From NCBI GenBank assembly GCA_016790695.1, contig JAEUOS010000027.1, positions 1 to 64,000 on the forward strand: a stretch of DNA of 64,000 nucleotides, in the 5' to 3' direction. The position numbers and the translations under genes are program-made. Of the stretch, positions 1 to 64,000 are shown one piece after another. Every line of letters begins with the position of its first letter. The first letter of the stretch is position 1. The notes beneath the pieces were generated by a model, which saw only the letters and a program-made list of their open reading frames with translations, was not told where the DNA came from and did no database searches. This stretch comes from Burkholderiales bacterium (lineage in GTDB: Bacteria; Pseudomonadota; Gammaproteobacteria; Burkholderiales; JAEUOS01).

Positions 1-330
1 TTCGGGCAACCGCTGACCCAGGGCGCCGCGGCCATCGTCCTGTCGCACGGCCCGAACCGCCTGGGCGGTACCGGCCAGGATGGCACCGTGTACGCCGCGC
101 CGCCCGGCGGCACCGACGAGGCGCTCAACGGCCCGGCGATCGGCGCAGTCACGCCGGGTGCGCGCCCGTCCACGAACCCGTTCATCATTCGCCCTCCCCT
201 CGACGGGTCGTCGGCCGGGTGCAGCGACGGCGGCGGAACCACGCTCTGCTATTTCGACGACCAGGCGACCTACCTGGGGGTCAATGCCCTGATCGCGCGC
301 ATGGTGCAAGCCGGTCTGCGCCTGCGCTAG
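1..330 (+). CDS. Type IV pilin-like (type II secretion-like) protein, C-terminal part
   Basis: The reading frame is open from the first base of the window, so only the last 109 residues are present. The C-terminus has the pattern of large prepilin-type proteins: a SHGPN motif (about residues 15-19 of the fragment), a Gly/Pro-rich loop, then CYFDDQATYLGVNALIARMV, which resembles the FDD-(V/T)-x-(W/Y) and RMxxAG endings seen in that family. The N-terminal methylation helix lies outside the window. Its neighbour at 3931-4662 is another prepilin, so this is probably part of a pilus or secretion gene set. The family call rests on this C-terminal pattern only. It ends 30 bp from the convergent histidine kinase gene. 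Confidence 0.6.
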   Translation, partial: FGQPLTQGAAAIVLSHGPNRLGGTGQDGTVYAAPPGGTDEALNGPAIGAVTPGARPSTNPFIIRPPLDGSSAGCSDGGGTTLCYFDDQATYLGVNALIARMVQAGLRLR

Positions 331-360
331 TCGCACCGGCTCCACGCTTGCCGGCCCCGC

Positions 361-2103
361 TCACGGCGTCTTGTCGTCGTGGCGAAGGGCGAACCGCACG
401 CAGCCGTCGCGGTTCTCTTCCAGCACGAGTGCCCAGCCCGCGGATTCCGCGAGCCTGGCCGCCTGGTACAGGCCGATGCCCAGGCCATTGCGCGAGGCGA
501 CCGGCCCGGCGAACAGGCGGCTCGCCGTCGCGCCATCGATCGCGCTGCCATCGTCCTCGACCACGAGCGAGGCGTGGGCACCACCACCGGAGACACGCAT
601 GCAGATCGCGAGCGCGGGTTCCGCACGCCGCTTCTGCAGCGCGTTCTGGATCAGGTTCTCCGCCACGCCCGAAAAGACTCCCGCCGGAATCGACGCGTCC
701 CCGGCCAGGGCCGCGGCGTCGAAGCCGATGCCGAGGTGTTCGTGCTGCGCCCGGAACTCGCTCCACCAGTGCAACAGCGGCGTCACCGCAGTCGAGTCGG
801 CCTGCGGCCGCTCGAGCTTGACCAGCGTTTGCGACAGGCGCCGCGACAACTCCGGCAGACTGCGTTCGACCAGCGCGCGCACCTCGCGATCGCCGGGCAG
901 CGCCGCAGCGGCACCGATCAGGCCATCGAGTGACTGCAGCAGATTCTTGACATCGTGGGTCAGGCGGGCGCCGGTCTCGTGCACCGCATGAAGGTAGTGG
1001 CGAGCGCGCAGGCGCTCCTCGCGCTTCTTGGCCGCGTAGAACTGCACGGCGACCTGCAGCAGGAGCTTGATGTGCCAGGCCAACGCGCCGGTGAGATGGC
1101 GCGGTGTGAACAGTCGGACGCTGATCACCGCTCGCGGCTCGTCCGGGATCGGCAGGTCGAATTCCTGGCAGTGGGCGCCGCTCCGCGTCCCGAACCCGCC
1201 CGGTGCGATCGCGCCTTCCCAGGAGGCGCCGGCGACCGGCGAGAACTCGCCGAGTGCATGGACCGCTTCCTCGAAGAAGCGCTCGGCGACGGCTTCCTCG
1301 CGGCTCAGGCGCGCGATCCTCTCGAGCCATCGCTCGTACGGCATGGCGAACGACATGAGGTAACGCGACAGCAGGAACACCGCGCCGCCGCGCTGATCCG
1401 GCAGCGCCATGCGGCCGAGCAGGACCTCGACGGCAACGAGTAGCACCGCGACGCCGACCAGGGTGATGCCGATGCTGGCGAAGTATCCTTGCTCGCCGAG
1501 CGTCATGAGCACGATGCCGGCAAAACCGATCAGCAGCAGCAGCAGAAGCATCCACACGCTGTGCACGAGGTCGTACAGGCCGCCGGCCCAGCTGCGCTCG
1601 CCCTCGCGTCCCGCCTCGCGCCAGGCCGCGAGCGCGAGCGGCGGCAGGGCGGCACTCAATATGATCTCGAGCCAGCCGCGCACCGCCGGCGACACCGCGC
1701 GCGCGCGCAACGTCTCGGGCAGCAGATCGGGCAGGACCAGGCCGAAGAACAAGGCCAGCAGATGGGCGAGTACGGCCAGATGCAGCAGGCGCTCGTCGCG
1801 GCGCGCGAAGGCCAGGCCGCGCCCACCGACCAGGGCAGTCACCAGCGCAACCCATGCGAACTGGATCCAGGGATTCAGGAACGCGGCAAGCAGCAGCGCA
1901 GCGCCGCCCAGCAGAAGCGCCTCGCGCGCGCCCAGGCGCAACGAGCCCGCGACCACCGGCTGCCACAGCAGGAACGCGCCGAGATGCGCGAAGAACAGCG
2001 GCTTGCGCCAGGATGCCGGCAGCGCCTGAAACTCGGAGGCGAGCAATAGCGCGATCGCCAGCACCAGCAAGAGGCTGCGCGAGCCGTCAGTGCGCCAGTT
2101 CAT
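361..2103 (-). CDS. Membrane-bound sensor histidine kinase (orphan)
   Basis: A 580-residue protein. About six or seven hydrophobic segments lie between residues 10 and 232, followed by a GAF-like input region (about 275-350) and a kinase core. The H-box is ARLTHDVKNLL with His383 as the likely phosphorylated residue. The N-box is ENLIQNAL (482-489), and the G-boxes are VEDDGSAI (515-522) and NGLGIGLY (539-546). It should phosphorylate a response regulator, but none is adjacent. The THDVKN H-box and multi-helix sensor recall kinases that drive sigma-54 activators for pili or PEP-CTERM proteins (PilS, PrsK), and both kinds of target lie within 3 kb; that link is inference. The ATG at 2103 is 9 nt after a TATTAT element. 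Confidence 0.88.
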   Translation of the reverse strand: MNWRTDGSRSLLLVLAIALLLASEFQALPASWRKPLFFAHLGAFLLWQPVVAGSLRLGAREALLLGGAALLLAAFLNPWIQFAWVALVTALVGGRGLAFARRDERLLHLAVLAHLLALFFGLVLPDLLPETLRARAVSPAVRGWLEIILSAALPPLALAAWREAGREGERSWAGGLYDLVHSVWMLLLLLLIGFAGIVLMTLGEQGYFASIGITLVGVAVLLVAVEVLLGRMALPDQRGGAVFLLSRYLMSFAMPYERWLERIARLSREEAVAERFFEEAVHALGEFSPVAGASWEGAIAPGGFGTRSGAHCQEFDLPIPDEPRAVISVRLFTPRHLTGALAWHIKLLLQVAVQFYAAKKREERLRARHYLHAVHETGARLTHDVKNLLQSLDGLIGAAAALPGDREVRALVERSLPELSRRLSQTLVKLERPQADSTAVTPLLHWWSEFRAQHEHLGIGFDAAALAGDASIPAGVFSGVAENLIQNALQKRRAEPALAICMRVSGGGAHASLVVEDDGSAIDGATASRLFAGPVASRNGLGIGLYQAARLAESAGWALVLEENRDGCVRFALRHDDKTP

Positions 2104-2111
2104 GGTCGGCG

Positions 2112-2118
2112 CATAATA
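2112..2118. promoter_or_regulatory. Overlapping divergent -10 elements
   Basis: Only 20 bp separate the divergent starts at 2103 (minus) and 2124 (plus). Inside lies CATAATA. Read on the plus strand it gives CATAAT (2112-2117), a 5/6 match to TATAAT; on the minus strand it gives TATTAT (2118-2113), also 5/6. No SD-like sequence fits between either element and its ATG. Neither direction has a convincing -35. Confidence 0.4.
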
Positions 2119-2123
2119 AGCGA

Positions 2124-2957
2124 ATGCCGCCTTCCGCCACTCCGATCGCGCCGGACCCGCGGCGTGCGTCGGCGGGGCGCGCGAACGCCCTGCGCGCGAT
2201 GCGCACGCTGGCCGGCGCCACGCTCGCCGAGGCCATCCACAGCCGGGTCATCGCGACCGCACTGCTCGCCGCCATCGCTGCGGCTGCCGCCGGCATGTTT
2301 GCCGCGAGTCTGGCCTTGACCGACGGCGCGGGCATCGGCGCCGCCGTCCAGGGGTGGCTCGCCCGGATCGGCGCGGTGTTCGTTCTGGCGACCTTCGCGG
2401 TGTCGTCGGTCGTCCGCGATACCGACGACAAGGGCCTCGAGCTCGTGTTGTCGATGCCGATCCCGCGCTCGGCCTATCTGCTGGGAAAGTGGGCGGGCAT
2501 GGCCCTCGCCGCGCTGGCGCTGGCGACGCTGGTTGCTGCGTCGCTGCTGCCGCATGCGGCGCCGCGCGCGGCGGCGGCATGGGGCGCATCGCTGTTTCTC
2601 GAGCTGATCATCGTCGCCAGCGCCGGGCTGCTCTGCGCGGTGACGTTCGCGAGCGTCGTCGGCAGCCTCGCGGCGCTCGCAGCCTTCTACTCCCTTGCCC
2701 GGACCATGGCTGCGATGATCGCGATCGGCCACGGCAATGTCGCTCCCGCCGACTCGCCGCTGTTCCACGCCGCCACGGTCGGCTTGCACGGCATCGCGGC
2801 ATTGCTGCCACGGCTCGACATGTACGCACCGACCGCGTGGCTGGTGACGCCGGGGGCGGAACTGCACGGCCTGCCGAACATGGCATTGCAGGCGGCGGTC
2901 TATACGATCGCCCTGCTCGCTGCGGCGGCGATCGACCTGTCGCGCAAGAGCGTGTGA
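2124..2957 (+). CDS. ABC-2 type membrane permease-like protein
   Basis: A 277-residue integral membrane protein with about six hydrophobic helices: near residues 43-63, 74-93, 118-138, 150-170, 175-195 and 258-272. The motif SSVVRDTDDKGLELVLSMPI, followed by RSAYLLGKWAG, is characteristic of ABC-2 family permeases, where a charged loop precedes a polytopic domain. It would form the channel of an ABC exporter, but no ATPase gene is next to it. The ATG at 2124 follows a CATAAT element by 6 nt; an in-frame ATG at 2199 (MRTLAGATLAEAIHSR) is a credible alternative with a normal leader. The next gene starts 19 bp downstream and is probably co-transcribed. Confidence 0.7.
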   Translation: MPPSATPIAPDPRRASAGRANALRAMRTLAGATLAEAIHSRVIATALLAAIAAAAAGMFAASLALTDGAGIGAAVQGWLARIGAVFVLATFAVSSVVRDTDDKGLELVLSMPIPRSAYLLGKWAGMALAALALATLVAASLLPHAAPRAAAAWGASLFLELIIVASAGLLCAVTFASVVGSLAALAAFYSLARTMAAMIAIGHGNVAPADSPLFHAATVGLHGIAALLPRLDMYAPTAWLVTPGAELHGLPNMALQAAVYTIALLAAAAIDLSRKSV

Positions 2958-2976
2958 GCACGCCGCCCCGGCTGAG

Positions 2977-3714
2977 ATGGCGAGATCCGAGCCGCAACGC
3001 CCCTGGTCGCGCGTCCCGTTGGCCGCTGTCGGCATCCTCGCCGGCGCGCTGACGCTGCACGTTCTCCTGCACCGCGCGCACCCGTTCGTCTCCCCCGCGG
3101 CCGCCGACCTCGGCCCGCCCCCTTCCGCGGGGCTCGTGCAAGCCGCCTCGCTCGGGGATCCGCTGGCGGCCGCCAAGCTGCTCAATCTCGTCCTGCAGGC
3201 GCATGACAATCAGCCAGGCCTGTCCGTACCGTTCGCCAGCCTCGATTACGCGATGGTGACGCGCTGGCTCGGCCGCATTCTCGATCTCGACCCCGCGGGC
3301 GCCTACCCCCTGCTCGCCGCGAGCCGGCTCTACGGCGAAATTCCCGATGCGGCCCGCGTGCGCGTGATGCTCGAGTTCGTCCACGACCGGTTCACCGAGA
3401 ACCCGTCCGTACGCTGGCCCTATCTCGCCCATGCCGCGCATGTCGCACGCCACCGCTTGTCGGACCCGTTGCTGGCCCGCCGATACGCGGCGACCCTGCG
3501 GCGCCATGCCGCCGGGACGACGATGCCGGCGTGGGTGCGCCAGATGGAAGTCCTCCTCCTGGCGGACATGGATGAAGCCGCGGCCGCGCGCGTGCTCCTC
3601 GGGGCCCTGCTCGACAGCGGACAGGTCAACGACCCGGCGGAGTACCGCTTCCTTCTGTCCCGCATCGACGGTTCCTTCGGGCGGTCGACCACCGCGCCGG
3701 GCGAAGCGAAGTGA
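2977..3714 (+). CDS. Membrane-anchored helical-repeat protein of unknown function
   Basis: A 245-residue protein. A basic N-terminus and one hydrophobic segment (about residues 13-31, VPLAAVGILAGALTLHVLLH) predict an inner-membrane anchor with the rest periplasmic. The remainder is alpha-helical and rich in Ala, Leu and Arg, with repeat-like helix pairs (for example AGAYPLLAASRLYGEIPDAA) that suggest a TPR-like scaffold. I recognise no catalytic motif and cannot name the family. Its position, 19 bp after the ABC-2 permease and 216 bp before a prepilin, suggests a role in surface-structure assembly or export, but that is only context. Confidence 0.65.
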   Translation: MARSEPQRPWSRVPLAAVGILAGALTLHVLLHRAHPFVSPAAADLGPPPSAGLVQAASLGDPLAAAKLLNLVLQAHDNQPGLSVPFASLDYAMVTRWLGRILDLDPAGAYPLLAASRLYGEIPDAARVRVMLEFVHDRFTENPSVRWPYLAHAAHVARHRLSDPLLARRYAATLRRHAAGTTMPAWVRQMEVLLLADMDEAAAARVLLGALLDSGQVNDPAEYRFLLSRIDGSFGRSTTAPGEAK

Positions 3715-3841
3715 CGAGATTCCGCCACCCCCTGTCCGCGCTTTGGCAGCCAGTGCATCTCCACGCACGCCCGAGCGGGCAGGAGATGCGCAAAAGCGCC
3801 CAGACAGCGCCGAATCGGCCCGCTCATCGCTGCATTGATTC

Positions 3842-3857
3842 TGGCACGCCCTTTGCA
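3842..3857 (+). promoter_or_regulatory. Sigma-54 (-24/-12) promoter before the prepilin gene
   Basis: The sequence TGGCACGCCCTTTGCA matches the sigma-54 consensus TGGCACG-N4-TTGCW at every defined base, with GG at -24 and GC at -12 correctly spaced. Transcription would start near 3868, leaving a leader of about 63 nt before the ATG at 3931. Sigma-54 promoters need an enhancer-binding activator, as with PilR at pilA. The gene for sigma-54 itself (rpoN) is in this window. Confidence 0.85.
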
Positions 3858-3930
3858 CAATCGCAGATACAGTGGTCGCAACGCTCCCGAAGTCATGCGG
3901 AGAGGCGACCGACAACTCCGTGGAGGCGGC

Positions 3931-4662
3931 ATGCGCAAGCAAAAGGGCTTTACCCTGGTTGAAATCGCGATCGTTCTGGTAATCATCGGACTGCTGCTCG
4001 GCGGGATCCTGCGCGGGCAGGAGTTGATCCAGGGCGCACGCGTCCGCAACGTGATCGACCAGCAGAACGGGATTCGCGCCGCGTATTTCGCGTTTCAGGA
4101 TCGCTTCCGCCTGGTGCCCGGCGATATCGGCACCACCCAGACCGCCTTGGTCGGCAACGGCGTGCTCGCCTCGACCGATGGCGCAAGCGGCAACGGCCAG
4201 ATCGCCGTCAATGATTCCTCGACCGCGTTCCAGAACCTGACCGCGACGGGTTTCCTGTCGTGTTCGGTATGCACCGTCGCCCAGCAGGCATCAACGGCCA
4301 GCAACAGCCCGACCAACGTCTACGGCGGCGTGCTGCAGTTGGTGACCAACAACGTGCTGGCCAACTTCACCGCGCCCGCCACCTTCGGCCTCGCGCTTCC
4401 CGCGGTGCGCACTAACATCAAGACCGGCAACCTGATTCCGTCGAACGTGATGGCCGAGATCGACCTCAAGGCGGACGACGGCAACCCCTACAACGGCAAC
4501 TTCCGTTTCAGCACCTGGGCCGCTGCCGGCGGCACCGCGCCGACCCAGGCGACATGCGCCAACGGGCCGACGGCGACGGCAAGCCCGTGGAACAACGGCC
4601 AGGCCAGCGGCGCCGGCGGTCCCATCGGCGGCAACTGCGGTGGAGGAACCATCATCAACTAG
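3931..4662 (+). CDS. Type IV prepilin-like protein (type II secretion/pilin N-methylation domain)
   Basis: A 243-residue protein whose N-terminus MRKQKGFTLVEIAIVLVIIG is a textbook class III signal. Prepilin peptidase would cut between Gly6 and Phe7 and methylate Phe, and Glu5 of the mature protein is present. A hydrophobic helix follows to about residue 29. The globular part is rich in Asn, Thr, Gly and Ala, with a possible Cys pair (CSVC) near residues 111-114 and further Cys near 210 and 237. The start was chosen for the signal and for GTGGAGGC, an SD-like stretch just upstream; an upstream in-frame start at 3835 would bury the signal. It has its own sigma-54 promoter and terminator, so it is a single-gene unit. 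Confidence 0.9.
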   Translation: MRKQKGFTLVEIAIVLVIIGLLLGGILRGQELIQGARVRNVIDQQNGIRAAYFAFQDRFRLVPGDIGTTQTALVGNGVLASTDGASGNGQIAVNDSSTAFQNLTATGFLSCSVCTVAQQASTASNSPTNVYGGVLQLVTNNVLANFTAPATFGLALPAVRTNIKTGNLIPSNVMAEIDLKADDGNPYNGNFRFSTWAAAGGTAPTQATCANGPTATASPWNNGQASGAGGPIGGNCGGGTIIN

Positions 4663-4681
4663 CAGGGGCTTGGCCAACACG

Positions 4682-4712
4682 AAAAGGGGCGCCGCACAGC
4701 GCCCCTTTTTTT
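4682..4712 (+). terminator. Rho-independent terminator after the prepilin gene
   Basis: GGGGCGC (4686-4692) pairs with GCGCCCC (4699-4705) around a 6-nt loop, extended by AAAA/TTTT, and a run of seven T follows (4706-4712). It begins 19 nt after the stop codon. Confidence 0.9.
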
Positions 4713-4792
4713 CGCTTCCCGCGGCTGCCCGGCGCACCGATTTCACGGTATCGCGAGTGTCGGTTTTTTTTACACACCGGCGGAACGCCGAC

Positions 4793-4825
4793 GCAAACAA
4801 CAATGCAAGTGCATGAATTGTTTGC
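4793..4825. repeat. Long imperfect palindrome upstream of the PEP-CTERM gene
   Basis: GCAAACAA (4793-4800) and TTGTTTGC (4818-4825) are exact inverted repeats. Inside them ATGC and GCAT (4803-4806 and 4811-4814) pair again around AAGT. The stretch is A+T-rich compared with its surroundings. It ends 11 bp before a sigma-54-like element, so it is a good candidate for an activator or repressor site. What binds it cannot be told from sequence. Confidence 0.6.
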
Positions 4826-4836
4826 AAATGTCTGCC

Positions 4837-4852
4837 TTGCACGATTCCTGCT
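4837..4852 (+). promoter_or_regulatory. Degenerate sigma-54-like promoter before the PEP-CTERM gene
   Basis: TTGCACGATTCCTGCT fits TGGCACG-N4-TTGCW with two mismatches. One is at the -24 GG (TG here), which is normally nearly invariant; the -12 GC is intact and the spacing is exact. It lies 49 nt before the ATG at 4901 and just downstream of the palindrome. Sigma-54 control of PEP-CTERM genes is known in other bacteria, but the -24 mismatch keeps this tentative. Confidence 0.4.
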
Positions 4853-4900
4853 TGAGGAGTAGTCTTCAGTCTACTCTCCCTCCCGGTTCAAAGGACAGGA

Positions 4901-5584
4901 ATGAAAGCCCTTCTTGGTCGTTTGGCAGTCGTGTGCGGTTTTCTGGCTGCCGTCGGGCCGGCGCATGCCGTTGGTCCGTCGGTGCAGGACTACACGAGTC
5001 AGAGCGCCTGGCAAGCTGCGGTGACCGGCATGTTGTCGTTCGGATTCACCGGCGTCGTCGACCCGGAATCCGCCGACTCGCAATACCTCTCCCCGTCCCA
5101 CACGTTCGGGCCGATGACGTTCGCGTCGTCGAATTTCTTCGTGATCGACCCGGGTCCGTTTCCGCTTCCTTCCACCAGCTTCAGTGTCCAGTTCCTGTCT
5201 GTCGAGGGAGATGGCAGCACGGACAACGTCCTCACGGCGAGCTTCACCGAAGTCGCGTCGACCGCCGTGGCGTTTCGCTACGGCTCGTCCAATCCGCTGG
5301 ACAACGTCACGCCCTACCCGTTGTCGTTGACGGTGAACACGACGGCGGGGTCGGCGACCTTCGGCAGCGTGCTTCTGCCGACCGCTTCGGGGATTACCAA
5401 CTTCATCGGCTTCACGTCCTCGGCAGCGATCACCAGCGTGGTCTTCAGCCAGGCCCCGACCTCCGGAACCTCGTTCGTCCTGACCTCGTTCCAGGTGGCA
5501 GCCGTTCCCGAGCCTTCAGTGGCGCTCCTGCTCGGCGCCGGGCTCGGTCTGATCCTCACGGCGGCACGCCGGCGGATTGCCTGA
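4901..5584 (+). CDS. PEP-CTERM sorting-domain surface protein
   Basis: A 227-residue exported protein. Residues 1-23 form a Sec signal peptide ending in AHA. The C-terminus is a complete PEP-CTERM anchor: VPEPS at 202-206, a hydrophobic helix, then AARRRIA. Such proteins are cut and anchored or released by exosortase (EpsH type) and linked to exopolysaccharide or biofilm matrix. No exosortase or polysaccharide locus is in the window, so sorting genes must lie elsewhere. The central part is Ser/Thr/Gly/Phe-rich, probably beta-structured, with no enzyme motif. The start is supported by AAAGGACAGG just upstream. The gene stands alone, with its own palindrome, promoter-like site and terminator. 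Confidence 0.9.
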   Translation: MKALLGRLAVVCGFLAAVGPAHAVGPSVQDYTSQSAWQAAVTGMLSFGFTGVVDPESADSQYLSPSHTFGPMTFASSNFFVIDPGPFPLPSTSFSVQFLSVEGDGSTDNVLTASFTEVASTAVAFRYGSSNPLDNVTPYPLSLTVNTTAGSATFGSVLLPTASGITNFIGFTSSAAITSVVFSQAPTSGTSFVLTSFQVAAVPEPSVALLLGAGLGLILTAARRRIA

Positions 5585-5605
5585 CAGACCGGCTGCCCCC
5601 TGGCG

Positions 5606-5632
5606 AAAAGCCCCGCATTGCGGGGCTTTTTT
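5606..5632. terminator. Bidirectional rho-independent terminator
   Basis: AAAAGCCCCGC (5606-5616) pairs perfectly with GCGGGGCTTTT (5620-5630) around a 3-nt loop, followed by more T on the plus strand and an AAAA/TTTT edge on the minus strand. It lies between the convergent PEP-CTERM gene (plus) and the KefC-like gene (minus) and can serve both. Confidence 0.9.
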
Positions 5633-5718
5633 CATCGTCGCCGGGGACCAGGGGGACCGGGCACCGGCCAATCGGCATGGCCCCACGGTGATCGCATCGC
5701 GGGACAATCCAACGCCGC

Positions 5719-7692
5719 TCACACGCCGCGCAGCAGGCGCTCCTCGGCCAGGGCGATCGGTTCCGGCGTCCCCTTGAGAACCAGCACGTCGCCGGCCGCG
5801 AGCACGAGATCGGGGACAACCTGCGGGTTGGCCTGGCCCGGCCGGCGCACGTTGACGACCTCGAGCCCACTCTGGTCGAGCCCGGCCGCGTCCAGCGTCT
5901 TGCCGATCGCCGCGGCGCCAGCCTCGAGGATCACCGAGTGCAGTCGCACGTGGTGGCGCTCGCTCAGGTCCTCCGGCTCATCCGACGAGCCGTGGAAAAA
6001 GCCGCGCAGCAGGCCATAGCGGGAATCGCGCACCGCACCGACGCGGCGCACCACCTTCGATATCGGCACGCCGGTCAGCAGCAGGGCGTGCGAGGCCAGC
6101 ATCAGGCTCGACTCCAGCGCTTCGGGGACCACTTCGGCAGCGCCTGCCTCGTGCAATCGGTCCATTTCGCTGTCGTCGCGGACCCGCACGATCACCGGCA
6201 GGCCCGGGCGGGCCTCGTTGACGTGACCGAGAATGCGCACGGCGGCGGCAGTGTCGGCATAGGTCACGACGACCGCCTGCGCACGCGCCAGGCCGGCCGC
6301 CATCAGCGCCTCGCGCCGGCTGGCATCGGCGTAGACCACCGCATCACCGGCCGCGGCGGCTTCGCGGATGCGCTCGGGGTCGAGGTCCAGCGCCATGTAC
6401 TCGACACCCTCGGCAGCGAGGATCTTGGCCAGGCTCTGACCGTTGCGACCGTATCCGCAGATGATGACGTGGCGCGATGTCTTGATGGTGCGGGAAGCGA
6501 TCTGGGTGAGCTGCAGCGACTTCATCATCCATTCGTCGCGCGAGAACCGAAGCGCCAGGCGGTCACTGGCAGCGATCAGGAACGGCGCTGCCAGCATCGA
6601 CAGGAGCATCGCCGCCAGTATCGCGTCCATCAGCACGCTGTCGACCAGCTTCAGTCCGCCGGCCTGCGCCAGCAGCACGAATCCGAATTCCCCGGCTTGC
6701 GCCAGCGCCAGGCCCGTGCGGATCGCGGTACCTGACGGCCGACCGAAGAGCCGGCTCAGACCGGCGACGACGGCGAACTTGGCGATCACCGGAACGGTGG
6801 CGAGCAGCAGCACCAGCCACGGCTGCGCCAGCACCGAGCGAATGTCCAGCAGCATGCCGATGGTGACGAAGAACAGTCCGAGCAGGACATCGCGGAACGG
6901 CTTGATGTCCTCCTCGACCTGATGGCGATACTCGGTCTCCGAGATCAGCATGCCGGCGACGAACGCGCCGAGCGCAAGCGACAGACCTGCATGCTCGGTG
7001 ACATAGGCCAGCCCGAGAGTCATCAGCAGAAGATTGAGCACGAACAGTTCGTTCGAGCGCCGCATCGCGACCACGGTCAGCCAGGCGCGCACCAGCTTGC
7101 GGCCGGCGAACAGCAGCACCGCCAGCACGGCGGCCGCCTTGAGCACCGCCACGCCCAGCGCCAGGGGAATGTTCTCCGGTCCGCTCGCCAGCGCCGGGAC
7201 GATCACCAGGAACGGGACGACCGCGAGATCCTGGAACAGCAGCACACCGACGACATCGCGCCCGTGCCGGCTGTCCAGTTCCCCGCGCTCCGCAAGCAAC
7301 TTCACGAGGATCGCGGTCGACGACATCGCCAGCGCGCCCCCGAGCGCGACTCCGGCCTGCCAGCCGATGCCCACGAACAAGGCTCCCGCCACACCCATCA
7401 CCGTGGTAAGCAGGACCTGCGCGGAACCGAATCCGAAAACCGACGAGCGCATGGCCATCAGCCGCGGCAGGTTGAACTCCAGACCAATGGAGAACATCAG
7501 GAAAACCACGCCGAACTCGGCGAGATAGCGGGTTTCCGGCGTGTTCGGCACAAAACCCAGCGCATTCGGGCCGATCGCGATCCCGGCAATCAGATACCCG
7601 AGCAGGGGCGGCAGCCGCAGCTTGCGGGCCAGCGCGACAATGCCGACCGAGGATGCCAGGAAGACCAGAACGATTTCCAGGGTCTTAGGCAC
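5719..7692 (-). CDS. KefC-like monovalent cation:proton antiporter (CPA2) with RCK domains
   Basis: A 657-residue protein from the GTG at 7692. The first about 380 residues are the CPA2 antiporter domain with about 12-13 helices; LPPLLGYLIAGIAIGP and DIKPFRDVLLGLFFVTIGM are diagnostic. After a linker comes a TrkA-N (RCK-N) domain opening with HVIICGYGRNG, a nucleotide-binding GxGxxG, then an RCK-C domain at the end. It exchanges K+ (or Na+) for H+ across the inner membrane, gated by the RCK domains. The GTG was preferred because family members begin a few residues before helix 1; an in-frame start at 7776 would add 28 non-family residues. It is divergent from kdsD, as in many betaproteobacteria. 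Confidence 0.92.
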   Translation of the reverse strand: MPKTLEIVLVFLASSVGIVALARKLRLPPLLGYLIAGIAIGPNALGFVPNTPETRYLAEFGVVFLMFSIGLEFNLPRLMAMRSSVFGFGSAQVLLTTVMGVAGALFVGIGWQAGVALGGALAMSSTAILVKLLAERGELDSRHGRDVVGVLLFQDLAVVPFLVIVPALASGPENIPLALGVAVLKAAAVLAVLLFAGRKLVRAWLTVVAMRRSNELFVLNLLLMTLGLAYVTEHAGLSLALGAFVAGMLISETEYRHQVEEDIKPFRDVLLGLFFVTIGMLLDIRSVLAQPWLVLLLATVPVIAKFAVVAGLSRLFGRPSGTAIRTGLALAQAGEFGFVLLAQAGGLKLVDSVLMDAILAAMLLSMLAAPFLIAASDRLALRFSRDEWMMKSLQLTQIASRTIKTSRHVIICGYGRNGQSLAKILAAEGVEYMALDLDPERIREAAAAGDAVVYADASRREALMAAGLARAQAVVVTYADTAAAVRILGHVNEARPGLPVIVRVRDDSEMDRLHEAGAAEVVPEALESSLMLASHALLLTGVPISKVVRRVGAVRDSRYGLLRGFFHGSSDEPEDLSERHHVRLHSVILEAGAAAIGKTLDAAGLDQSGLEVVNVRRPGQANPQVVPDLVLAAGDVLVLKGTPEPIALAEERLLRGV

Positions 7693-7825
7693 GCCGCCCC
7701 CGACCGCGCGCGCCAGGACGGGCGATGCGCGCAAACAGCGCCCGATCACCGATTGGTGCGACGCAGCATTTGACAATCGTCTGCAAACTTGATGCCAATT
7801 TTCGATCCCGAATAGGGGGGTTTGC

Positions 7826-7831
7826 TATACT
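7826..7831 (+). promoter_or_regulatory. -10 element of the kdsD promoter, 7 nt before the start codon
   Basis: TATACT (5/6 to TATAAT) sits at 7826-7831, while the kdsD ATG starts at 7839. Normal initiation 6-8 nt after the -10 would begin the mRNA at or next to the start codon. No SD sequence is present. A -35 is poor: TTCGAT at 7801-7806 with a 19-nt spacer is the best candidate. Confidence 0.5.
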
Positions 7832-7838
7832 CGACCGC

Positions 7839-8852
7839 ATGATAGCCGCAGCTTCCCGCAACAGCCAATCGCGCTCCGCGCCCCTGACCGGGACGCAGAC
7901 CCTCGACATGGCACGCGAGGTGCTCCGCATTGAGGCCGAAGCCGTCGCCACCCTGAGCGAGCGTCTGGATTCGACCTTCGCCGCCGCCATCGACCTGCTG
8001 CTCGCTTGTGGCGGTCGGGTGGTGGTCACCGGAATCGGCAAGTCCGGCCACATCGCCCGAAAAGTCGCGGCGACCTTCGCATCCACCGGCACGCCGGCAT
8101 TCTTCGTCCACCCGGCCGAGGCCAGCCACGGCGACCTCGGCATGATCGCCGCCGACGACGTCCTGGTGGCGTTTTCGAATTCGGGCGAGACAGCCGAGGT
8201 GCTGGCGATCCTGCCTGCGGTCAAGCGACTCGGCACCCGCCTGATCGCCGTAACCGGCAACACCGCTTCCTCGCTCGGCCGCCTGGCCGATGCCTGCCTC
8301 GACACCAGCGTCGCCAAGGAAGCGTGCCCGATGAACCTCGCACCGACCGCCAGCACCACCTCGCAACTGGCGATGGGAGATGCCCTGGCCGTGGCGTTGC
8401 TGCACGCCAAGGGGATCGGGCCGCAGGATTTCGCCCGTTCCCACCCCGGCGGCTCCCTCGGCCGCAAGTTGCTGGTGCGGGTGCGCGACATCATGCGCAC
8501 CGGCGCCGCGGTCCCGGTGGTTCCGGTCGAGGCGACGCTGGCCGACGCCGTGCTCGAGATCAGCCGCAAGCAGATGGGCATGACCGCGGTCGTCGATGCG
8601 ACGTCGCGCGTTGTCGGCGTGTTCACCGACGGTGACCTGCGCCGTACCCTGGAGCGCGTCGCCGACATCCGCGGGGCGCGCATCGCCGACCACATGACCC
8701 GGAATCCGCGCAGTATCGCGCCGGAGGCGCTGGCCACTCAGGCGGTGCATGAGATGGAGTCCGCGCGCATCAGCCAGCTGCTGGTGGTCGAGCACGGCGT
8801 GCTCGCGGGCGCGCTCAACATGCACGACCTGTTCCGCGCCCGCGTGGTCTAG
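7839..8852 (+). CDS. kdsD: Arabinose-5-phosphate isomerase (Kdo pathway)
   Basis: A 337-residue protein that interconverts ribulose 5-phosphate and arabinose 5-phosphate, the first step of Kdo synthesis for LPS. An SIS domain (about 45-190) contains VVVTGIGKSGHIARK, FFVHPAEASHGDLGM, VAFSNSGETAEV and AKEACP, all matching E. coli KdsD. Two CBS domains follow, beginning DIMRTGAAVP and HMTRNP. Length is normal (E. coli 328). It heads an operon with kdsC and lptC-lptA-lptB. The ATG at 7839 has no SD sequence and may be read from a leaderless transcript; the next internal ATG would cut into the conserved N-terminus. Confidence 0.97.
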   Translation: MIAAASRNSQSRSAPLTGTQTLDMAREVLRIEAEAVATLSERLDSTFAAAIDLLLACGGRVVVTGIGKSGHIARKVAATFASTGTPAFFVHPAEASHGDLGMIAADDVLVAFSNSGETAEVLAILPAVKRLGTRLIAVTGNTASSLGRLADACLDTSVAKEACPMNLAPTASTTSQLAMGDALAVALLHAKGIGPQDFARSHPGGSLGRKLLVRVRDIMRTGAAVPVVPVEATLADAVLEISRKQMGMTAVVDATSRVVGVFTDGDLRRTLERVADIRGARIADHMTRNPRSIAPEALATQAVHEMESARISQLLVVEHGVLAGALNMHDLFRARVV

Positions 8853-8862
8853 GAACATCGCG

Positions 8863-9411
8863 ATGGCCGACACCGTCCCGCACCTGCCACGCGAGGTCGA
8901 ATCGCGCCTCGCCGGCCTGCGGCTCATGGCATTCGACGTCGATGGCGTGCTCACCGACGGTCGCCTCTGGTACGCCGAGGACGGTTCGGAGATCAAGGCC
9001 TTCGACGCGCGCGACGGGCACGGGCTCAAAATGCTGCGCGAGGCCGGCCTGCAGCTGGCCCTGATCACCAGCCGCAAGTCGGCAATCGTCGAGCGACGCG
9101 CCCGCGAGCTCGGCATCCATCATTGCCTGCAGGGCATCGAAGACAAGCTATCGGGACTGCGCGGCATCCTCCGTTCCACCAACTGCCGGGAGGACGAGGC
9201 CGGCTTCATGGGCGATGACCTGCTCGACCTCCCCGTGCTCGCGCGCGTCGGATTCGCGGCCACGGTCCCGGATGCCCCCGAGGCCGTGCGCGCGCGTGCG
9301 CACCTGGTCACGCGGCGCGCCGGCGGCCGCGGCGCGGTGCGGGAACTCTGCGAGATCATCCTCGCCGCCAAAGGCGAGCTCGCGCCAATGATCGCGAGGT
9401 ACCTCGCATGA
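8863..9411 (+). CDS. kdsC: 3-deoxy-D-manno-octulosonate 8-phosphate phosphatase
   Basis: A 182-residue HAD-family phosphatase that dephosphorylates Kdo-8-P to Kdo. Motif I is FDVDGVLTDG, with nucleophile Asp25 and acid/base Asp27. KAFDARDGHGLKML and ALITSRKSAIVERRA are typical of the C0-type, capless KdsC group, and GFMGDDLLDLPVL carries the Mg-binding aspartates. The gene starts 10 nt after kdsD with AGGAAC as SD and overlaps lptC by 4 nt (ATGA), so the two are translationally coupled. Confidence 0.97.
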   Translation: MADTVPHLPREVESRLAGLRLMAFDVDGVLTDGRLWYAEDGSEIKAFDARDGHGLKMLREAGLQLALITSRKSAIVERRARELGIHHCLQGIEDKLSGLRGILRSTNCREDEAGFMGDDLLDLPVLARVGFAATVPDAPEAVRARAHLVTRRAGGRGAVRELCEIILAAKGELAPMIARYLA

Positions 9412-10025
9412 AGGTCATGCCGCGTGGTGGGGCCGCGGGACTGTTTCCGATCGCCGTCATGCTCGCGCTGGCCATGCTGACGCTCTGGCTGGCGCGAACC
9501 ATCGGCCTGTCCGGTCCCGGGTTGCCGCCGGAACCGAGCCGCGACCCGGACTACATCGTCGAAGGTCTCGCCGTCACGCGCCTGTCGGAGTCGGGCCAGC
9601 CGCGCTACGTGCTCACCAGCGAGCGCATGATCCACCTGCCGATCGACGACACGTCGCTGCTGTCGCGGCCCGTGCTGCTGCAGGCCGCGCCCGGCAAGCC
9701 GACCCTGCGCATCCGCGCCGACCGCGGCGTGCTCACCGCGGGCGGCGAGACGGCGCACCTGCACGACAATGTGGAAGTGCTGCAGTCGGGCCGGCGCGGC
9801 AAGGACGGCGGCGCGACGTCCGATCCGATCCGCATCACCACCAGCTACCTGCGCGTTCTGCCGGACGACGACCGCGCCGACACCACGGCCGCGGTGCGCG
9901 TCGAGCAGGCCGGCTCCGTCCTGCACGGTACCGGCATGGCGTTCGACAATCGGCTGCGCCGGTTCCAGCTGCATTCCGCGGTCCGTGCGACCTATGCGCG
10001 CGGCGCGAACGCCGAGACCCGCTGA
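9408..10025 (+). CDS. lptC: LPS export ABC transporter periplasmic bitopic protein LptC
   Basis: A 205-residue protein with one membrane helix near residues 11-29 and a periplasmic LptC/OstA-type beta-jellyroll (about 45-195). DYIVEGLAVTRLSESGQPRY and the later LHDNVEV are family features. LptC takes LPS from the LptB2FG complex in the inner membrane and passes it to LptA. The start overlaps the kdsC stop. Sequence conservation in this family is low, so the call relies on the fold-type repeats plus the position between kdsC and lptA. Confidence 0.93.
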   Translation: MKVMPRGGAAGLFPIAVMLALAMLTLWLARTIGLSGPGLPPEPSRDPDYIVEGLAVTRLSESGQPRYVLTSERMIHLPIDDTSLLSRPVLLQAAPGKPTLRIRADRGVLTAGGETAHLHDNVEVLQSGRRGKDGGATSDPIRITTSYLRVLPDDDRADTTAAVRVEQAGSVLHGTGMAFDNRLRRFQLHSAVRATYARGANAETR

Positions 10026-10026
10026 C

Positions 10027-10662
10027 ATGCGCCGCCCCGCCCTCCTCTCCTGCCTCCTCGTCACGGGCCTCCTCGGCCTGTGTGTCCTGCCGGCGGCCGC
10101 CGAAAAGGCCGACCGCGACAAGCCCGTGAACGTCGAAGCCGATCGCATGAGCTACGACGACCTGCGCCAGGTCAACGTCTTCGAAGGCAATGTGGTGCTG
10201 ACGCAGGGGACGCTGGTCATCCGCACCGACCGACTCACCGTGCGCCAGGATCCCGCAGGCTTCCAGCGCGGGACCGCGGAGCGGGGACCGGGCGGGTTCG
10301 CGTATTTCAGGCAGAAGCGCGAGGGGCTTGACGAGTACGTCGAGGGATGGGGCGAGCGCATCGAATACGATGCGCGCACCGAGAAGGCGGAACTGATCAA
10401 CCGCGCGCGCATCGTGCGCGGCGGCGACGAGGTGCGCGGCGGCTTCATCGTCTACGACGGGCGCACCGAGTTCTACAGCGTCAGCGGGGCGCGCGAGCCG
10501 GGTGCCGTGCCGCCCGGCTCCGACGGGCGGGTACGCGCGGTGATCCAGCCGCGCGCCAGCACGAACGAGCCGGGCACGGCGCCGGGCGCGACCCTGCCCC
10601 TGAAGCCGTCGGGCGGGATCGCCGCGCCGCGCCCGGACTATCCGGAGCCGCGCAGGAAATGA
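10027..10662 (+). CDS. lptA: LPS transport periplasmic protein LptA
   Basis: A 211-residue protein with a signal peptide (cleavage probable after AAA at about residues 18-20) and the OstA/LptA domain: [20 protein letters not shown], then [20 protein letters not shown]. LptA oligomers bridge the periplasm and carry LPS from LptC to LptD. The C-terminal about 50 residues are Pro/Gly-rich ([18 protein letters not shown]), longer and less ordered than the E. coli tail but usual in betaproteobacteria. The stop overlaps the lptB start by 4 nt. Confidence 0.95.
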
Positions 10663-11381
10663 GTCAGCTCGCGGCGCGCGGACTCAAGAAGCGCTACAAG
10701 GCGCGCGAGGTCGTCAAGGATGTCTCCTTCGAGGTCGCCAACGGCGAGGTCGTCGGCCTGCTCGGCCCGAACGGCGCCGGCAAGACAACCTGCTTCTACA
10801 TGGTCGTCGGACTGGTCGGCGCCGATGCCGGCACCATCACCATCGGCGGCGAGAACGTCACCTCGCGGCCGATGCACCGCCGCGCACGGCTCGGCCTGTC
10901 CTATCTTCCGCAGGAGGCCTCGGTGTTCCGCAAGCTCACCGTCGAGGAGAACATCCGGGCGGTCCTCGAACTGCAGAACCTGCCGCCGACGCGGGTCGAC
11001 GAGCGCCTCGCCCAGCTGCTCGACGAACTCAACATCACCGGATTGCGCGAGAACCCGGCGCTGTCGCTGTCCGGCGGCGAGCGCCGGCGCGTCGAGATCG
11101 CCCGCGCACTCGCCGCCGATCCGAAATTCATCCTGCTCGACGAGCCGTTCGCCGGCGTCGATCCGATCGCGGTGCTGGACATCCAAAAAATCATCAGGTT
11201 CCTGAAGGAACGGTCGATAGGAGTGCTGATCACCGATCACAACGTCCGCGAAACCCTGGGCATCTGCGACCGTGCGTACATCATCAGCGAAGGCCGGGTG
11301 CTGGCCGCGGGCGCGCCCGCGGAGATCGTCGAGAACGAGAACGTGCGCCGCGTCTACCTGGGCGAGCATTTCCGACTCTAG
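10659..11381 (+). CDS. lptB: LPS export ABC transporter ATP-binding protein LptB
   Basis: A 240-residue ATPase that powers LPS extraction as the LptB2 dimer bound to LptFG. Walker A is GPNGAGKTT (36-44), the Q-loop is in [13 protein letters not shown], the signature is LSGGERRR, and Walker B is [13 protein letters not shown]. The switch His is in ITDHNVRET. All are intact and the length matches E. coli LptB (241). It begins with an ATGA overlap with lptA, and rpoN follows 6 nt after its stop, an arrangement conserved in proteobacteria. Confidence 0.98.
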
Positions 11382-11387
11382 ACAGCC

Positions 11388-12830
11388 GTGAAACAAGCGC
11401 TCCAGCTCAAGCTTTCCCAGCATCTGACGCTGACTCCCCAGCTGCAGCAGTCGATCCGGCTGCTGCAGCTGTCGACGATCGAGCTCAATCAGGAGATCGA
11501 GCAGATGCTGGCCGACAACCCGCTGCTGGAACGCAGCGACGAGTTCGCGCCCGCCGACGCGGCCGCCTTCGGCGGTGACGAGAAAGTCCAGACCGAATCG
11601 ATCGCCGATGCCTTCGCCGGAGGCGCCGATGCCGGGGCCGACGGCGATTGGGGCGAACGCGAGGCGGCACTGGCGCCGCGGACGACGCGCAGCGACGATG
11701 ACGAGGATGCGCCGGGCCGGCAGCACGCCGCGGCGGGGGTGACGCTGCGCGAGCACCTCCTGCAGCAGATCGGACTGATGCGCCTTTCCGACCGCGACCG
11801 CGGGCTGCTGACGGCGATCGTCGAGGCGCTCGACGACGACGGCTATCTCACCATCGGGCTCGACGAGATCGCCGACATGCTGCCCGGCGAACTCGAGATC
11901 GACCTCGGCGATCTGGAAACGGCGCTCAAGCTGCTGCAGAGCTGCGAGCCCGCCGGGGTCGGGGCGCGCAGCCTCGCCGAGGCGCTGACCCTGCAGCTGC
12001 GGGGCCGGCAGGGCGCGGCGGCGGCGCTGGCCCGGACGATCGTCACCGAGCATCTCGATGCCCTGGCCGCGCGGGACTTCACGCTGATCAAGCGTGCCTG
12101 CAAGTGCTCGGAGTCGGACCTCAAGGCCGCCCGCGAGCTGATCCTGTCGCTCAACCCGCGGCCGGGCGCGCTGTTCGACACGGCCGATACCCGCTACATC
12201 ACGCCGGACGTGATCGTGCGCAAGAGCAAGACCGGCTGGCGCGTCGCCATCAATCCCGACGCCGTGCCGCGGCTGCGCATCAACCGCATGTATGCCGACA
12301 TCCTGTCGCGCGAGCGCGGCCGCGGCGCCGCGTCCGGCGGCGACGGCACCGGACTCGCATCGCGCCTCCAGGAAGCGAAGTGGCTGCTCAAGAACGTCCA
12401 GCAGCGCTTCGAAACCATCGAGCGGGTGGCGCAGGCCATCGTCGACCGGCAACGCCACTTCTTCGATCACGGCGAAGTGGCGATGCGCCCACTGGTGCTC
12501 AGGGAGATCGCCGACGAGCTCGGCCTGCACGAGTCGACCATATCGCGGGTCACGACCAACAAGTACATGCTCACTCCGCGCGGACTGTTCGAACTCAAGT
12601 TCTTCTTCGGCAGTCACGTCGCCACCGACAGCGGCGGGGCTTGCTCTTCGACCGCGATCCGCGCTCTAATCAAGCAACTCGTCTCTGCGGAGGATCTCAA
12701 GCGGCCTTTGTCCGATTCCAAGATTGTCGACATACTGGGCCAGCAGGGCATCGTCGTGGCGCGCCGCACGATCGCGAAGTACCGCGACGCGCTCAAGATC
12801 CCGCCGGCCAATCTGCGCAAGTCCTTGTAG
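11388..12830 (+). CDS. rpoN: RNA polymerase sigma-54 factor
   Basis: A 480-residue protein starting at GTG. Region I (residues 1-50), QALQLKLSQHLTLTPQLQQS, is the activator-interacting domain. Region II is acidic, and the core-binding domain spans about 110-300. A helix-turn-helix with LHESTISRVTTNKYM contacts the -12 element, and the RpoN box ARRTIAKYR (458-466) reads the -24 GG. All domains are present and the protein should be functional. It directs RNA polymerase to -24/-12 promoters such as the one at 3842-3857. Confidence 0.98.
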   Translation: MKQALQLKLSQHLTLTPQLQQSIRLLQLSTIELNQEIEQMLADNPLLERSDEFAPADAAAFGGDEKVQTESIADAFAGGADAGADGDWGEREAALAPRTTRSDDDEDAPGRQHAAAGVTLREHLLQQIGLMRLSDRDRGLLTAIVEALDDDGYLTIGLDEIADMLPGELEIDLGDLETALKLLQSCEPAGVGARSLAEALTLQLRGRQGAAAALARTIVTEHLDALAARDFTLIKRACKCSESDLKAARELILSLNPRPGALFDTADTRYITPDVIVRKSKTGWRVAINPDAVPRLRINRMYADILSRERGRGAASGGDGTGLASRLQEAKWLLKNVQQRFETIERVAQAIVDRQRHFFDHGEVAMRPLVLREIADELGLHESTISRVTTNKYMLTPRGLFELKFFFGSHVATDSGGACSSTAIRALIKQLVSAEDLKRPLSDSKIVDILGQQGIVVARRTIAKYRDALKIPPANLRKSL

Positions 12831-12927
12831 GCGGTGGCGCAGACCGCTTAGGGCGCAGTCAGAACTCAAGGACCCTCGGGCCGAGCCGTACGCGGGAGAT
12901 CGCGGCCCGAATCGCAAAGGAGGCAGT

Positions 12928-13245
12928 ATGAACTTCAAAGTCAGCGGACACCATGTGTCCGTCACCCCGGCCATTCGCGATTACGTCCACGCGAAGCTCG
13001 CGCGCATCAACCGCCATTTCGACCACGTCATCGATGTCAATGTCATTCTTTCGGTCGAAAAGCTCGCGCAGAAGGCCGAGGTGAGCGTCCACCTGCGCGG
13101 ACGCGACATCCATGTCGAGACCGTCGACGAGAACCTCTACGCGGCGATCGACACCCTGGCCGACAAGCTCGACCGTCAGATCCTCAAGTACAAGGACAAG
13201 ACGCAGAACCATCAGCACGAAGCGCCCAAGCGCGCGGTGACCTGA
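12928..13245 (+). CDS. hpf: Ribosome hibernation promoting factor (short form)
   Basis: A 105-residue sigma-54 modulation/S30EA domain protein. MNFKVSGHHVSVTPAIRDYV, the pattern VEKLAQKAEVSVHLRGRDI, and ENLYAAIDTLADKLDRQILK are diagnostic. It binds the 30S decoding centre and promotes 100S dimers in slow growth. It lacks the long C-terminal dimerization domain, as expected for Hpf beside rpoN. The start is fixed by a strong SD, AAAGGAGG, 5 nt upstream. Confidence 0.97.
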   Translation: MNFKVSGHHVSVTPAIRDYVHAKLARINRHFDHVIDVNVILSVEKLAQKAEVSVHLRGRDIHVETVDENLYAAIDTLADKLDRQILKYKDKTQNHQHEAPKRAVT

Positions 13246-13293
13246 TCCGGCGCCGGCGCCGTCCGCCCCGCGGGCGGCGCCCTGGCGCGGGCG

Positions 13294-13299
13294 TATAAT
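13294..13299 (+). promoter_or_regulatory. Perfect TATAAT between hpf and ptsN
   Basis: TATAAT stands out in the 100-bp gap between hpf and ptsN. No -35 of quality is seen 16-18 bp upstream, where the sequence is almost entirely G and C. If used, it would start ptsN-hprK transcripts about 40 nt before the ptsN ATG. Confidence 0.4.
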
Positions 13300-13345
13300 T
13301 TCGCGGTTTACCCTCGCCGACCATCGCACCGATCGTCGCGGCAGC

Positions 13346-13843
13346 ATGAGTACGCACCCGGCCAGCACTCCATCGACCATCGCCCGCCTGCTTCCGCCGA
13401 CCAATGTCGTGCTGGACCTCGAACTGTCCAGCAAGCGGCGCGTGTTCGATGAAGTCGGGCTGCTGTTCCAGCACCATCAGGGAATCGCGCGGGCAACGGT
13501 GTTCGACAGCCTGTTCGCCCGCGAGCGCCTCGGTTCGACCGGCCTCGGCCAGGGCGTCGCGATACCGCATGGCCGCATCGCCAAGCTCGCTGCCCCGGTC
13601 GGAGCGTTCGTCCGGCTGAAGGACGCCATCCCCTTCGAGGCCCCGGACGGCAAGCCGGTCCATCTGCTGTTCTTCGTTCTCGTCCCGGAAAAGGCCACCG
13701 AGGCGCACCTCCAGATCCTCGCTGCCCTGGCGGAGATGTTCGCCGACCCGGCCATGCGCGAGCGCCTGGCCACGCTCCCCGATGCCGCCGCCGTGCACCG
13801 CGAACTCGTTTCGTTCCGTCCCGATGCAGACGCTCACCCTTAG
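13346..13843 (+). CDS. ptsN: Nitrogen PTS EIIA component (EIIA-Ntr)
   Basis: A 165-residue PTS EIIA type-2 domain. GQGVAIPHGRI contains the phosphoacceptor, His75 here, and VHLLFFVLVPE and HLQILAALAEMF are typical. EIIA-Ntr is phosphorylated through EI-Ntr and NPr and regulates potassium transport and other systems rather than carrying sugar. The stop lies 20 nt inside the start of hprK, so the two are coupled. No EI or HPr gene is in the window. Confidence 0.96.
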   Translation: MSTHPASTPSTIARLLPPTNVVLDLELSSKRRVFDEVGLLFQHHQGIARATVFDSLFARERLGSTGLGQGVAIPHGRIAKLAAPVGAFVRLKDAIPFEAPDGKPVHLLFFVLVPEKATEAHLQILAALAEMFADPAMRERLATLPDAAAVHRELVSFRPDADAHP

Positions 13844-14765
13844 GGCGCTGTTCGACGACACCGCCGAGGAACTCTCGCTGACCTGGATCGGCGGCGAGGA
13901 ACACAGCGGCAACACGCTCAATCCGGACGCCTACGCCACCCACGCGGTGGCCGACATGATCGGCCACCTGAACCTGATCCACAAGAACCGCATCCAGGTC
14001 ATCGGTCGCCCGGAGTACGACTACCTGTCGGCGCTGACCGCGACCCGGCAACAGCACCTGCTGACCGAGCTCCTGGGCGGCGGGCCGCCGGCGGTGATCG
14101 TCGCCGATGGCGTCAGCGCCCCGGCGCTGGTCGTCGAGGCCTGCGCGCACCATGGCGTGCCCGTGTTCACCACGCCGACCGCCGCCGCGTCGGTGATCGA
14201 CATGCTGCGCGTCTACCTCACCAAGCTGCTGGCGGAAAAGACCACCTCGCACGGCGTGCTGATGGACGTCCTCGGGGTCGGCGTCCTGATCACCGGCGAG
14301 TCCGGCTTGGGCAAGAGCGAACTCGGCCTGGAGCTGATCAGCCGCGGGCACGGGCTGGTTGCCGACGACGTCGTCGAACTGACGCGAATCGCGCCGAAGA
14401 CCATCGAAGGCCGCTGCCCGCCGCTGCTCAAGGACCTGCTGGAGGTCCGCGGGCTGGGCCTCCTGGACATCAAGGCGATCTTCGGCGAGACGGCGGTGCG
14501 CCCCAAGATGAACGTCAAGCTCATCGTTCACCTGGAGCGCCCGAGTTCCGCGGCCAAGGCCGACTACGAGCGCCTGCCGCTCAACGCCAATTTCCAGGAC
14601 CTGATGGGCGTCAATGTCCGGCGGGTCAGCATCCCCGTCGCGGCGGGTCGCAACCTCGCCGTCCTCGTCGAGGCCGCCGTGCGCAACACCATCCTGCAGC
14701 TGCGCGGCGTCGACACCATGGCGGACTTCATGGCCCGGCAGCAGAATGCCATGGATGAAGGCTAG
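13824..14765 (+). CDS. hprK: HPr kinase/phosphorylase
   Basis: A 313-residue enzyme that phosphorylates or dephosphorylates a serine of HPr. The P-loop is GESGLGKSE (from residue 158), the catalytic Asp region is in GLVADDVVEL, and the HprK signature is LEVRGLGLLDIKAIFGETAV. The start ATG at 13824 (MQTLTLRALFDD) lies within the end of ptsN. The pairing with ptsN in a betaproteobacterium points to a regulatory PTS feeding on HPr or NPr rather than carbon catabolite control as in Firmicutes. Confidence 0.96.
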   Translation: MQTLTLRALFDDTAEELSLTWIGGEEHSGNTLNPDAYATHAVADMIGHLNLIHKNRIQVIGRPEYDYLSALTATRQQHLLTELLGGGPPAVIVADGVSAPALVVEACAHHGVPVFTTPTAAASVIDMLRVYLTKLLAEKTTSHGVLMDVLGVGVLITGESGLGKSELGLELISRGHGLVADDVVELTRIAPKTIEGRCPPLLKDLLEVRGLGLLDIKAIFGETAVRPKMNVKLIVHLERPSSAAKADYERLPLNANFQDLMGVNVRRVSIPVAAGRNLAVLVEAAVRNTILQLRGVDTMADFMARQQNAMDEG

Positions 14766-14904
14766 AGCGGCTGCCGAAGACGTGCCGGCGCGGCGTCTGC
14801 GGCATCCGGCCGGCTGGCAGTCGGTCCCGAAGCATGATCTAATGGAATGCGGGAGCGGTGCGCAAGGGGTGCGCCGTCGCCAACCGAACGGAGAGGAACG
14901 AACG

Positions 14905-15186
14905 ATGAACAAACTCATCACCAGTCTGCTGCTCGCCCTGCCGCTGGCGGCGTCGCCCGCGCTGGCTCAGGACAAGAAGGAACCCGGCAAGCAGCAGAGC
15001 AAGATGGCCGAGTGCAACAAGGCCGCCGAGGGCAAGAAGGGCGATGAGCGCAAGGCGTTCATGAAGTCCTGCCTGTCCGACAAGAAGAAGGCGCAGCAGG
15101 ACAAGATGAAGGCGTGCAACAAGGACGCGGCCGGCAAGAAGGGCGACGAGCGCAAGGCGTTCATGAAGGATTGCCTGAGCAAGTAG
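14905..15186 (+). CDS. PsiF repeat-containing small secreted protein
   Basis: A 93-residue protein with a 22-residue signal peptide ending in ALA. The mature part is very Lys-rich and consists of two copies of a 34-residue PsiF unit with the pattern CNK-GKKGDERKAFMKxCLS. The copies are also close at the DNA level (102-nt period; for example TGCAACAAGG at 15013 and 15115). Each unit has two cysteines, so two disulfides are likely. PsiF is a phosphate-starvation protein of unknown biochemical role in E. coli. No PhoB-box is visible upstream. SD-like GGAGAGGAAC supports the start. It sits between hprK and rapZ, which are usually adjacent. Confidence 0.88.
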   Translation: MNKLITSLLLALPLAASPALAQDKKEPGKQQSKMAECNKAAEGKKGDERKAFMKSCLSDKKKAQQDKMKACNKDAAGKKGDERKAFMKDCLSK

Positions 15187-15208
15187 GTTCCGCCGGTTCG
15201 GCTCGCGA

Positions 15209-15236
15209 GGGCGCACGTTGTGCGCCCTTGCTCTTT
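15209..15236 (+). terminator. Rho-independent terminator after the psiF-like gene
   Basis: GGGCGCAC (15209-15216) and GTGCGCCC (15220-15227) form a perfect 8-bp stem with a 3-nt loop, followed by TTGCTCTTTTT. It would separate the upstream operon from rapZ. Confidence 0.8.
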
Positions 15237-15343
15237 TTGCGGCATCATTTCCCCATGAGTCCGACGCGACGGCTGGTCCGCTTTCGTTCCCCGCTTGAGC
15301 GCGGACGCGCATCGTGCGCCCTGACCGGCGCGCGGGATCCCCA

Positions 15344-16225
15344 ATGCGCCTGATTCTCGTCACCGGCCTCTCCGGGTCAGGCAAGAGCGTCGCGCTCAAC
15401 GTGCTCGAAGACGCGGGCTACTACTGCGTCGACAATCTGCCCGCGCCGCTGCTGCCCGAACTGGTCGCGACGCTGCGCGAGGCCGGACGCGAGCACGTGG
15501 CCGTCGCCGTCGACGCGCGCACGGCGTCGCTGACCGACACGGTTCGCAAGGGCGTGACTGACCTGCCGCAGTACCTTGCCAACCTGTCCTTCTACGGCAT
15601 CGACGTCCGCGTGCTGTTCCTCGACGCCAAGACCGACACGCTGATCAAGCGCTTCTCGGAGACACGGCGCCGCCATCCGCTCGACGACGGCACCGCGACC
15701 ATTCCCGAGTACATCGAACGCGAGCGTGAATTGCTGGGTGAGCTGCAGTCGCTCGGGCATCATGTCGACACCAGCGACCTGCGCCCGAACACCCTGCGCG
15801 ACTGGCTGAAGGACTTCCTGAGGCCGGCGCGCTCCGACCTCACGCTGGTGTTCACCTCGTTCGGCTTCAAGCACGGCATTCCGCTCGACGCCGACCTGGT
15901 CTTCGACGTGCGCGCGCTGCCCAATCCGCACTATGACCCGGCGCTGCGCCCGCTCACCGGCCGCGATGCCGCGGTGATCGCGTTCCTCGACGCGACGCCG
16001 GCGGCGCAGGAGTTGCTGGAAGACATCGACGCGTTCGTTGCGAAGTGGCTGCCGACCTTCGCCCGCGACAACCGCCACTACCTCACCGTCGCCATCGGCT
16101 GCACCGGCGGCAGGCACCGTTCGGTCTATTTCGCCGAGAACCTCGCCGCACGCTTCCTGCGCCGCGGTACCGGCAGCATCGGCGCCGAGGTGCTGGTGCG
16201 CCATCGCGAAGTTCGCGCCGATTGA
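15344..16225 (+). CDS. rapZ: RNase adapter protein RapZ
   Basis: A 293-residue P-loop protein. Walker A is TGLSGSGKS at the N-terminus, followed by [17 protein letters not shown]. The C-terminal domain has [19 protein letters not shown], the sugar/RNA-binding part. In E. coli RapZ senses glucosamine 6-phosphate and targets the sRNA GlmZ to RNase E; in betaproteobacteria the target may differ. Start chosen at 15344 ([11 protein letters not shown]), since the Walker motif normally begins within 10 residues. The stop overlaps the next gene's TTG. Confidence 0.96.
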
Positions 16226-16854
16226 ACTCGACGCCGCCATTCCCGGCCCCGCCGGCCGATCGCGACCCGGACTGGCAGGACCTGCCGCTCTTTCCGCTGG
16301 GCACCGTGCTGTTCCCCGGCGGGACGCTCCCGCTCAAGGTGTTCGAGGCGCGCTATGTCGACATGACGCGGGAGTGCATGAAGTCAGGCACGCCGTTCGG
16401 CGTCTGCCTGATCCGCGAAGGCTCGGAGGTGGGCGCACCGGCGGTACCGCATGCGATCGGGTGCCTTGCGCACATCGGTGCCTGGGACATGCCGCAGCTG
16501 GGCGTGCTGCACATCCGGACGCGCGGCACGCGCAGGTTCCGGATCGATCAGACCCGGGTCGAGGCCGGCGGACTGCTGCGCTCGCGCGCCGCCCCGCTGC
16601 CTGCCGACCCGCCGCTTGCCGTGCTGCCGGAATTCGCCGCGCTCGCCGATGTCCTGAAGGCGATCCTGCCGCGCATGCCCGCCGACCGGTTTCCCGAGCC
16701 GCATCGTTTCGACGACGCCTCCTGGCTCTCGAACCGGCTGGCCGAGGTGCTGCCGATCTCGCCGCTTGCGCGGCAAAAGCTCATGGAACTCGACGATCCG
16801 CAGACGCGGCTGTCGATCATCCACCAGTTCCTCGGGCAGCAGGGGCTCAAGTAG
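16222..16854 (+). CDS. Lon N-terminal substrate-binding domain protein (no ATPase or protease)
   Basis: A 210-residue protein consisting only of the LON substrate-binding domain. [29 protein letters not shown] is the domain's opening (about residues 16-44), and it ends with [25 protein letters not shown]. No Walker motif or Ser-Lys dyad follows. Such stand-alone LonN proteins are common in proteobacteria with unclear roles. The start is probably TTG, forming TTGA with the rapZ stop; no nearby ATG or GTG fits the frame. It overlaps the end of mutY (convergent) by 8 nt. Confidence 0.88.
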
Positions 16855-17932
16855 CCCGGCGTCGGCGCGACACCACGCTGCCGACGCGTTGCGCGACCTC
16901 CTCCAGGAGCAACCTGCGCACCGGCGCCGGCACCCCGGCAGCGGCCGCTTCCGCCGGATCGAGCCAGAGCCGGCCGGATGCGCGCGAAAGGTCGACGTCC
17001 GCCTGCGCGCGCACGCGCATCAGCAGCGGCTGGATCGTCAACCGGAAGTGGGTGAATCCATGCTCGATTGCCGGCAATGCGCGTCGCCCGGCCCAGTCGC
17101 CGCCGAGCACTTCCGCCAGCGCGCGCGCAGCCGCGCCCGGCTCGGCCTGGGGCAGACAAAGCAGTCCGCCCCAGATTCCCGCGCCGGCGCGCCGTTCGAG
17201 CAGCACCCCGCGGTCGCTGACGAGAACGAGCATCACCGCCGTCCGCTGCGGCAGCGCCTTGCGCACGCGCCGGTGCGGGAGTTCGGCGGTGCGCCCGTCG
17301 CGATGCGCCGTGCAGCCGTCCGCCAGCGGGCAGGCACCGCAGCGCGGTTGCGCGCGCACGCAGACGGTGGCTCCCAGATCCATCAGCCCCTGGGTGTAGG
17401 CCTCGATGCCGTCTGCGGGCAACAGCGCCTCGGCCAACTGCCAGAGGCGCCGCTCGACGGCAGCCGTGCCCGGATCACCCTCGACGCTGAAATGGCGCGC
17501 GAGGACGCGCTTGACATTGCCGTCGAGAATCGCGGCGCGGGCGCCGAACGCGAATGCGGCGATCGCCGCTGCGGTCGACCGGCCCACGCCGGGCAGCACG
17601 GCCAGCGCTTCCGCGGTGGACGGGAAGCGGCCGCCGCATTCGTCGACGACCAGTCGCGCCGCCCGGTGCAGGTTGCGCGCGCGACTGTAGTATCCGAGCC
17701 CGCTCCACAGACGCATGACCTCGGCGGGATCGGCGGCGGCCAATGCATGCACATCGGGAAAGCGGTCGAGGAACCGCAGGTAGTAGCCAAGCACCGCGGC
17801 CACCTGCGTCTGCTGCAGCATGATCTCCGAGACCCAGATCCGATAGGGATCGCGCGTGTTCTGCCAGGGCAGGTCGTGCCGGCCATGCGTGCGCTGCCAG
17901 GCGACGATGCTGCGCGCGAAACGCCGCGGCAC
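16847..17932 (-). CDS. mutY: A/G-specific adenine glycosylase MutY
   Basis: A 361-residue DNA repair enzyme that removes adenine paired with 8-oxoguanine. WVSEIMLQQTQV carries the catalytic Glu, LPGVGRSTAAAI is the helix-hairpin-helix, and LDGNVKRV holds the catalytic Asp. The 4Fe-4S ligands follow the C-x6-C-x2-C-x5-C pattern (CVRAQPRCGACPLADGC). The C-terminal half is the NUDIX-like 8-oxoG-recognition domain. The GTG at 17932 aligns with the E. coli start; a TTG at 17995, overlapping asmA, would add 21 Ala/Arg-rich residues. It lies directly downstream of asmA. Confidence 0.96.
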   Translation of the reverse strand: MPRRFARSIVAWQRTHGRHDLPWQNTRDPYRIWVSEIMLQQTQVAAVLGYYLRFLDRFPDVHALAAADPAEVMRLWSGLGYYSRARNLHRAARLVVDECGGRFPSTAEALAVLPGVGRSTAAAIAAFAFGARAAILDGNVKRVLARHFSVEGDPGTAAVERRLWQLAEALLPADGIEAYTQGLMDLGATVCVRAQPRCGACPLADGCTAHRDGRTAELPHRRVRKALPQRTAVMLVLVSDRGVLLERRAGAGIWGGLLCLPQAEPGAAARALAEVLGGDWAGRRALPAIEHGFTHFRLTIQPLLMRVRAQADVDLSRASGRLWLDPAEAAAAGVPAPVRRLLLEEVAQRVGSVVSRRRRAT

Positions 17933-17984
17933 ACCGGCGGCGACAGACGGCGCCGCAGGTTCCCTTCGCGCCGCCTGCCCGGCC

Positions 17985-20654
17985 CTACCGGCCAAGCAGG
18001 CCCCGCAGCTTCTCCCTGGCCTTGTCCTGCGGCGACTGCGGCGCCGGTTGCGCGGGGGCCGGCTGGCCCGGCGCTCCCGGCGCCGGCGCGGCCTGCGGCT
18101 TGGTGATGCCGAGACGCTCGCCCAGCCGGTCCTTGACGCTGTCCTTGACCTTCTCGGTCACCACGCTGCCGGCGATCGCGCCGTACTGCACGTCATACTT
18201 GAGCGCATCCAGCGGCCCGTTGATCCTGACGGGCACCGTCAATCCCTTCAACTGCGCAAGGTCCTTGGCATCCTGACCGCCGGAGGTGTTGACCACGGTC
18301 GCCTTGGCGAGATAGTCCATCGACGCGCCGGGGATGTCCACGGTCCCGGCGCCGCCCAGGCGCAGGAACGGCGATTTCGCGTCGAGGTCGTCGGAACGCG
18401 CGATGCCGTTGACGATCTGCGCGCTGACCTTCATCTCGGTGAAGTCGGTCCGGTCCTCCTTCCTCGCCTCCTGGATCTTCGACTTGTTGAGCGAGACGGC
18501 CGCCTTCGCCTCGCGGAACGACTTGGCGAGATTGATGCCCTTGTAGGCGCCGTCGCGCAGAACGATCGACGTCGACCCGTTGAGCGCCTTCTTGAGCGCC
18601 GTCGCGGTGTTGCCGGACGCCGTCAGGTCGAGCACGATATTGCCGCGGCCCTCGAGGATGTCCTTGTTGATCGCGTCGCGCATCAGCGGATTGATGTTGA
18701 CCCCGGTCAGCGTCTGGCGCAATGCGAACGAATTGCTGTTCGCGTTGACGCTCGCCGAACCGGCCAGCGTACCCTGGTACAGCCCGGCATTGATCGGGTT
18801 GACATCGAGCCTGCCGCCCGCGGCCTTGATGACAAGCGACACGTTGCTGGCCTTGACGTTGTTGACCTGCAACTGGCCGACCTTCACCGTTCCGCTCGCG
18901 TTGAGCGCCTTCAGCCCGGCTAGGTCGATCGGCTTGTCCGGCTCGGCCGGCCTGGGCGCGCCGGGCGCGGGCGGCGGCTTGGGCGGAAAGTACTTGTCGA
19001 CATTGAGTCTGTCGATCGCGAGGTCGAAGCTGATCGCCGCGTTCTTGAATCGCGCGACGCCGACCTTCGCCTGGATCGCGCTCTCGTCGAACTTCGTCGA
19101 CAGGTCGGCGGTGACGTTCTCCCTGCCGAGATCGGCACGGACGCTGCCCGCGACGGGCAGCTTGACGCTCTTCATCGGCATCTCGGGATTGGCCAGCGTC
19201 AGATCCGCGCTCACCCGCGGCAGGTCGAACTGGCGCGCTTCCAGATTGGCGTTGAGGCTGGTGGTCACGCTGCCGCTCACCGTGTTCGCACCGAACTTCG
19301 CCTGCGCGATCTCGACGGCAATGCGGCCGACGCTGAGCGCCTTCGCCGTCCCCTTGACCTCGCCCAGATTGAATCTGGCGTCGACGATGTCGCGCCCGGT
19401 CAGCTTGACCGAACCGGTGACCGCGCTGCCCGAGGCGGCATCCCTGCTCACCGCCAGTTTGGGGGCGTCGAGGCGCACGTCGAAGGCGTCGTCGCCGCGC
19501 TTGCCCACGGCCGTCAGGCCGACTCCGTCGAGCGTGATCTGACCGGCCGCCGGGTTGAACACCAGCTTCGGCGCCTTCGCCTTGAAGTCGTTGATGAGCA
19601 TGCCGGGCATCGCCCCCGAGCCGCTGGCAGACATGCCGTCGACGGCGAATTTGCTGCTCGTCAGGTCGGCTTCGAGGCGCGCGGCATCGAGCTTGACCGA
19701 ACCGCTCTCGCTGCCCCGGCGCCCCTTGGCTTCCAGCGCAACCTTGTCCGCGGCGACCGCCTGCGTCTTGCCATTGACGGTCAGCTTGGGCGAGGACAGC
19801 TTCACGTCGAACGGCTCGCGGTCGAGGGTGCCGCGCGCCTCCAGCGCCAGCTTCTGCGCGTCGATCGCGAGCGTCGATGCGTCGATCCTGAGGTCGCCGG
19901 CCGAGATGCGCGCGTCCAGACCCGCCAGGTCGAACGCCGCCTTGCCCTTTTCGGGCGCCTGGCGCGCCGAGCCGGCGGCCTTGGCTTCGAGGTTCGAAAA
20001 GGCGTACGTCTTCCTGTCGAGGTCGAACAGGATCCCGCCGGCGATCGCCACCTGCGCGCTGACGGCGGGCCTCGCCCCCTGCACCCGCGCGGTGAGGTCG
20101 ATCCTGCTTGGCACCTTGTCCGCAATCCGCCCGGTCGCAAGCGACATCTGGTCGAGGGAGGCGGTCTGTCCGCTCGCCTCGTCCCGGTACGAGATCGCGG
20201 CGCCGGCGAGCTTGATTCCCTCGACGTCGAACTTGACCTGCTCGTCCTTCTTCTCGTCCTTCGACAGCAGGTCATCGAAGTTGAACTTGCCGTCCTTGCC
20301 GCGCACGATGTTCGCCGCCAGCCCGTCGATCTCGATGCGGTCGACGATGAGTTCCTTCCGCAGCAGCGGCAGCAGGTCGACGTAGAGCTTGGCGCGGTCG
20401 AGCTTCACGAACTGCTTGTCGCTCTTGAATTCCGACAGGCTCACCTGACCGACCTCGATGCCGATCTTCGGGAACACCTTGAGCGTGATGCTGCCGCCGA
20501 TCGTCAGGGTGCGCTGCTTGCTTTCCCGCACCAGCCGGGTGATGTCATCCTTGTACTTGTTGGGATCGAACGTGGCCACGAGAATGGCCAGCCCGACCAC
20601 GACAAGCAGCACCAGCCCGCCGATGACGAATGCAGTCCACTTGAGGATCTTCAT
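17985..20654 (-). CDS. AsmA family inner-membrane/periplasmic protein
   Basis: An 889-residue protein. MKILKWTAFVIGGLVLLVVV is a short N-terminal anchor, followed by the AsmA start (FDPNKYKDDITRLVRESKQR) and long repeats of beta-strand pattern, with LTIGGSITLKVFPKIGIEVG and GKFNFDDLL. The C-terminus has the AsmA_2-like section with RDGAYKGINLAKSFREA and ends in a Pro/Gln-rich tail (about 860-880). AsmA-like proteins are thought to form long hydrophobic grooves that move phospholipids to the outer membrane. The ATG at 20654 was preferred over 20684 because the anchor starts there. mutY follows in the same direction. Confidence 0.93.
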   Translation of the reverse strand: MKILKWTAFVIGGLVLLVVVGLAILVATFDPNKYKDDITRLVRESKQRTLTIGGSITLKVFPKIGIEVGQVSLSEFKSDKQFVKLDRAKLYVDLLPLLRKELIVDRIEIDGLAANIVRGKDGKFNFDDLLSKDEKKDEQVKFDVEGIKLAGAAISYRDEASGQTASLDQMSLATGRIADKVPSRIDLTARVQGARPAVSAQVAIAGGILFDLDRKTYAFSNLEAKAAGSARQAPEKGKAAFDLAGLDARISAGDLRIDASTLAIDAQKLALEARGTLDREPFDVKLSSPKLTVNGKTQAVAADKVALEAKGRRGSESGSVKLDAARLEADLTSSKFAVDGMSASGSGAMPGMLINDFKAKAPKLVFNPAAGQITLDGVGLTAVGKRGDDAFDVRLDAPKLAVSRDAASGSAVTGSVKLTGRDIVDARFNLGEVKGTAKALSVGRIAVEIAQAKFGANTVSGSVTTSLNANLEARQFDLPRVSADLTLANPEMPMKSVKLPVAGSVRADLGRENVTADLSTKFDESAIQAKVGVARFKNAAISFDLAIDRLNVDKYFPPKPPPAPGAPRPAEPDKPIDLAGLKALNASGTVKVGQLQVNNVKASNVSLVIKAAGGRLDVNPINAGLYQGTLAGSASVNANSNSFALRQTLTGVNINPLMRDAINKDILEGRGNIVLDLTASGNTATALKKALNGSTSIVLRDGAYKGINLAKSFREAKAAVSLNKSKIQEARKEDRTDFTEMKVSAQIVNGIARSDDLDAKSPFLRLGGAGTVDIPGASMDYLAKATVVNTSGGQDAKDLAQLKGLTVPVRINGPLDALKYDVQYGAIAGSVVTEKVKDSVKDRLGERLGITKPQAAPAPGAPGQPAPAQPAPQSPQDKAREKLRGLLGR

Positions 20655-20770
20655 GATCGAGGCCGCCGGGAACCGTACCGGCAAAGTGTAGCGCAGGGGC
20701 TCGCGGCCCGCGCAGGCGCCGATCGCGCCCCGGGTGCCGACGCGCGTCCGGGACCCGCGCCGGGCCGTCC

Positions 20771-21865
20771 TCAGACGTTGAACCGGAAGTGCATGACATC
20801 GCCGTCATGCACGACGTATTCCTTGCCCTCGAGGCGCATCTTGCCCTTGTCCTTCGCACCCTGCTCGCCGCCGAGCGCGATGAAGTCGTCGTAGGCGATC
20901 ACTTCGGCCCGGATGAAGCCCTTCTCGAAGTCGGTGTGGATGACGCCGGCGGCCTGCGGCGCCGTGGCGCCCACCGGAACCGTCCAGGCCCGCACTTCCT
21001 TCTCGCCGGCGGTGAAATAGGTCTGCAGCCCGAGCAGGGCGAAGCCCGCGCGGATGACGCGGTTCAGCCCCGGCTCGGTCATGCCGAGTTCCTTCAGGAA
21101 CTCGAGGCGGTCGGCCTCGTCGAGATTGGCAATCTCGGCTTCGATCGCGCAGCTCACCGCCACCACCGGTGCGTGCTCGGCGGCCGCCAGCGCCTTGACG
21201 CGGTCGAGCATCGGGTTGTTCTCGAAGCCCGATTCCGAGACGTTGGCCACGTACATGGTCGGCTTGGCGGTCAGGAGGAACAGCGGGCGAACCACGGCCA
21301 TCTCCTCCTTGGAGAACGCGATGCTGCGCGCCGGCCTGGCTTCGTTCAATACGGGCTGCAGCTTGTCGAGCACCGCGACGATGCGCTGCGCCTCCTTGTC
21401 GCCGCCCGTCTTGGCGACCTTGGCATAGCGCGCATACTGCTTCTCGACCGTCGCCAGGTCGGCCAGCGCCAGTTCGGTGTTGATGGTCTCGATATCGGCC
21501 ACCGGATCGACCTTGCCGCTCACATGCACGACGTTGCCGTCCTCGAAGCAGCGCACCACATGCGCGATCGCGTCGGTCTCGCGGATGTTGGCGAGGAACT
21601 GGTTGCCCAGGCCTTCGCCCTTGGACGCGCCCGCCACCAGGCCGGCGATGTCGACGAACTCGACCGTGGCCGCGAGCACCCGCTGCGGCTTGACGATCGC
21701 CGCCAGCGCCGCGAGGCGCGGGTCCGGCACCTCGACGATGCCCACGTTCGGCTCGATGGTGCAGAACGGGTAGTTCTCGGCGGCGATACCGGCCTTGGTG
21801 AGCGCGTTGAACAGGGTGGACTTGCCGACGTTCGGCAATCCGACGATGCCGCATTTGAGGCTCAT
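20771..21865 (-). CDS. ychF: Ribosome-binding ATPase YchF (Obg-like)
   Basis: A 364-residue P-loop protein. G1 is GLPNVGKST (from residue 8), G3 is DIAGLV, and NVSE replaces the usual NKxD, which explains the ATP preference of the OLA1/YchF group. A coiled-coil insertion and a C-terminal TGS domain ([20 protein letters not shown] onward) are complete. Length is nearly that of E. coli (363). It binds ribosomes and affects leaderless-mRNA translation and stress responses. The start overlaps the stop of the upstream patatin-like gene by 4 nt (ATGA). Confidence 0.97.
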
Positions 21866-22941
21866 GGCGATTCTTTCTCGAAGGACTCGGCGATGGAAAG
21901 GTCGGGGCGCGTCAGCCAGGCCGCCGCCTCGTCGGCGAAGCGCCGGCACTCGGCGAGCGCGCGCTTCCAGGCGGCGATGCGCGCCGCGTGATCGCCGGCA
22001 TAGCGATAGAAGTCGTTGCGGTCGGGCAGCTTGCCGCCCGGCAGCGTGGCGATGAACGCCGGCGAGGGCGCGATCAGGATCATGCTCGCGAGCCACGGCG
22101 CGCCGCGTCCGCGCACACCCTGCTTGCGCCAGGGCAGGAACTTGTCCAGCCACCCGGGCGTCACCGACGGCGCGAAGTGCGGATAGAGCGTGAGGCGATC
22201 GAGCCGCGCGTACGGATGGTAGAGGTGGTAGTCGATGAGTCCGCCGTCCCAATACCAGCCCGCGGGCGCGCCCGGAATGTCCGGCACCGCCTCGCTGACG
22301 AGCGGGATGGAACCCGACGCCAGCAGCGCCTGCGTCGCGTTGGCAGCGTCGAGGTCGACCTGGATGCAGCCGAACGGGTCGTCGCCGAACAGGACCTCGG
22401 CGGTGCCGCGCGCGGGGCCGCGCGAGAACACCACGCGGCGCAGGTGCCGCGACAGGTGACGCCGGCCGCGCGCATTCGCGAGCGCGGCGCGCCCGAAGGC
22501 GCGGCGCGAGCCGTCGCGCTCCAGCGCGCCGGCCGCGCGCGCGGTGAGCACGTGGAGGGTGACGTCGGGCCGCGGCCGCCAGGCGGCGAAGCCGTTTTCC
22601 ACGTTGGCGCGCATCAGCTGCGCCACCTCCGCGGGTGTCGGCTTGACGCGGAAGTTCTGGTCCTCGACGTAGCCGCGCTCGAGCGCGGCGATCGCCGCCA
22701 CGGGGTTCGCGTCGGCCGCGGCCGCCATCCGCCACGCACCGATCGACGCGCCGACCAGGGTGAGCTCGCGCGGTTGCGCCAGCCACTCGCCGAACAGCCA
22801 GCGGTCCAGCGGCATCAGCGCGAGACCCTTGGGGCCGCCGGCGGCCGCGGGCACGCACGCGATGTCTCCCGGCCGGAGGCCGTCGCGGGCGATGGCTTCG
22901 CGGGCCAGCCGGCCGAGTTTGACGACGAAGGCCCGCCTCAC
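21862..22941 (-). CDS. Patatin-like phospholipase family protein
   Basis: A 359-residue protein. The nucleophile elbow is GASIGAWR (GxSxG), preceded by [20 protein letters not shown], which provides a Gly-rich oxyanion loop, and the catalytic Asp is likely in [11 protein letters not shown] (the DGG motif). This gives a Ser/Asp dyad of the patatin type, suggesting a lipid acyl hydrolase acting in the cytoplasm; there is no signal peptide. The substrate is unknown. The gene fits tightly between two housekeeping genes: its GTG overlaps the pth stop (GTGA) and its stop overlaps the ychF start, so translation is probably coupled on both sides. Confidence 0.82.
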
Positions 22942-23519
22942 GCCGGCTTCTTCTTCGCGTGCAGCTTCATCATCGCCACCTGCATGCTGCCCCCGATGGC
23001 GTCGGGAATCACCTCCGCGACGCGATCGATGCATTGATCGATCAGTTCCCGATGCTCGCGGCCCGGGCGATGCAGGACGAAGTCCGCGACCTCCTGGGCC
23101 ATGCCGAGTTCGCGCGGGTGGCCGATGCCGATGCGCACACGCCAGAAGTCCGGGCTGCCGAGGCGCGCCTGGATGTCCTTCAGGCCGTTGTGGCCGGCAT
23201 GGCCGCCGCCCTGCTTGATCTTCACCGTGCCCGGCGGCAGGTCGAGTTCGTCATGCGCGACGAGGATCTCCTCGGGTGCGATCTTGTAGAAGGCGGCAAG
23301 CGCGCCCACCGCCTGCCCGGAACGGTTCATGTACGTCGAGGGCTTCAGGACGAACACGCTGCCGGCCTTCGCGAGCTCGCCGTGGAAGCCCTTTTCGCGG
23401 CGAAACGGCGCCCCGAGGGAGCGCGCCACCAGGTCGGCCAGCCAGAAGCCGGCGTTGTGGCGGGTGTCCTCGTACTCCGGGCCGATGTTGCCAAGCCCCA
23501 CGATCAGGCGAATCGACAT
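22938..23519 (-). CDS. pth: Peptidyl-tRNA hydrolase
   Basis: A 193-residue enzyme that frees tRNA from stalled peptidyl-tRNA. The catalytic His21 is in [13 protein letters not shown], the Asn sites are in STYMNRSGQ and [12 protein letters not shown], and [18 protein letters not shown] is the family signature. It follows rplY, a common arrangement, but a terminator hairpin lies between them, so expression may depend on readthrough or on a promoter not obvious by eye. Confidence 0.97.
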
Positions 23520-23524
23520 GAATG

Positions 23525-23551
23525 AAAAGGCCCCAACATGCGTCGGGGCCT
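23525..23551 (-). terminator. Terminator/attenuator between rplY and pth
   Basis: On the minus strand AGGCCCC (23551-23545) and GGGGCCT (23534-23528) form a 7-bp stem with a 10-nt loop, followed by TTTTC. It ends 5 nt before the pth start codon, so it can also sequester that region. Confidence 0.7.
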
Positions 23552-23626
23552 GGCGGGATCACGCCCGGCGGCGCGGCGCGTGCAGGTTTCGAAACGATCC
23601 GCGCCGGTGCGCGGATCGGGGAACGC

Positions 23627-24331
23627 CTATTTCTTGGCGTCCTTCTTGGCAGGCGCCGCCTTGGCGGGCGCCGCCCCCTTCGCCGGCGCGGCGTCGGCAG
23701 GCTTCTTCTGCGCGGTGGCCGGCACATCGGCCGCCGCAGGCGCCGCGTTCTCCTCCTCCTTGGCCGCACCCGGCACCATCGCGCTCGCCACCACCGGATT
23801 GTCGGCGCCGTGCGCCACCACCCGCACCCCGGCCGGCAGCTTCAGGTCCTTCACGTGCACCGCATGGCCGGCCGTGATGTCCTTGAGGTCGACCTCGATG
23901 AATTCCGGCAGATCCCTGGGCAGACAGGCGATCTCGACCTCGTTCATCACGTGGGAGACGATCGCGCCGCCGAACTTCACGGCCTGCGAGAGCTCGGCGT
24001 TGACGAAGTGCAGCGGCACGCGGATGTGGATCTCGCGGTTGGCGTCGACGCGCTGGAAGTCGATGTGCTGGATCTGCTGGCGGAACGCGTGCATCTGGTA
24101 GTCGCGCAGCAGCACCTGCTCGGCGTTGCCGTCGATCTTGAGGTCGAGGATGGAGGCATGGAACGCCTCCTTGCGCATCGCATGGAACAGCGGATTGTGG
24201 TCGAGCTCGATGACGGCGGCAGGCTTGTCGCCGCCGTAGACGACGCCCGGAACCTTGCCCGCGCGCCGCAGGCGGCGGCTCGCACCCGTACCTTGCAGCT
24301 TGCGCGTGGACGCAATGACTTCGATCTTCAT
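23627..24331 (-). CDS. rplY: 50S ribosomal protein bL25 (Ctc form)
   Basis: A 234-residue protein. The N-terminal L25 domain (about 1-90, 5S rRNA binding) has [19 protein letters not shown], and the TL5/Ctc C-terminal beta domain covers about 100-190 ([20 protein letters not shown]). The last about 45 residues are a low-complexity Ala/Lys/Pro tail, longer than in many homologues. ACGGAG 8 nt upstream supports the start. It lies between prs and pth, as in most betaproteobacteria. Confidence 0.97.
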
Positions 24332-24434
24332 GGTGTTTCTCCGTTGAGGCGCGCGGCTCCGCGACCAGAGTCGCGCGCGGTTGCTTGCTCCAAAAGCGGC
24401 GGCGGCATGACGCGCATGCCGCGCCGCGGTTCGT

Positions 24435-25385
24435 CTACTCGATGAACAGGCTCGACACCGAGTCCTCGGAATTGATGCGGCGGATGGTCTCCGCCAGCAG
24501 TTCGGCCACCGAGAGCTGCCGGATCTTGTTGCAGGCGCGCGCGTCGTCGCGCAGCGCGATGGTGTCGGTCACGACCAGTTCGTCCAGCGGCGAGGCGGTG
24601 ATCTTCTGGACCGCGCTGCCCGAGAGCACCGCATGGGTGCAATAGGCCACCACGCGCCGCGCGCCGCGCTCCTTCAGCACCTCCGCCGCCTTGCACAGGG
24701 TGCCGGCGGTGTCGACCATGTCGTCCATGATCACGCAGGTGCGCCCGTCGACCTCGCCGATGATGTTCATCACCTCGGACACGTTCGCCTTCGGGCGCCG
24801 CTTGTCGATGATCGCCAGGTCGCTGTCGAGGCGCTTGGCGAGCGCGCGCGCGCGCACCACGCCGCCGACGTCGGGCGAAACGACGATCAGGTCCTGGAAA
24901 TTCTGCTTCCACACGTCGCCCAGGAGGATCGGCGCCGCGTAGATGTTGTCGACCGGGATGTCGAAGAAGCCCTGGATCTGGTCGGCGTGCAGATCCATGG
25001 TCAGCACGCGGTCGACGCCGACGGCCTCGAGCATGTTGGCGACCACCTTGGCCGAAATCGCGACCCGCGCCGAGCGCGGCCGCCGGTCCTGCCGCGCATA
25101 GCCGAAATACGGGATCGCCGCGGTGATGCGCGCCGCCGACGAGCGCTTGAGCGCGTCGACGATGACCATGATCTCCATCAGGTTGTCATTGGTCGGCGTC
25201 GAGGTCGACTGCAGGACGAACACGTCGCGGCCGCGCACGTTCTCGAGGATCTCGACGTTGACCTCGCCGTCCGAGAACCGGCCCACCGTGATGCGCCCGA
25301 CCGGAATCGACAGGCGGCGCGCGACTTCACGGGCCAGCAACGGGTTGGCGTTGCCGGATACCACCATCAGGTTCGAATTGGCCAT
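24435..25385 (-). CDS. prs: Ribose-phosphate pyrophosphokinase (PRPP synthetase)
   Basis: A 316-residue enzyme that makes PRPP from ribose 5-phosphate and ATP, feeding purine, pyrimidine, His, Trp and NAD synthesis. The ATP flexible loop lies in [31 protein letters not shown] is the catalytic His/Asp segment, and [14 protein letters not shown] is the PRPP-binding loop. Length matches E. coli (315). The gene is followed 103 bp later by rplY and preceded by tRNA-Gln. Confidence 0.98.
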
Positions 25386-25440
25386 GGCGGGAACGCGATC
25401 CGAAGCGGTGGCGGCAGATCCGCCCGGTGACTAGGAGGGG

Positions 25441-25517
25441 TGGCTGGGGAACAAGGATTCGAACCTTGGAATGCCGGAATCAAAATCCGGTGCCTTAACC
25501 AACTTGGCGATTCCCCA
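25441..25517 (-). tRNA. tRNA-Gln (anticodon UUG)
   Basis: A 77-nt cloverleaf including an encoded CCA. The acceptor arm TGGGGAA pairs with TTCCCCA, and the anticodon stem is CCGGA/TCCGG with loop TTTTGAT, giving anticodon TTG. The T-arm is AAGG-TTCGAAT-CCTT. It lies between ispE and prs, its usual place in betaproteobacteria, and is probably processed from the operon transcript. Confidence 0.97.
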
Positions 25518-25533
25518 CCCGTGAAACGGTGCC

Positions 25534-26409
25534 TCAATCGCGCGCGCAACCCGCCAGAGGGTGGGACGCGATGCCGCGGGCGACGAACCCGCGGCATCCC
25601 GCCGGAAGCCCGGCGATGACCTCGGCCGCGCCTTGCTGCGACGCGAATCCCGCGAACACCGACGCCCCCGACCCGGACATCCGCGCCGACACCACCGCCC
25701 GCGCGTCGAAACCGCGCAACCAGTCAAGTGTCCGCGCGACCTGCTCGAACTGCGCGCACGCCACCGGCTCAAGGTCGTTCCGGAACTGCGGCCCCGGGAA
25801 CGACCATGCGCCGCTGGAAAAGTCTGCGATTTTGACAGATTTGCTGTTTCTGGTCAATTCCGGCGCACCGAAGATCCGCGCCGTCGGCACCGCGACCGGC
25901 GGCACCGCCACCGCGTACCAGCGCTCGGGAAGGGTGACGGCCAGCAGGTCCTCGCCGATGCCGCGCGCGAACGCATTGCGGCCGAAGATGAAGAACGGGA
26001 CGTCGGCGCCGAGCGCCAGACCGATCCGGGCCAGCTGCGCGCGCGACAGGCCGGCGTCCCACAGCCGGTTCAGCGCGAGCAGCGTGGTGGCGGCGTCCGA
26101 GCTTCCGCCGCCCAGCCCCCCGCCGAGCGGCACGCGCTTGTCGACCGCAATCTCCGCGCCCAGCCCGGTCCCGGTTTCGGCCTGCAACAGCCGCGCCGCC
26201 CGCACCACCAGATCGGCCTCCTCGGGCACGCCGGGCAGGTCGGTCAGCCGCCGGATGACGCCGTCCGCGCGCACCCGGATGGCAAGACTGTCGCCGACGT
26301 CGAGCAGCTGGAACACCGATTCGAGCAGGTGGTAGCCATCCGCGCGCCGGCCGACCACGTGCAGGAACAGGTTGAGCTTCGCCGGCGCCGGAAGTTGCAG
26401 CGCGTTCAT
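25534..26409 (-). CDS. ispE: 4-(cytidine 5'-diphospho)-2-C-methyl-D-erythritol kinase
   Basis: A 291-residue GHMP kinase of the MEP isoprenoid pathway. PAPAKLNLFLHVVGRRADGY is the opening motif with the catalytic Lys, PLGGGLGGGSSDAATTL is the ATP loop, and MSGSGASVFAGF is the third GHMP motif. The start ATG overlaps the stop of the upstream MFS gene by 4 nt (ATGA), so translation of this essential enzyme may be coupled to that transporter. tRNA-Gln lies 16 nt downstream of the stop. Confidence 0.97.
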   Translation of the reverse strand: MNALQLPAPAKLNLFLHVVGRRADGYHLLESVFQLLDVGDSLAIRVRADGVIRRLTDLPGVPEEADLVVRAARLLQAETGTGLGAEIAVDKRVPLGGGLGGGSSDAATTLLALNRLWDAGLSRAQLARIGLALGADVPFFIFGRNAFARGIGEDLLAVTLPERWYAVAVPPVAVPTARIFGAPELTRNSKSVKIADFSSGAWSFPGPQFRNDLEPVACAQFEQVARTLDWLRGFDARAVVSARMSGSGASVFAGFASQQGAAEVIAGLPAGCRGFVARGIASHPLAGCARD

Positions 26410-27704
26410 GGCGCCGACGACTTCCCGCCCGCGGCAAACAGCCAGCCGACCGCGACCAGCTGCACGGCGAACAGGATTCCCCAGGCCGCGTAGTAGCCCT
26501 GCGGCGCGTAGCCGGCGCCGGCGGCCGGCCACAGGCTGACCACCAGGCCGATGCCCCATTGCACGAAGAACGCGCAGGAGAACGACATCAGGTTGAGGGA
26601 GGTGTTGACGCGGCCGGTCAGCTCCGCCGGAAAGTGCTCGGCCAGTAGCGCATAGCCGAGCATGAGCGCGTTGGCGCCATAGGACAGCATACCCCACGCG
26701 AGATGCGGCAGAAACGCCGGCGCCGCCATCAGCCATGCCTGGGCAACCAGCGCGAGCGCCAGGAACGCCTTGACCGTGACGACATGCGGCACGCCGCGCG
26801 CCTTGAGCGTGTCGCCCAGCCAGCCGGCGGTGAGAAAGGCCGCGGTCATGCCGAGGTTGAACGCCACCAGCACATTGGCGACCGCGAGCGGGTCGGCAAT
26901 GCCGGCCACGTCGCGCATCCAGAGGGCCGCCCACAGGCTCTGAAACGCCAGCATGGTGCCCAGGGTGAACATCAGGGGCACGCAGATGCGCCAGAACCGC
27001 ATGTCGGCATAGATCGACACGACCCCGGCGAGCAGCCGGGCCAGGCTTTGCCCGGCCGCCGCCGGCTGCCGGGCCCGGCGCGCCACGCCGAGGTTTGCGC
27101 AGGCGAACGCGCAGGAGGTCGCCGCCAGCAGGAAGAAAACCATGCGCCAGCCGTGCGCGTCGATCAGCCATTGGGTCGGCGTGCTTGCCAGGATCGCCCC
27201 GAGGCCGCCGGCGGTCATGACCAGGCCGATGTAGGTCGCCGCACGGCCGCCGGGCGCCCACGCATGCACGGCGGACATCGCCGACATCAGTGCCGCGCCG
27301 GCGCCGGCGCCGATCAGGCAGCGACCGAGGATCAGCATGGCTTCGCTGTCGGCGCAGCCGAAGATGGTCGCCCCGGCGGCGGCGCAGGTGAGCATGACCG
27401 CGTTGACCAGGGCGGGGCCCCATCGATCCAGGGCGATCCCGAGCGGGATCTGCGCCGCGGAGAACGCGAGGAAATAGGCGCTGGTCAGAAAGCCGAGGTC
27501 GCCCGGCCCGAGACCGAATTCGGCCGCCAGCACCGGACCTGCCACCGCATTGACGTTGCGGAAGAAGTACGAGCCGCCGTAGCCCAGCGCGAACGGCAGG
27601 AGCATCCAGAACAGCGACAGGCGGCGGCCATCCGCCGCGGCGCCAGCCGTCACAACCGCCGCCCGCGGCGCGGCGCGACGCGCCGTGCCCGGCCGCACCG
27701 GCAT
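26406..27704 (-). CDS. MFS transporter
   Basis: A 432-residue protein with 12 predicted helices after a basic, Ala-rich N-terminus (about 28 residues). The loop 2-3 motif A appears as GIALDRWGPALVNAVML, and FRNVNAVAGPVLAAEFGLGP is typical of the sugar-phosphate/anion-cation symporter type MFS groups. Central and C-terminal halves are clear, with a long middle loop near VARRARQPAAAGQSL. The substrate cannot be told. It interrupts the usual lolB-ispE pair and overlaps ispE by 4 nt. The start could be internal, for example near the first helix, because the N-terminus is not conserved-looking. Confidence 0.88.
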   Translation of the reverse strand: MPVRPGTARRAAPRAAVVTAGAAADGRRLSLFWMLLPFALGYGGSYFFRNVNAVAGPVLAAEFGLGPGDLGFLTSAYFLAFSAAQIPLGIALDRWGPALVNAVMLTCAAAGATIFGCADSEAMLILGRCLIGAGAGAALMSAMSAVHAWAPGGRAATYIGLVMTAGGLGAILASTPTQWLIDAHGWRMVFFLLAATSCAFACANLGVARRARQPAAAGQSLARLLAGVVSIYADMRFWRICVPLMFTLGTMLAFQSLWAALWMRDVAGIADPLAVANVLVAFNLGMTAAFLTAGWLGDTLKARGVPHVVTVKAFLALALVAQAWLMAAPAFLPHLAWGMLSYGANALMLGYALLAEHFPAELTGRVNTSLNLMSFSCAFFVQWGIGLVVSLWPAAGAGYAPQGYYAAWGILFAVQLVAVGWLFAAGGKSSAP

Positions 27705-27728
27705 CCCGGCCGCCGGCAGTCTCGCCGG

Positions 27729-28307
27729 CTACTTCCAGGCATCGATCACCAGGCGGATTTCGAGCGGCCGGTCGCCGCCCGCGTAGGACAGGACGAGCCG
27801 GCGCGGCAGGGTGGCATCGGCGTCGTAGGAAAAGGCGATCTGCCAGCCGGCCTCCGACAGCGCGACCAGACGCCCGCGGGCGTCGCGCTGACCGGGCGCC
27901 GTCGAACGCGCGCGCACCCAGTCGGTCAGGCCCGTGAGCGGCAGGCGCCAGCCCAGCTGTCGCTCGGTCAGTGACTCGGCATCGGCCGCGCGGTGGCGCT
28001 GCTGCTGCGCATCGATCAGGACCACCTCGCCCGGGCTGCGCACGATCTGGGCGATCTGGTTGCCCAGCGGCGAGGCCAGGCCGATCTCGTCGCGGCCGCG
28101 GGCATGGACCCAGGCCAGGCGGCCCGCCAGGCTCTCGTCGCCGTAGCGCACCGATACGCGCCCTTCGATCTCGAACGCGTCGACACCGACGTTGCCCGGA
28201 ACCCCGGCGCCCGTGACCGCGCACCCGGAAAGCGCGAGCGCCGCGGCCGTGGCGAGCGCCAGGACCGCACCGCGCCGGCCGCGATCGCGCGGACTGCCGC
28301 GACTCAA
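27729..28307 (-). CDS. lolB: Outer-membrane lipoprotein insertion receptor LolB
   Basis: A 192-residue lipoprotein that takes lipoproteins from LolA and inserts them in the outer membrane. From a TTG that overlaps the TPR gene's stop (TTGA) the signal peptide is SRGSPRDRGRRGAVLALATA, ending at the lipobox LSGC with Cys29. FEIEGRVSVRYGDESLAGRL and LASPLGNQIAQIV are LolB features, and the C-terminal PLEIRLVIDAWK is typical. There is no ATG or GTG in frame between the previous stop and the lipobox, which is why TTG was chosen. Confidence 0.94.
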   Translation of the reverse strand: MSRGSPRDRGRRGAVLALATAAALALSGCAVTGAGVPGNVGVDAFEIEGRVSVRYGDESLAGRLAWVHARGRDEIGLASPLGNQIAQIVRSPGEVVLIDAQQQRHRAADAESLTERQLGWRLPLTGLTDWVRARSTAPGQRDARGRLVALSEAGWQIAFSYDADATLPRRLVLSYAGGDRPLEIRLVIDAWK

Positions 28308-30079
28308 GGCTTCAACCGCCGGATCGTCGCCCGCAGCGTTTCGTTGTCCGGGGACCGGGCCAGCGCCTCGTTCCAGATCCGCTCGGCGTCGGCCACCCGG
28401 CCGAGCTTCCACAGCACCTCGCCCAGGTGCGCCCCGATCTCGGCGTCGGGCATCAGGCCGTAGGCGCGGGTGAGCAGCTCCAGCGCGCGCGGCAGGTCGC
28501 CCAGGCGATACAGGACCCAGCCCATGCTGTCGATGATCATCGCATCGTCCGGCGCGATCTTGAGCGCCTTCTCGATCAGCTCGCGGGCCTCGGCCAGACG
28601 CTCGTTGCGGTCGGCAAGCGAATAGCCGAGCGCGTTGTAGGCATGCGCATGGTCGGGCTTGAGCTGGATCACCTTCTTCAGGTTCGCCTCCAGCAGATCC
28701 ATGCGCGAGACCTTCTCGGCCGCCATCGCGAAGTCGTACAGCAGGTCGACATGGTTGGGCAGCCGCTCGAGCCCCTTTTCGAGCACCTCGAAGGCCTCGC
28801 GGTTCTGGTTGGCCTCGCGCAGCAGCTGCGCTTCGGCCATGATGATCTGCACGCGCTGCTCGTTGTTGACCGGGACCAGACCCTGCAGGTGCGCACGCCC
28901 CTCGGCGATCCTGCCCTGCCGCGCATAGGTCCGGGCGATCCGGCTTTGCGCCGCCATGAACTGGTTGCCGACATCGATCTTCCGGTAGCGCTCGCGCGCG
29001 AGGTCGTACTGGCGCTGTTCCTCCGCGACCTGACCCAGATAGAGCTGCACCAGGTTCGGATCGCGCGGATTCTGGCCGAGCAGGCGGGTCAGGGACGACT
29101 CGGCGCTCGCGTAGTCCTTGGCGTCCAGCGCAAGCAGCCCGAGCGCGTAGAGGACGTCGGGATTGTTCGGGAACTGCTTTTCGATGCGCTGGAACTCGGT
29201 GCGCGCCTCGGCGTACTTCTTCTCGGAGACGAGGGAGCGCGCGAACGCCATGCGCGCCTCCGACGACGACGGATTGACCGCCAGATAGGCACGCAACTCC
29301 TCGGTCGCCTCTGCCGTCGAGCGCTTGGCGAGCAGCTGGGCAGCCAGCAGGGCCGGAAACTCCCACTCGGGCTTCAGCTTGGCGGCGCGACGGGCCTCGC
29401 GGATCGCGAGATCGTCCTCCCCCGCATTGGCGGCCGCCTGTGCGACCGCCCCGTGCGCCTCCGCGACATCCGGGTGCCGCGCAGCCAGCCGCTGGACGAT
29501 CGACAGCGTCGCCTTGCGGTCGCTCGAGCGCGCCAGCAGCCGGTTGAACTGGATGAACGCCTCGGCGACGTTGGTCCCCTCGGCAGCGAGCAGCCGCTCG
29601 AGGTGCGGGTAGGCCTCCTCCCCGAGCCCGGCGGCGACCAGGAGGCCGGCGATGGCCTGGCGCGCATCGAGGTTGTCGGGATCGGCCGCGACCCACAGGC
29701 GGGCGGCTTCGAGCGCCTTCTCGTTGTTGCGCTCGTAGAACGCGATCTCGACCGCGCGCTGCGCGATGCGCGGGTCCCGCGTGCGCTGGGCAAGCTCGAG
29801 GTACTTCCCGAGGGCGAGCGATGCCGCGCCGCGTTGGCCGGCGATCTCCGCGGCCAGCAGTTCGTAGAGGAGACCCGGCGTGAGCTCGACTTCCGGCAGT
29901 CTCCCCGGGGGCGTCACGCTGCGCGGCGCACGCCTGAGGACGCGCGGCGCCGGCGCGGGCGACGGCGCCTGCGCGGTGACCGCCTCCGGCCGGTCCGGGC
30001 CCGCAGCCGCGGGCGCTGCGCCGGTCAGCAGGCTCGCAGCGAGCGCGCATGCCGGCAGGGCGCGAATCGCGGGCCGCAT
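28304..30079 (-). CDS. TPR-repeat periplasmic protein encoded before lolB
   Basis: A 591-residue protein with a signal peptide (MRPAIRALPACALAASLLTG, cleavage near AAAG) and at least ten TPR-like units. Clear examples are ALGYSLADRNERLAEARELI and MGWVLYRLGDLPRALELLTR. The C-terminus ends NETLRATIRRLKP. Such large TPR proteins always found beside lolB are thought to scaffold outer-membrane processes; the function is unknown. The start was set at 30079 because it begins the signal peptide and lies after a -10/-35 pair at 30100-30127; a start at 30127 would lie inside that promoter. Confidence 0.88.
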   Translation of the reverse strand: MRPAIRALPACALAASLLTGAAPAAAGPDRPEAVTAQAPSPAPAPRVLRRAPRSVTPPGRLPEVELTPGLLYELLAAEIAGQRGAASLALGKYLELAQRTRDPRIAQRAVEIAFYERNNEKALEAARLWVAADPDNLDARQAIAGLLVAAGLGEEAYPHLERLLAAEGTNVAEAFIQFNRLLARSSDRKATLSIVQRLAARHPDVAEAHGAVAQAAANAGEDDLAIREARRAAKLKPEWEFPALLAAQLLAKRSTAEATEELRAYLAVNPSSSEARMAFARSLVSEKKYAEARTEFQRIEKQFPNNPDVLYALGLLALDAKDYASAESSLTRLLGQNPRDPNLVQLYLGQVAEEQRQYDLARERYRKIDVGNQFMAAQSRIARTYARQGRIAEGRAHLQGLVPVNNEQRVQIIMAEAQLLREANQNREAFEVLEKGLERLPNHVDLLYDFAMAAEKVSRMDLLEANLKKVIQLKPDHAHAYNALGYSLADRNERLAEARELIEKALKIAPDDAMIIDSMGWVLYRLGDLPRALELLTRAYGLMPDAEIGAHLGEVLWKLGRVADAERIWNEALARSPDNETLRATIRRLKP

Positions 30080-30099
30080 GCGCGCGCCCGGATCGAGGC

Positions 30100-30127
30100 G
30101 GTATAGTGCCAGGGTCATCATTGTCAT
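30100..30127 (-). promoter_or_regulatory. Sigma-70-like promoter of the TPR-lolB operon
   Basis: On the minus strand ATGACA (30127-30122, 5/6 to TTGACA) is 16 nt from TATACC (30105-30100, 4/6 to TATAAT). Transcription would begin near 30093, giving a leader of about 14 nt before the ATG at 30079, with no SD. Confidence 0.55.
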
Positions 30128-30171
30128 ATTAGCAGCAGCGCGCCCGCCACGCAGCGGAGAACACACCGGAA

Positions 30172-31002
30172 ATGCCCGAACTTCCCGAGGTCGAGGTCAC
30201 CCGCCGGGGCATTGCGCCGGGCCTGGTCGGCCGGCGCATCGACGCGGTCGCGGTGCGCGAGCCGCGCCTGCGCTGGCCGATCCCCCCGGGCCTGGCGCGC
30301 ACCCTCACGGGTACCACCGTCCGCCGCGTCGACCGCCGCGGCAAGTATCTGCTGCTCGACTGCGCCGGCACCGGCCGCGCGGGATGGCTGATCCTGCACC
30401 TGGGCATGTCGGGATCGCTGCGCTTCGTCGCCCCCGGCACTCCGCCGGCGAAGCACGAGCACTTCGACCTGCAGGCCGGCGGGGCGGTGCTGCGGCTGAC
30501 CGACCCGCGCCGCTTCGGCGCCGTCCTGTGGCATCCGGCGGCCGACGGTCCGCCGTCGGATCATCCGCTGCTCGCCGGCCTCGGTGTCGAACCGTTCGCC
30601 CCCGAATTCAGCGCGCAGCGGCTGTTCGAGGCCACGCGCGGCCGCACCGCCTCGGTCAAGCAGACGCTGCTCGCCGGCGCGATCGTCGTCGGCGTCGGCA
30701 ACATCTATGCGAGCGAGTCGTTGTTCCGGGCACGCATTCACCCCGGCACGGCCGCCGGACGCGTCAGCCTGGCGCGCTACGCGCGCCTCGTGCCGGAGAT
30801 CCGCGCCGTGCTGGCCGAGGCGATCGACAAGGGCGGCAGCACGCTGCGCGACTTCCGCACCAGCGACGGTCCCGGGTACTTCCAGCTCGACTACCGCGTC
30901 TACGATCGCGCCGGGCTGCCCTGCCGCGTTTGCGGCACGCCGATCCGGCGCATCGTGCAGGGCCAGCGCTCGACCTTCTATTGCCCGCGCTGTCAGCGCT
31001 AG
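30172..31002 (+). CDS. mutM: Formamidopyrimidine-DNA glycosylase (Fpg)
   Basis: A 276-residue base-excision enzyme removing 8-oxoguanine and Fapy lesions; together with mutY in this window it forms the GO repair system. [13 protein letters not shown] gives the catalytic Pro2 and Glu3, RRGKYLLLD holds the conserved Lys, and the C-terminal zinc finger is CRVCGTP...FYCPRCQR. Length matches the family (269-276). It is divergent from the TPR gene with 92 bp between starts. Confidence 0.98.
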
Positions 31003-31092
31003 GCGGGCGCGCGTGCCATAATTTCCTCTCCCGGCGGCGCCTCCCCGCGCGCCGCCCGCCCGGCCGGCGAAGGGGCGCCCCGCCACGCGACC

Positions 31093-33075
31093 ATGAACAG
31101 CGTCAACCTCGTCGAACGCTTTCAGCTCTACAGCTCCTGGCGCTTCGCGCTCGGTCAGGCGATCACGCGCTTCCGCGACTGGATGGCAGGCAACGGCATC
31201 GCCGACGTCCAGGGCATCACCCGCATCCAGCGCCTGCTCGACCGCCTGGCCGAGGACAAGCTCTCGATCGCGTTCGTCGCCGAGTTCTCGCGCGGCAAGT
31301 CGGAACTGATCAATGCGATCTTCTTCGCCGACTACGGTCGGCGCATCCTGCCGTCGTCGGCCGGGCGCACCACCATGTGCCCGACCGAGCTCCTGTACTA
31401 CGACGGCGAGCCCGCGGAACTGCGCCTGCTGCCGATCGAGACCCGGTCGGATGCACGCAGCGTGGCCGAATTCCGCCTCTATCCGGACGCGTGGACCGTC
31501 CTGCGGCTCGACACCTCGTCCGGCGACGCGATGCTCGAGGCACTGCGCCAGGTCAGCCAGGTCAAGCGGGTCCGGGTGTCGGTCGCGCACCAGCTCGGCC
31601 TGTTCGACGAGAAGGACCCCGACGCCCGCGCGATGGTGGCCGCCGACGGTACCGTCGAGATTCCCGCGTGGCGCCATGCCGTGATCAACTTCCCCCATCC
31701 CCTGCTCGCGCAGGGGCTGGTGATTCTCGACACGCCCGGCCTGAACGCGATCGGCAGCGAGCCGGAACTGACGCTGAACCTGATTCCGAACGCCCACGCG
31801 GTGCTGTTCATCCTGGCTGCCGACACCGGCGTCACCAAGTCGGACATCCAGGTCTGGCGCGAGCACATCGGCGGCACCGCGCCGGGCGCGCCGGCACGCG
31901 GGCGCCTGGCGGTGCTCAACAAGATCGACAGCATGTGGGACGAGTTGAAGTCCGCGGCCGAGGTCGAGGCCGAGATCGCCAGGCAGCGCAGCCAGGTCGC
32001 CCACACGCTCGGCCTGCCCGAGGCCAACGTGTTCCCGATCTCGGCGCAGAAGGGCCTGTTCGCCAAGGTCAGCGGCGACGCCGCGCTGCTCGAGAAAAGC
32101 CGCCTGCCGGCGCTCGAGCGCGCGCTGTCGGAGGACCTCATTCCCGGCAAGCAGGAGATCGTCCGCGAATTCATCGCCGAGGAGATCCGCAACATCATCG
32201 GCGCGGCGCAGGCCCTCCTGGCAACGCGGCTGACCAACCTCAAGGAGCAGCGCGGCGAACTCGACGCCGTGCGCGACAAGAACCAGGACACGATGCACGG
32301 CATGCTCGAGCGCGTGCGCGCCGAGAAGGAACGCTTCGAGCGCAGCCTGATGCAGTTCTCGGCGATCCGCAGCGTGCTCGCGCGCAGCACCAACACCCTG
32401 TTCGGGCATCTCGGGATGGAGGCCTACACCGCGGAGGTGGCGCGGACGCACCAGGCCATCGGCGCGGCCAGCTTCTCGGCCGGCATGCTCGAGGCGATGC
32501 GCGGCTTCTTCCGCCGCAACCGCGAGCTGCTGCAGACCTCCGACCGCATCGTCGCCGAGATCACCGACATGATGGCGGCGATGTATCAGCGCTTCTCGGA
32601 GGACTTCCGGCTCCAGCTGTCGATGCCGCGGGCGTTCTCGATGGCGCGCTACCTCAAGGAGCTCGATCGCGTCGAGGACAGCTTCAACCGCCGCTTCGGC
32701 ACCCTGTCGATGATCACGCACTACGAGCGCACGCTGACGCGGCGCTTCTTCGAGGTCGTCGCCACCCGCATCCAGACCGCGTTCGAGATCGCCAACCGCG
32801 ACACCGAGGGCTGGCTCAAGGCGGTGATGAACCCGCTCGAGGGGCAGATCAAGGAACGCCAGCAGACGCTGAAGCGGCGCCTCGAATCCCTCAAGCGCGT
32901 GCACCAGGCCGCCGACACCCTCGAGGAACGGCTCGAGGAGTTCGCCGAGTCCGAGCGGACGCTGACGACGCAGGTGGTGGCGCTGGACAACCTGCGCCAG
33001 GAGATCGAGGCGATGCTCGCGCAGGACATGCTGCTGCCGCGCGAGGAACGCGCCGGCTTCGACGTCTCGCTGTAG
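31093..33075 (+). CDS. Dynamin-like GTPase
   Basis: A 660-residue large GTPase. The G1 motif is AEFSRGKS (63-70), where Ala replaces the first Gly of the canonical GxxxxGKS and the bacterial dynamin form GEFSSGKS. G2 threonine is in GRTTMCPTEL, G3 is DTPGLN (213-218), G4 is NKID (276-279). Residues about 370-660 are helical with coiled-coil stretches (for example TLEERLEEFAESERTL), typical of the dynamin stalk. No membrane helix is evident, so membrane binding would be by a paddle. Bacterial dynamins are linked to membrane repair and phage defence; which applies here is unknown. It follows mutM by 90 bp, with CATAAT at 31017-31022 as a possible -10. Confidence 0.88.
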   Translation: MNSVNLVERFQLYSSWRFALGQAITRFRDWMAGNGIADVQGITRIQRLLDRLAEDKLSIAFVAEFSRGKSELINAIFFADYGRRILPSSAGRTTMCPTELLYYDGEPAELRLLPIETRSDARSVAEFRLYPDAWTVLRLDTSSGDAMLEALRQVSQVKRVRVSVAHQLGLFDEKDPDARAMVAADGTVEIPAWRHAVINFPHPLLAQGLVILDTPGLNAIGSEPELTLNLIPNAHAVLFILAADTGVTKSDIQVWREHIGGTAPGAPARGRLAVLNKIDSMWDELKSAAEVEAEIARQRSQVAHTLGLPEANVFPISAQKGLFAKVSGDAALLEKSRLPALERALSEDLIPGKQEIVREFIAEEIRNIIGAAQALLATRLTNLKEQRGELDAVRDKNQDTMHGMLERVRAEKERFERSLMQFSAIRSVLARSTNTLFGHLGMEAYTAEVARTHQAIGAASFSAGMLEAMRGFFRRNRELLQTSDRIVAEITDMMAAMYQRFSEDFRLQLSMPRAFSMARYLKELDRVEDSFNRRFGTLSMITHYERTLTRRFFEVVATRIQTAFEIANRDTEGWLKAVMNPLEGQIKERQQTLKRRLESLKRVHQAADTLEERLEEFAESERTLTTQVVALDNLRQEIEAMLAQDMLLPREERAGFDVSL

Positions 33076-33088
33076 GCAGCGCGCCGGG

Positions 33089-33900
<812 letters not shown>

Positions 33901-33908
<8 letters not shown>

Positions 33909-34515
33909 CGCCTTCCCTCGTTCTTCTGAAGAGCCCGTAGTGCACGGCGCCCGCCCTGCCGGCCTTCCATTCGGTCCAACCGACCGGCGGCACGAACGCC
34001 CGCTCCGCTTCGACATAGACGCTGCCGTCGGTGGCCACCAGCGGCGCCAGCGCCGGCCAGACCCGCTCCACCCAGCCCATGCCGAAAGGCGGATCCAGAA
34101 AGACGATGTCGAACGACGACTCACCTCCCGCCTTGCGCAAAAATTGTAGCGCATCGCCCGCAACGAGCCGTGCGCGCTGCCCGGCAGCGAACGCCTGCGC
34201 CGCCGCTTCCAGCGCCCGGCACGCCGCGGGCTGGTTCTCGACCATCGTCACCTCGCGCGCGTTGCGCGACAGCGCCTCGAACGCGAGGGCGCCGCTGCCG
34301 CAGAACAGGTCGAGGCAGCGGCGCCCGGTGAGATCCTGGCCGAGCCAGTTGAACAATGTCTCGCGGACGCGGTCCGGCGTCGGCCGCAGGCCCGCGATCG
34401 GCGGGAACCGGAGCAGGCGGCGCCGCCACTGCCCGCCGATGATGCGTACCTGACCCGCGCGCGCACCGGCATCGCGCGCTGCGCGCGGCGCGCCGGCCGG
34501 CTGCTGTCTCCTCAT
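33901..34515 (-). CDS. rsmD: 16S rRNA (guanine(966)-N(2))-methyltransferase RsmD
   Basis: A 204-residue methyltransferase that modifies G966 of 16S r[15 protein letters not shown] is a signature, [18 protein letters not shown] is the SAM loop, and FLDPPF is the catalytic DPPF motif. The N-terminus (residues 1-22, [20 protein letters not shown]) is Ala/Arg-rich and may be partly non-coding; the domain itself starts at [12 protein letters not shown]. It overlaps coaD by 8 nt. Upstream on this strand is a serine protease gene rather than the usual M16 protease. Confidence 0.96.
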
Positions 34516-34540
34516 GCGCCGATCTTACCGCGCGCGGGAT

Positions 34541-35293
34541 TCAGAGCCGCATCAACTCCTGCACCGCGGCGACGTCGTGGCCGCGCAGATAGCGCCCATG
34601 CAGATAGGAGGACTGCACCGCGACCAGCCGCAGCATCGTCGCCGCGCTGCGCCGATGGATCGCCCAGATGCCCGCGCCGCTCATGCCCGGCAGCTCCGGC
34701 GTATGGATCGGCGTGCCGTCGGCACGGTTGGCCACGCGCCCGTAGACGTACAGGTGCTCGCCCGCGTCGCCCTCCTCGGCATGGCGGCGGGTGAACAGCG
34801 TGAGCCGCCGCGCTGCGAGCCAGCCACGCTCGAACCGCGCCAGCGCGGCCGGATAGCCCGACACCAGCGCGCCGGACCGCGGCGGCGCATGCCGGCGCCG
34901 GCGTCGCAGCGCATGCGGCGGCATCAGCGCCGGCCGGCGTCCGCGCAGGATCTGCGCCGCTCCCGGCACCGCGCCGATGTCCAGGAGCGCGATGTCGGCG
35001 CGGCCGCTGCGCGCGACCCGGGCGCCGGCAAGCGGTATCAGGTCGTGCCCGGTCGCCGCCGGGACCAGCAGGTTGCCCAGGCGCACGCCGCCATCGATCA
35101 CGTGCGCCGCGGTCAGGAGCAGCGCGCGCCGGCCCGCAGCCAGCAGCGTCGCCGTGCCCAGCACGGCTGCGCGCTGGTAGTCGTGCACGACGAGCGGCAG
35201 CGTGCACGCGGCGGCCGCCGCGACGGCGGCCGCCTCGGGCAGGTCGCCGTCGAGGCAGACCCGCACCTCGTCCAGCGCATCCCAGCGCAGCAC
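34541..35293 (-). CDS. Trypsin-like (S1-fold) serine peptidase, cytoplasmic
   Basis: A 250-residue protein starting at GTG. The three catalytic motifs of the chymotrypsin fold are present: TAAHV with His64, ADIALLDI with Asp100, and PGMSGAGIWA with Ser205 in a G-x-S-G-x-G context; GTATLLAAGRRALLL before the His matches the first beta-barrel. There is no signal peptide or membrane helix, unlike nearly all DegP/S1 proteins, so it probably acts in the cytoplasm. It begins 10 nt after the AAA+ ATPase stop, so the two are almost surely co-translated. The family has no name I can give; substrates are unknown. The C-terminal third is Arg-rich. Confidence 0.8.
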   Translation of the reverse strand: MLRWDALDEVRVCLDGDLPEAAAVAAAAACTLPLVVHDYQRAAVLGTATLLAAGRRALLLTAAHVIDGGVRLGNLLVPAATGHDLIPLAGARVARSGRADIALLDIGAVPGAAQILRGRRPALMPPHALRRRRRHAPPRSGALVSGYPAALARFERGWLAARRLTLFTRRHAEEGDAGEHLYVYGRVANRADGTPIHTPELPGMSGAGIWAIHRRSAATMLRLVAVQSSYLHGRYLRGHDVAAVQELMRL

Positions 35294-35303
35294 GGTGCCG
35301 TGC

Positions 35304-36305
35304 CTAGAAGCCGATGCGCGCCTTCCTGACCCCGCGGCGCGCGTCGATGTCGTCGGCGACCAGCTCGTCGCGGCCCGCCAGGCTGGCGTTGCCGAACGCC
35401 TTGTTGATCAGGCGCCGCATCTCGCGCGGCGAGACCTCGCACAGGCGGTCGAGCACCGCCGCCGACGGCGCCTCGGGAAAGCGCGTGCCCCAGTCGTGAT
35501 CGCCGCGGATCTCGCGATAGATCGCTCCGGCGATGCGCCGCGACTGCTCGGCATCGGGCGTGTCGATCTCGTAGACGTTCATGCGGTTGAGGATCGGCTC
35601 GGGGATCGCGCGCGCCTCGTTGGCCGTGGCGATCCAGACGACGTCGGAGGCATCGATCGGCACCTCGACGAACTCGTCGATGAATTCAGCCGCCGTGTCG
35701 TGCTCGAGCAGGCTGTAGAGCGCGCCGAGCGGGTCGTAGGCGCCGTCGGCCGCGGACTTGTCGATCTCGTCGACCAGCATCACCGGATTGGCGTACTCGC
35801 CGCGCAGGAAGGTCTCGAACACCTTGCCCGGCTTGGCGTTCTTCCATTGCGAGGAGGCGCCCCCGATGATCCAGCCCGCGGTCAGCGAACTCATCGAGAT
35901 GAAGCCGAACCCGGTCCCGAGCAGGCGCGACACCCGCCGCGCGAAGTGGGTCTTGCCGATGCCGGGATCGCCGAGCAGAAGCATCGGCGCGATCTCCAGG
36001 TTATCGCGGCTGGCCACGCACAGCGACAGCTGGCGCTTGATGTCGTCGAGCACGTCGGCGAAATTGGGCAGGTCGCTGTAGAGCTCGTCCATCGCCGGCA
36101 GCGAGGACGGCTTGACGGAGAAGCGGTTGCCGCCGGCCTTGAGCATCTTTTCATAGGTGTCGCGCAGCGCGTCGTTCTGGCCCGGCTTGACCTCGGCCAT
36201 CGCTTCCTCGACATCCGCGCAGTCGTAGACGCGCTTGAAGCCGGCGATCGGGATGGAAAAGCCGTTTCCGGTGGCAAAGGGAACGGGCAGGGCGGCGGCG
36301 GTCAT
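35304..36305 (-). CDS. Lon-like AAA+ ATPase without a protease domain
   Basis: A 333-residue AAA+ protein. Walker A is GDPGIGKTH (112-120), Walker B VMLVDEID (175-182), sensor-1 ATANEARAIPEPILNRM, and a sensor-2 Arg in SPREMRRLINKA. The order AAA, DPLGALYSLLEHD and FVEVPIDASDVVWIATANE closely matches the AAA module of Lon (where Lon has DPxSALLEVLDPEQN and SKVLFIATAN), but there is no LON-N domain and no Ser-Lys protease domain. The N-terminal 100 residues are a different helical domain. The strong SD AAGGAGAG sets the ATG at 36305. It is translated with a trypsin-fold protease just downstream. Confidence 0.87.
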   Translation of the reverse strand: MTAAALPVPFATGNGFSIPIAGFKRVYDCADVEEAMAEVKPGQNDALRDTYEKMLKAGGNRFSVKPSSLPAMDELYSDLPNFADVLDDIKRQLSLCVASRDNLEIAPMLLLGDPGIGKTHFARRVSRLLGTGFGFISMSSLTAGWIIGGASSQWKNAKPGKVFETFLRGEYANPVMLVDEIDKSAADGAYDPLGALYSLLEHDTAAEFIDEFVEVPIDASDVVWIATANEARAIPEPILNRMNVYEIDTPDAEQSRRIAGAIYREIRGDHDWGTRFPEAPSAAVLDRLCEVSPREMRRLINKAFGNASLAGRDELVADDIDARRGVRKARIGF

Positions 36306-36364
36306 GTTCTCTCCTTGATGAAAAGACAATCACACAGTCATGCTAGCAACGTCCGTGCTCGGTT

Positions 36365-36437
36365 GCTGTTGACGAAAGCGTAGGGGAAACGCCGCTGATC
36401 GGGAAGTCAGCACTCGTCGCGCGCGGCTGCTGACGAA
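36365..36437. repeat. Direct repeats in the divergent promoter region of the AAA+ and Bug genes
   Basis: GCTGTTGACGAA (36365-36376) and GCTGCTGACGAA (36426-36437) match at 11 of 12 bases and are 61 bp apart, close to six helical turns. They lie in the 243-bp gap between the minus-strand AAA+ gene (start 36305) and the plus-strand Bug gene (start 36549). They may be two half-sites of one regulator, but no protein in the window is an obvious binder. Confidence 0.35.
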
Positions 36438-36548
36438 CGTCGCCGCCGCGGCGCGGCGCCGGCGCACCCCCTGGACGGCGCGGCCGCCGGCACCGCACGT
36501 CCGGTTAAGATGTGGCCCTTCCACGGACACGCGAAGCCGATCCCGAAC

Positions 36549-37517
36549 ATGCGCGGATGCAAGACTCTCCTGTTCATCGGCGCCCTGCTGCTGGCGCCGG
36601 CCGGCGCAGGCGCCCAGCCGTTCGCCGGCAAGACCATTCGCCTGGTCGTGCCGTTTCCCGCCGGCGGGCCGACCGACATCGTCGCGCGCCCGCTGGCGCA
36701 ACTGCTCGGCGAGGGCCTGGGCGCCGCGGTGGTCGTCGACAACCGCGGCGGCGCCGGCGGCTCGGTCGGCGCCGACGCGGTCGCGAAGGCCAGCCCCGAC
36801 GGCCTGACGCTGCTCATGGCCACCGTCGGCACCCACGCGATCAACGTGTCGCTGTATCGCAAGCTGCCGTATGACCCGGTGCGCGATTTCACGCCCGTCG
36901 CGCTGGTGGCGGCGGCGCCGGTGGCGATCGTCGTGCACCCGGCGACCGCGGCCGATTCGCTCGCCGCCCTGGTCGCGCTGGCGCGACGGTCGCCGGGCAA
37001 GATCGCCTACGGCACGGCAGGCAACGGCACGCCGGGACACCTCACCGGCGTGATGTTCCGCGCCGCCGCCGGGATCGACCTCTCGCACATCCCCTACAAG
37101 GGCAGCGCGCCAGCCGTCACCGATCTCCTGGGCGGCCAGATCCAGATGATGTTCGATCCGCTGCAGTCGGTGCTCCCGCACATCGCGGCGGGCAAGCTGC
37201 GCGCCCTCGCCGTGTCCGGGGCGGCGCGCTCGGCGGTCCTGCCCGCGCTGCCCACGGTTGCCGAATCCGGCTATCCCGGCTTCGAAACCACCGCGTGGTG
37301 GGGCGTGTTCGCGCCGGCGAACCTGCCGCCGCCGCTGCTGGCGCCGCTGACCGCGGAGATCGAGAAGATCGTCCAGGGCCAGGCGTTCCGCGACCGCCTT
37401 TCCCCCCAGGGCGTCGCGCCCCGCCTGTTGAGCGGCGGCGCCTTTGCCGAGTTCCAGCGCAGCGAAACCGCCAAGTGGGGCAAGGCGGTGCGCGACGCCG
37501 GCGCCACCATCGATTGA
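36549..37517 (+). CDS. Bug family tripartite tricarboxylate receptor (periplasmic)
   Basis: A 322-residue secreted solute receptor. Signal peptide MRGCKTLLFIGALLLAPAGA ends in GAGA. The TctC/Bug signature appears: IRLVVPFPAGGPTDIVARPL, RGGAGGSVGADAVAKASPDG, HIPYKGSAPAVTDLLGGQIQ, and RALAVSGAARSAVLPALPT. No TctA or TctB gene is adjacent, the usual state for these receptors in Burkholderiales. An in-frame ATG at 36510 exists but would prefix 13 non-signal residues. Its position 14 nt before the aconitase X genes suggests it serves the substrate of that pathway. Confidence 0.94.
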   Translation: MRGCKTLLFIGALLLAPAGAGAQPFAGKTIRLVVPFPAGGPTDIVARPLAQLLGEGLGAAVVVDNRGGAGGSVGADAVAKASPDGLTLLMATVGTHAINVSLYRKLPYDPVRDFTPVALVAAAPVAIVVHPATAADSLAALVALARRSPGKIAYGTAGNGTPGHLTGVMFRAAAGIDLSHIPYKGSAPAVTDLLGGQIQMMFDPLQSVLPHIAAGKLRALAVSGAARSAVLPALPTVAESGYPGFETTAWWGVFAPANLPPPLLAPLTAEIEKIVQGQAFRDRLSPQGVAPRLLSGGAFAEFQRSETAKWGKAVRDAGATID

Positions 37518-37531
37518 GAGTGCCGAACAGC

Positions 37532-38764
37532 ATGAGACTGACAGAAGAAGAGCAGGACATGGCCGCCGGCGGTGCCGGACCGGTGGCCCAGGAGGCGATC
37601 CGCCACCAGATCATGGTCGGGGATTTCTTCGGCGCGGCCGATTTCGTGCCGGTCACCCAGGCGCACATCATGGCCGACACCGAAAGCCTGGGCGAGGCGG
37701 GCGTCGCCTGGCTCGAGTCGCTCGCGGCCGCGCGCGACGGCCGGCGCCGCGTGCGCGTCCCGACCATCACCGACCCGCGCGGCACGGACTTCGCCAAGGC
37801 GGCCTTCCTCGGCCACACGCGCACCATGCTGAGCCTGGAGGAGCGCGCGATCGCCGCGTTCGTCAAGCTCGGGGTGATGATGACCGACACCTGCATCAAC
37901 TACCAGACGGTGCAGCCGGCGACGCGCAACGAGCATGTGGCCTTCGGCGATACCGGCGTGGTCATCTACTCCAATTCGGTGTGCGGCGCGCGCTCGAACT
38001 TCGAGGGAGGCCCCTCGGCACTCGCCGCCGGGCTCACCGGCCGCACGCCGCGCTACGGCTTCCATCTTGCGGAACGCCGTCGCGCCACCCTGCACGTGCA
38101 GGTGGTCGACACCCCGCGCACCCTCAACGAATGGGGCGCGCTCGGCGGGGTGATCGGCAGGCTCGCCGGCAACTACTGGGCGGTGCCGGTGATCGAGGGC
38201 ATCGAGGGCGCGCCGGGATCGGACGCCCTCAAGCATTTCGGCGCGGCGATGGCGAGCTTCGGCTCGACCGCGCTGTTCCACATCGTCGGCCTCACCCCCG
38301 AGGCGCCGCGCCTGGGCGACGTCGCCGATGCCGCGCTGCCCAGCCACCGCGTCGGCCGCGCCGAATTCGCGGCCCTGCAGCAGTCGTTCCGGCGGGACGA
38401 CCGCGTCGACGTCGTCGTGTTCTCGGCACCGCAGTTGAGCCTGCTCGAACTGCGCGACCTGGCCGGCCTGTGCGACGGCAAGCGCCTGACCGTGCCGATG
38501 CTCGCCGTGACCAGCCCGCAGGTCAAGCCCGACTGCGACCGCATGGGCTACACCCGCACCATCGAGGAGGCCGGCGGCACGGTGCTCTCGGGCATGTGCT
38601 TCTACCAGTCCTACGCGCGCGAGATCGCCGAGGCGCGCGGCTGGAAGCGCCTCGCCACCAACAGCGCGAAGATGGTCAACATCCTCGGCGGCTACGGCTA
38701 CCAGCCGATGCTCGCCTCGATGGAAGAATGCGTCAGTGCCGCGCAGACCGGGAGGCTGCCATGA
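37532..38764 (+). CDS. Aconitase X large (catalytic) subunit
   Basis: A 410-residue DUF521/AcnX catalytic subunit. MRLTEEEQDMAAGGAGPVAQ is the usual opening, and IPTITDPRGTDFAKA-like (here VPTITDPRGTDFAKA), CINYQTVQP, YSNSVCGARSNFEGG and TNSAKMVNILGGYG are signature stretches, including cysteines expected to bind an iron-sulfur cluster. AcnX enzymes act as dehydratases: known members take cis-3-hydroxy-L-proline (LhpI) or mevalonate 5-phosphate. The two-subunit layout, ending in an ATGA overlap with the small subunit, is typical of bacteria. Which substrate applies here cannot be told from sequence. Confidence 0.92.
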   Translation: MRLTEEEQDMAAGGAGPVAQEAIRHQIMVGDFFGAADFVPVTQAHIMADTESLGEAGVAWLESLAAARDGRRRVRVPTITDPRGTDFAKAAFLGHTRTMLSLEERAIAAFVKLGVMMTDTCINYQTVQPATRNEHVAFGDTGVVIYSNSVCGARSNFEGGPSALAAGLTGRTPRYGFHLAERRRATLHVQVVDTPRTLNEWGALGGVIGRLAGNYWAVPVIEGIEGAPGSDALKHFGAAMASFGSTALFHIVGLTPEAPRLGDVADAALPSHRVGRAEFAALQQSFRRDDRVDVVVFSAPQLSLLELRDLAGLCDGKRLTVPMLAVTSPQVKPDCDRMGYTRTIEEAGGTVLSGMCFYQSYAREIAEARGWKRLATNSAKMVNILGGYGYQPMLASMEECVSAAQTGRLP

Positions 38765-39177
38765 GCGTCGCGCAGAAGGTGTTCGTCGCCCGCCACGCCA
38801 TGGGGCGCACGGTGCGCGGAACCGCGATGGTGGCCAGCGATGGATTTTCGGCCCGCTACGACCTCGACCGCATCGCCGGCGTGTTCTCGCGGCCGACCCA
38901 CAAGCTGGCCGGCCGCCGCTACGTCGACCAGGTGCTGGTCCTCGACACGGCCAAGGGCGGCGTCGCCAGCGCCTGGATGCTGCGCGAAATGCGCACCCGC
39001 GGCGTGGTGCCCCTGGCGATCGTGTTCAACACCGTCAATCCGATCCTGGCGCAGGGCGCCGCGTTCGGCGACATCCCGATGCTGGCCGGGTTCGACCTCG
39101 ACATCACCGCCGCGGTCGCCGACGGCGCTCTGGTCGAGGTCGACCCGCCGGCGCGCGCGCTGCGCATCGTGGGCTGA
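38761..39177 (+). CDS. Aconitase X small (swivel) subunit
   Basis: A 138-residue DUF126 swivel domain. RHAMGRTVRGTAMVASDGFS, VLVLDTAKGGVASAWMLREM and FNTVNPILAQGAAFGDIPML are family motifs. It completes the active site with the large subunit, and the genes overlap by 4 nt. The alpha/beta hydrolase begins 26 nt later in the same direction. Confidence 0.93.
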   Translation: MSVAQKVFVARHAMGRTVRGTAMVASDGFSARYDLDRIAGVFSRPTHKLAGRRYVDQVLVLDTAKGGVASAWMLREMRTRGVVPLAIVFNTVNPILAQGAAFGDIPMLAGFDLDITAAVADGALVEVDPPARALRIVG

Positions 39178-39203
39178 CCGGGCGAGCCAGCGCCGCCGCC
39201 GCA

Positions 39204-40040
39204 ATGCTCCGCGATGCCCTGTCCTGGCCGGAGGTGGCGCGGCTGGACCGCCTTGCCATGCGCCGTGCGACCGCCTGCGGGCCCGGGGTGGAGATGGTCT
39301 GGCGGCGCTGGGGCAGCGGACCGCCGGCGGTGCTGCTGCATGGCGGCAGCGGCGCCTGGTCGCACTGGATCCGCAACATCGACGCGCTCGCGCCGCAGCG
39401 CACGCTGTGGGTGGCCGACCTGCCCGGCTGCGGCGAGTCGGGCCTGCCGGCCGGTGCCTACGATGCCGATTCCATCGTCGAGCATGTCGCCGCCGGCATT
39501 GCCGCGTGCTGCGCCGGCACACCGGTCGACCTGATCGGCTTCTCGTTCGGGTCGCTGGTCTCCGGACTCCTGGCAGCCACGCATCCGGAACTGGTCGGCC
39601 GCATGATCCTGGTGGCGCCGCCGGCCCTCGGCCTCTCGCGCGTCCCGCTGGAACTGGTCTCGCTCGGCCGCGCCATGCCGCCGGACGAACGCGAAGCCGC
39701 GGTGCGACACAACCTGCAGCAACTGATGCTCCATCGCGCCGCGGCCATCGACGACCTCGCTGTGGCGATCCACGCCACCAATTTCGAGCGCGACCGGCTG
39801 CGCATGCGCCGGCTCTCGCGCACCGGCATCATGCAGGCGCTGCAACGGCGCTGGCGCTGCCCGGTGCACGCGATCTGGGGCCGCGAGGACGTGCTCGCTC
39901 GCCACGAACTCGACCGCCTGCCCGCCGTGCTGCAGCACTGCGACCTGCGCAGCCTGCAACTGATCGACGACGCCGGGCACTGGGTGCAGTACGAGCAGCC
40001 GACGGCGTTCAACGACGCGGTGCGCGCGGTGCTGCCCTGA
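39204..40040 (+). CDS. Alpha/beta hydrolase
   Basis: A 278-residue hydrolase. HGG at 46-48 gives the oxyanion hole, GFSFGS contains nucleophile Ser114, GREDVLARHEL gives the acid (Asp229), and DAGHWVQYEQP the base (His259). The triad is complete, and the arrangement is like MhpC-type C-C hydrolases or esterases. The start (ATG 39204) is 26 nt after the AcnX small subunit, so it probably acts in the same pathway. The exact substrate is unknown. Confidence 0.9.
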   Translation: MLRDALSWPEVARLDRLAMRRATACGPGVEMVWRRWGSGPPAVLLHGGSGAWSHWIRNIDALAPQRTLWVADLPGCGESGLPAGAYDADSIVEHVAAGIAACCAGTPVDLIGFSFGSLVSGLLAATHPELVGRMILVAPPALGLSRVPLELVSLGRAMPPDEREAAVRHNLQQLMLHRAAAIDDLAVAIHATNFERDRLRMRRLSRTGIMQALQRRWRCPVHAIWGREDVLARHELDRLPAVLQHCDLRSLQLIDDAGHWVQYEQPTAFNDAVRAVLP

Positions 40041-40052
40041 GGTCCGGCCGGA

Positions 40053-41042
40053 CTACGGGTCCGCGCGAATCCCCAGGTCCGTCGCCAGGCCCTTCCAGCG
40101 CACCAGGTCTTCGCGCACGAAGCGCGCGAACGCTTCCGGCCCCAGGCCGGTGGGCTCCAGCCCCTGGGCGCGCAGGTTCTCGGCGACGTCGGGCGTCGCA
40201 AGCACCTGGGCAACGTCGGCCGCGACCTTCTCGACAATCGCGCGCGGCGTGCCCGCCGGCGCGAGAATGCCGAACCAGCCGCTGACGTCGAGCCGCGGGA
40301 TGCCCAGCTCGCCGAACGTGGGGACCTCGGGCAGCACGCGCGAACGCATGGCGCCGACCAGCGCGAGCGCGCGCACGCGGCCCGAGCGCAGATGGGGCAT
40401 CGCGGTACCGATCGAATTGAACGAGGTCGACACCTGGCCGCCGATGAGGTCGGTGATCTGCGCGGCTTCGCCCTTGTACGGCACGTGGATCAGATCGATG
40501 CCGGCGCCGCGCTTCAATGCCTCGCCGTAGATGTGGAACGACGACGCATTGCCGAACGAGGCGTAGCTGAGCGGCGCGCCGGCATCCCGGGCGCCGCGCG
40601 CCGCGGTGACCAGGTCCGCCAGGGTCCGCCAGGGCGCGTCGGCACGCACCACGAGCACCACCTCGGAGCGGATCAGCTGGACCACGGGCACGAAGTCCCT
40701 GTCCGGATCCCACGGCACCCTGGCCATCAGCGCGGGCGCCTGCACGAACGAGGTGAAGGTCGACAGCAGGGTGTGGCCGTCGGGCGCGGCGCGCGCCGCC
40801 AGCTCGGTGCCGATGACGGTGGTGGCGCCGGGCCGGTTCTCCACCACCACGGCGTGTCCCCAGCGCTGCGCGAGCCTTTCGGCGAGCAGGCGGGTGACGC
40901 GGTCGGGGCTGCCGCCGGTCGGACTGGGCAAGATCATCCGCACCGGCCGCGAGGGAAACGTCTGCGCGGCGCCGTCGGCGGTGGCGAGCGCGGCCGTCAG
41001 TGCGATGGCGATTGCGGCGATTCCGGCAGCGGGCTTAGGCAT
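40053..41042 (-). CDS. Bug family tripartite tricarboxylate receptor (periplasmic), second copy
   Basis: A 329-residue receptor with signal peptide MPKPAAGIAAIAIALTAALA ending in DGAA. ILPSPTGGSPDRVTRLLAER, NRPGATTVIGTELAARAAPD, HVPYKGEAAQITDLIGGQVS and RALALVGAMRSRVLPEVPTF are the Bug signature blocks. It is clearly distinct from the receptor at 36549. It overlaps the flavin-dependent oxidoreductase by 8 nt, so it likely feeds that enzyme's substrate. No TctAB is present. Confidence 0.93.
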   Translation of the reverse strand: MPKPAAGIAAIAIALTAALATADGAAQTFPSRPVRMILPSPTGGSPDRVTRLLAERLAQRWGHAVVVENRPGATTVIGTELAARAAPDGHTLLSTFTSFVQAPALMARVPWDPDRDFVPVVQLIRSEVVLVVRADAPWRTLADLVTAARGARDAGAPLSYASFGNASSFHIYGEALKRGAGIDLIHVPYKGEAAQITDLIGGQVSTSFNSIGTAMPHLRSGRVRALALVGAMRSRVLPEVPTFGELGIPRLDVSGWFGILAPAGTPRAIVEKVAADVAQVLATPDVAENLRAQGLEPTGLGPEAFARFVREDLVRWKGLATDLGIRADP

Positions 41043-42123
41043 GGTCGTGGGCTCTCGAAGGGGTGTCGGCCGCCGCGTGGTCGCGAAGCCAGGGCATGAC
41101 CCGATCCGCGTACAGTTCCGCCGACCGCAAGGACACGTCGAACGGCAGGTCGCCGAACGCGAAGCGGGTCAGGATGCAGTTGACGCCGGTCTGCCGGATC
41201 TGCGCGGCCAATTCCTCGCGCACCGCCTCCGGCGTTCCGGCAAGCGCGCGACCGGCCTGGACCAGTTCGTCCCAGGTGGCGGGGAAGTAGGCGCCGGGCT
41301 TCGCGTCGTTGCGCACCCACAGGTGCATGAAGCTCGCATGCCAGCGCGCATAGGCGCGCCGCGCCAGATCGTTCGCCTCCGCCGCGCTGGGCGCGATCAC
41401 CAGATGGCGCGTGGTGCCCAGGGCGGGCAGCTGCGAATCCGCATGGCCGGCAGCGCGCCACTGCGCGCGATAGGCGTCGGTCATGACGCGCACCTGCTGC
41501 AGCGGCGCGTTGCTGACCACGTTGCAGCGATTGGCCACGCACCAGGGCACGCCCTCGGGACTGCCGATCCCGTACCACAGCGGCGGATGCGGCGCCTGCA
41601 GCGGTCCCAGCGTGATCGGCACCCGCGCGAAGGTGTGGAAGCGCCCCGCGAAACTCAGCTCGCGCCCGGCGCTCCGCGCCGCCGCCAGGGCCTGCATCAC
41701 GATCGCGAAGCCCTCGAGATAGCGCGCCTGCGCTTCCCCAGGATCGATGCCGTAGTAGCCGAGCTCGAACGGCGAGATGCCGCGGCCGACGCCGAGCTGC
41801 AGGCGGCCGCGGCTCATGTGATCGAGCATGCAGATCTCTTCGGCCAGGCGCAGCGGGTGATACAGCGCCAGCGTGTACACCAGCGGCCCGAAGCGGATGC
41901 GGCGCGTGCGCTGCGCCACCGCCGAATGGAACACCGACGGCGAGGGCGCCATGCCCAGCGGTGTGGCGTGGTGCTCGGCGGTCAGGTAGTAGTCGATGCC
42001 GAGGCGGTCGTAGGCCTCGGCCAGCCGCAGGCGGTTCTCGTAGAACTCGGCCAGCGGCGCGCCGCTGTCGTCGAGGTGGTCGAAAACGCCGAATCGCAGG
42101 TTGTCGGACACGTGCGCACGCAA
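41035..42123 (-). CDS. LLM class flavin-dependent oxidoreductase (bacterial luciferase-like)
   Basis: A 362-residue TIM-barrel monooxygenase. MRAHVSDNLRFGVFDHLD, YLTAEHHATPLGMAPSPSVF, RIRFGPLVYTLALYHPLRLA, and DHMSRGRLQLGVGRGISPFE are hallmarks of the FMN-dependent luciferase-like group that uses FMNH2 and oxygen. The substrate is unknown; no flavin reductase is in the window. The Bug receptor downstream overlaps it by 8 nt, making a transport-plus-oxidation pair. Confidence 0.92.
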   Translation of the reverse strand: MRAHVSDNLRFGVFDHLDDSGAPLAEFYENRLRLAEAYDRLGIDYYLTAEHHATPLGMAPSPSVFHSAVAQRTRRIRFGPLVYTLALYHPLRLAEEICMLDHMSRGRLQLGVGRGISPFELGYYGIDPGEAQARYLEGFAIVMQALAAARSAGRELSFAGRFHTFARVPITLGPLQAPHPPLWYGIGSPEGVPWCVANRCNVVSNAPLQQVRVMTDAYRAQWRAAGHADSQLPALGTTRHLVIAPSAAEANDLARRAYARWHASFMHLWVRNDAKPGAYFPATWDELVQAGRALAGTPEAVREELAAQIRQTGVNCILTRFAFGDLPFDVSLRSAELYADRVMPWLRDHAAADTPSRAHDHA

Positions 42124-42267
42124 GGATGGTCGATCCTGCGTCCAGGAAGGATGACGGAGTCAGTCTAGAGCATCCCGGCCGGCGATCCGGCCGCGCCGGG
42201 CCCGCGTCCATGAGCGAGAATGCGGCGGCACGCGCGGATTCGCGCGCACGCCATCCCCGGATCTGCC

Positions 42268-43185
42268 ATGACCCTTCCCGCCTGGACCTGGATCGCGCTC
42301 ACGCTGATGGCGGCGCTCGCACAGACGTTTCGCAACGCCGCGCAGCGCCGCGTGTCCGGGACCCAGGGCACCCTGCCGGCGACCCTGGTGCGCTTCGTGT
42401 TCGGCCTGCCGTTCGCCTGCCTGTGGCTGGCGGCGGTCATGGCCTGGCTGGGCGTGACGCCTCGCATGACCTGGGCGTTCGCCGGCTGGGTGGCGATCGG
42501 CGCCATCGGCCAGCTGGTCGCCACCGCCCTGCTCCTCAAGGCGATGCAGGAGCGCAACTTCGTCATCGGCGTGGTGTTTGCCAAGACCGAGATCGTGCAG
42601 GTCGCGATTCTCTCCTGGCTCCTGCTGGCCGACACGCTGCCGCCGGTGTCGATCCTCGCGATCGCCATCGCGACCGCGGGGGTGATCCTGCTGTCGATGG
42701 ATCCGGCGACGCTGCGCCAGGCCGGCTTCCTGCGGTCGCTGCGCTCGCCGGCGGCGGCGTACGGGCTCGCCTCGGGCGCCGCCTTCGCGATCTCGATCCT
42801 CGGCTATCGCGCCGCCGCGCTGGCGGTGCCGGAGATGCCGGCGATCCTGTCCGGCGCGTTCGGCGTGGCCTGCGCGCAGGCGCTGCAGTCCGTGCTTCTC
42901 GGGGGCTGGCTTTACCTGCGCCAGCCCGCCGCACTGGCAGCGCTGGCCGGCGAATGGCGCATTTCGGTGGCGGCCGGGATGCTCGGCACCATCGCCTCCG
43001 CCGGCTGGTTCACCGCGGTGGCGCTCAACACCGCCGCCGAGGTGCGCGCCCTGGGCCTGGTCGAGGTGTTCTTCACGTACGCGGTCTCGCGCAAGCTGAT
43101 GGGCGAGAACACCAGCACCCGCGAGATCGCCGGCATCGTCCTGGTGATGATCGGCGTGCTGCTGATCTGTCTGCGCGCGCTCTGA
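42268..43185 (+). CDS. EamA/DMT-type transporter
   Basis: A 305-residue drug/metabolite transporter with two EamA repeats and about 10 helices. QTFRNAAQRRVSGTQGTLPA follows the first helix. The first repeat ends near ATAGVILLSMDP; the second ends EIAGIVLVMIGVLLICLRAL. KTEIVQVAILSWLLLADTLP is the usual central conserved helix. It was started at 42268 (MTLPAWTW), which begins the first helix. The substrate is unknown. Neighbours on both sides read on the other strand, so it is a single-gene unit. Confidence 0.9.
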   Translation: MTLPAWTWIALTLMAALAQTFRNAAQRRVSGTQGTLPATLVRFVFGLPFACLWLAAVMAWLGVTPRMTWAFAGWVAIGAIGQLVATALLLKAMQERNFVIGVVFAKTEIVQVAILSWLLLADTLPPVSILAIAIATAGVILLSMDPATLRQAGFLRSLRSPAAAYGLASGAAFAISILGYRAAALAVPEMPAILSGAFGVACAQALQSVLLGGWLYLRQPAALAALAGEWRISVAAGMLGTIASAGWFTAVALNTAAEVRALGLVEVFFTYAVSRKLMGENTSTREIAGIVLVMIGVLLICLRAL

Positions 43186-43193
43186 AGGCGCAC

Positions 43194-44612
43194 TCAGCGC
43201 GGCGTCAGACGCGCCCGGAACCCCTCGGGCAGCATCGACAGCGCATTGCGCTCGCGCACCGGCTCGCTGCCCACCCGCTCGATGATGAAATTACGCATCA
43301 TCATCGAGGTCACCATCTGGATTTCCAGCATCGCGAGATAGCGGCCGGGGCAGAAGCGCGGGCCGCCGCCGAAGGGCATGAGCACGCGCTTCGCGGCGGC
43401 CGCCGCCTCGCTCTTTCCGGCATCGCCGAGCCAGCGCTCCGGCCGGAAGGACATCGGCTGCGGGAAACGCTCCGGATCGAGCCCGGCCGGGCGCATCAGG
43501 GTGGCGATCGGCGTGCGCGCACGCAGCGCAATGCCGCACACCGTCACCGGCTCGTTGGATTCGTGGGACAGGATCGGCGCCACCGGCTTCAGGCGCATCG
43601 CCTCGCGGGTGGCGGCTTCGGTATAGACGAGGTCGTCGACGCGGTCGAAGGCGTCGAGCACGGAATGCTCGCCCAGTACCGCGTCGGCCTCGGCCTGGGC
43701 CGCGGCCTGCGCCGCCTTCTCGTCGGCGAGGAAGGCGGTCAGCCAGGCCAGCGTGTTGGCCGTGGTGTCCTCCCCGGCCAGGAGCACGGTGAACACGTTG
43801 CCGCTGACATCGGCGTCGGAGAAGCCGGATTGCGGTGCCTCGCGCGCGACCAGGAGCGCCTCGATCAGGTTGCCCGGCTGCAGCGCCAGCGCCGGATCGG
43901 CCGCGATGCGCGCGCGCGCCGCCGCGATGAAGCCGTCGATGGCACGGCGCACCTCGGCCAGGTCCTTCTCCAGCGCGACGTCGCCAGGCAGGCGCACGTA
44001 GCGCCACCAGGGGAAGATCGCGCTCATGCGCCGGTTGATCGACGGAAACACCTTGTCGAGATGGCGCTGGATCGCGTTGTCGCCCTGCTCGATGGTGTTG
44101 ATGTCGACGCCGAACGCGAGGCCCGCGGTGACGTCGACCGTGTAGCGCATGAATTCCAACTGCAGGTCGAGCACCTCGCCGCTGCGCGCGGCGCGCTGGA
44201 AGCGCGCGAGCAGGCGCCGCGTCACCATCACCAGGCCGGGGAAGTAGCGCTTCAGGTGGGCGGGGTCGAATGCCTTCATCACCAGGCGGCGCTGGCGCTC
44301 CCAGTCCGCGCCCTCGGACGAGAACAGACCGGCGATCCCGAGTTCCCGGAAGATCGACTCCACCGGCCGCACGCGGCGGAACGCGCCGGGTCGCGCGCGC
44401 AGGATGCGCGCGATCTCGGCCGGGTCGTCGATCACCAGCATCCAGCGTTTCGCGAGGTTGACCCGGTAGGGCGTCCCGTACCGCCGCGCCCATTCCTCCA
44501 GCACCAGGTGCACGCGCGGCGGGTCGAAATACGGCAGGCTCCCGACCAGCGGCCAGGACGGCGGGTGGGGCAATGCGCCGAGGCGGCGCGGCGCGGCGGT
44601 GAGGGCATCCAT
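43194..44612 (-). CDS. Cytochrome P450
   Basis: A 472-residue P450, longer than most bacterial ones (about 400) and closer in length to class-E enzymes. The I-helix is LLAGEDTTANTL, the ExxR is in EAATREAMRLKP, FRPERW is the PERF-type motif, and the heme loop is FGGGPRFCPGR with Cys421 as thiolate ligand. No signal peptide or membrane anchor, so soluble. No ferredoxin reductase or FMN reductase is nearby, and the YfhL ferredoxin 10 kb away is not a likely partner. It is only 26 bp upstream of the M16 genes on the same strand, so it would be at the end of that transcript. Confidence 0.95.
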   Translation of the reverse strand: MDALTAAPRRLGALPHPPSWPLVGSLPYFDPPRVHLVLEEWARRYGTPYRVNLAKRWMLVIDDPAEIARILRARPGAFRRVRPVESIFRELGIAGLFSSEGADWERQRRLVMKAFDPAHLKRYFPGLVMVTRRLLARFQRAARSGEVLDLQLEFMRYTVDVTAGLAFGVDINTIEQGDNAIQRHLDKVFPSINRRMSAIFPWWRYVRLPGDVALEKDLAEVRRAIDGFIAAARARIAADPALALQPGNLIEALLVAREAPQSGFSDADVSGNVFTVLLAGEDTTANTLAWLTAFLADEKAAQAAAQAEADAVLGEHSVLDAFDRVDDLVYTEAATREAMRLKPVAPILSHESNEPVTVCGIALRARTPIATLMRPAGLDPERFPQPMSFRPERWLGDAGKSEAAAAAKRVLMPFGGGPRFCPGRYLAMLEIQMVTSMMMRNFIIERVGSEPVRERNALSMLPEGFRARLTPR

Positions 44613-44638
44613 GGGTCGGGTTCCGGGCGCGCGGGCGG

Positions 44639-45961
44639 TCAGTCGGGGGCGCCGACGACGACGGTGACCAGGCCGTCGGGCCGCACGCGCCGCGCGAAGG
44701 CGGCGCGCACGTCGGCCGCGGTGACACGCTCGACGTTGGCGACCCAGCGGTCGAGGTAGTCGAGCGGCAGCCGGTAGAAGCCGATCACCGCGAGGTTGTC
44801 GAGGATCTTGCGGTTGTTGTCGATGCGCAGCGGGAACCCGCCGGTGAGGTTGGCCTTGGCTGCCTTCAGCTCGGCTGCCGTCGGGCCCTTCTCGACGAAC
44901 GCGGCCACCACCTCGCGCACCAGCGCCAGCGCCTGGTCGGCCTGTTCCTTCTTGGTCTGCAGGCCCAGCTGGAACGGCCCGGCATCGGCCAGCGGCAGGA
45001 AATAGCTGTACGCGCTGTAGGCGAGGCCGCGCTTTTCCCGCACTTCCTGCATCAGCCGCGACACAAAGCCGCCGCCGCCCAGCACGTGGTTGCCGACGGT
45101 GAGCGCGAAGAAATCCGGATCGCCGCGCGCGAGGGCCGGCACGCCCAGCAGGATGTGCGACTGCGTCGCCGGGTGCGCAAGGCGGCGCGACCGCGCCTCC
45201 GGCGTGCCGACCGCAGGCAGGGCCGGGGCGGCGCCGCCCGCCGGCAGGCCGGCGGTCAGTCGCTCGGCGATGACCTCGGCCTCGGCGCGCGCGATGTCGC
45301 CGATGATCGAGACGACGGCGCGCGCCGCGCCGTAGTTGGCGCGATAGAAGGCCTCGATGTCCGCCCGGTCGATCGCCGCCACCGACGCCGGGCTGGCGCT
45401 CGCGCCGTACGGATGGGCGCCGTAGAGCGCCTCGTAGAACACCCGGTTGGCGATCGCCTCGGGCTTGGTCTCGGCCTCCCTGAGCGCGGCGATCGCGCGC
45501 GCCTTCTCGCGGCTCACGGCCTCCTCGGGAAACGTCGGGCTCTGCAGCACGGCGGCGAACAACGCGAGCGCCGCCTCGCGCTCGGCGCGTGCCGACAGGG
45601 TGCGCAGGGTGAGGCCGGCGCGGTCGGCATCGGCGCGCGCGCCGCGCTGCGCGCCGGCGTCGGCGAACCCCTCGGCGATCCGGTTCTCGTCGAGGCCGCC
45701 CGCCCCCATGGCGAGCAGGCTGTTGGTGAGGCCGGCGAGGCCGGCCTTGCCGGGCGGGGCGCGCCGCCCGCCGGCGTCGAAGTCGACGGCGATGTCGAGC
45801 ATGGGGATGCCGCGCGCCTCGACGAACAGCACGCGCGCGCCCGAGGGCGCGGTCCAGGACTGGATCGGCAGGCCGGCCCGCGCCGGCAGCGCGACGACGC
45901 ACGCGGCGAGCGCGACGAGTGCGACGAGCGCGAGCGCGAACCCGGGGCGGCGCAGGGTCAT
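44639..45961 (-). CDS. M16 family peptidase-like protein lacking the zinc motif
   Basis: A 440-residue protein with a signal peptide ending PARA near residue 29. It has the M16 double-domain layout, and REKRGLAYSAYSYFLPLADA is the typical M16C R/Y motif. The HxxEH zinc site expected near residue 80 is absent, replaced by GLTNSLLAMGAGG. It is thus the non-catalytic partner of the pair, like the second gene in many bacterial M16 tandems. It starts 9 nt after the active subunit. Confidence 0.94.
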   Translation of the reverse strand: MTLRRPGFALALVALVALAACVVALPARAGLPIQSWTAPSGARVLFVEARGIPMLDIAVDFDAGGRRAPPGKAGLAGLTNSLLAMGAGGLDENRIAEGFADAGAQRGARADADRAGLTLRTLSARAEREAALALFAAVLQSPTFPEEAVSREKARAIAALREAETKPEAIANRVFYEALYGAHPYGASASPASVAAIDRADIEAFYRANYGAARAVVSIIGDIARAEAEVIAERLTAGLPAGGAAPALPAVGTPEARSRRLAHPATQSHILLGVPALARGDPDFFALTVGNHVLGGGGFVSRLMQEVREKRGLAYSAYSYFLPLADAGPFQLGLQTKKEQADQALALVREVVAAFVEKGPTAAELKAAKANLTGGFPLRIDNNRKILDNLAVIGFYRLPLDYLDRWVANVERVTAADVRAAFARRVRPDGLVTVVVGAPD

Positions 45962-45970
45962 CGCGTCATC

Positions 45971-47362
45971 TCAATGCCGGAATCCGCGCGGCGCGGGCGG
46001 GGGCCGGTCGGTCAGCGGCAGCGGGCGCAGGGTCGCCACCGTCAGCGTGTCGTCGCCGAAGTACCGGGCAGCCACCGCCTTCACCTCCTCGGCGGTGACG
46101 GCGCGGATCTTGTCCAGCGCGCGGTCGATCTGCCGGTGCGACAAGCCGCTCATCTCGAACTGCGCGATCTCCATCGCCTGGCCGAAGATCGAATCGCGCT
46201 TGAACACCTGCGCGGCCACCACCTGCGCCTTGACGCGCCGCAGTTCGGCCTCGCTGACGCCGTCGGCGGCGATGCGCCGCACCTCGGCACGCAACGCCTC
46301 CTCGACCTCGGCGGCGCTGCGCCCGGCGGCCGGCGTGCCTTCGAGCACGAACAGCACCGGTCCGCGCGCCGTGCTGTCGTAGCCGGCGCCGGCGTGGCTG
46401 GCCACGCGCGAGCCGCGCACCAGGCTGCGCGTGAGGCGCGCGCCGTCGTGCCCGTCGAGCACGCCCGCGAGCACCTCGAGCGCATGCACGTCGGCGTCCT
46501 TCTCGACGTCGACGAGCCGCGGCGCGCGCCAGGCGAGCGACACGTGCGGCAGTTCCGCCGGCGCCTTGACCTCGACGCGCCGGATGCCGGCCTGCGGCGG
46601 CTCGTCCTGGGCCTTGCGCGCAGGCAGCGGCCGGGCCCGGACCGGCCCGTAGTGCTTGCGCGCCAGCCGCACCACCGTTTCGGGGCTGGCATCGCCGGTG
46701 ACGATCAGCACGGCATTGTTCGGCGCGTACCAGGCGCCGTACCAGGCGCGCGCGTCGGCGGCCGTCATCGTCTCGAGGTCGCGCATCCAGCCGATCACCG
46801 GCGTGCGGTAGGGGCTCGCCTTGTAGGCGGCCGCCATCAGGGTCTCGTGGAGCAGCGCGCGCGGCTGGTCGTCGGTGCGCAGACGGCGCTCCTCCATGAC
46901 GACCTTGATCTCCTTGGCGAACTCGGCGTCGGAAAAGCGCAGGTTGGCCATGCGATCGGCCTCGAGCTGCATGACGAGCTCGAGCCGCGACTTGTGGACC
47001 TGCTGGAAGTAGGCGGTGTAGTCGCGGCTGGTGAAGGCGTTCTCGCGCCCGCCGGCGGCGGCCACCCGCCGCGAGAACTCGCCCGGGCCCAGGCGCCGCG
47101 TGCCCTTGAACATCATGTGCTCGAGCACATGGGCCACGCCGGTGGTGCCGTTGACCTCGTCGATGCTGCCGGCGCGGTACCAGACCATGTGCGCCACGGT
47201 GGGCGCGCGCCGGTCCTCCTTGACGATGATCTTCAGGCCGTTGGGAAGCACCGTCTCGAACGCCTCGGCCCGGACCCCGTGCACGACGCCGAGGAGGGCA
47301 AGCGCGACGACGGCCCGCAGTGCGTGCGCGGATGGGGACTTGATAAAATCCGTTCTTGGCAT
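45971..47362 (-). CDS. M16 family zinc metallopeptidase (active subunit)
   Basis: A 463-residue periplasmic protease. HVLEH (78-82) is the inverted HxxEH zinc motif, with Glu in KVVMEERRLRTDDQP as the third ligand. A signal peptide ends near VRAEA (residues 30-34). With the gene downstream it would make a clam-shell heterodimer that degrades short peptides. The ATG at 47362 is 190 bp from ftsY, transcribed the other way. Confidence 0.95.
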   Translation of the reverse strand: MPRTDFIKSPSAHALRAVVALALLGVVHGVRAEAFETVLPNGLKIIVKEDRRAPTVAHMVWYRAGSIDEVNGTTGVAHVLEHMMFKGTRRLGPGEFSRRVAAAGGRENAFTSRDYTAYFQQVHKSRLELVMQLEADRMANLRFSDAEFAKEIKVVMEERRLRTDDQPRALLHETLMAAAYKASPYRTPVIGWMRDLETMTAADARAWYGAWYAPNNAVLIVTGDASPETVVRLARKHYGPVRARPLPARKAQDEPPQAGIRRVEVKAPAELPHVSLAWRAPRLVDVEKDADVHALEVLAGVLDGHDGARLTRSLVRGSRVASHAGAGYDSTARGPVLFVLEGTPAAGRSAAEVEEALRAEVRRIAADGVSEAELRRVKAQVVAAQVFKRDSIFGQAMEIAQFEMSGLSHRQIDRALDKIRAVTAEEVKAVAARYFGDDTLTVATLRPLPLTDRPPPAPRGFRH

Positions 47363-47552
47363 GGCAGAGTGCCCGCGCGGGGCGAACCGGCGGCGACGCC
47401 GGCAGGACCGGCACCGCGGAAGCAGCGCACCGTCCGGCCGGCGAGCGGGCCGGTGAGGCGGCGCAGCAAGCCGCGCCGCCGAAGGTCGCGCGGTCGAATG
47501 TTACGCGGTTTTTGACGCCGGCCATGCCATCGAAGTTCCGACGCCGTCCCCG

Positions 47553-48536
47553 ATGTTCTCCTTCCTCAAGCCCAAGACCACCACGCCCCCGGACCCGCCG
47601 CCCGCACCCGCCGCGGCGGCGGATGTCGCGCCGAAGGCGTCCTGGACCGAGCGCCTCAAGGCGGGCCTGTCGAAGACGCGCGCGCAGCTGACCTCGCTGT
47701 TCTCCGGCCTCAAGGTCGACGAGGCGCTGTTCGAGGAGCTCGAGGCCGCGCTGATCGGCGCCGACTGCGGCGTCGACGCGGCGACGCACCTGATCGCCCG
47801 CCTGCGCGAACGCGCCCGGCGTGACCGCATCGAGGACGGCGAGGTGCTCAAGCGCGCGCTGGCCGAACTGATCGCGGAGCTGCTCGCGCCGCTCGAGCGG
47901 CCGCTCGATCTCGATCGCGCCCGGCCGCTGGTGCTGATGGTCGCCGGCGTCAACGGGGTCGGCAAGACCACCTCGATCGGCAAGCTCGCCAAGTACCTGC
48001 AGCTGCAGGGCAAGAGCATCCTGCTCGCCGCCGGCGACACCTTCCGCGCCGCCGCGCGCGAGCAGCTCGTGACCTGGGGCGAGCGCAACGGCGTGACCGT
48101 GATCGCCCAGCAGGGCGGCGATCCGGCCGCGGTCGTCTTCGATGCGGTGCACGCCGCGCGGGCGCGCGGCATCGATGTCCTGATCGCCGACACCGCCGGA
48201 CGGTTGCCGACCCAGGCCAACCTGATGGAGGAGATCCGCAAGGTCAAGCGCGTCATCGGCAAGGCCGAGCCGTCGGCTCCCCACGAGGTGCTGCTGGTGA
48301 TCGACGCCAATACCGGCCAGAACGCGGTGGCGCAGGTGAAGGCCTTCGACGACGCGCTCGCGCTGACCGGGCTGGTGGTGACCAAGCTCGACGGCAGCGC
48401 CAAGGGCGGCGTGCTGGCCGCGATCGCGCGCGCGCGCCCGGTGCCGGTGCGCTTCATCGGCGTCGGCGAGGGCATCGACGACCTGCGGCCGTTCGTCGCG
48501 CGCGACTTCGCCAACGCCATGCTCGGCCTCGACTGA
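47553..48536 (+). CDS. ftsY: Signal recognition particle receptor FtsY
   Basis: A 327-residue SRP receptor. An N-domain (about 35-105) precedes the G-domain: VAGVNGVGKTTSIGKLA, DTFRAAAREQL, DTAGRLPTQANLM, VTKLDGSAKGG. The acidic A-domain found in E. coli is replaced by a short Pro/Ala stretch at residues 9-28. It delivers ribosome-nascent chains to SecYEG. It leads the ftsYEX operon, with ftsE 14 nt on. Confidence 0.98.
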   Translation: MFSFLKPKTTTPPDPPPAPAAAADVAPKASWTERLKAGLSKTRAQLTSLFSGLKVDEALFEELEAALIGADCGVDAATHLIARLRERARRDRIEDGEVLKRALAELIAELLAPLERPLDLDRARPLVLMVAGVNGVGKTTSIGKLAKYLQLQGKSILLAAGDTFRAAAREQLVTWGERNGVTVIAQQGGDPAAVVFDAVHAARARGIDVLIADTAGRLPTQANLMEEIRKVKRVIGKAEPSAPHEVLLVIDANTGQNAVAQVKAFDDALALTGLVVTKLDGSAKGGVLAAIARARPVPVRFIGVGEGIDDLRPFVARDFANAMLGLD

Positions 48537-48550
48537 CCGCGACCGCCGCG

Positions 48551-49216
48551 ATGATCGAGTTCTCGGCGGTCACCAAGCGCTACCCGGGCGGGCACGAGGC
48601 GCTCCGGTCCGTGAGCCTCAAGGTCGGCGACGGCGAGCTTCTGTTCATCACCGGCCATTCGGGAGCGGGCAAGAGCACGCTGCTCAAGCTGCTGCCGGTG
48701 ATCGAGCGCGCCACCAGCGGCAGCGTGATCGTCAACGGGCAGAACGTCGGCACCATGCGCCTGGCCGCCATCCCGTACCTGCGGCGCAACATCGGCCAGA
48801 TCTTCCAGGACCAGAAGCTGCTCTACGACCGCAGCGTGTTCGACAACGTGATGCTGCCGCTCGCCGTCACCGGCGTGCATCCGAAGGACGCCGCGCGCCG
48901 CGCGCGCGCGGCGCTCGACAAGGTCGGGCTGCTCGCGCGCGAGAAGTCCAATCCGATCGCCTTGTCCGGCGGCGAGCAGCAGCGCCTCGCGATCGCGCGC
49001 GCGATCGTCAACCGGCCGTCGATCATCATCGCCGACGAGCCGACCTCCAACCTCGACGCCGACTACGCCGCGGAGATCATCGATCTGTTCGTGGCGTTCC
49101 ACCAGGTCGGCGTCACCGTGCTCATCGCCACCCACGACGAAACGGCGGTGGCGCGCGCCGCGACGCGCGCGCAGACGCGCTGCGTCGCGCTGCGCGGCGG
49201 CGAGCTGGTGTCATGA
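48551..49216 (+). CDS. ftsE: Cell division ATP-binding protein FtsE
   Basis: A 221-residue ABC ATPase. Walker A is GHSGAGKST, signature LSGGEQQRL, Walker B IIIADEPTSNLD, switch His in ATHDE. FQDQKLLYDRSVFDNVMLPL is typical of FtsE. With FtsX it activates cell-wall amidases at the septum. The stop overlaps the start of ftsX by 4 nt. Confidence 0.98.
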   Translation: MIEFSAVTKRYPGGHEALRSVSLKVGDGELLFITGHSGAGKSTLLKLLPVIERATSGSVIVNGQNVGTMRLAAIPYLRRNIGQIFQDQKLLYDRSVFDNVMLPLAVTGVHPKDAARRARAALDKVGLLAREKSNPIALSGGEQQRLAIARAIVNRPSIIIADEPTSNLDADYAAEIIDLFVAFHQVGVTVLIATHDETAVARAATRAQTRCVALRGGELVS

Positions 49217-50121
49217 CCGCCTGGCTGCGGCTGCACGCGATGGCCTTCGCGGGCACGCTCGCGAAGCTCGCCGCGACGCCCTTCGCCACCCTGCTCAACG
49301 CGCTGGTGATCGGCGTCGCCCTCGCGCTGCCCGCGGGCGCCTACGTCCTGCTGGTCAACCTGCAGACCGCCGCGCGCGGCGTGTCCAGCGACCCCGAGTT
49401 TTCGGTGTTCATGGCGCTGGATGCACAGAAGGCCGATGTCGCCGACATCGACAAGCGGCTGCGCGCGCTGCCCGACGTCGCGCGCGTCGAGTTCCGCTCG
49501 CGCGAGGCGGCGCTCGCGGAATTCCGCCGGCATCCGTCGATGGGCGACGTGATCGCGGCGCTGGACCGCAACCCGCTGCCCGACGCCTTCATCGTCCGCG
49601 TCGCGCGCAACGACGGCGAAGTCCTCGACGCCCTCGCCGCACGGGTGCGCGGCTGGCCGAACGTCGAGCATGTCCAGGTCGATTCGGCATGGGTGCGGCG
49701 GGTCGCGGCGGCGATCGGCGTCGGGCGCGCGTCGGTGCTGATCCTCGCGGCCCTGCTGTCGTTCGCGCTGCTCGCAGTGACCTTCAACACCATCCGGCTG
49801 CAGATGCTCACCCAGCGCGACGAGATCGAGCTCGCCAAGCTGCTCGGCGCGACCAACGGCACGATCCGCCGGCCGTTCTACTACTACGGCGCCCTGCTCG
49901 GCCTGCTCGGCGGCGGCGCCGCTCTCGCCATCGTCCATGGCGCGCTTCACGTCCTCAATCGCAGCGTGGCCGACCTCGCGCGCCAGTACGGATCCGACTT
50001 CCGGCTCGACAGCCTGCCGCCGCAGGACCTCGCCTCCCTGCTCGCATTCGCCGCCCTGCTCGGCCTGTGCGGCGCCTGGCTGTCGGTGACACGCCACCTG
50101 CGCGAGTTCGAGCCGCGCTAG
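49213..50121 (+). CDS. ftsX: Cell division protein FtsX
   Basis: A 302-residue membrane protein with an N-terminal helix (about 29-50), a periplasmic domain (about 55-165), then three helices near 180-200, 225-250 and 275-295. ARVEFRSREAALAEFRRHP and MLTQRDEIELAKLLGATNGT are FtsX features. Its stop is only 11 bp from the convergent Sco1 gene. The rpoH gene that often follows ftsX in beta- and gammaproteobacteria is not here. Confidence 0.97.
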   Translation: MTAWLRLHAMAFAGTLAKLAATPFATLLNALVIGVALALPAGAYVLLVNLQTAARGVSSDPEFSVFMALDAQKADVADIDKRLRALPDVARVEFRSREAALAEFRRHPSMGDVIAALDRNPLPDAFIVRVARNDGEVLDALAARVRGWPNVEHVQVDSAWVRRVAAAIGVGRASVLILAALLSFALLAVTFNTIRLQMLTQRDEIELAKLLGATNGTIRRPFYYYGALLGLLGGGAALAIVHGALHVLNRSVADLARQYGSDFRLDSLPPQDLASLLAFAALLGLCGAWLSVTRHLREFEPR

Positions 50122-50132
50122 CTAGGCCCGGG

Positions 50133-50750
50133 TCAGGCGCCGCCGAGCAGCAGGCGGATGTCGGCGATCAGGCGTTCCGCGCTCACCGACGCCGGCTCGC
50201 CGGCCGGCGGCGGGCGCACGAACAGGCGCAGGCGACCCTGCGGATCGTAGACGTAGGTGCCGGCCGAGTGGTCCATGGTGTAGCTGCCCGGGGTCTTGCC
50301 CGGCACCTTCTGATAGAAGACCTTGAAGTCCTTGGCCACCCTGGCGGTGGCGGCCGCATCGCCGTACAGGCCGACGAACGACGGGTGGAACGCCGGCACG
50401 TACTGCGCCAGCAGCGCCTGCGTGTCGCGCTCGGGATCGACCGTGATGAACAGGACCTGCAGGCGCTGGCCGTCCGGGCCGAGCTTCTCGACCACCTCGC
50501 GCATCTCGGCCAGCGCGGTCGGGCACACGTCCGGACACTGGGTGAAGCCGAAGAAGACCGTCACGACGCGGCCGCGGTAGTCGGCCAGGGACACCTTGCG
50601 GCCGGTGTGATCGGTCAGCGCGAAGTCCTTCGCATAGTCGGCGCCGGTGATGTCGGTGTGGCGGAATCTCGGCGCGGTGTCGCCGCAGGCGGCCGCCGCG
50701 ACGGCGACCGCGCAGGCGAAGAGCGCACGGACCGCGGCGCGGCGCGTCAT
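50133..50750 (-). CDS. SCO1/SenC copper chaperone lipoprotein
   Basis: A 205-residue thioredoxin-fold protein for CuA-site assembly. The lipobox AAAC puts the lipidated Cys at 22. The copper ligands are C72 and C76 in QCPDVCPT and the His in [13 protein letters not shown]. It would load copper into subunit II (ctaC). It ends the assembly operon and overlaps ctaB by 4 nt. Confidence 0.96.
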
Positions 50751-51655
50751 GCCAGCATCCCCTGCAGGTAGTGGTCGACCAGGAGCGCCGCGAACAGCGC
50801 GGCCAGATACCAGAGCGAGTACCCGAACGTCGCGCGCGCGCGCGCGTCGCTGTATTCGCGGTACAGGCGCCAGGCATGGCCGATGAATCCCGCGCCGAGC
50901 GCCAGCGCCGTGACCAGATAAAGCCAGCCGCTCATGCGGATGACGAACGGCAGGACGCTCACCGCCGTCAGCAGGACGGTGTACAGGAGGATGTGCAGCT
51001 GGGTGAAGCGCCGCCCGTGCGTGACCGGCAGCATCGGCAGCCCCGACTTGCGGTAGTCCTCGACGCGGTACAGGGCCAGGGCCCAGAAGTGCGGCGGCGT
51101 CCAGACGAAGATGATCAGCACGAGGAGCACCGCTTCCGCGCCGACCTCGCCCGCCACGGCGGCCCAGCCGAGAGCCGGCGGCATCGCGCCCGACAGGCCG
51201 CCGATGACGATGTTCTGCGGCGTCGTCGGCTTGAGCACCACGGTGTAGATGAACGCGTAGCCGAAGAACGTGGCGATGGTCAGCCACATGGTCAGGGCAT
51301 TGACCCAGACGTAGAGCAGCGCGCTGCCGGCCGCGGCGAGGGCGATCGCGAATGCCAGCGCGGGCGTCGACCCGAGTTCGCCGCGCGCCAGGGGGCGCGC
51401 GCGGGTGCGCGCCATGCGGGCGTCGATGCGCTGCTCGATCAGGCAGTTGACCGCGAACGCTCCGCCGGCGAGGAGCCAGATGCCCGCCGTGCCCGCGACC
51501 AGCACGACCGGCTCGACCATGCCCGGCGTCGCGAGAAACATGCCGATGACCGCGCAGAACACCGCCAGCATGGTCACGCGCGGCTTGGTCAGGTCGATGA
51601 ACTGGCGCACCCGCGCTGCGGGGGGATGTGCCGGGTCGGTGGCGGAAGCTTGCAT
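50747..51655 (-). CDS. ctaB: Protoheme IX farnesyltransferase (heme O synthase)
   Basis: A 302-residue polytopic UbiA-family enzyme with about nine helices. The prenyl-Mg motif is [20 protein letters not shown], and the second is [15 protein letters not shown]. It farnesylates heme B to heme O, the substrate of CtaA upstream. It lies between ctaA and the Sco gene. Confidence 0.97.
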
Positions 51656-51662
51656 GAGCGGA

Positions 51663-52781
51663 TCAGGCGGCCGCGTCGGCAGGCGCGGCGCGAGAGGCGC
51701 GCCGCGCGCCGCCGGCGAGGCGGAAGTTTAGCAGCGCGAGTACGAGCGCCATCGCCGCGGCGCCGCCGTTGTGGATCACGGCCACCGCGAGCGGCCAGGC
51801 GAACACGACATTGGAGATGCCGGTCCCGACCTGCAGAAGGGCCAGCCCCGCGAGCGTCAGCGCCTGGCGGCGCAGCCACGGCGCGCGGTCACCGTCGCGC
51901 CAGAGCAGCAGGCAGAGCCAGGCGAGCACGCCGAGGACGATCCAGGCGAACGTCCGGTGCACCCAGTGAATCGCCACCAGCGCCTGGACCGGGAGCAGGC
52001 TGCCATCGTCGTTGCGGCCGAGCGGCCGGGTCAGATCGTAGGCGCGTCCGAACTCCATCTCGGGGATCCAGGCACCGTTGCACAGCGGGAAATCCTGGCA
52101 CGCGAGCACGGCGTAGTTGGTGCTGACCCACCCGCCGAGCGCGATCTGCACGGCGACCAGGATCAGGGCCAGGGCCGCGGCGCGCGGCAGGACCGGGCGC
52201 CGCGGCAGCGCCGGCGTCGCCTCGCGCATGCGCGCGCCGATCAGGCCGAGCGCGCACAGGAGGACGATGGCCAGGAGCAGGTGCACGGTGACCACCAGCG
52301 GCATCAGCTTCAAGGTCACGGTCCAGGCACCGAAGGCGCCCTGCACGCACACCAGCGCGAACAGGGCGGTCGCGGGCCACGGCGAGCGGCCGAAGCGCCG
52401 ACGCCCGGTCCACGCGAGGATCATGAGCGCGGTGATCAGGGCGCCCACGCCCATGGCGAAATAGCGATGCAGCATCTCGATCCAGGCCTTGACCAGCGTG
52501 ACCGGCCCGTCCGGCAGCGCGCGCTCGGCGGCGCGGATCTGGTCGAGCGCGGCGACCGGGTTCGAGTGGCCGTAGCAGCCGGGCCAGTCCGGACAGCCGA
52601 GGCCGGAATCCGTGAGACGCGTGAAGGCGCCGAACAGGATCAGGTCGAAGGTCAGGAAGGTGGTCACCCAGACCAGTCGGCGGTACTTGTCCGCATCGCC
52701 GCGCACCCAGGCCCAGGCAAGCGGCAGCGCGGCCACCGCCGCGCCGAGCAGCAGCAGTTGCGCGAGGCCGAGGGCGTGCAT
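51663..52781 (-). CDS. ctaA: Heme A synthase (COX15/CtaA)
   Basis: A 372-residue eight-helix enzyme that oxidizes heme O to heme [43 protein letters not shown] and HWVHRTFAW hold the heme-binding histidines. The pair CPDWPGC (loop 1) and CQDFPLC (loop 3) matches the type with disulfide-linked cysteines. The start codon overlaps the previous gene's stop by 1 nt. Confidence 0.97.
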
Positions 52782-53389
52782 CAGCCGATCCCCGAATACT
52801 TGAGCAGCCGGCCGAGGTCCTTGTGCATCTTCATCGGGTCGGCATCCTTCGGATAGCGCAGCACCAGGTTGCCGAGCGGGTCGATGAGGTAGATGTGGTC
52901 GGTCAGGCGCTCGGCGGCGGGGAACGCGCGCGCCACCGCGGGGTCGGTCGCGCGCAGCATGCGGGTGCCGTCGTATTCGCGGATGAGCAGCGTGGCCAGC
53001 GGCGCGCCGTCGGTGATGAGCCACGCGCGCTCGATCCGCTCCCGCTCCTTGCCCTGCATCGTGCGCAACTGCCGCATCTTGTGCAGCTTCTCCGGGCAAC
53101 CCGGCGCGCACGCGCCGGCGTCGAACGTGAGCAGCACCCACTTGCCGCGTAGCTCCGCGAGCGGGAATGCCGTCCCGTCGAGCCTGGTGAGGGCGAGTTC
53201 AGGCAGCGGCCTGACCGGCGTGATCAGGGTGCCGTAGTTGACGCCGCCGCTCGGCCTGATGAAATAGAAGGTCACGTAGGACGCGATGACCGGCGCCGCG
53301 CAGACCAGGAGCAGCAGCAGCATCTTGATCCGCCCGCCGACCATGGCCTCGCGGTAGGCGGACTCACGACTCTCGAGATGGCTTGTCAT
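52781..53389 (-). CDS. Membrane-anchored Sco-like thioredoxin-fold protein
   Basis: A 202-residue protein with one membrane helix near residues 22-43 and a periplasmic thioredoxin-like fold. WVLLTFDAGACAPGC has the C94-x3-C98 motif of Sco proteins; a later His as third ligand is less clear (KMHKDL). Such proteins are found between SURF1 and ctaA in betaproteobacterial oxidase loci. It probably helps copper delivery or thiol reduction at CuA. The start could also be Met16 (MVGGRIKML). Confidence 0.85.
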   Translation of the reverse strand: MTSHLESRESAYREAMVGGRIKMLLLLLVCAAPVIASYVTFYFIRPSGGVNYGTLITPVRPLPELALTRLDGTAFPLAELRGKWVLLTFDAGACAPGCPEKLHKMRQLRTMQGKERERIERAWLITDGAPLATLLIREYDGTRMLRATDPAVARAFPAAERLTDHIYLIDPLGNLVLRYPKDADPMKMHKDLGRLLKYSGIG

Positions 53390-54107
53390 GGTGGAAGAAC
53401 GTGAAGAAGAGAAACAGGAGCGCGGCCAGCGCCGCCAGCGAAAACCACTGGAACGCGTAGCCGCGGTGCTTGGCCGCCGTCATCCCGCTCGCGCCGGGCG
53501 GCCGGTCCGGGCCGCGCGCCAGGCCGACAGGGACCGTCTCGCCCAGTTCACGCAGGATGAACGGCTGCGTGGCCAGGCCGGTGCGCTCGCTGAACTTCTG
53601 CGGCGTCAGGTTCTGCCACAGTGCCCCGCTGTCGGCGTCCGCGGACAATTCGAGCGTCCGCCGCGGCGCCAGGTAGGCGCGTCCGCGCACCTCGACGACG
53701 CCGGCCGGCGCCGGCACCGCCGGCAGCTTCGTGCGGTCCGCTCCCGGCGCCGCCACGCCGCGGTCGACCAGCACCACGCGTTGTCCGCCGGCGATCCTGA
53801 GCGGCGTGATCACGGCCATGCCCGCCACGCGACCGGCGAACTGGTTGTCCCAGTAGACTGTGCGTTCCGGAAGAAATTCCCCGCGCGCGACCGCCAGCCG
53901 GCCGTCCATGGCCGCCGCATCGGCCGCCTCGCTGCCGATGCGTACCTCGGCGGCGTCGCGCTGCGCCGAACTGCGCGCCTCGATCTCCGCCTTCTCGACC
54001 GCGCGGCCGGCCTGCCAGGCCCCCGCGGCCACGCCGACGGCGACGACCGCCGCGGCGGCGAGGGCCGGCACGGGATGGAACGCCGGTCGCGCGCGCAGGC
54101 GGATCAT
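53364..54107 (-). CDS. SURF1 family cytochrome oxidase assembly protein
   Basis: A 247-residue protein with an N-terminal helix (about 12-32) and a C-terminal helix (about 220-238) bracketing a periplasmic domain. WDNQFAGRVAGMAVITPLRI, VVLVDRGV and HRGYAFQWFSLAALA are conserved SURF1 blocks. It helps heme A insertion into subunit I. It overlaps the Sco-like gene by 26 nt. The DUF2909 gene is divergent, starting 69 bp away. Confidence 0.93.
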   Translation of the reverse strand: MIRLRARPAFHPVPALAAAAVVAVGVAAGAWQAGRAVEKAEIEARSSAQRDAAEVRIGSEAADAAAMDGRLAVARGEFLPERTVYWDNQFAGRVAGMAVITPLRIAGGQRVVLVDRGVAAPGADRTKLPAVPAPAGVVEVRGRAYLAPRRTLELSADADSGALWQNLTPQKFSERTGLATQPFILRELGETVPVGLARGPDRPPGASGMTAAKHRGYAFQWFSLAALAALLFLFFTFFHHDKPSRES

Positions 54108-54176
54108 CGACGCTCCGAACGCGGGCACAATACGCACCTGCACAACCGCTGCGCAACGGCCGCACCAATCGCCCCG

Positions 54177-54380
54177 ATGAAATACGTTCCGGCTGTCATC
54201 CTGGTTCTCATCCTGGCCAGCCTCGGATCGGCCATGGTCTTCCTGGTCAAGGACCAGAGCCGGACCCGCCGCACGCTGCGCGCGCTGACGGTGCGCATCT
54301 CGCTGTCGGTCGCCCTGTTCCTGTTCCTGTTGTTCGGCCACTGGATGGGCTGGTTCACCCCGAACCCGCGGCCGTTCTAG
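54177..54380 (+). CDS. Twin-transmembrane small protein (DUF2909)
   Basis: A 67-residue protein with two helices, about 4-23 and 41-58, separated by a basic loop, KDQSRTRRTLRALTVRIS. This is the DUF2909 pattern, a small protein found in cytochrome oxidase loci of beta/gammaproteobacteria. It is the only gene on the plus strand within the cox locus. The start follows the divergent SURF1 start by 69 bp. Its role is unknown. Confidence 0.88.
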   Translation: MKYVPAVILVLILASLGSAMVFLVKDQSRTRRTLRALTVRISLSVALFLFLLFGHWMGWFTPNPRPF

Positions 54381-54413
54381 CCCGCACGCGCCGGCGCGGC
54401 GGCGGCCCCAAAG

Positions 54414-54438
54414 AAAAACGCCGCACGGTCGTGCGGCG
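54414..54438 (-). terminator. Terminator of the cox structural operon
   Basis: On the minus strand CGCCGCACG pairs perfectly with CGTGCGGCG (54438-54430 and 54427-54419), a 9-bp stem closing over a very short loop, followed by five T. It lies 24 bp after the ctaE stop. Confidence 0.85.
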
Positions 54439-54461
54439 CTCCCCGTGGCGCGGCGCCGCTG

Positions 54462-55325
54462 CTACATCCAGTAGACCACGATGTACAGGCCGAGCCAGAC
54501 GACGTCGACGAAGTGCCAGTACCATGCCGCGCCCTCGAAGGCGAAGTGATGGTCGGGCTTGAAATGTCCCTTCATGCAGCGCACCCACACGACGATCAGC
54601 ATGATCGCACCGACGGTCACGTGGAAGCCGTGGAAGCCGGTGAGCATGAAGAAGGTCGACCCGTAGATGCCGGTGGAGAGCTTGAGGTTGAGGTCGGAGT
54701 ACGCATGCGCGTACTCATAGGCCTGGAACCCGAGGAACACCACGCCGAGCAGGATCGTCAGGAACATGAACAGGTTGAGCACGCCGCGCTTGTTGTCCTT
54801 GAGCGCATGGTGGGCAATGGTCAGCGTCACCCCGGAGCTCAGCAGCAGCGCGGTGTTGATGGTCGGGATCCAGAACGGCCCCATCGGCGTGAAGCTCTCG
54901 GCGATCTCCGGACCGGCGGTCGGCCATTGCGCCTTGAAATCGGGCCACAGCAGCCGCTGATCGAGGTCGCCCAGCCACGGCACGGAGAACACGCGCGCGT
55001 AGTAAAGCGCGCCGAAGAAGGCCGCGAAGAACATCACCTCGGAGAAGATGAACCAGCTCATGCTCCACCGGAAGGAGACGTCGACCTTGCCCGAGTAGCG
55101 GCCGCCCTCCGACTCGCCGGCCACCGTGCCGAACCAGCCGAACAGCATGTAGACCAGGAAGGCGAGCCCGATCGCCAGCGCCCACGGGCCGGGGAACATC
55201 CCGTTGATCCAGGTCGCCGCGCCGAGCGCCATCAGGAACAGGGCGATCGACCCCTTGATCGGCCAGCTCGAGGGCTGCGGAATGAAGTAGTCCGGTGTCG
55301 ATCCGTGTGCGGCTGGTGCGCTCAT
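54462..55325 (-). CDS. ctaE: Cytochrome c oxidase subunit III
   Basis: A 287-residue seven-helix protein. FRWSMSWFIFSEVMFFAAFF is the signature of COX3, and the end GFHGFHVTVGAIMLIVVWVR and GAAWYWHFVDVVWLGLYIVV fit. It helps keep proton uptake. It is the last gene of the structural operon before the terminator. Confidence 0.98.
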   Translation of the reverse strand: MSAPAAHGSTPDYFIPQPSSWPIKGSIALFLMALGAATWINGMFPGPWALAIGLAFLVYMLFGWFGTVAGESEGGRYSGKVDVSFRWSMSWFIFSEVMFFAAFFGALYYARVFSVPWLGDLDQRLLWPDFKAQWPTAGPEIAESFTPMGPFWIPTINTALLLSSGVTLTIAHHALKDNKRGVLNLFMFLTILLGVVFLGFQAYEYAHAYSDLNLKLSTGIYGSTFFMLTGFHGFHVTVGAIMLIVVWVRCMKGHFKPDHHFAFEGAAWYWHFVDVVWLGLYIVVYWM

Positions 55326-55386
55326 GCTTGGTTCTCCTCGCTTCTATCCTGGGTGACGCCTTGAATTGTTGCCCGACTGCTCGACT

Positions 55387-55602
55387 TCATTTGGCGGTCA
55401 GAAACCTGACCAGTATGACCAGGGAGCCGACGAACACCGCGGCCCCGAAGATCCCGGCCACGATGACCTGCGCCGGGCGGATCTTCGCGATGTCGTCCTC
55501 GTAGCCGGCCGACTTGCGGATGCCGATGAACGACCACAGCACCGCGCGCGCGACCTGCGTCAGCGACGCCCCGCCTCCGCCCGCGCCGCTGCCGCCGCTC
55601 AC
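55387..55602 (-). CDS. DUF2970 small membrane protein
   Basis: A 71-residue protein with one C-terminal helix (about 47-68). SLTQVARAVLWSFIGIRKSA is the DUF2970 start. It lies in the cox operon of betaproteobacteria, between ctaG and ctaE; the role is unknown. Its start overlaps the ctaG stop by 4 nt. Confidence 0.92.
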   Translation of the reverse strand: MSGGSGAGGGGASLTQVARAVLWSFIGIRKSAGYEDDIAKIRPAQVIVAGIFGAAVFVGSLVILVRFLTAK

Positions 55603-56135
55603 GAATTGCCCTTTCCGGCGATCTCGAAGAACGTGTACGAGAGCGTGATCGTCGTGACGTCCTTCGACATGTCGGGATCGATCACGAACACCACCGGAAA
55701 CTGCCTGGACTCATGCGCGGCGAGGGTCTGCTGCTTGAAGCAGAAGCACTCGAGTTTCTTGAAGTACTGGGCCGCCGCCTTGGGCGCGTAGCTGGGAATG
55801 GCCTGGCCGGTCATCGGCCGGTCGCGCACATTGGTGACCTCGTAGATCACCTGGACCAGTTCGCCCGGGTGCACCTCGATGCTCCCCGTCAGGGGGCGGA
55901 ACCGCCACGGCAGGTGATTGGAGTTCGCGTCGAACTCGACGGTGACCTTGCGGCTGGTGTCGATCTGGGTGTTGGCCGGCTTCGCATCGGCCTTGACGAG
56001 TTCGTTGATGCCCGTGATCTCGCAGATGGCCTTGTAGAACGGCACGAGCGCGTAGCCGAAGCCGCCCATGATCAGGACGACGACCAGAAGCTTCCAGCGG
56101 GTTTCGCGGTTGCCCGCGGCTTGTGCGGAGTCCAT
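55599..56135 (-). CDS. ctaG: Cytochrome c oxidase assembly protein CtaG (COX11)
   Basis: A 178-residue copper chaperone that loads CuB of subunit I. A membrane helix lies at about 13-33, and CFCFKQQTLA is the conserved C-x-C copper motif in an immunoglobulin-like domain. It follows the small assembly protein by 16 bp. Confidence 0.97.
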   Translation of the reverse strand: MDSAQAAGNRETRWKLLVVVLIMGGFGYALVPFYKAICEITGINELVKADAKPANTQIDTSRKVTVEFDANSNHLPWRFRPLTGSIEVHPGELVQVIYEVTNVRDRPMTGQAIPSYAPKAAAQYFKKLECFCFKQQTLAAHESRQFPVVFVIDPDMSKDVTTITLSYTFFEIAGKGNS

Positions 56136-56151
56136 GCGCGTCGGTGCGGCG

Positions 56152-56271
56152 CTAGCCGATCAGATAGCGGCGGGCGATGACGCCGACGAAGAACACGACC
56201 ACGATCGACAGCAGCACCAGCGCCGTCCTGGCGTTGCCGCGCGAGTCGCCCGAATCAGGTGGTGTGGCCAT
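56152..56271 (-). CDS. Cytochrome oxidase small assembly protein
   Basis: A 39-residue protein found by reading the gap between ctaG and ctaD on the minus strand. A polar start (MATPPDSGDSRGNARTA) leads into one helix (about residues 17-33) and a basic end RRYLIG. This matches the tiny single-helix protein normally at this spot in betaproteobacterial oxidase operons. It is too short for default gene finders to always report. Confidence 0.85.
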   Translation of the reverse strand: MATPPDSGDSRGNARTALVLLSIVVVFFVGVIARRYLIG

Positions 56272-56355
56272 GTCGCCCGGTCGGCTGGCCGTCCGTCGCG
56301 CCGGCGGCCGGCACCGGCGCGCAACGGACGGACAAGCCGCATCGCATTCCCCGCC

Positions 56356-57951
56356 TCACTTGACCTGCGGCGCCGTCTCGAAGGTGTGGTAGGGCGCCGG
56401 CGAAGGCACCGTCCACTCCAGGCCCTCGGCGCCCTCCCAGGGCTTGTCGCCGACCTTGGCGCCGCCCTTGATCGCCTTCAGGACCACCACCAGGAAGATC
56501 AGCTGCGACAGCCCGAACCCGAACGCGCCCACGCTGGCGATCGCGTTGAAGTCGGCGAACTGGGTGGCGTAGTCGGGAATGCGCCGCGGCATGCCGGCCA
56601 GGCCGAGGAAGTGCATCGGGAAGAAGGTGATGTTGAAGAAGATGATCGAGGCCCAGAAGTGCAGCTTGCCCAGGCCCTCGTCGTACATGTGGCCGGTCCA
56701 CTTCGGGATCCAGTAATACGTTCCCGAGAACAGCGCGAACAGCGAGCCGGCGACCAGCACGTAGTGGAAGTGCGCGACCACGTAGTAGGTGTCCTGGATC
56801 TGGATGTCGATCGGGGTCACCGCGCAGATGAGGCCGGTGAAGCCGCCCATGGTGAACACGAAGATGAAGCCGACCGCGAACAGCATCGGCGTCTCGAAGG
56901 TCATCGAGCCCTTCCACATGGTGGCGATCCAGTTGAACACCTTCACGCCGGTCGGGACCGCGATGAGCATGGTCGCGTACATGAAGAACAGCTGCCCGGA
57001 CGCCGGCATGCCGGTGGTGAACATGTGGTGCGCCCAGACGATGAACGACAGGATGGCGATCGACGAGGTGGCGTAGACCATCGACGCGTAGCCGAACAGC
57101 TGCTTGCGCGCGAACGCCGGCACCACGTGGCTGATGATGCCGAACGCCGGGAGGATCATGATGTAGACCTCGGGATGCCCGAAGAACCAGAAGATGTGCT
57201 GGTACATCACCGGGTCGCCGCCACCCGCGGCGTTGAAGAACGAGGTGCCGAAGTGGCGGTCGGTGAGCACCATCGTGATCGCCCCCGCCAGCACCGGCAT
57301 GACCGCGATCAGCAGGTAGGCGGTGATGAGCCAGGTCCAGCAGAACATCGGCATCTTCATCAGCGTCATGCCGGGCGCGCGCATGTTGAGGATGGTGGTC
57401 ACGATGTTGATCGACCCCATGATCGACGAGGCGCCCATGATGTGCATCGCGAAGATGCCGAGGTCCATGCCCAGGCCCATCTGCGTCGACAGCGGCGCGT
57501 ACAGCGTCCAGCCGGCGGCGGTCGCGCCGCCGGGCACGAAGAACGAGATCACCAGAAGCATGGCGGCCGGAACCAGCAGCCAGAACGACCAGTTGTTCAT
57601 GCGCGCGAACGCCATGTCGGGCGCGCCGATCTGCAGCGGGATCAGCCAGTTCGCGAAGCCGACGAACGCCGGCATGATCGCGCCGAACACCATGATCAGG
57701 CCGTGCATGGTGGTGAGCTGGTTGAAGAACTCGGGGTTCCAGTACTGCAGGCCGGGCTGGAACAGCTCCATGCGGATGCCCAGCGCGAGCACGCCGCCGG
57801 TGAGGAACATGATGAACGAGAACCACAGGTACAGCGTGCCGATGTCCTTGTGGTTGGTCGTCATGACCCAGCGCATGAGGCCCGACGGCGGCCCATGGTG
57901 GTGGTCGTCGTGCCCGTGCGAGTGTCCGTGCTGGTCGAGAACTGCGCTCAT
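56356..57951 (-). CDS. ctaD: Cytochrome c oxidase subunit I
   Basis: A 531-residue subunit with 12 helices. H83 (TMHGLIMVF) is the low-spin heme ligand, GHPEVY (258-263) holds the CuB His and the cross-linked Tyr, and HFHYVL carries the other heme ligands. The D-channel and K-channel residues look intact. The N-terminus has a His-rich stretch, [14 protein letters not shown] (7-20), that is not part of the catalytic core. Activity: reduces O2 to water and pumps protons. Confidence 0.99.
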
Positions 57952-57997
57952 GCTTGCCTCTTCGAGAATGACTTGTTCGTGGCTCCGGCCGGCGCGC

Positions 57998-59206
57998 TCA
58001 CTGCGCCTTGGCGGACAGCTGGTTCAGCTTGGCGGCGTCCCAGGCCTTGGCGGCCTTGATGTCCGCGGGCATCACCGCGTCGCCGGTCTTGTTGCCCCAG
58101 CTGTTGCGGGTGTAGGTCAGCACCGCGGCCAGCTCGACGTCGGACAGGCTCTTGAACGACGCCATGGCGGTGCCCTGGCGACCGTTGAGCAGCACCGCGA
58201 TCGGGTTGTCCTTCGGCCCCTGCACGACCTTCGCGCCGTCGAGCGGCGGGAACGCCGGCGGCGTGCCCTTCCCGCTGGCCTGGTGGCAGGCGACGCAGGT
58301 GGCCGCATACACCTTCTCGCCGCGCGCGATCAGCTCGGCCTGGGTCCACTGCTTGTTCGGGTCATCCATCTTCGCGGCCATGAGCTTCTTCTGCTCCTCG
58401 ACCCACTTGGTGTAGTCCGCCTCGGTCTTGACGTTGACGACGATCGGCATGAAGCCGTGCTCCTTGCCGCACAACTCGGCGCACTGCCCGCGGTAGACGC
58501 CGACCTTCTCGGCCTTGAACCAGGTGTCGCGGATGAAGCCCGGGATCGCGTCCTGCTTGACGCCGAACGCGGGAATCATCCAGGCGTGGATCACGTCCTG
58601 GGCGGTGGTCAGGATGCGGATCTTGCGGCCGACCGGCACGACGACCTCGTTGTCGACCTCGAGCATGTAGTTGACGCCCTTGGGCGCCTTGCCCTCGATC
58701 TGCTCGCGCGGGGTCGACAGGCTGGAGAAGAAGCTGATGCCCTCGCCCTCGCCCTTGACGTAGTCGTACCCCCACTTCCACTGGTACCCGGTGGCCTTGA
58801 TCGTGATGTCAGCGTTCGAGGTGTCCTTCATCGCCAGCACCGTCTTGGTCGCGAGCGCGGCCATCACGATGACGATGATCATCGGCACCACCGTCCAGGC
58901 GATCTCGACGGCCGTGCTCTCGTGGAAATCCGCCGGCTTGTGGCCCTTCGACTTGCGATGGGCGAACACCGAATAGAACATGACTCCGAAGACCGCCACG
59001 AAGATGACCGCGCAGATGCCGAGCATCACGAAGTGCAGGTCATAGATCTGGCTGGCGATCCCGGTCACCGGCGGCGGCAGGTTGAGCTGGCGCACTGCCG
59101 GCCCGCCGGGCATGTCGACCACGGCTTGGGCAAGCGCAGCGCCGGCGCCGAGCGCCGGCACGGCGGCTGCCGCGACTTTGTTGATCCATTTTGCAACGCC
59201 CATCAT
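57998..59206 (-). CDS. ctaC: Cytochrome c oxidase subunit II with fused cytochrome c (caa3 type)
   Basis: A 402-residue protein. A signal peptide ends near ALAQA. Two helices (about 56-80 and 101-123) precede the CuA domain, with His207, C242, C246, H250 and M253 as ligands ([13 protein letters not shown]). Residues about 295-385 form a cytochrome c domain with heme motif CVACH (304-308). The fused heme marks a caa3-type enzyme. It starts the structural operon, with SD GAGGAG just before the ATG. Confidence 0.98.
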
Positions 59207-59251
59207 GCTCCTCGGTCGCGATTGGTTTGATTCGTTGTCCTGTGCCCGGAT

Positions 59252-59803
59252 TCAGGCCGGGCCGGCCGCGGCGCGCGCAGCCGCGAGGGCGGCACGCAGG
59301 TCGTCGGCGAAAGCGGTGCGACGCTCGAACCCCAGGTGCCGGCCGACTTCGGCGCGACGACCGGATTGCGTCAGGAAGACCTTGATCCGCTGCGGGCCGC
59401 GCTCGACCTCCAGCCTGGCCCACTGCGGATCGAATCGGCGCGTTTCCCGCCGGCGTCCCGCGACGTCCTCGACCGTCAGCGCGTCGACGCCGACGCGGAT
59501 CCGCTCATGGTCGCCGGCGCGGGCGCTGCAGACCGCGAACGCGGCCCCGAGCGCCAGCACCTCGAGGCCGACGAAGGGCAGGATCAGCCACGGACCGAAC
59601 GAGGCGAACGCCGCCCCGAAGGCAAACGAGACGGCGGCCAGACTCGCGAAGACCGCGAGCAGCGGCCAAGGGGCGATCGAGCAGTTGCGCCGCAGGAGGA
59701 ACTCGGCCGGGACCGTGTCGGGCCGCGCACCGGCGACGCAGCCGGCCGCGCGCGCATCGGAAACGGGAGGGCCGGCCATGGCAGGGAAATCGCGGCAATC
59801 CAT
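59252..59803 (-). CDS. DUF2244 membrane protein
   Basis: A 183-residue protein. EFLLRRNCSIAPWPLLAVF is the typical opening of DUF2244, followed by two helices (about 47-68 and 72-92) and a C-terminal soluble domain ending with VGRHLGFERRTAFADDLRAA. Function is unknown; it is usually near cox or respiratory genes. The start at 59803 lies 9 nt after a TATACT element; Met9 (MAGPPVSD) at 59779 is an alternative. Confidence 0.82.
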   Translation of the reverse strand: MDCRDFPAMAGPPVSDARAAGCVAGARPDTVPAEFLLRRNCSIAPWPLLAVFASLAAVSFAFGAAFASFGPWLILPFVGLEVLALGAAFAVCSARAGDHERIRVGVDALTVEDVAGRRRETRRFDPQWARLEVERGPQRIKVFLTQSGRRAEVGRHLGFERRTAFADDLRAALAAARAAAGPA

Positions 59804-59812
59804 AACCCTGCA

Positions 59813-59818
59813 AGTATA
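59813..59818 (-). promoter_or_regulatory. -10 element of the DUF2244 gene, 9 nt before its ATG
   Basis: TATACT on the minus strand (59818-59813), a 5/6 match, is followed by 9 nt and the ATG at 59803. No SD is present, and the -35 (TTCGAG, 17 nt upstream) is weak. If used, the leader would be about 3 nt. Confidence 0.4.
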
Positions 59819-59912
59819 GCAGTCTTCGCCACCCCCTCGAACAAGCGCGACACGGCGCCCGGCCGCGACGCCTTGGCCATGGCGTCGATCGGGACGGCGT
59901 CCGGCGTCCGGC

Positions 59913-61205
59913 TCAGCCGCCGGCGAACTGCTCCGACCACACCAGGGCGTCGAGGTGCGCCCGGTTGATCTGCTCGCTCGACAGCTGCAATGCGCGCGCC
60001 AGTTCGGCGATCTCGGTGCCGTCGGCGGTCTCGCAGGCCTCGACCAGCTGCAGGAACGGCGCGAGCAGCCCGGCGCGCTCGATCAGCGCGTCATTGATGT
60101 CGGAAGGCAGCACGATGTCCTGCAGCGCCTGCTCCATCGGCACCCCCAGCATCACGTCGAGCAGGGAGAACACGCCGGCGAGAAAGGCGTTGTCGCAGTC
60201 CTCCGGTGGCAGGCATTCGGCGGCGAGCAATTCCATGAACCGCGCACGGGTCACCGCGAAATTCGCCACCACGGGGGGCGCCGAGTCGCTCTTGATCGTC
60301 GTCAGCAGCAGCGCCGCCCAGCGGAACAGCTTCTTGAGCCCCAGGATCATCACCGCGTGGCGGAACGAGGTGACCTCGACGCCGAGGCCGAAGCCAGCCG
60401 AATTGATGTAGCGCAGCAGCTTGAACGACAGGGTCGGATCGCGCTTGAGCAGTTCCTCGATCGTCGCCGGATCGGCCTCCTTGCGCACCTGGTTGATGAG
60501 CTGGATCACCGTCGCGTACGCGGGGTTGGACAGCTTGGCGGTGACCGCGCTCGGGCGCTCGAAATGAAAGCCCTGGAAGAACTTCACGCCGAGCTGCCGC
60601 ACCATCTCGAACTCGGCGGCCGACTCGACGTTCTCGGCGATCACCTGCGCGTGCTGCTGGTTCGCGGCGATGCGCACGGCCGTCGGCACGGATTCGCGCT
60701 TCAGGCGCCGCAGGTCGAGCTTGATGTAGGACGCATGCGGCACCCACGGCGCGTACGGGCGCGTGAGCACGGTGGCGCCGAATGCGAGACGGAAGCCGCG
60801 CGTGCGCAGCTCCGCGAAGCGCTCGGCCGCCGCGGCGATCAGGTCCGGCGCGTTCTCTTCCACCGCCGGCACCTGCAGGACGATCCGTTCGGGGTCGACG
60901 ATCTCGAGGTGGACACCGGTGAGTTCGCCCGCGCCGCACCGCACGAAGGCGAGCTTGTTGCCGAACAGTGATTCGCTGCCGATGTTCGACAGCGCGCTGA
61001 ACATCACGGCGCTCTCGGTCGACGCGCTCTCGGCGTCGGCGACCGGATCGGCGGCCGGATTGCGCCGGTGCAGCAATTCGTAGCCGATCACGCCGCGCTT
61101 GGCGTCGAGGATCGGCTGGCGCGCGATGACCGCGATGTCGCCGCCGGTCGGGATCAGCGCGGCGGGCTGCAACGGATTGGCGGCGGCATGGGCAGACAAT
61201 GACAT
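59913..61205 (-). CDS. EAL-like/HDOD signalling protein (YuxH family)
   Basis: A 430-residue protein. Residues about 25-215 form an EAL-like domain with YELLHR in place of the EAL metal motif and QGFHFERP at its end. The middle aspartates of active phosphodiesterases are replaced (IKLDLRRLKRE), so it probably lacks c-di-GMP hydrolysis. Residues about 220-400 are an HDOD domain with RDPTLSFKLLRYINSAGFGL. Such proteins link nucleotide signalling to other outputs. It was started at MSLSAHAA (61205). Confidence 0.88.
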   Translation of the reverse strand: MSLSAHAAANPLQPAALIPTGGDIAVIARQPILDAKRGVIGYELLHRRNPAADPVADAESASTESAVMFSALSNIGSESLFGNKLAFVRCGAGELTGVHLEIVDPERIVLQVPAVEENAPDLIAAAAERFAELRTRGFRLAFGATVLTRPYAPWVPHASYIKLDLRRLKRESVPTAVRIAANQQHAQVIAENVESAAEFEMVRQLGVKFFQGFHFERPSAVTAKLSNPAYATVIQLINQVRKEADPATIEELLKRDPTLSFKLLRYINSAGFGLGVEVTSFRHAVMILGLKKLFRWAALLLTTIKSDSAPPVVANFAVTRARFMELLAAECLPPEDCDNAFLAGVFSLLDVMLGVPMEQALQDIVLPSDINDALIERAGLLAPFLQLVEACETADGTEIAELARALQLSSEQINRAHLDALVWSEQFAGG

Positions 61206-61278
61206 GACCGTATTCCGGGACGGATCGATGCCGCCATGATGCTGCACGCCCGGTGCCGCGCATGCCGGGATCTGAGCG

Positions 61279-62193
61279 CTAAAGGCCCCGCTGTTTGCGG
61301 CGCGGCGCGAACCGGACGATCGCCTCGCCTGCGGCGTTCGCGCGCGGCTGCGCGCGCCACGCATGGCCATGGATCACCTCGAAGGTCGCCGGCACCCTGC
61401 CGTCCTGGCGCCACGCCTCGTACGCCGACCGCATCCGCCGCAGGCGCGCCGGCGGCAGCAGGCCGCGCGCGCGGCCGCGCATGACGTTGACCGAGCCGGT
61501 GGCGCGCAGGTCCGCGAACAGGCCGTCGAGCGATTCGTAGGTCAGCGTCATCAGTTCCATGTCCATGACCGGCGCATGAAAGCCGGCGCGCCCCAGCGCG
61601 TCGCCAATGTCGTGCAGGTCGATGAAGCGCCGCACGTGGCAGTTGCCGCCGGCGGCCGCGAATGCGGCGCGCAACTCCTTGAGGGTGTCGGGGCCGAGCG
61701 TGCTGAACATCAGCAGGCCGCCGGGCGCGAGAACACGCGCCGCCTCGCGCAGCGCCGGCAGGGGGTCGTCGTGCCAATGCAGCGCGAGATTCGACCAGGC
61801 GAGCCCGAAGGCCCCGGCGGCGAACGGCAGCGCCGACAGATCGGCCGCCACCACGCCGGCAGCCGTTCCGCCGCGGCCGAGCCAGCGTCGCCAGGAGGGC
61901 ACCGGCTGCACGCCCAGGCGCGCCATCGCCGGCGACAGGTCGACCCGAACCACCCGCGCGCCGGGAAAGCGGCTGCCGAGCGCCGGGGTGCCGGGGCCCG
62001 ACCCGCATCCGAGTTCGACGATCTGCTGCGGCGCGACGCGCATCAGGTCGAGACGCTCGATCATGCGCCCGGCGATCTCCCGATGCAGTGCGTCTCCGGC
62101 CGCGAAGCCGGCAGCCGCACGCGCGAACGCGCGCTTGAGGGCCGCGCGCTCGGCGAAGAACGGTTCATCCTGCGGTGCGGCGCTATCATGCAT
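61279..62193 (-). CDS. bioC: Malonyl-ACP O-methyltransferase BioC
   Basis: A 304-residue SAM methyltransferase that disguises malonyl-ACP for biotin synthesis. IVELGCGSGPGTPALGSRFP is the SAM loop, WSNLALHWHDDPLPALREAA is a BioC signature, and LMFSTLGPDTLKELR matches the family's substrate part. It is not next to other bio genes. It is divergent from comF. Confidence 0.9.
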   Translation of the reverse strand: MHDSAAPQDEPFFAERAALKRAFARAAAGFAAGDALHREIAGRMIERLDLMRVAPQQIVELGCGSGPGTPALGSRFPGARVVRVDLSPAMARLGVQPVPSWRRWLGRGGTAAGVVAADLSALPFAAGAFGLAWSNLALHWHDDPLPALREAARVLAPGGLLMFSTLGPDTLKELRAAFAAAGGNCHVRRFIDLHDIGDALGRAGFHAPVMDMELMTLTYESLDGLFADLRATGSVNVMRGRARGLLPPARLRRMRSAYEAWRQDGRVPATFEVIHGHAWRAQPRANAAGEAIVRFAPRRKQRGL

Positions 62194-62313
62194 CGTGCGG
62201 TCGCTTCGAATGGTGTGCGGCGCCGGTCCATCGCCCCGGCGGAGCTGCCCCTGCGCGAGGCGGCCGCGGCGAAGCCGGCGCGCTTGGTCGCCGGCCCCGA
62301 CCGGCAAGGCGCA

Positions 62314-63012
62314 ATGATGGCATGGCTCGCCGCGATCGGCCGCATCGCACTCCCGCAGGATTGCCGGATGTGCGCGCAGCCCGCTGACGCGCCATTGTGC
62401 GCCGGCTGCGCAGGCGACCTGAGAAGGATGCCCCCGCAGCGCTGCCCGGTGTGCGCGGAGCCGGCACCCGGCGGCCTCCCGTGCGGTGCATGCATCGCCG
62501 CGCCGCCCGCGTTCGATGCCACGGTCGCTGCCCTGCGCTACGAGTATCCCGCAACCCGCCTGATCCAGGCGTTCAAGTACGCGCCGGTCGTCGGCCTTGC
62601 CAGCCCGCTGGCCGAACTGCTCGCCGAGGCGGTCGCGGCAGACGGGCCGGAACGGCCGGACATCCTCGTCGCCATGCCGCTGTCGCGCGAGCGGCTGGCC
62701 GAGCGCGGCTTCAACCAGGCGCTCGAGCTCGCCCGCATCGCCGGTCGCCGCATCGGCGTCCCGCTGGCCGCGCGCGCCGTGGCCCGGGTACGCCACGGCC
62801 CCGCGCAGGCCGGGTTGCCGCTGGCGGAACGCGCGCGCAATGTGCGCGGCGCGTTCGTCGCGACGCGTCGCTTCGACGGCCTGGATGTCGCCGTGGTCGA
62901 CGACGTCATGACCAGCGGGGCGAGCCTCGACGCCCTGGCCAGGGCGCTGCGCGCCGCCGGCGCGCGGCGCGTGCGCAACTGGGTGCTGGCCCGGGCCTGC
63001 GACCCGGCCTGA
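62314..63012 (+). CDS. comF: ComF family phosphoribosyltransferase-like protein
   Basis: A 232-residue protein. A zinc-finger region at the start has four Cys pairs (Cys17/20, 29/32, 44/47 and 57/60). PLSRERLAERGFNQALELAR is the ComF motif, and VAVVDDVMTSGASL is the PRPP-binding loop. ComF proteins are needed for DNA uptake in naturally competent bacteria. The start ATG at 62314 follows a divergent bioC by 120 bp. Confidence 0.92.
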   Translation: MMAWLAAIGRIALPQDCRMCAQPADAPLCAGCAGDLRRMPPQRCPVCAEPAPGGLPCGACIAAPPAFDATVAALRYEYPATRLIQAFKYAPVVGLASPLAELLAEAVAADGPERPDILVAMPLSRERLAERGFNQALELARIAGRRIGVPLAARAVARVRHGPAQAGLPLAERARNVRGAFVATRRFDGLDVAVVDDVMTSGASLDALARALRAAGARRVRNWVLARACDPA

Positions 63013-63199
63013 GATGCCGCCGGCTGCGCGGGGGCGCATTGGCCGCTTGCACTTGACTTAGAATCGCGGCTTGCGCGGCCGGACGCGATGCAGCACTGCC
63101 TCCGGTCTCCGCAGGTCCGCCGAACCCCTGCGCTCCGACCGGTCGAAGCCCCGCTGCCCCGGTCTGCCGCCGTTCCCTGCGCTGTTTCCTGTCAATGCC

Positions 63200-64000
63200 A
63201 TGAATGCTCCCGCCACGCAGAATCCCGTCCAGGTGATCGATGTCACCGAAGCCACCTTCGACATGGAGGTGATGGAAGCATCGATGCGCATGCCGGTCAT
63301 CATCGATTTCTGGGCGCCCTGGTGCGGTCCGTGCCGCGCGCTCTCGCCCGTGCTGGAGAAGCTGGCCGGCGAGTTTGCCGGGCGGGTCAAGGTGGTCAAG
63401 ATCAACTCCGACGAGAACATGGGCCTGTCGCAGGCGTTCGGCGTGCGCAGCATCCCGTACGTCGCGGCGCTGATCGGCGGCCAGCTGGCCGCGCAGTTCA
63501 TGGGCGCGAAGCCGGAATCCCAGGTACGGGCATTCTTCGAGCAGGTCCAGAAGGGATTCGCGCAGGCGATGCCCGACGCCGCCAAGGCCCTCGAGGAGGC
63601 GGCGGCGGCCGCACCGGCAGCGCCCGCCAGTCCGGCGCAGGCCAAGCGCGACGAGGCCGCGATGCGCGCCGCGCGTGGGGACCTCGACGGCGCGATCGCC
63701 TGTCTGAATGCCGCGCTCGCGCTCGAGCCCGGCATGGTCGACGCGCGCCTCGACCTGGCCGAGATCGAGATCGCCGCCGGGCGCAATGAGGCCGCGCGCG
63801 CGCACCTGGCGGAAGTCACGACCCGCCCCGAGGGGCGCGAAGCGGCCGCCCGCCTCGATGCCCTGTCGGCGCGCATCGCGGCCCTGGAAGCGGTCAAGGA
63901 CCTGCCGGCCACCGAAGAGCTGGCGGCGGCGCTCGCCGCCAGCCCGACGGACCTGAAGGTCCGCTTCGACCTGGCGCACGCGCTGATCGCCGACGGCGAT
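63200..64000 (+). CDS. cnoX: Thioredoxin-TPR co-chaperone (CnoX/YbbN type), truncated by the window end
   Basis: An open frame from the ATG at 63200 to the end of the window, 267 residues so far. The thioredoxin domain (about 10-115) has FWAPWCGPCR (active site C42 and C45), so it retains a redox motif that E. coli CnoX lacks. From about residue 150 TPR-like helices follow (EAAMRAARGDLDGAIACLNA). CnoX proteins protect substrates from oxidation and pass them to GroEL or DnaK. The stop is beyond the window. Confidence 0.92.
   Translation, partial: MNAPATQNPVQVIDVTEATFDMEVMEASMRMPVIIDFWAPWCGPCRALSPVLEKLAGEFAGRVKVVKINSDENMGLSQAFGVRSIPYVAALIGGQLAAQFMGAKPESQVRAFFEQVQKGFAQAMPDAAKALEEAAAAAPAAPASPAQAKRDEAAMRAARGDLDGAIACLNAALALEPGMVDARLDLAEIEIAAGRNEAARAHLAEVTTRPEGREAAARLDALSARIAALEAVKDLPATEELAAALAASPTDLKVRFDLAHALIADGD

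Follow-up and report, generated by a model that had tools for sequence, protein, structure and literature searches.

The question raised by this locus is which element upstream of a PEP-CTERM protein gene connects that gene to a regulon. The stretch of Burkholderiales DNA that we analysed (64,000 nucleotides, hereafter the window) carries the gene at 4901..5584 on the + strand, encoding 227 aa with a signal-peptide-like N-terminus and a C-terminal AVPEPSVALLLGAGLGLILTAARRRIA; the product matched TIGR02595 (22 bits, cut-off 16) and PF07589 (21.1 bits, cut-off 20.7), and scored 25.3 bits in the PF07589 search of its own genome. A probable ribosome-binding region, AAAGGACAGG, was read by eye at 4890..4899 (+). 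An intrinsic-terminator-like hairpin with a T run at 4682..4712 (+) follows a prepilin-like gene ending at 4662 and parts that gene from the promoter, and another lies after the PEP-CTERM gene at 5606..5632 (+). Both hairpins were recognised by eye and neither was listed by a mechanical terminator scan, in the case of 4682-4712 perhaps since the stem includes part of the T run; together, they suggest that the PEP-CTERM gene is a single-gene unit.

The initial annotation of the window had drawn attention to a palindrome followed by a sigma-54 element, and proposed that the palindrome could be a PrsR-type site lying unusually close to the promoter, or else a repressor site; for the latter the analysis gave neither support nor disproof. 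Both the palindrome and the element are present. The TTGCACG-N4-CTGCT element does begin 11 nt beyond the palindrome, and we assign the sigma-54 -24/-12 element TTGCACGATTCCTGCT to 4837..4852 (+), where it agrees with 10/12 consensus positions and stands in the same place relative to the upstream motif described below as at other sites. Its -24 dinucleotide is TG instead of GG while the GC at -12 is present, and it is the only site without GG at -24 among the 73 sites compared in this study. RpoN is encoded in the same genome (11388-12830). Scoring here and below relied on generic consensus strings for sigma-54 and for IHF.

What had been overlooked is a 17-nt sequence at 4758..4774 (+), TGTCGGTTTTTTTTACA, a predicted PrsR-type enhancer site (motif 1) which ends in TTTACA and lies 18 bp upstream of the palindrome. 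With motif 1 standing 62 nt before the sigma-54 element, the predicted activator site precedes the palindrome and has a typical spacing. Searching with the TGTAAA/TTTACA hexamers alone proved too loose, and the 17-nt motif with a spacing constraint was used in their place. The founding description of PEP-CTERM (Haft et al., 2006; PMC1569441) reports, in the sections drawn on here, a 17-nt motif 1 ending in TTTACA, a spacer that averages 62.8 nt (SD 10.6, range 32-92), and then motif 2, likewise of 17 nt, bearing GG at -24 and GC at -12, a layout that precedes 99/167 proteobacterial PEP-CTERM genes and whose distribution matches that of PrsR, PrsK, and PrsT. The window reproduces this layout with its 17-nt TTTACA-ending motif, 62-nt spacer, sigma-54 element, distance of 48 nt from there to the start codon (published mean 71), PEP-CTERM gene as a single-gene unit, and a profile shared with PrsR, and differs from those sections in its degenerate -24 and in the PrsR not found in its own assembly. 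Motif 1, a spacer within 32-92 nt, and a PEP-CTERM gene downstream are thus all found here, and the assignment of the gene to a sigma-54-type promoter of the PrsK/PrsR class was right. The supposedly normal distance of 80-150 bp differs from what PMC1569441 reports, and a motif-1 gap of 62 nt leaves nothing unusual in the closeness to the promoter. The element at 4758-4774 is more telling than the palindrome.

The palindrome itself (4793-4825, no strand assigned) consists of the outer arms GCAAACAA (4793-4800) and TTGTTTGC (4818-4825), an exact inverted repeat with a loop of 17 nt, and an inner pair, ATGCA (4803-4807) and TGCAT (4810-4814). The inner pair, which the initial annotation had reported as part of the palindrome, is off-centre: because its centre is shifted by half a base from that of the outer arms, the whole is not one strict dyad. 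The 64-kb window holds 91 maximal inverted repeats (arms of at least 8, loops of 3-20), 7 of which have an inner pair of at least 5. When the intergenic region and the spacer were each put through 3000 dinucleotide shuffles, arms of at least 8 arose by chance in 6.8% and 3.2%, respectively, and such arms plus a nested pair in 0.17% and 0.1%, the nested-pair criterion having been picked after the repeat had been seen. The palindrome is therefore unusual locally and ordinary at the scale of the whole window. A genome-wide count had been proposed beforehand, with a single copy to be taken as speaking against a regulon; the 5.49-Mb assembly holds one copy, both exactly and at up to two mismatches, so on that reckoning the palindrome defines no regulon, and it is motif 1 that recurs instead. 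Arms of at least 8 occur in 6/73 compared spacers, every such repeat being different. No orthologous promoter for footprinting the palindrome was found among 60 relatives, where the gene itself was the sole match, nor in a C-terminal signal search of 84,980 species genomes, which returned one weak match of 33 residues. A 12-mer, ATTGTTTGCAAA (window 4816-4828), which contains the 8-bp palindrome TTTGCAAA, is common to the spacers of two PEP-CTERM promoters of this genome (the window and C111/L013) at differing offsets, and occurs in 0/71 others.

Two motif-1 patterns searched without spacing constraint in the own genome found 8 places each, 12 in total, and both reversed controls found 0. PEP-CTERM genes follow 8/12 of these places (C13, C26, C27, C39, C68, C83, C111, and C224), such that the module precedes 8 of the 43 PF07589 matches in the genome, leaving 35/43 without it; one of the 43 (C1:48958) looks false, lying inside another protein. 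The best sigma-54 match is 51, 61-63, or 95 nt away in 10/12 places, and in 10/12 the interval from motif 1 to the sigma-54 element contains an IHF box scoring 7/9 or better. Among individual places, the sigma-54 match of C223 at 61 nt is tied with two others, C83 lacks an in-register IHF box, the C112 place runs off its contig, and C124, which is not a module, offers no IHF box and only a weak sigma-54 match, 93 nt away in GC-rich surroundings. C26 and C174 have a spacing of 95 nt, about three turns above 62, with the IHF box at offset 52. At L179 (G000:C174:36394) and L180 (G000:C223:21248), motif-1/IHF-box/sigma-54-like sites stand before genes whose ends are not PEP-CTERM, and the gene downstream at C174 has a Tat-like RRRELLKG stretch. 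As the module is found before such genes, the regulon may be wider.

We then performed a comparative analysis of 60 related genomes using a paired pattern (motif 1, a gap of 50-75 nt as the range of spacings covered, and the sigma-54 element), which was found in 19/60 genomes, the reversed-pattern control giving 0 in 60/60. With the best 23 candidates per genome scored, PrsR was above cut-off in 18/60 genomes, 16 genomes had both the pair and PrsR, 3 the pair only (G000, G002, and G008), 2 PrsR only (G032 and G042), and 39 neither, a co-occurrence with a Fisher p of 9e-10 (8e-10 in the 57 genomes with a completeness of 90% or more and a contamination of 5% or less). In G008 and G057 (L167-L168 and L176-L177), two motif-1/sigma-54 modules are arranged in tandem, some 210-310 nt from each other, and each of the two belongs to the short class of 50-52 nt.

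In the own assembly (G000), a profile search found no PrsR, PrsK, or XrtA-type exosortase at cut-off. All 50 PrsR candidates of this assembly were scored (the best 23 in each of the other genomes), and the best match among the 50 scored 324.5 bits, short of the cut-off of 502.6. As PrsR and PrsK stay under cut-off here, it is the DNA layout that supports class membership. The assembly has a completeness of 90.9% and PrsR is encoded in G001, of the same genus, so an assembly gap is plausible but unproven. Several candidates were considered and set aside. Of the best PrsR-like matches, the one at C103 lies beside a transmembrane kinase, and we take the two to be an apparent PilS/PilR pair; the one at C5 has surroundings that we take to be secretin and transport genes, and neither was accepted as PrsR. 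Within the window, 361-2103 (-) encodes a membrane histidine kinase with an HDVKNL motif that is distantly PrsK-like; at 41.9 bits against a cut-off of 300, and with no adjoining response regulator before the contig end, it was rejected as PrsK proper. The exosortase family PF09721 was found in 23/60 genomes, with one weak, fragment-like match of 36.7 bits in G000. At L181 (G000:C54), the order across 4337-8909 is an extracellular nuclease of the ExeM/NucH type whose C-terminus carries a PLPAWALAALALALAAGLGRR tail, a small exosortase-family protein, and a PEP-CTERM gene. This exosortase-family protein scored 64 bits as XrtM-like, below the cut-off of 125, and 44 bits for TIGR04178, over the cut-off of 23; no other exosortase match was found in this assembly, for all its 43 PEP-CTERM matches.

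The spacers were compared across 73 sites recovered by a strict pattern, 66 from relatives and 7 from the own genome; the own sites C26, C174, C223, and C224 failed this pattern and are outside the 73. The genes that follow comprise 39 PEP-CTERM genes, 11 with VPxP-like C-termini (by a loose pattern that we set ourselves), 17 others, and 6 that are truncated. The spacer is trimodal in these 73 sites, with 13 at 50-55 nt, 48 at 61-65, and 12 at 70-74, and none at 56-60 or 66-69. The classes differ by about one helical turn, and the vector strength near 11.25 nt was 0.825, where 2000 uniform draws reached at most 0.414.

Within these spacers, a box resembling the IHF consensus occupies a fixed place. 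In the window, it is CAAGTGCATGAAT at 4806..4818 (+; YAANNNNTTGATW in reverse orientation), scoring 7/9, situated 31 nt beyond motif 1, with 18 nt left to the sigma-54 element, in the middle of the palindrome, which overlies it. A score of 7/9 is reached by about 7% of shuffled spacers and is weak when taken alone; over the 73 sites as a class, the signal is strong. Across the 48 spacers of the 61-65 class, YAANNNNTTGATW at 8/9 or better anywhere in the spacer, a test independent of register, was found in 16 (2.9 expected, maximum 7 in 200 shuffles), and 11 of these 16 boxes are at an offset of exactly 31. In register (a range of 16-22 nt, fixed after the spacers had been seen), a box of at least 7/9 was found in 42/73 sites, with 5.4 expected and a maximum of 14 in 500 shuffles. 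These box tests used mononucleotide shuffles of each spacer and handle the relatedness of sites only in the per-genome view, in which 19/19 genomes are above their own shuffle mean, with p below 0.05 in 12/19 and not in 7/19. The box is 17-19 nt from the sigma-54 element in all three spacer classes (30 nt in the exceptions C26 and C174); the box thus moves with the sigma-54 element, so that the helical steps fall mostly between the activator site and the box. In the open-licence literature, we found no report of an IHF box or of helical phasing in the PEP-CTERM promoter class, and neither the fixed IHF-like box nor the helical spacer steps figure in the description of the layout in the sections of PMC1569441 drawn on here; within that literature, the trimodal gap and the IHF-consensus box at a fixed place are apparently new for the class.

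The identity of this box is the part of the module for which another explanation deserves most weight. The module would be real on that account, and its mid-spacer box would be a second activator contact or an intrinsically bent AT-rich element in place of an IHF site. The sequence becomes AT-rich at offset 31 (0.63-0.73 from there on, 0.50-0.55 ahead of it), some permuted consensuses score nearly as high as the real one (5.40 against 5.44), and PMC4740811, in the part drawn on, notes a class of sigma-54 enhancers with a conserved AT-rich sequence and no IHF site. The exact IHF consensus nevertheless outscores all 2000 permuted ones, and information is high at the IHF-defining positions and low at the four N positions of the consensus, so that we hold a non-IHF box to be possible but doubtful. 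A decaying or inactive module, with PrsR truly absent and the sigma-54 element degenerate, would be in keeping with PrsR and PrsK falling short of cut-off in the assembly and with TG in place of GG at -24; against this, the 12 motif-1 places persist with regular spacing, PrsR occurs in the same-genus G001, RpoN is present, and the assembly is incomplete, and decay appears unlikely.

The palindrome allows two further readings. As a gene-specific operator, it would bind a second regulator, whose repression would come from keeping IHF off the DNA or from making the activator-promoter loop more rigid. The rarity of the nested repeat in local shuffles, the mid-loop position 11 nt from the promoter, the 12-mer that recurs in the C111 PEP-CTERM spacer, and the repression of synthetic sigma-54 enhancers by mid-loop-bound proteins described in PMC4740811 would be consistent with such an operator, whereas its single copy in the genome even at two mismatches, the differing repeats in just 6/73 spacers, the outer and inner pairs without a common centre, and the lack of an orthologous promoter for comparison in 60 relatives and 84,980 species genomes argue against it, and we consider it quite unlikely. 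We give little credence, too, to the more specific proposal of an operator over the IHF site, at which a second regulator would compete with bending and give this gene its own off-switch within a shared regulon. That the palindrome is itself a PrsR-type activator site, unusually near the promoter, is highly improbable: a dyad does precede a sigma-54 element here, but the palindrome does not recur as motif 1 does, and its end, 11 nt before the -24, would leave scant room for a looped hexamer.

The reading that we regard as very probable from these comparisons is a PrsR-like activator, an IHF-bent loop, and a sigma-54 promoter driving the PEP-CTERM gene, with the dyad of the palindrome probably incidental rather than a regulatory site that the promoters have in common. 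An activator of the NtrC type, either PrsR or something closely equivalent, would bind 4758-4774, the intervening DNA would be bent, most likely by IHF at 4806-4818, and the bend would bring the activator, on the correct helical face, into contact with sigma-54 RNA polymerase at 4837-4852, such that transcription of the single-gene unit would start near 4863. Motif 1, its spacing, the sigma-54 element, their recurrence before PEP-CTERM genes and in relatives, and the fixed IHF-consensus box across sites are demonstrable at the level of DNA; from these we infer PrsR binding, IHF binding, the start site, and the signal.

The PEP-CTERM gene pepA of Aquincola tertiaricarbonis is RpoN-dependent with mapped TGGCAC/CTGCTT elements (PMC9850573, as far as drawn on here), and shares with the window the -12 CTGCTT and an upstream predicted enhancer, the -24 being TGGCAC, mapped, in pepA and TTGCAC, read from sequence, in the window. 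IHF between an enhancer and a sigma-54 promoter is established for other activators, such as CbrB and NifA, in the account drawn from PMC6296734, and those promoters have the same order of activator site, IHF site, and sigma-54 promoter; the NifA site TGT-N10-ACA resembles the TGT-N11-ACA of motif 1. IHF dependence of the CbrB and NifA promoters was shown by mutants, whereas the role of IHF in the window is a predicted one. The Vibrio qrr sigma-54 enhancers, which belong to another regulon, tolerate spacing changes of 10-11 bp according to the parts of PMC4740811 used here; the shifts are of about the same size, the phasing there having been deduced from indels in 61 genes and in the present case from 73 sites that fall into three spacing classes.

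In essence, the window promoter is one more PEP-CTERM regulon site of the published layout, and the class appears to follow a rule in which an activator site, an IHF-type box at a set place, and a sigma-54 element are combined, with the activator site shifted in steps of about one helical turn. If this is true, it would provide a sharper pattern for finding the PEP-CTERM regulon, and PEP-CTERM surface proteins, and hence floc or biofilm traits too, would be IHF-dependent.

Follow-up and report, generated by a model that had tools for sequence, protein, structure and literature searches.

The question raised by this locus is what a divergent aconitase X (AcnX) acts upon when it is encoded between a solute receptor and a hydrolase. 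Within the window (the whole 64,000-nucleotide stretch that was analysed), four genes on the forward strand form a single unit: a Bug/TctC-type periplasmic solute receptor with a signal peptide (36549-37517; PF03401, E=1.5e-67), the large, catalytic subunit of AcnX (37532-38764; PF04412, E=1.2e-111, 374 bits), its small, swivel subunit (38761-39177; PF01989, E=2.7e-22, 79 bits) and an alpha/beta hydrolase of the MhpC/BphD/PcaD-like superfamily (39204-40040; PF12697, E=3e-20). The gene coordinates reproduce exactly the order and the gaps of 14, -4 and 26 nt given in a preliminary description of the locus, which also regarded a new substrate as plausible. Two activities of AcnX are known and four bacterial two-subunit subclasses are without an assigned function.

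Both the catalytic and the swivel domain of the AcnX superfamily are present and the AcnX fold is matched: the large subunit as modelled (pLDDT 90.6) has its best structural match in Thermococcus AcnX (TkAcnX, 7cnr; TM 0.86/0.92). In a tree of 148 sequences, the window large subunit falls within a distinct heterodimeric clade of 112 large subunits that is monophyletic with a support of 1.0. The residue pattern Cys-Asp-Thr-Gly-(Ala/Gly)-Cys-Lys-(Ile/Thr) is found in all complete clade members and in no sequence outside; in TkAcnX numbering, these members have in common the replacement of Glu129 by Asp, Ser130 by Thr and Ser131 by Gly and the loss of Tyr365 (Ile or Thr), and the third cluster cysteine, Cys283, is Ala or Gly across the whole clade. 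The candidate centre residues of the window large subunit are Cys121, Cys356, Asp140 and Lys380. The small subunits, which were gathered with a profile (single-sequence phmmer gave mostly spurious pentatricopeptide matches) and of which the window protein was aligned to TkAcnX-S, AF0055 and AtAcnX, are as distinctive: all 109 in the clade carry KGG and all 11 outside it KGS, and an RYD motif is present in 102/109 as against 0/11. The catalytic Ser62 is replaced by Gly67 in the window protein and the pocket position Trp35/Leu27 is Arg32. Loss of the serine that abstracts the C2 proton in characterised AcnX, together with the gain of an arginine in the pocket, suggests that a second negative group is probably bound and that the chemistry is altered. 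As judged from these alignments, the catalytic residues of the window AcnX differ from those of both characterised types. It is a bacterial heterodimer that lacks the landmark residues of either known enzyme, as subclasses IIc-IIf are defined (PMC8184944), and the clade is presumably one of these.

That the window AcnX is a cis-3-hydroxyproline (C3LHyp) dehydratase is scarcely credible, and this identity (LhpI) was rejected. A weak match to NF051439 speaks for it, but at 182 bits this is far short of the cut-off of 700; the phylogeny of the large subunit against the known groups, which had been put forward as a check, places it outside the C3LHyp (LhpI) clade; and the equivalents of Asp203, Ser70, Thr72, Trp35 and Tyr534 are all replaced. 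The observation that other hydroxyproline genes are missing is true of the window, and a genome-wide search of the MAG (~91% complete) for a Pro_racemase-family gene was also empty. Genes for 4-Hyp epimerase/T3LHyp dehydratase were found at no clade locus; they adjoin seven AcnX genes of the C3LHyp-type group. The combination that was named at the outset as telling against a new substrate, a firm place in the LhpI clade with the remaining hydroxyproline genes elsewhere in the genome, was looked for and is not what was found. It is just as hard to believe that the enzyme is an archaeal-type mevalonate-5-phosphate dehydratase (type IIb), which was likewise rejected: the nearest solved structure is indeed TkAcnX, but the window enzyme does not keep Cys283, Tyr365, the catalytic Ser62 or the residues of the phosphate loop, and mevalonate kinase was not found in the genome. 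The phylogeny, the diagnostic positions, the curated score threshold and the gene content of the genome all place the AcnX outside both known functional groups, so that it likely has a new substrate or catalyses a new reaction, and the earlier suggestion to that effect gains from the comparison. In the literature searched, no paper gives AcnX a function other than the two already known, and none on the sulfonate and TTT context treats AcnX.

The link between the Bug receptor and AcnX is real and conserved. A Bug gene lies directly upstream on the same strand at 48 of the 85 clade loci with at least 1 kb of upstream sequence, and in many relatives the Bug protein in this position is 59-74% identical. 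Since the window genome carries at least 150 Bug genes, a single Bug neighbour means little; it is the recurrence of the same gene order in relatives that makes the pairing meaningful. The term orphan receptor is apt locally, the unit being without TctA/TctB, but does not extend to the genome, which has five TctA permeases. Across loci, the carriers paired with clade AcnX are Bug, ACS-type MFS, TRAP and other permeases; the TTT and TRAP transporters of T. muris are putative sulfolactate importers (PMC10507020).

The hydrolase is probably co-transcribed with AcnX in the window and, from the comparison of loci, looks like a local passenger and not, as the preliminary description had it, a part of the AcnX pathway. 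A single new pathway comprising Bug, AcnX and a hydrolase that, ahead of the AcnX step or following it, frees or opens an ester, a lactone or a C-C bond would account for the tight same-strand spacing of 26 nt and for the second AcnX operon of the window genome, which also ends in an alpha/beta hydrolase, after a nitrilase and a Bug gene. However, this is improbable for two reasons: no hydrolase homologue was found by tblastn at any of the ~130 AcnX loci examined, including one of the same genus, and the two hydrolases of the genome are only distantly related (29% identity over 121 residues only). The window hydrolase falls below every curated NCBIfam cut-off. Two reverse-strand genes beyond the unit were also rejected as parts of the pathway: a further Bug receptor gene that converges on the hydrolase gene (40053-41042; PF03401, E=2.8e-68), which is not conserved at AcnX loci, and a luciferase-like (LLM) flavin oxidoreductase that overlaps it (41035-42123; PF00296, E=1.5e-48), which is not conserved either and has one weak match elsewhere only.

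In relatives, clade AcnX is physically linked to organosulfonate genes. At five Polynucleobacter loci the neighbours comprise SuyAB-like proteins ((R)-sulfolactate sulfo-lyase), Xsc (sulfoacetaldehyde acetyltransferase; 1070 bits against a cut-off of 676), Bug, both AcnX subunits, a SoeABC-type molybdopterin complex, Pta, a second Bug and SauS; at one further locus a SoeABC-type complex is followed by Bug-Bug-AcnX, and at another the order is Xsc-Bug-AcnX. SauS lies beside the module in one gammaproteobacterial genus; it scores 749 bits (cut-off 600) at L137, the copy at L138 is 79% identical, and an acyl-CoA ligase is present at each. A ComDE-like (sulfopyruvate-decarboxylase-like) pair and a GMC oxidase occur at seven loci (L081, L088, L109, L115, L130, L132, L133) from at least six genera, the former being below the curated sulfopyruvate cut-offs and the latter (putative IseJ) assigned by family. 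NT-26 and NT-25 carry an AcnX island, which in NT-26 is self-contained and on a plasmid, with its enzymes assigned by family, and TSUP genes are also among the AcnX neighbours of relatives. At a few loci (L088, L090, L109, L111) a ClcB-like channel adjoins AcnX, which would suggest the export of chloride and hence dehalogenation.

A sulfonate marker is present at 19/110 clade loci and in 0/20 random 19-kb regions from clade-bearing genomes. Few lineages account for most of the loci linked to sulfonate genes, and the number of independent events is therefore smaller than the counts of loci suggest. In a sister clade, SauS co-occurs in 17/18 genomes as against 8/283 other genomes (Fisher test, kinship ignored); by the same test, again ignoring kinship, co-occurrence in the window sub-clade is not significant (Xsc 3/10, p=0.09; SauS 2/10, p=0.2), and one more genome of that group has Xsc without SauS. 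Many clade loci consist of Bug-AcnX alone with nothing telling nearby. In the window's own genome neither Xsc nor SauS was matched; it has a homologue (72% identical) of the molybdopterin subunit that we take to be SoeA of a sulfite-oxidising complex, a name given by domain order and not by a curated cut-off. Catalytic residues unlike those of both known types, together with the sulfur-acid catabolic genes around AcnX in relatives, indicate that the reaction is probably new.

The best explanation overall, held tentatively and with somewhat less than even confidence, is that Bug and the two AcnX subunits form a compact, plug-in catabolic module that takes up a small anionic acid, organosulfonates being the most likely class, and converts it, with the hydrolase as a passenger. 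The secreted Bug would capture the acid and may hand it to an unlinked TctAB permease of the genome; the AcnX heterodimer would then convert it at a putative Fe-S or Fe centre on Cys121, Cys356, Asp140 and Lys380, with the Arg32 pocket binding the second negative group. The neighbour genes of relatives point to substrates at the level of sulfoacetate, sulfolactate or isethionate. The clearest scheme is offered by the NT-26 island, in which the GMC flavin dehydrogenase and the sulfopyruvate-decarboxylase-like enzyme would lead to sulfoacetaldehyde, an aldehyde dehydrogenase to sulfoacetate, AcnX might, as a guess, release the sulfonate group, and glycolate would be consumed by GlcDEF and malate synthase G. 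The specific proposal that the clade cleaves C-S bonds, taking sulfite off a small acid that bears a sulfonate group, as in a conversion of sulfoacetate to glycolate, independently of oxygen, is a long shot, and we know of no aconitase-fold enzyme that breaks a C-S bond by hydrolysis; if true, such an AcnX would replace Xsc where this is absent, as in the Pseudorhizobium NT-26 island and the window species.

It is possible, if rather doubtful, that the clade AcnX acts instead as a dehydratase or hydratase of the ordinary kind on a hydroxy-dicarboxylate without sulfur (one resembling tartrate, malate or citramalate), imported by Bug, TRAP or MFS. Arg32 would then bind a second carboxylate, another residue would replace the serine base, and the sulfonate islands would be coincidental. 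Known AcnX chemistry, the dehydration of beta-hydroxy acids (PMC8184944), is consistent with this, as are the pairing of the module with carboxylate carriers of several families and the lack of an Xsc or SauS match in the window genome; GlcDEF and/or GlcB adjoin AcnX at L088, L090, L110 and L132, a link that would reflect glyoxylate/C4 metabolism. However, the serine base of dehydration is absent in all clade members, and the Xsc, SauS, SuyAB-like, SoeABC-like and TSUP neighbours, as well as the co-occurrence of the sister clade with SauS, are left unexplained. The organosulfonate reading would, if correct, supply a further enzyme for a pathway of sulfur and carbon that is widespread in soil and freshwater bacteria; if it is false, the clade is still a pointer to a third activity of AcnX. 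In either case, one clade is now delimited by its own residue signature and linked, through the genes around it, to receptors for uptake and to the catabolism of organosulfonates, which yields a short and definite set of candidate substrates.

Of the named systems, TkAcnX (type IIb, 7cnr/7cns) resembles the window AcnX in its separate large and small subunits and in fold (TM 0.86-0.92), and its Cys110, Cys342 and Lys361 are kept in the clade; the two differ at Cys283, Glu129, Ser130, Ser131 and Tyr365 of the large subunit, as set out above, at Ser62 (Gly) and Leu27 (Arg) of the small subunit, and in genome content, no mevalonate kinase having been found in the window genome. SuyAB and Xsc, enzymes of organosulfonate pathways, are compared here as neighbours of clade AcnX in Polynucleobacter and not as enzymes of like activity. 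Their folds are unrelated to that of AcnX. C3LHyp-type AcnX has in common with the window AcnX the superfamily, the fold and two of the three cluster cysteines in position, but belongs to a different clade, and its C3LHyp-binding residues and hydroxyproline gene neighbours are absent from the window; type IIa AcnX also has only two cluster cysteines (PMC8184944). There is also a likeness to subclasses IIc-IIf, to which Watanabe et al. 2021 assign no function (PMC8184944) and which, like the window clade, are heterodimeric, bacterial and without the landmark residues of the known enzymes.

The genes for the Bug receptor (36549-37517; Pfam TctC), the AcnX large subunit (37532-38764; Pfam AcnX), the AcnX small subunit (38761-39177; Pfam AcnX swivel) and the alpha/beta hydrolase (39204-40040; Pfam alpha/beta hydrolase) all lie on the + strand with gaps of 14, -4 and 26 nt, and the gene table agrees with the preliminary description in genes, positions and spacing. 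Facing the hydrolase on the minus strand are another Bug gene and, overlapping it, one for a luciferase-like (LLM) oxidoreductase. The AcnX region (34541-44640), which besides this second Bug-LLM pair has genes for an EamA transporter and a cytochrome P450-like protein, resembles an inserted block: housekeeping genes border it, with coaD and an rsmD-like methyltransferase at one end and M16 peptidases and ftsY at the other. The source MAG totals 5.49 Mb over 228 contigs and is ~91% complete; its relatives are Burkholderiales.

From an AcnX set of order-wide matches, 80 named relatives, further genomes and plasmid records, 148 large subunits were aligned and placed in a tree, in which the window protein falls in a group of 95 sequences that are 54-100% identical to it. 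Sister to this group are 17 sequences (42-46% identical to the window protein), together forming a fully supported clade of 112, and the next branch is the second AcnX copy of the window's own genome. The characterised hydroxyproline enzyme and the AcnX genes of hydroxyproline clusters branch outside this clade, and a reading of the window AcnX as a cis-3-hydroxyproline dehydratase (LhpI) was rejected at 182 bits against a cut-off of 700. No Pro_racemase-family gene was found in the window's genome, a MAG ~91% complete, and homologues of 4-hydroxyproline epimerase or trans-3-hydroxyproline dehydratase, which as a positive control were found beside seven C3LHyp-type AcnX genes, adjoin AcnX at none of the clade loci. 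A role on mevalonate phosphate was likewise rejected, as the Thermococcus enzyme also stands apart from the clade and the genome, at the same completeness, contains no mevalonate kinase. The window AcnX thus belongs to neither known group, which supports the main point of the preliminary description and makes a new substrate probable.

The unit conserved among relatives is receptor plus heterodimer, Bug-AcnXL-AcnXS, frequently accompanied by a GntR-type regulator; of the 85 loci of the window's group for which 1 kb or more of upstream sequence exists, 48 have a Bug gene immediately before AcnX and on its strand. Because Bug (TctC) receptors number 150 or more in the window's genome, against five TctA permeases over the search threshold, this linkage rests on recurrence in relatives and not on the window. 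Elsewhere the carrier gene next to AcnX is of MFS, TRAP or another permease type, and many loci have no further gene in common. The genome's second AcnX operon (contig C227; L002/L040) runs Bug, nitrilase, MarR-like regulator, AcnXL, AcnXS, alpha/beta hydrolase, and adjoins a D-2-hydroxyacid-dehydrogenase-like gene; its AcnX large subunit is 45% identical to that of the window. The hydrolase had been put forward as a pathway component and possible constant neighbour in related genomes, but no homologue occurs at any other AcnX locus examined and the genome's two hydrolases share only 29% identity over 121 residues; it is therefore treated as a local passenger. Two AcnX operons ending in a hydrolase within one genome are a curious coincidence.

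Five Polynucleobacter loci embed the unit in an organosulfonate gene cluster: before it come a sulfolactate-dehydrogenase-like gene, two SuyAB-like genes and Xsc (1070 bits, cut-off 676), after it three genes for a SoeABC-type molybdopterin complex, then Pta, an IclR regulator, another Bug gene and SauS; the names SuyAB and SoeABC derive from gene order and family, not from curated cut-offs. At other loci, this molybdopterin complex precedes Bug-Bug-AcnX (L106) and Xsc precedes Bug-AcnX (L116). Two loci of one gammaproteobacterial-class genus (GTDB) carry SauS (L137, 749 bits, cut-off 600; L138, a copy 79% identical) with an acyl-CoA ligase after it and AcnX a few kb away. AcnX in six or more genera is accompanied by a GMC flavoprotein gene and a two-subunit sulfopyruvate/phosphonopyruvate-type decarboxylase that scores below curated cut-offs. 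IseJ presumably belongs to the same GMC family. A membrane-bound flavin isethionate dehydrogenase has been described (PMC6453916). Sulfonate markers occur at 19 of 110 clade loci, these 19 coming from fewer lineages, and are absent from 20 stretches of 19 kb drawn at random from clade-bearing genomes. Type I sulfatase genes also recur near AcnX (L042, L045, L083, L102, L130; L115, L129), at L115 with a formylglycine-generating-enzyme-like gene directly upstream, and a ClcB-like chloride channel gene adjoins AcnX in Burkholderia-group and Herbaspirillum loci (L088, L090, L109, L111).

In a sample of 300 genomes of the order, SauS above cut-off was found in 17/18 sister-clade genomes against 8/283 others and Xsc in 15/18 against 19/283, in a comparison uncorrected for phylogeny. 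The association does not reach significance in the group that contains the window protein (Xsc 3/10, SauS 2/10); genome G206 of this group (locus L142), outside that count, has Xsc and lacks SauS. Neither gene is present in the window's own genome, which does encode a homologue, 72% identical, of the SoeA-type protein. On its contig C155 (L209), a sulfopyruvate-decarboxylase-alpha-like gene is followed by MFS and Bug genes, without AcnX.

Pseudorhizobium NT-26 and NT-25 carry a nearly self-contained plasmid island (L132/L156), with a ThDP decarboxylase pair, a GMC oxidase, a TRAP carrier, a SulP transporter, two AcnX copies, malate synthase G, GlcG, GlcDEF, acetate-CoA ligase and an aldehyde dehydrogenase. 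The AcnX copies have an identical small-subunit accession; transposases flank what is apparently a mobile catabolic island. TTT and TRAP systems are among putative sulfolactate importers (PMC10507020). Since no known desulfonating enzyme is annotated in the island, AcnX is a candidate for desulfonation, and a conversion of sulfoacetate to glycolate and sulfite by AcnX, here only proposed, would employ nearly every island enzyme.

In TkAcnX numbering as published (PMC8184944), the clade retains the metal-site core of two cysteines, an acid and a lysine, with Cys110, Cys342 and Lys361 kept, while every complete member carries the changes Glu129 to Asp, Ser130 to Thr, Ser131 to Gly, Cys283 to Ala/Gly and Tyr365 to Ile/Thr, a pattern found in no sequence outside the clade in the alignment of 148. 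When the small subunit is profile-aligned to solved structures, Gly67 of the window protein falls on the catalytic Ser62/Ser70, and the pocket residue Leu27/Trp35 is matched by Arg32; KGG occurs in 109/109 clade small subunits and KGS in 11/11 outside, and RYD in 102/109 against 0/11. The clade lacks the serine responsible for C2-proton abstraction and has gained a new arginine. The predicted large-subunit structure (pLDDT 90.6) has AcnX as its nearest fold, which places the change in the active site and not in the fold. The substrate would be small with two anionic groups, most likely an organosulfonate, and the reaction is probably other than the standard dehydration. There is a modest chance that the chemistry is new. 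Bacterial AcnX subclasses IIc-IIf lack the landmark residues of either known enzyme and have no assigned function (PMC8184944); the window's clade is presumably one of these, and gives a testable substrate class.
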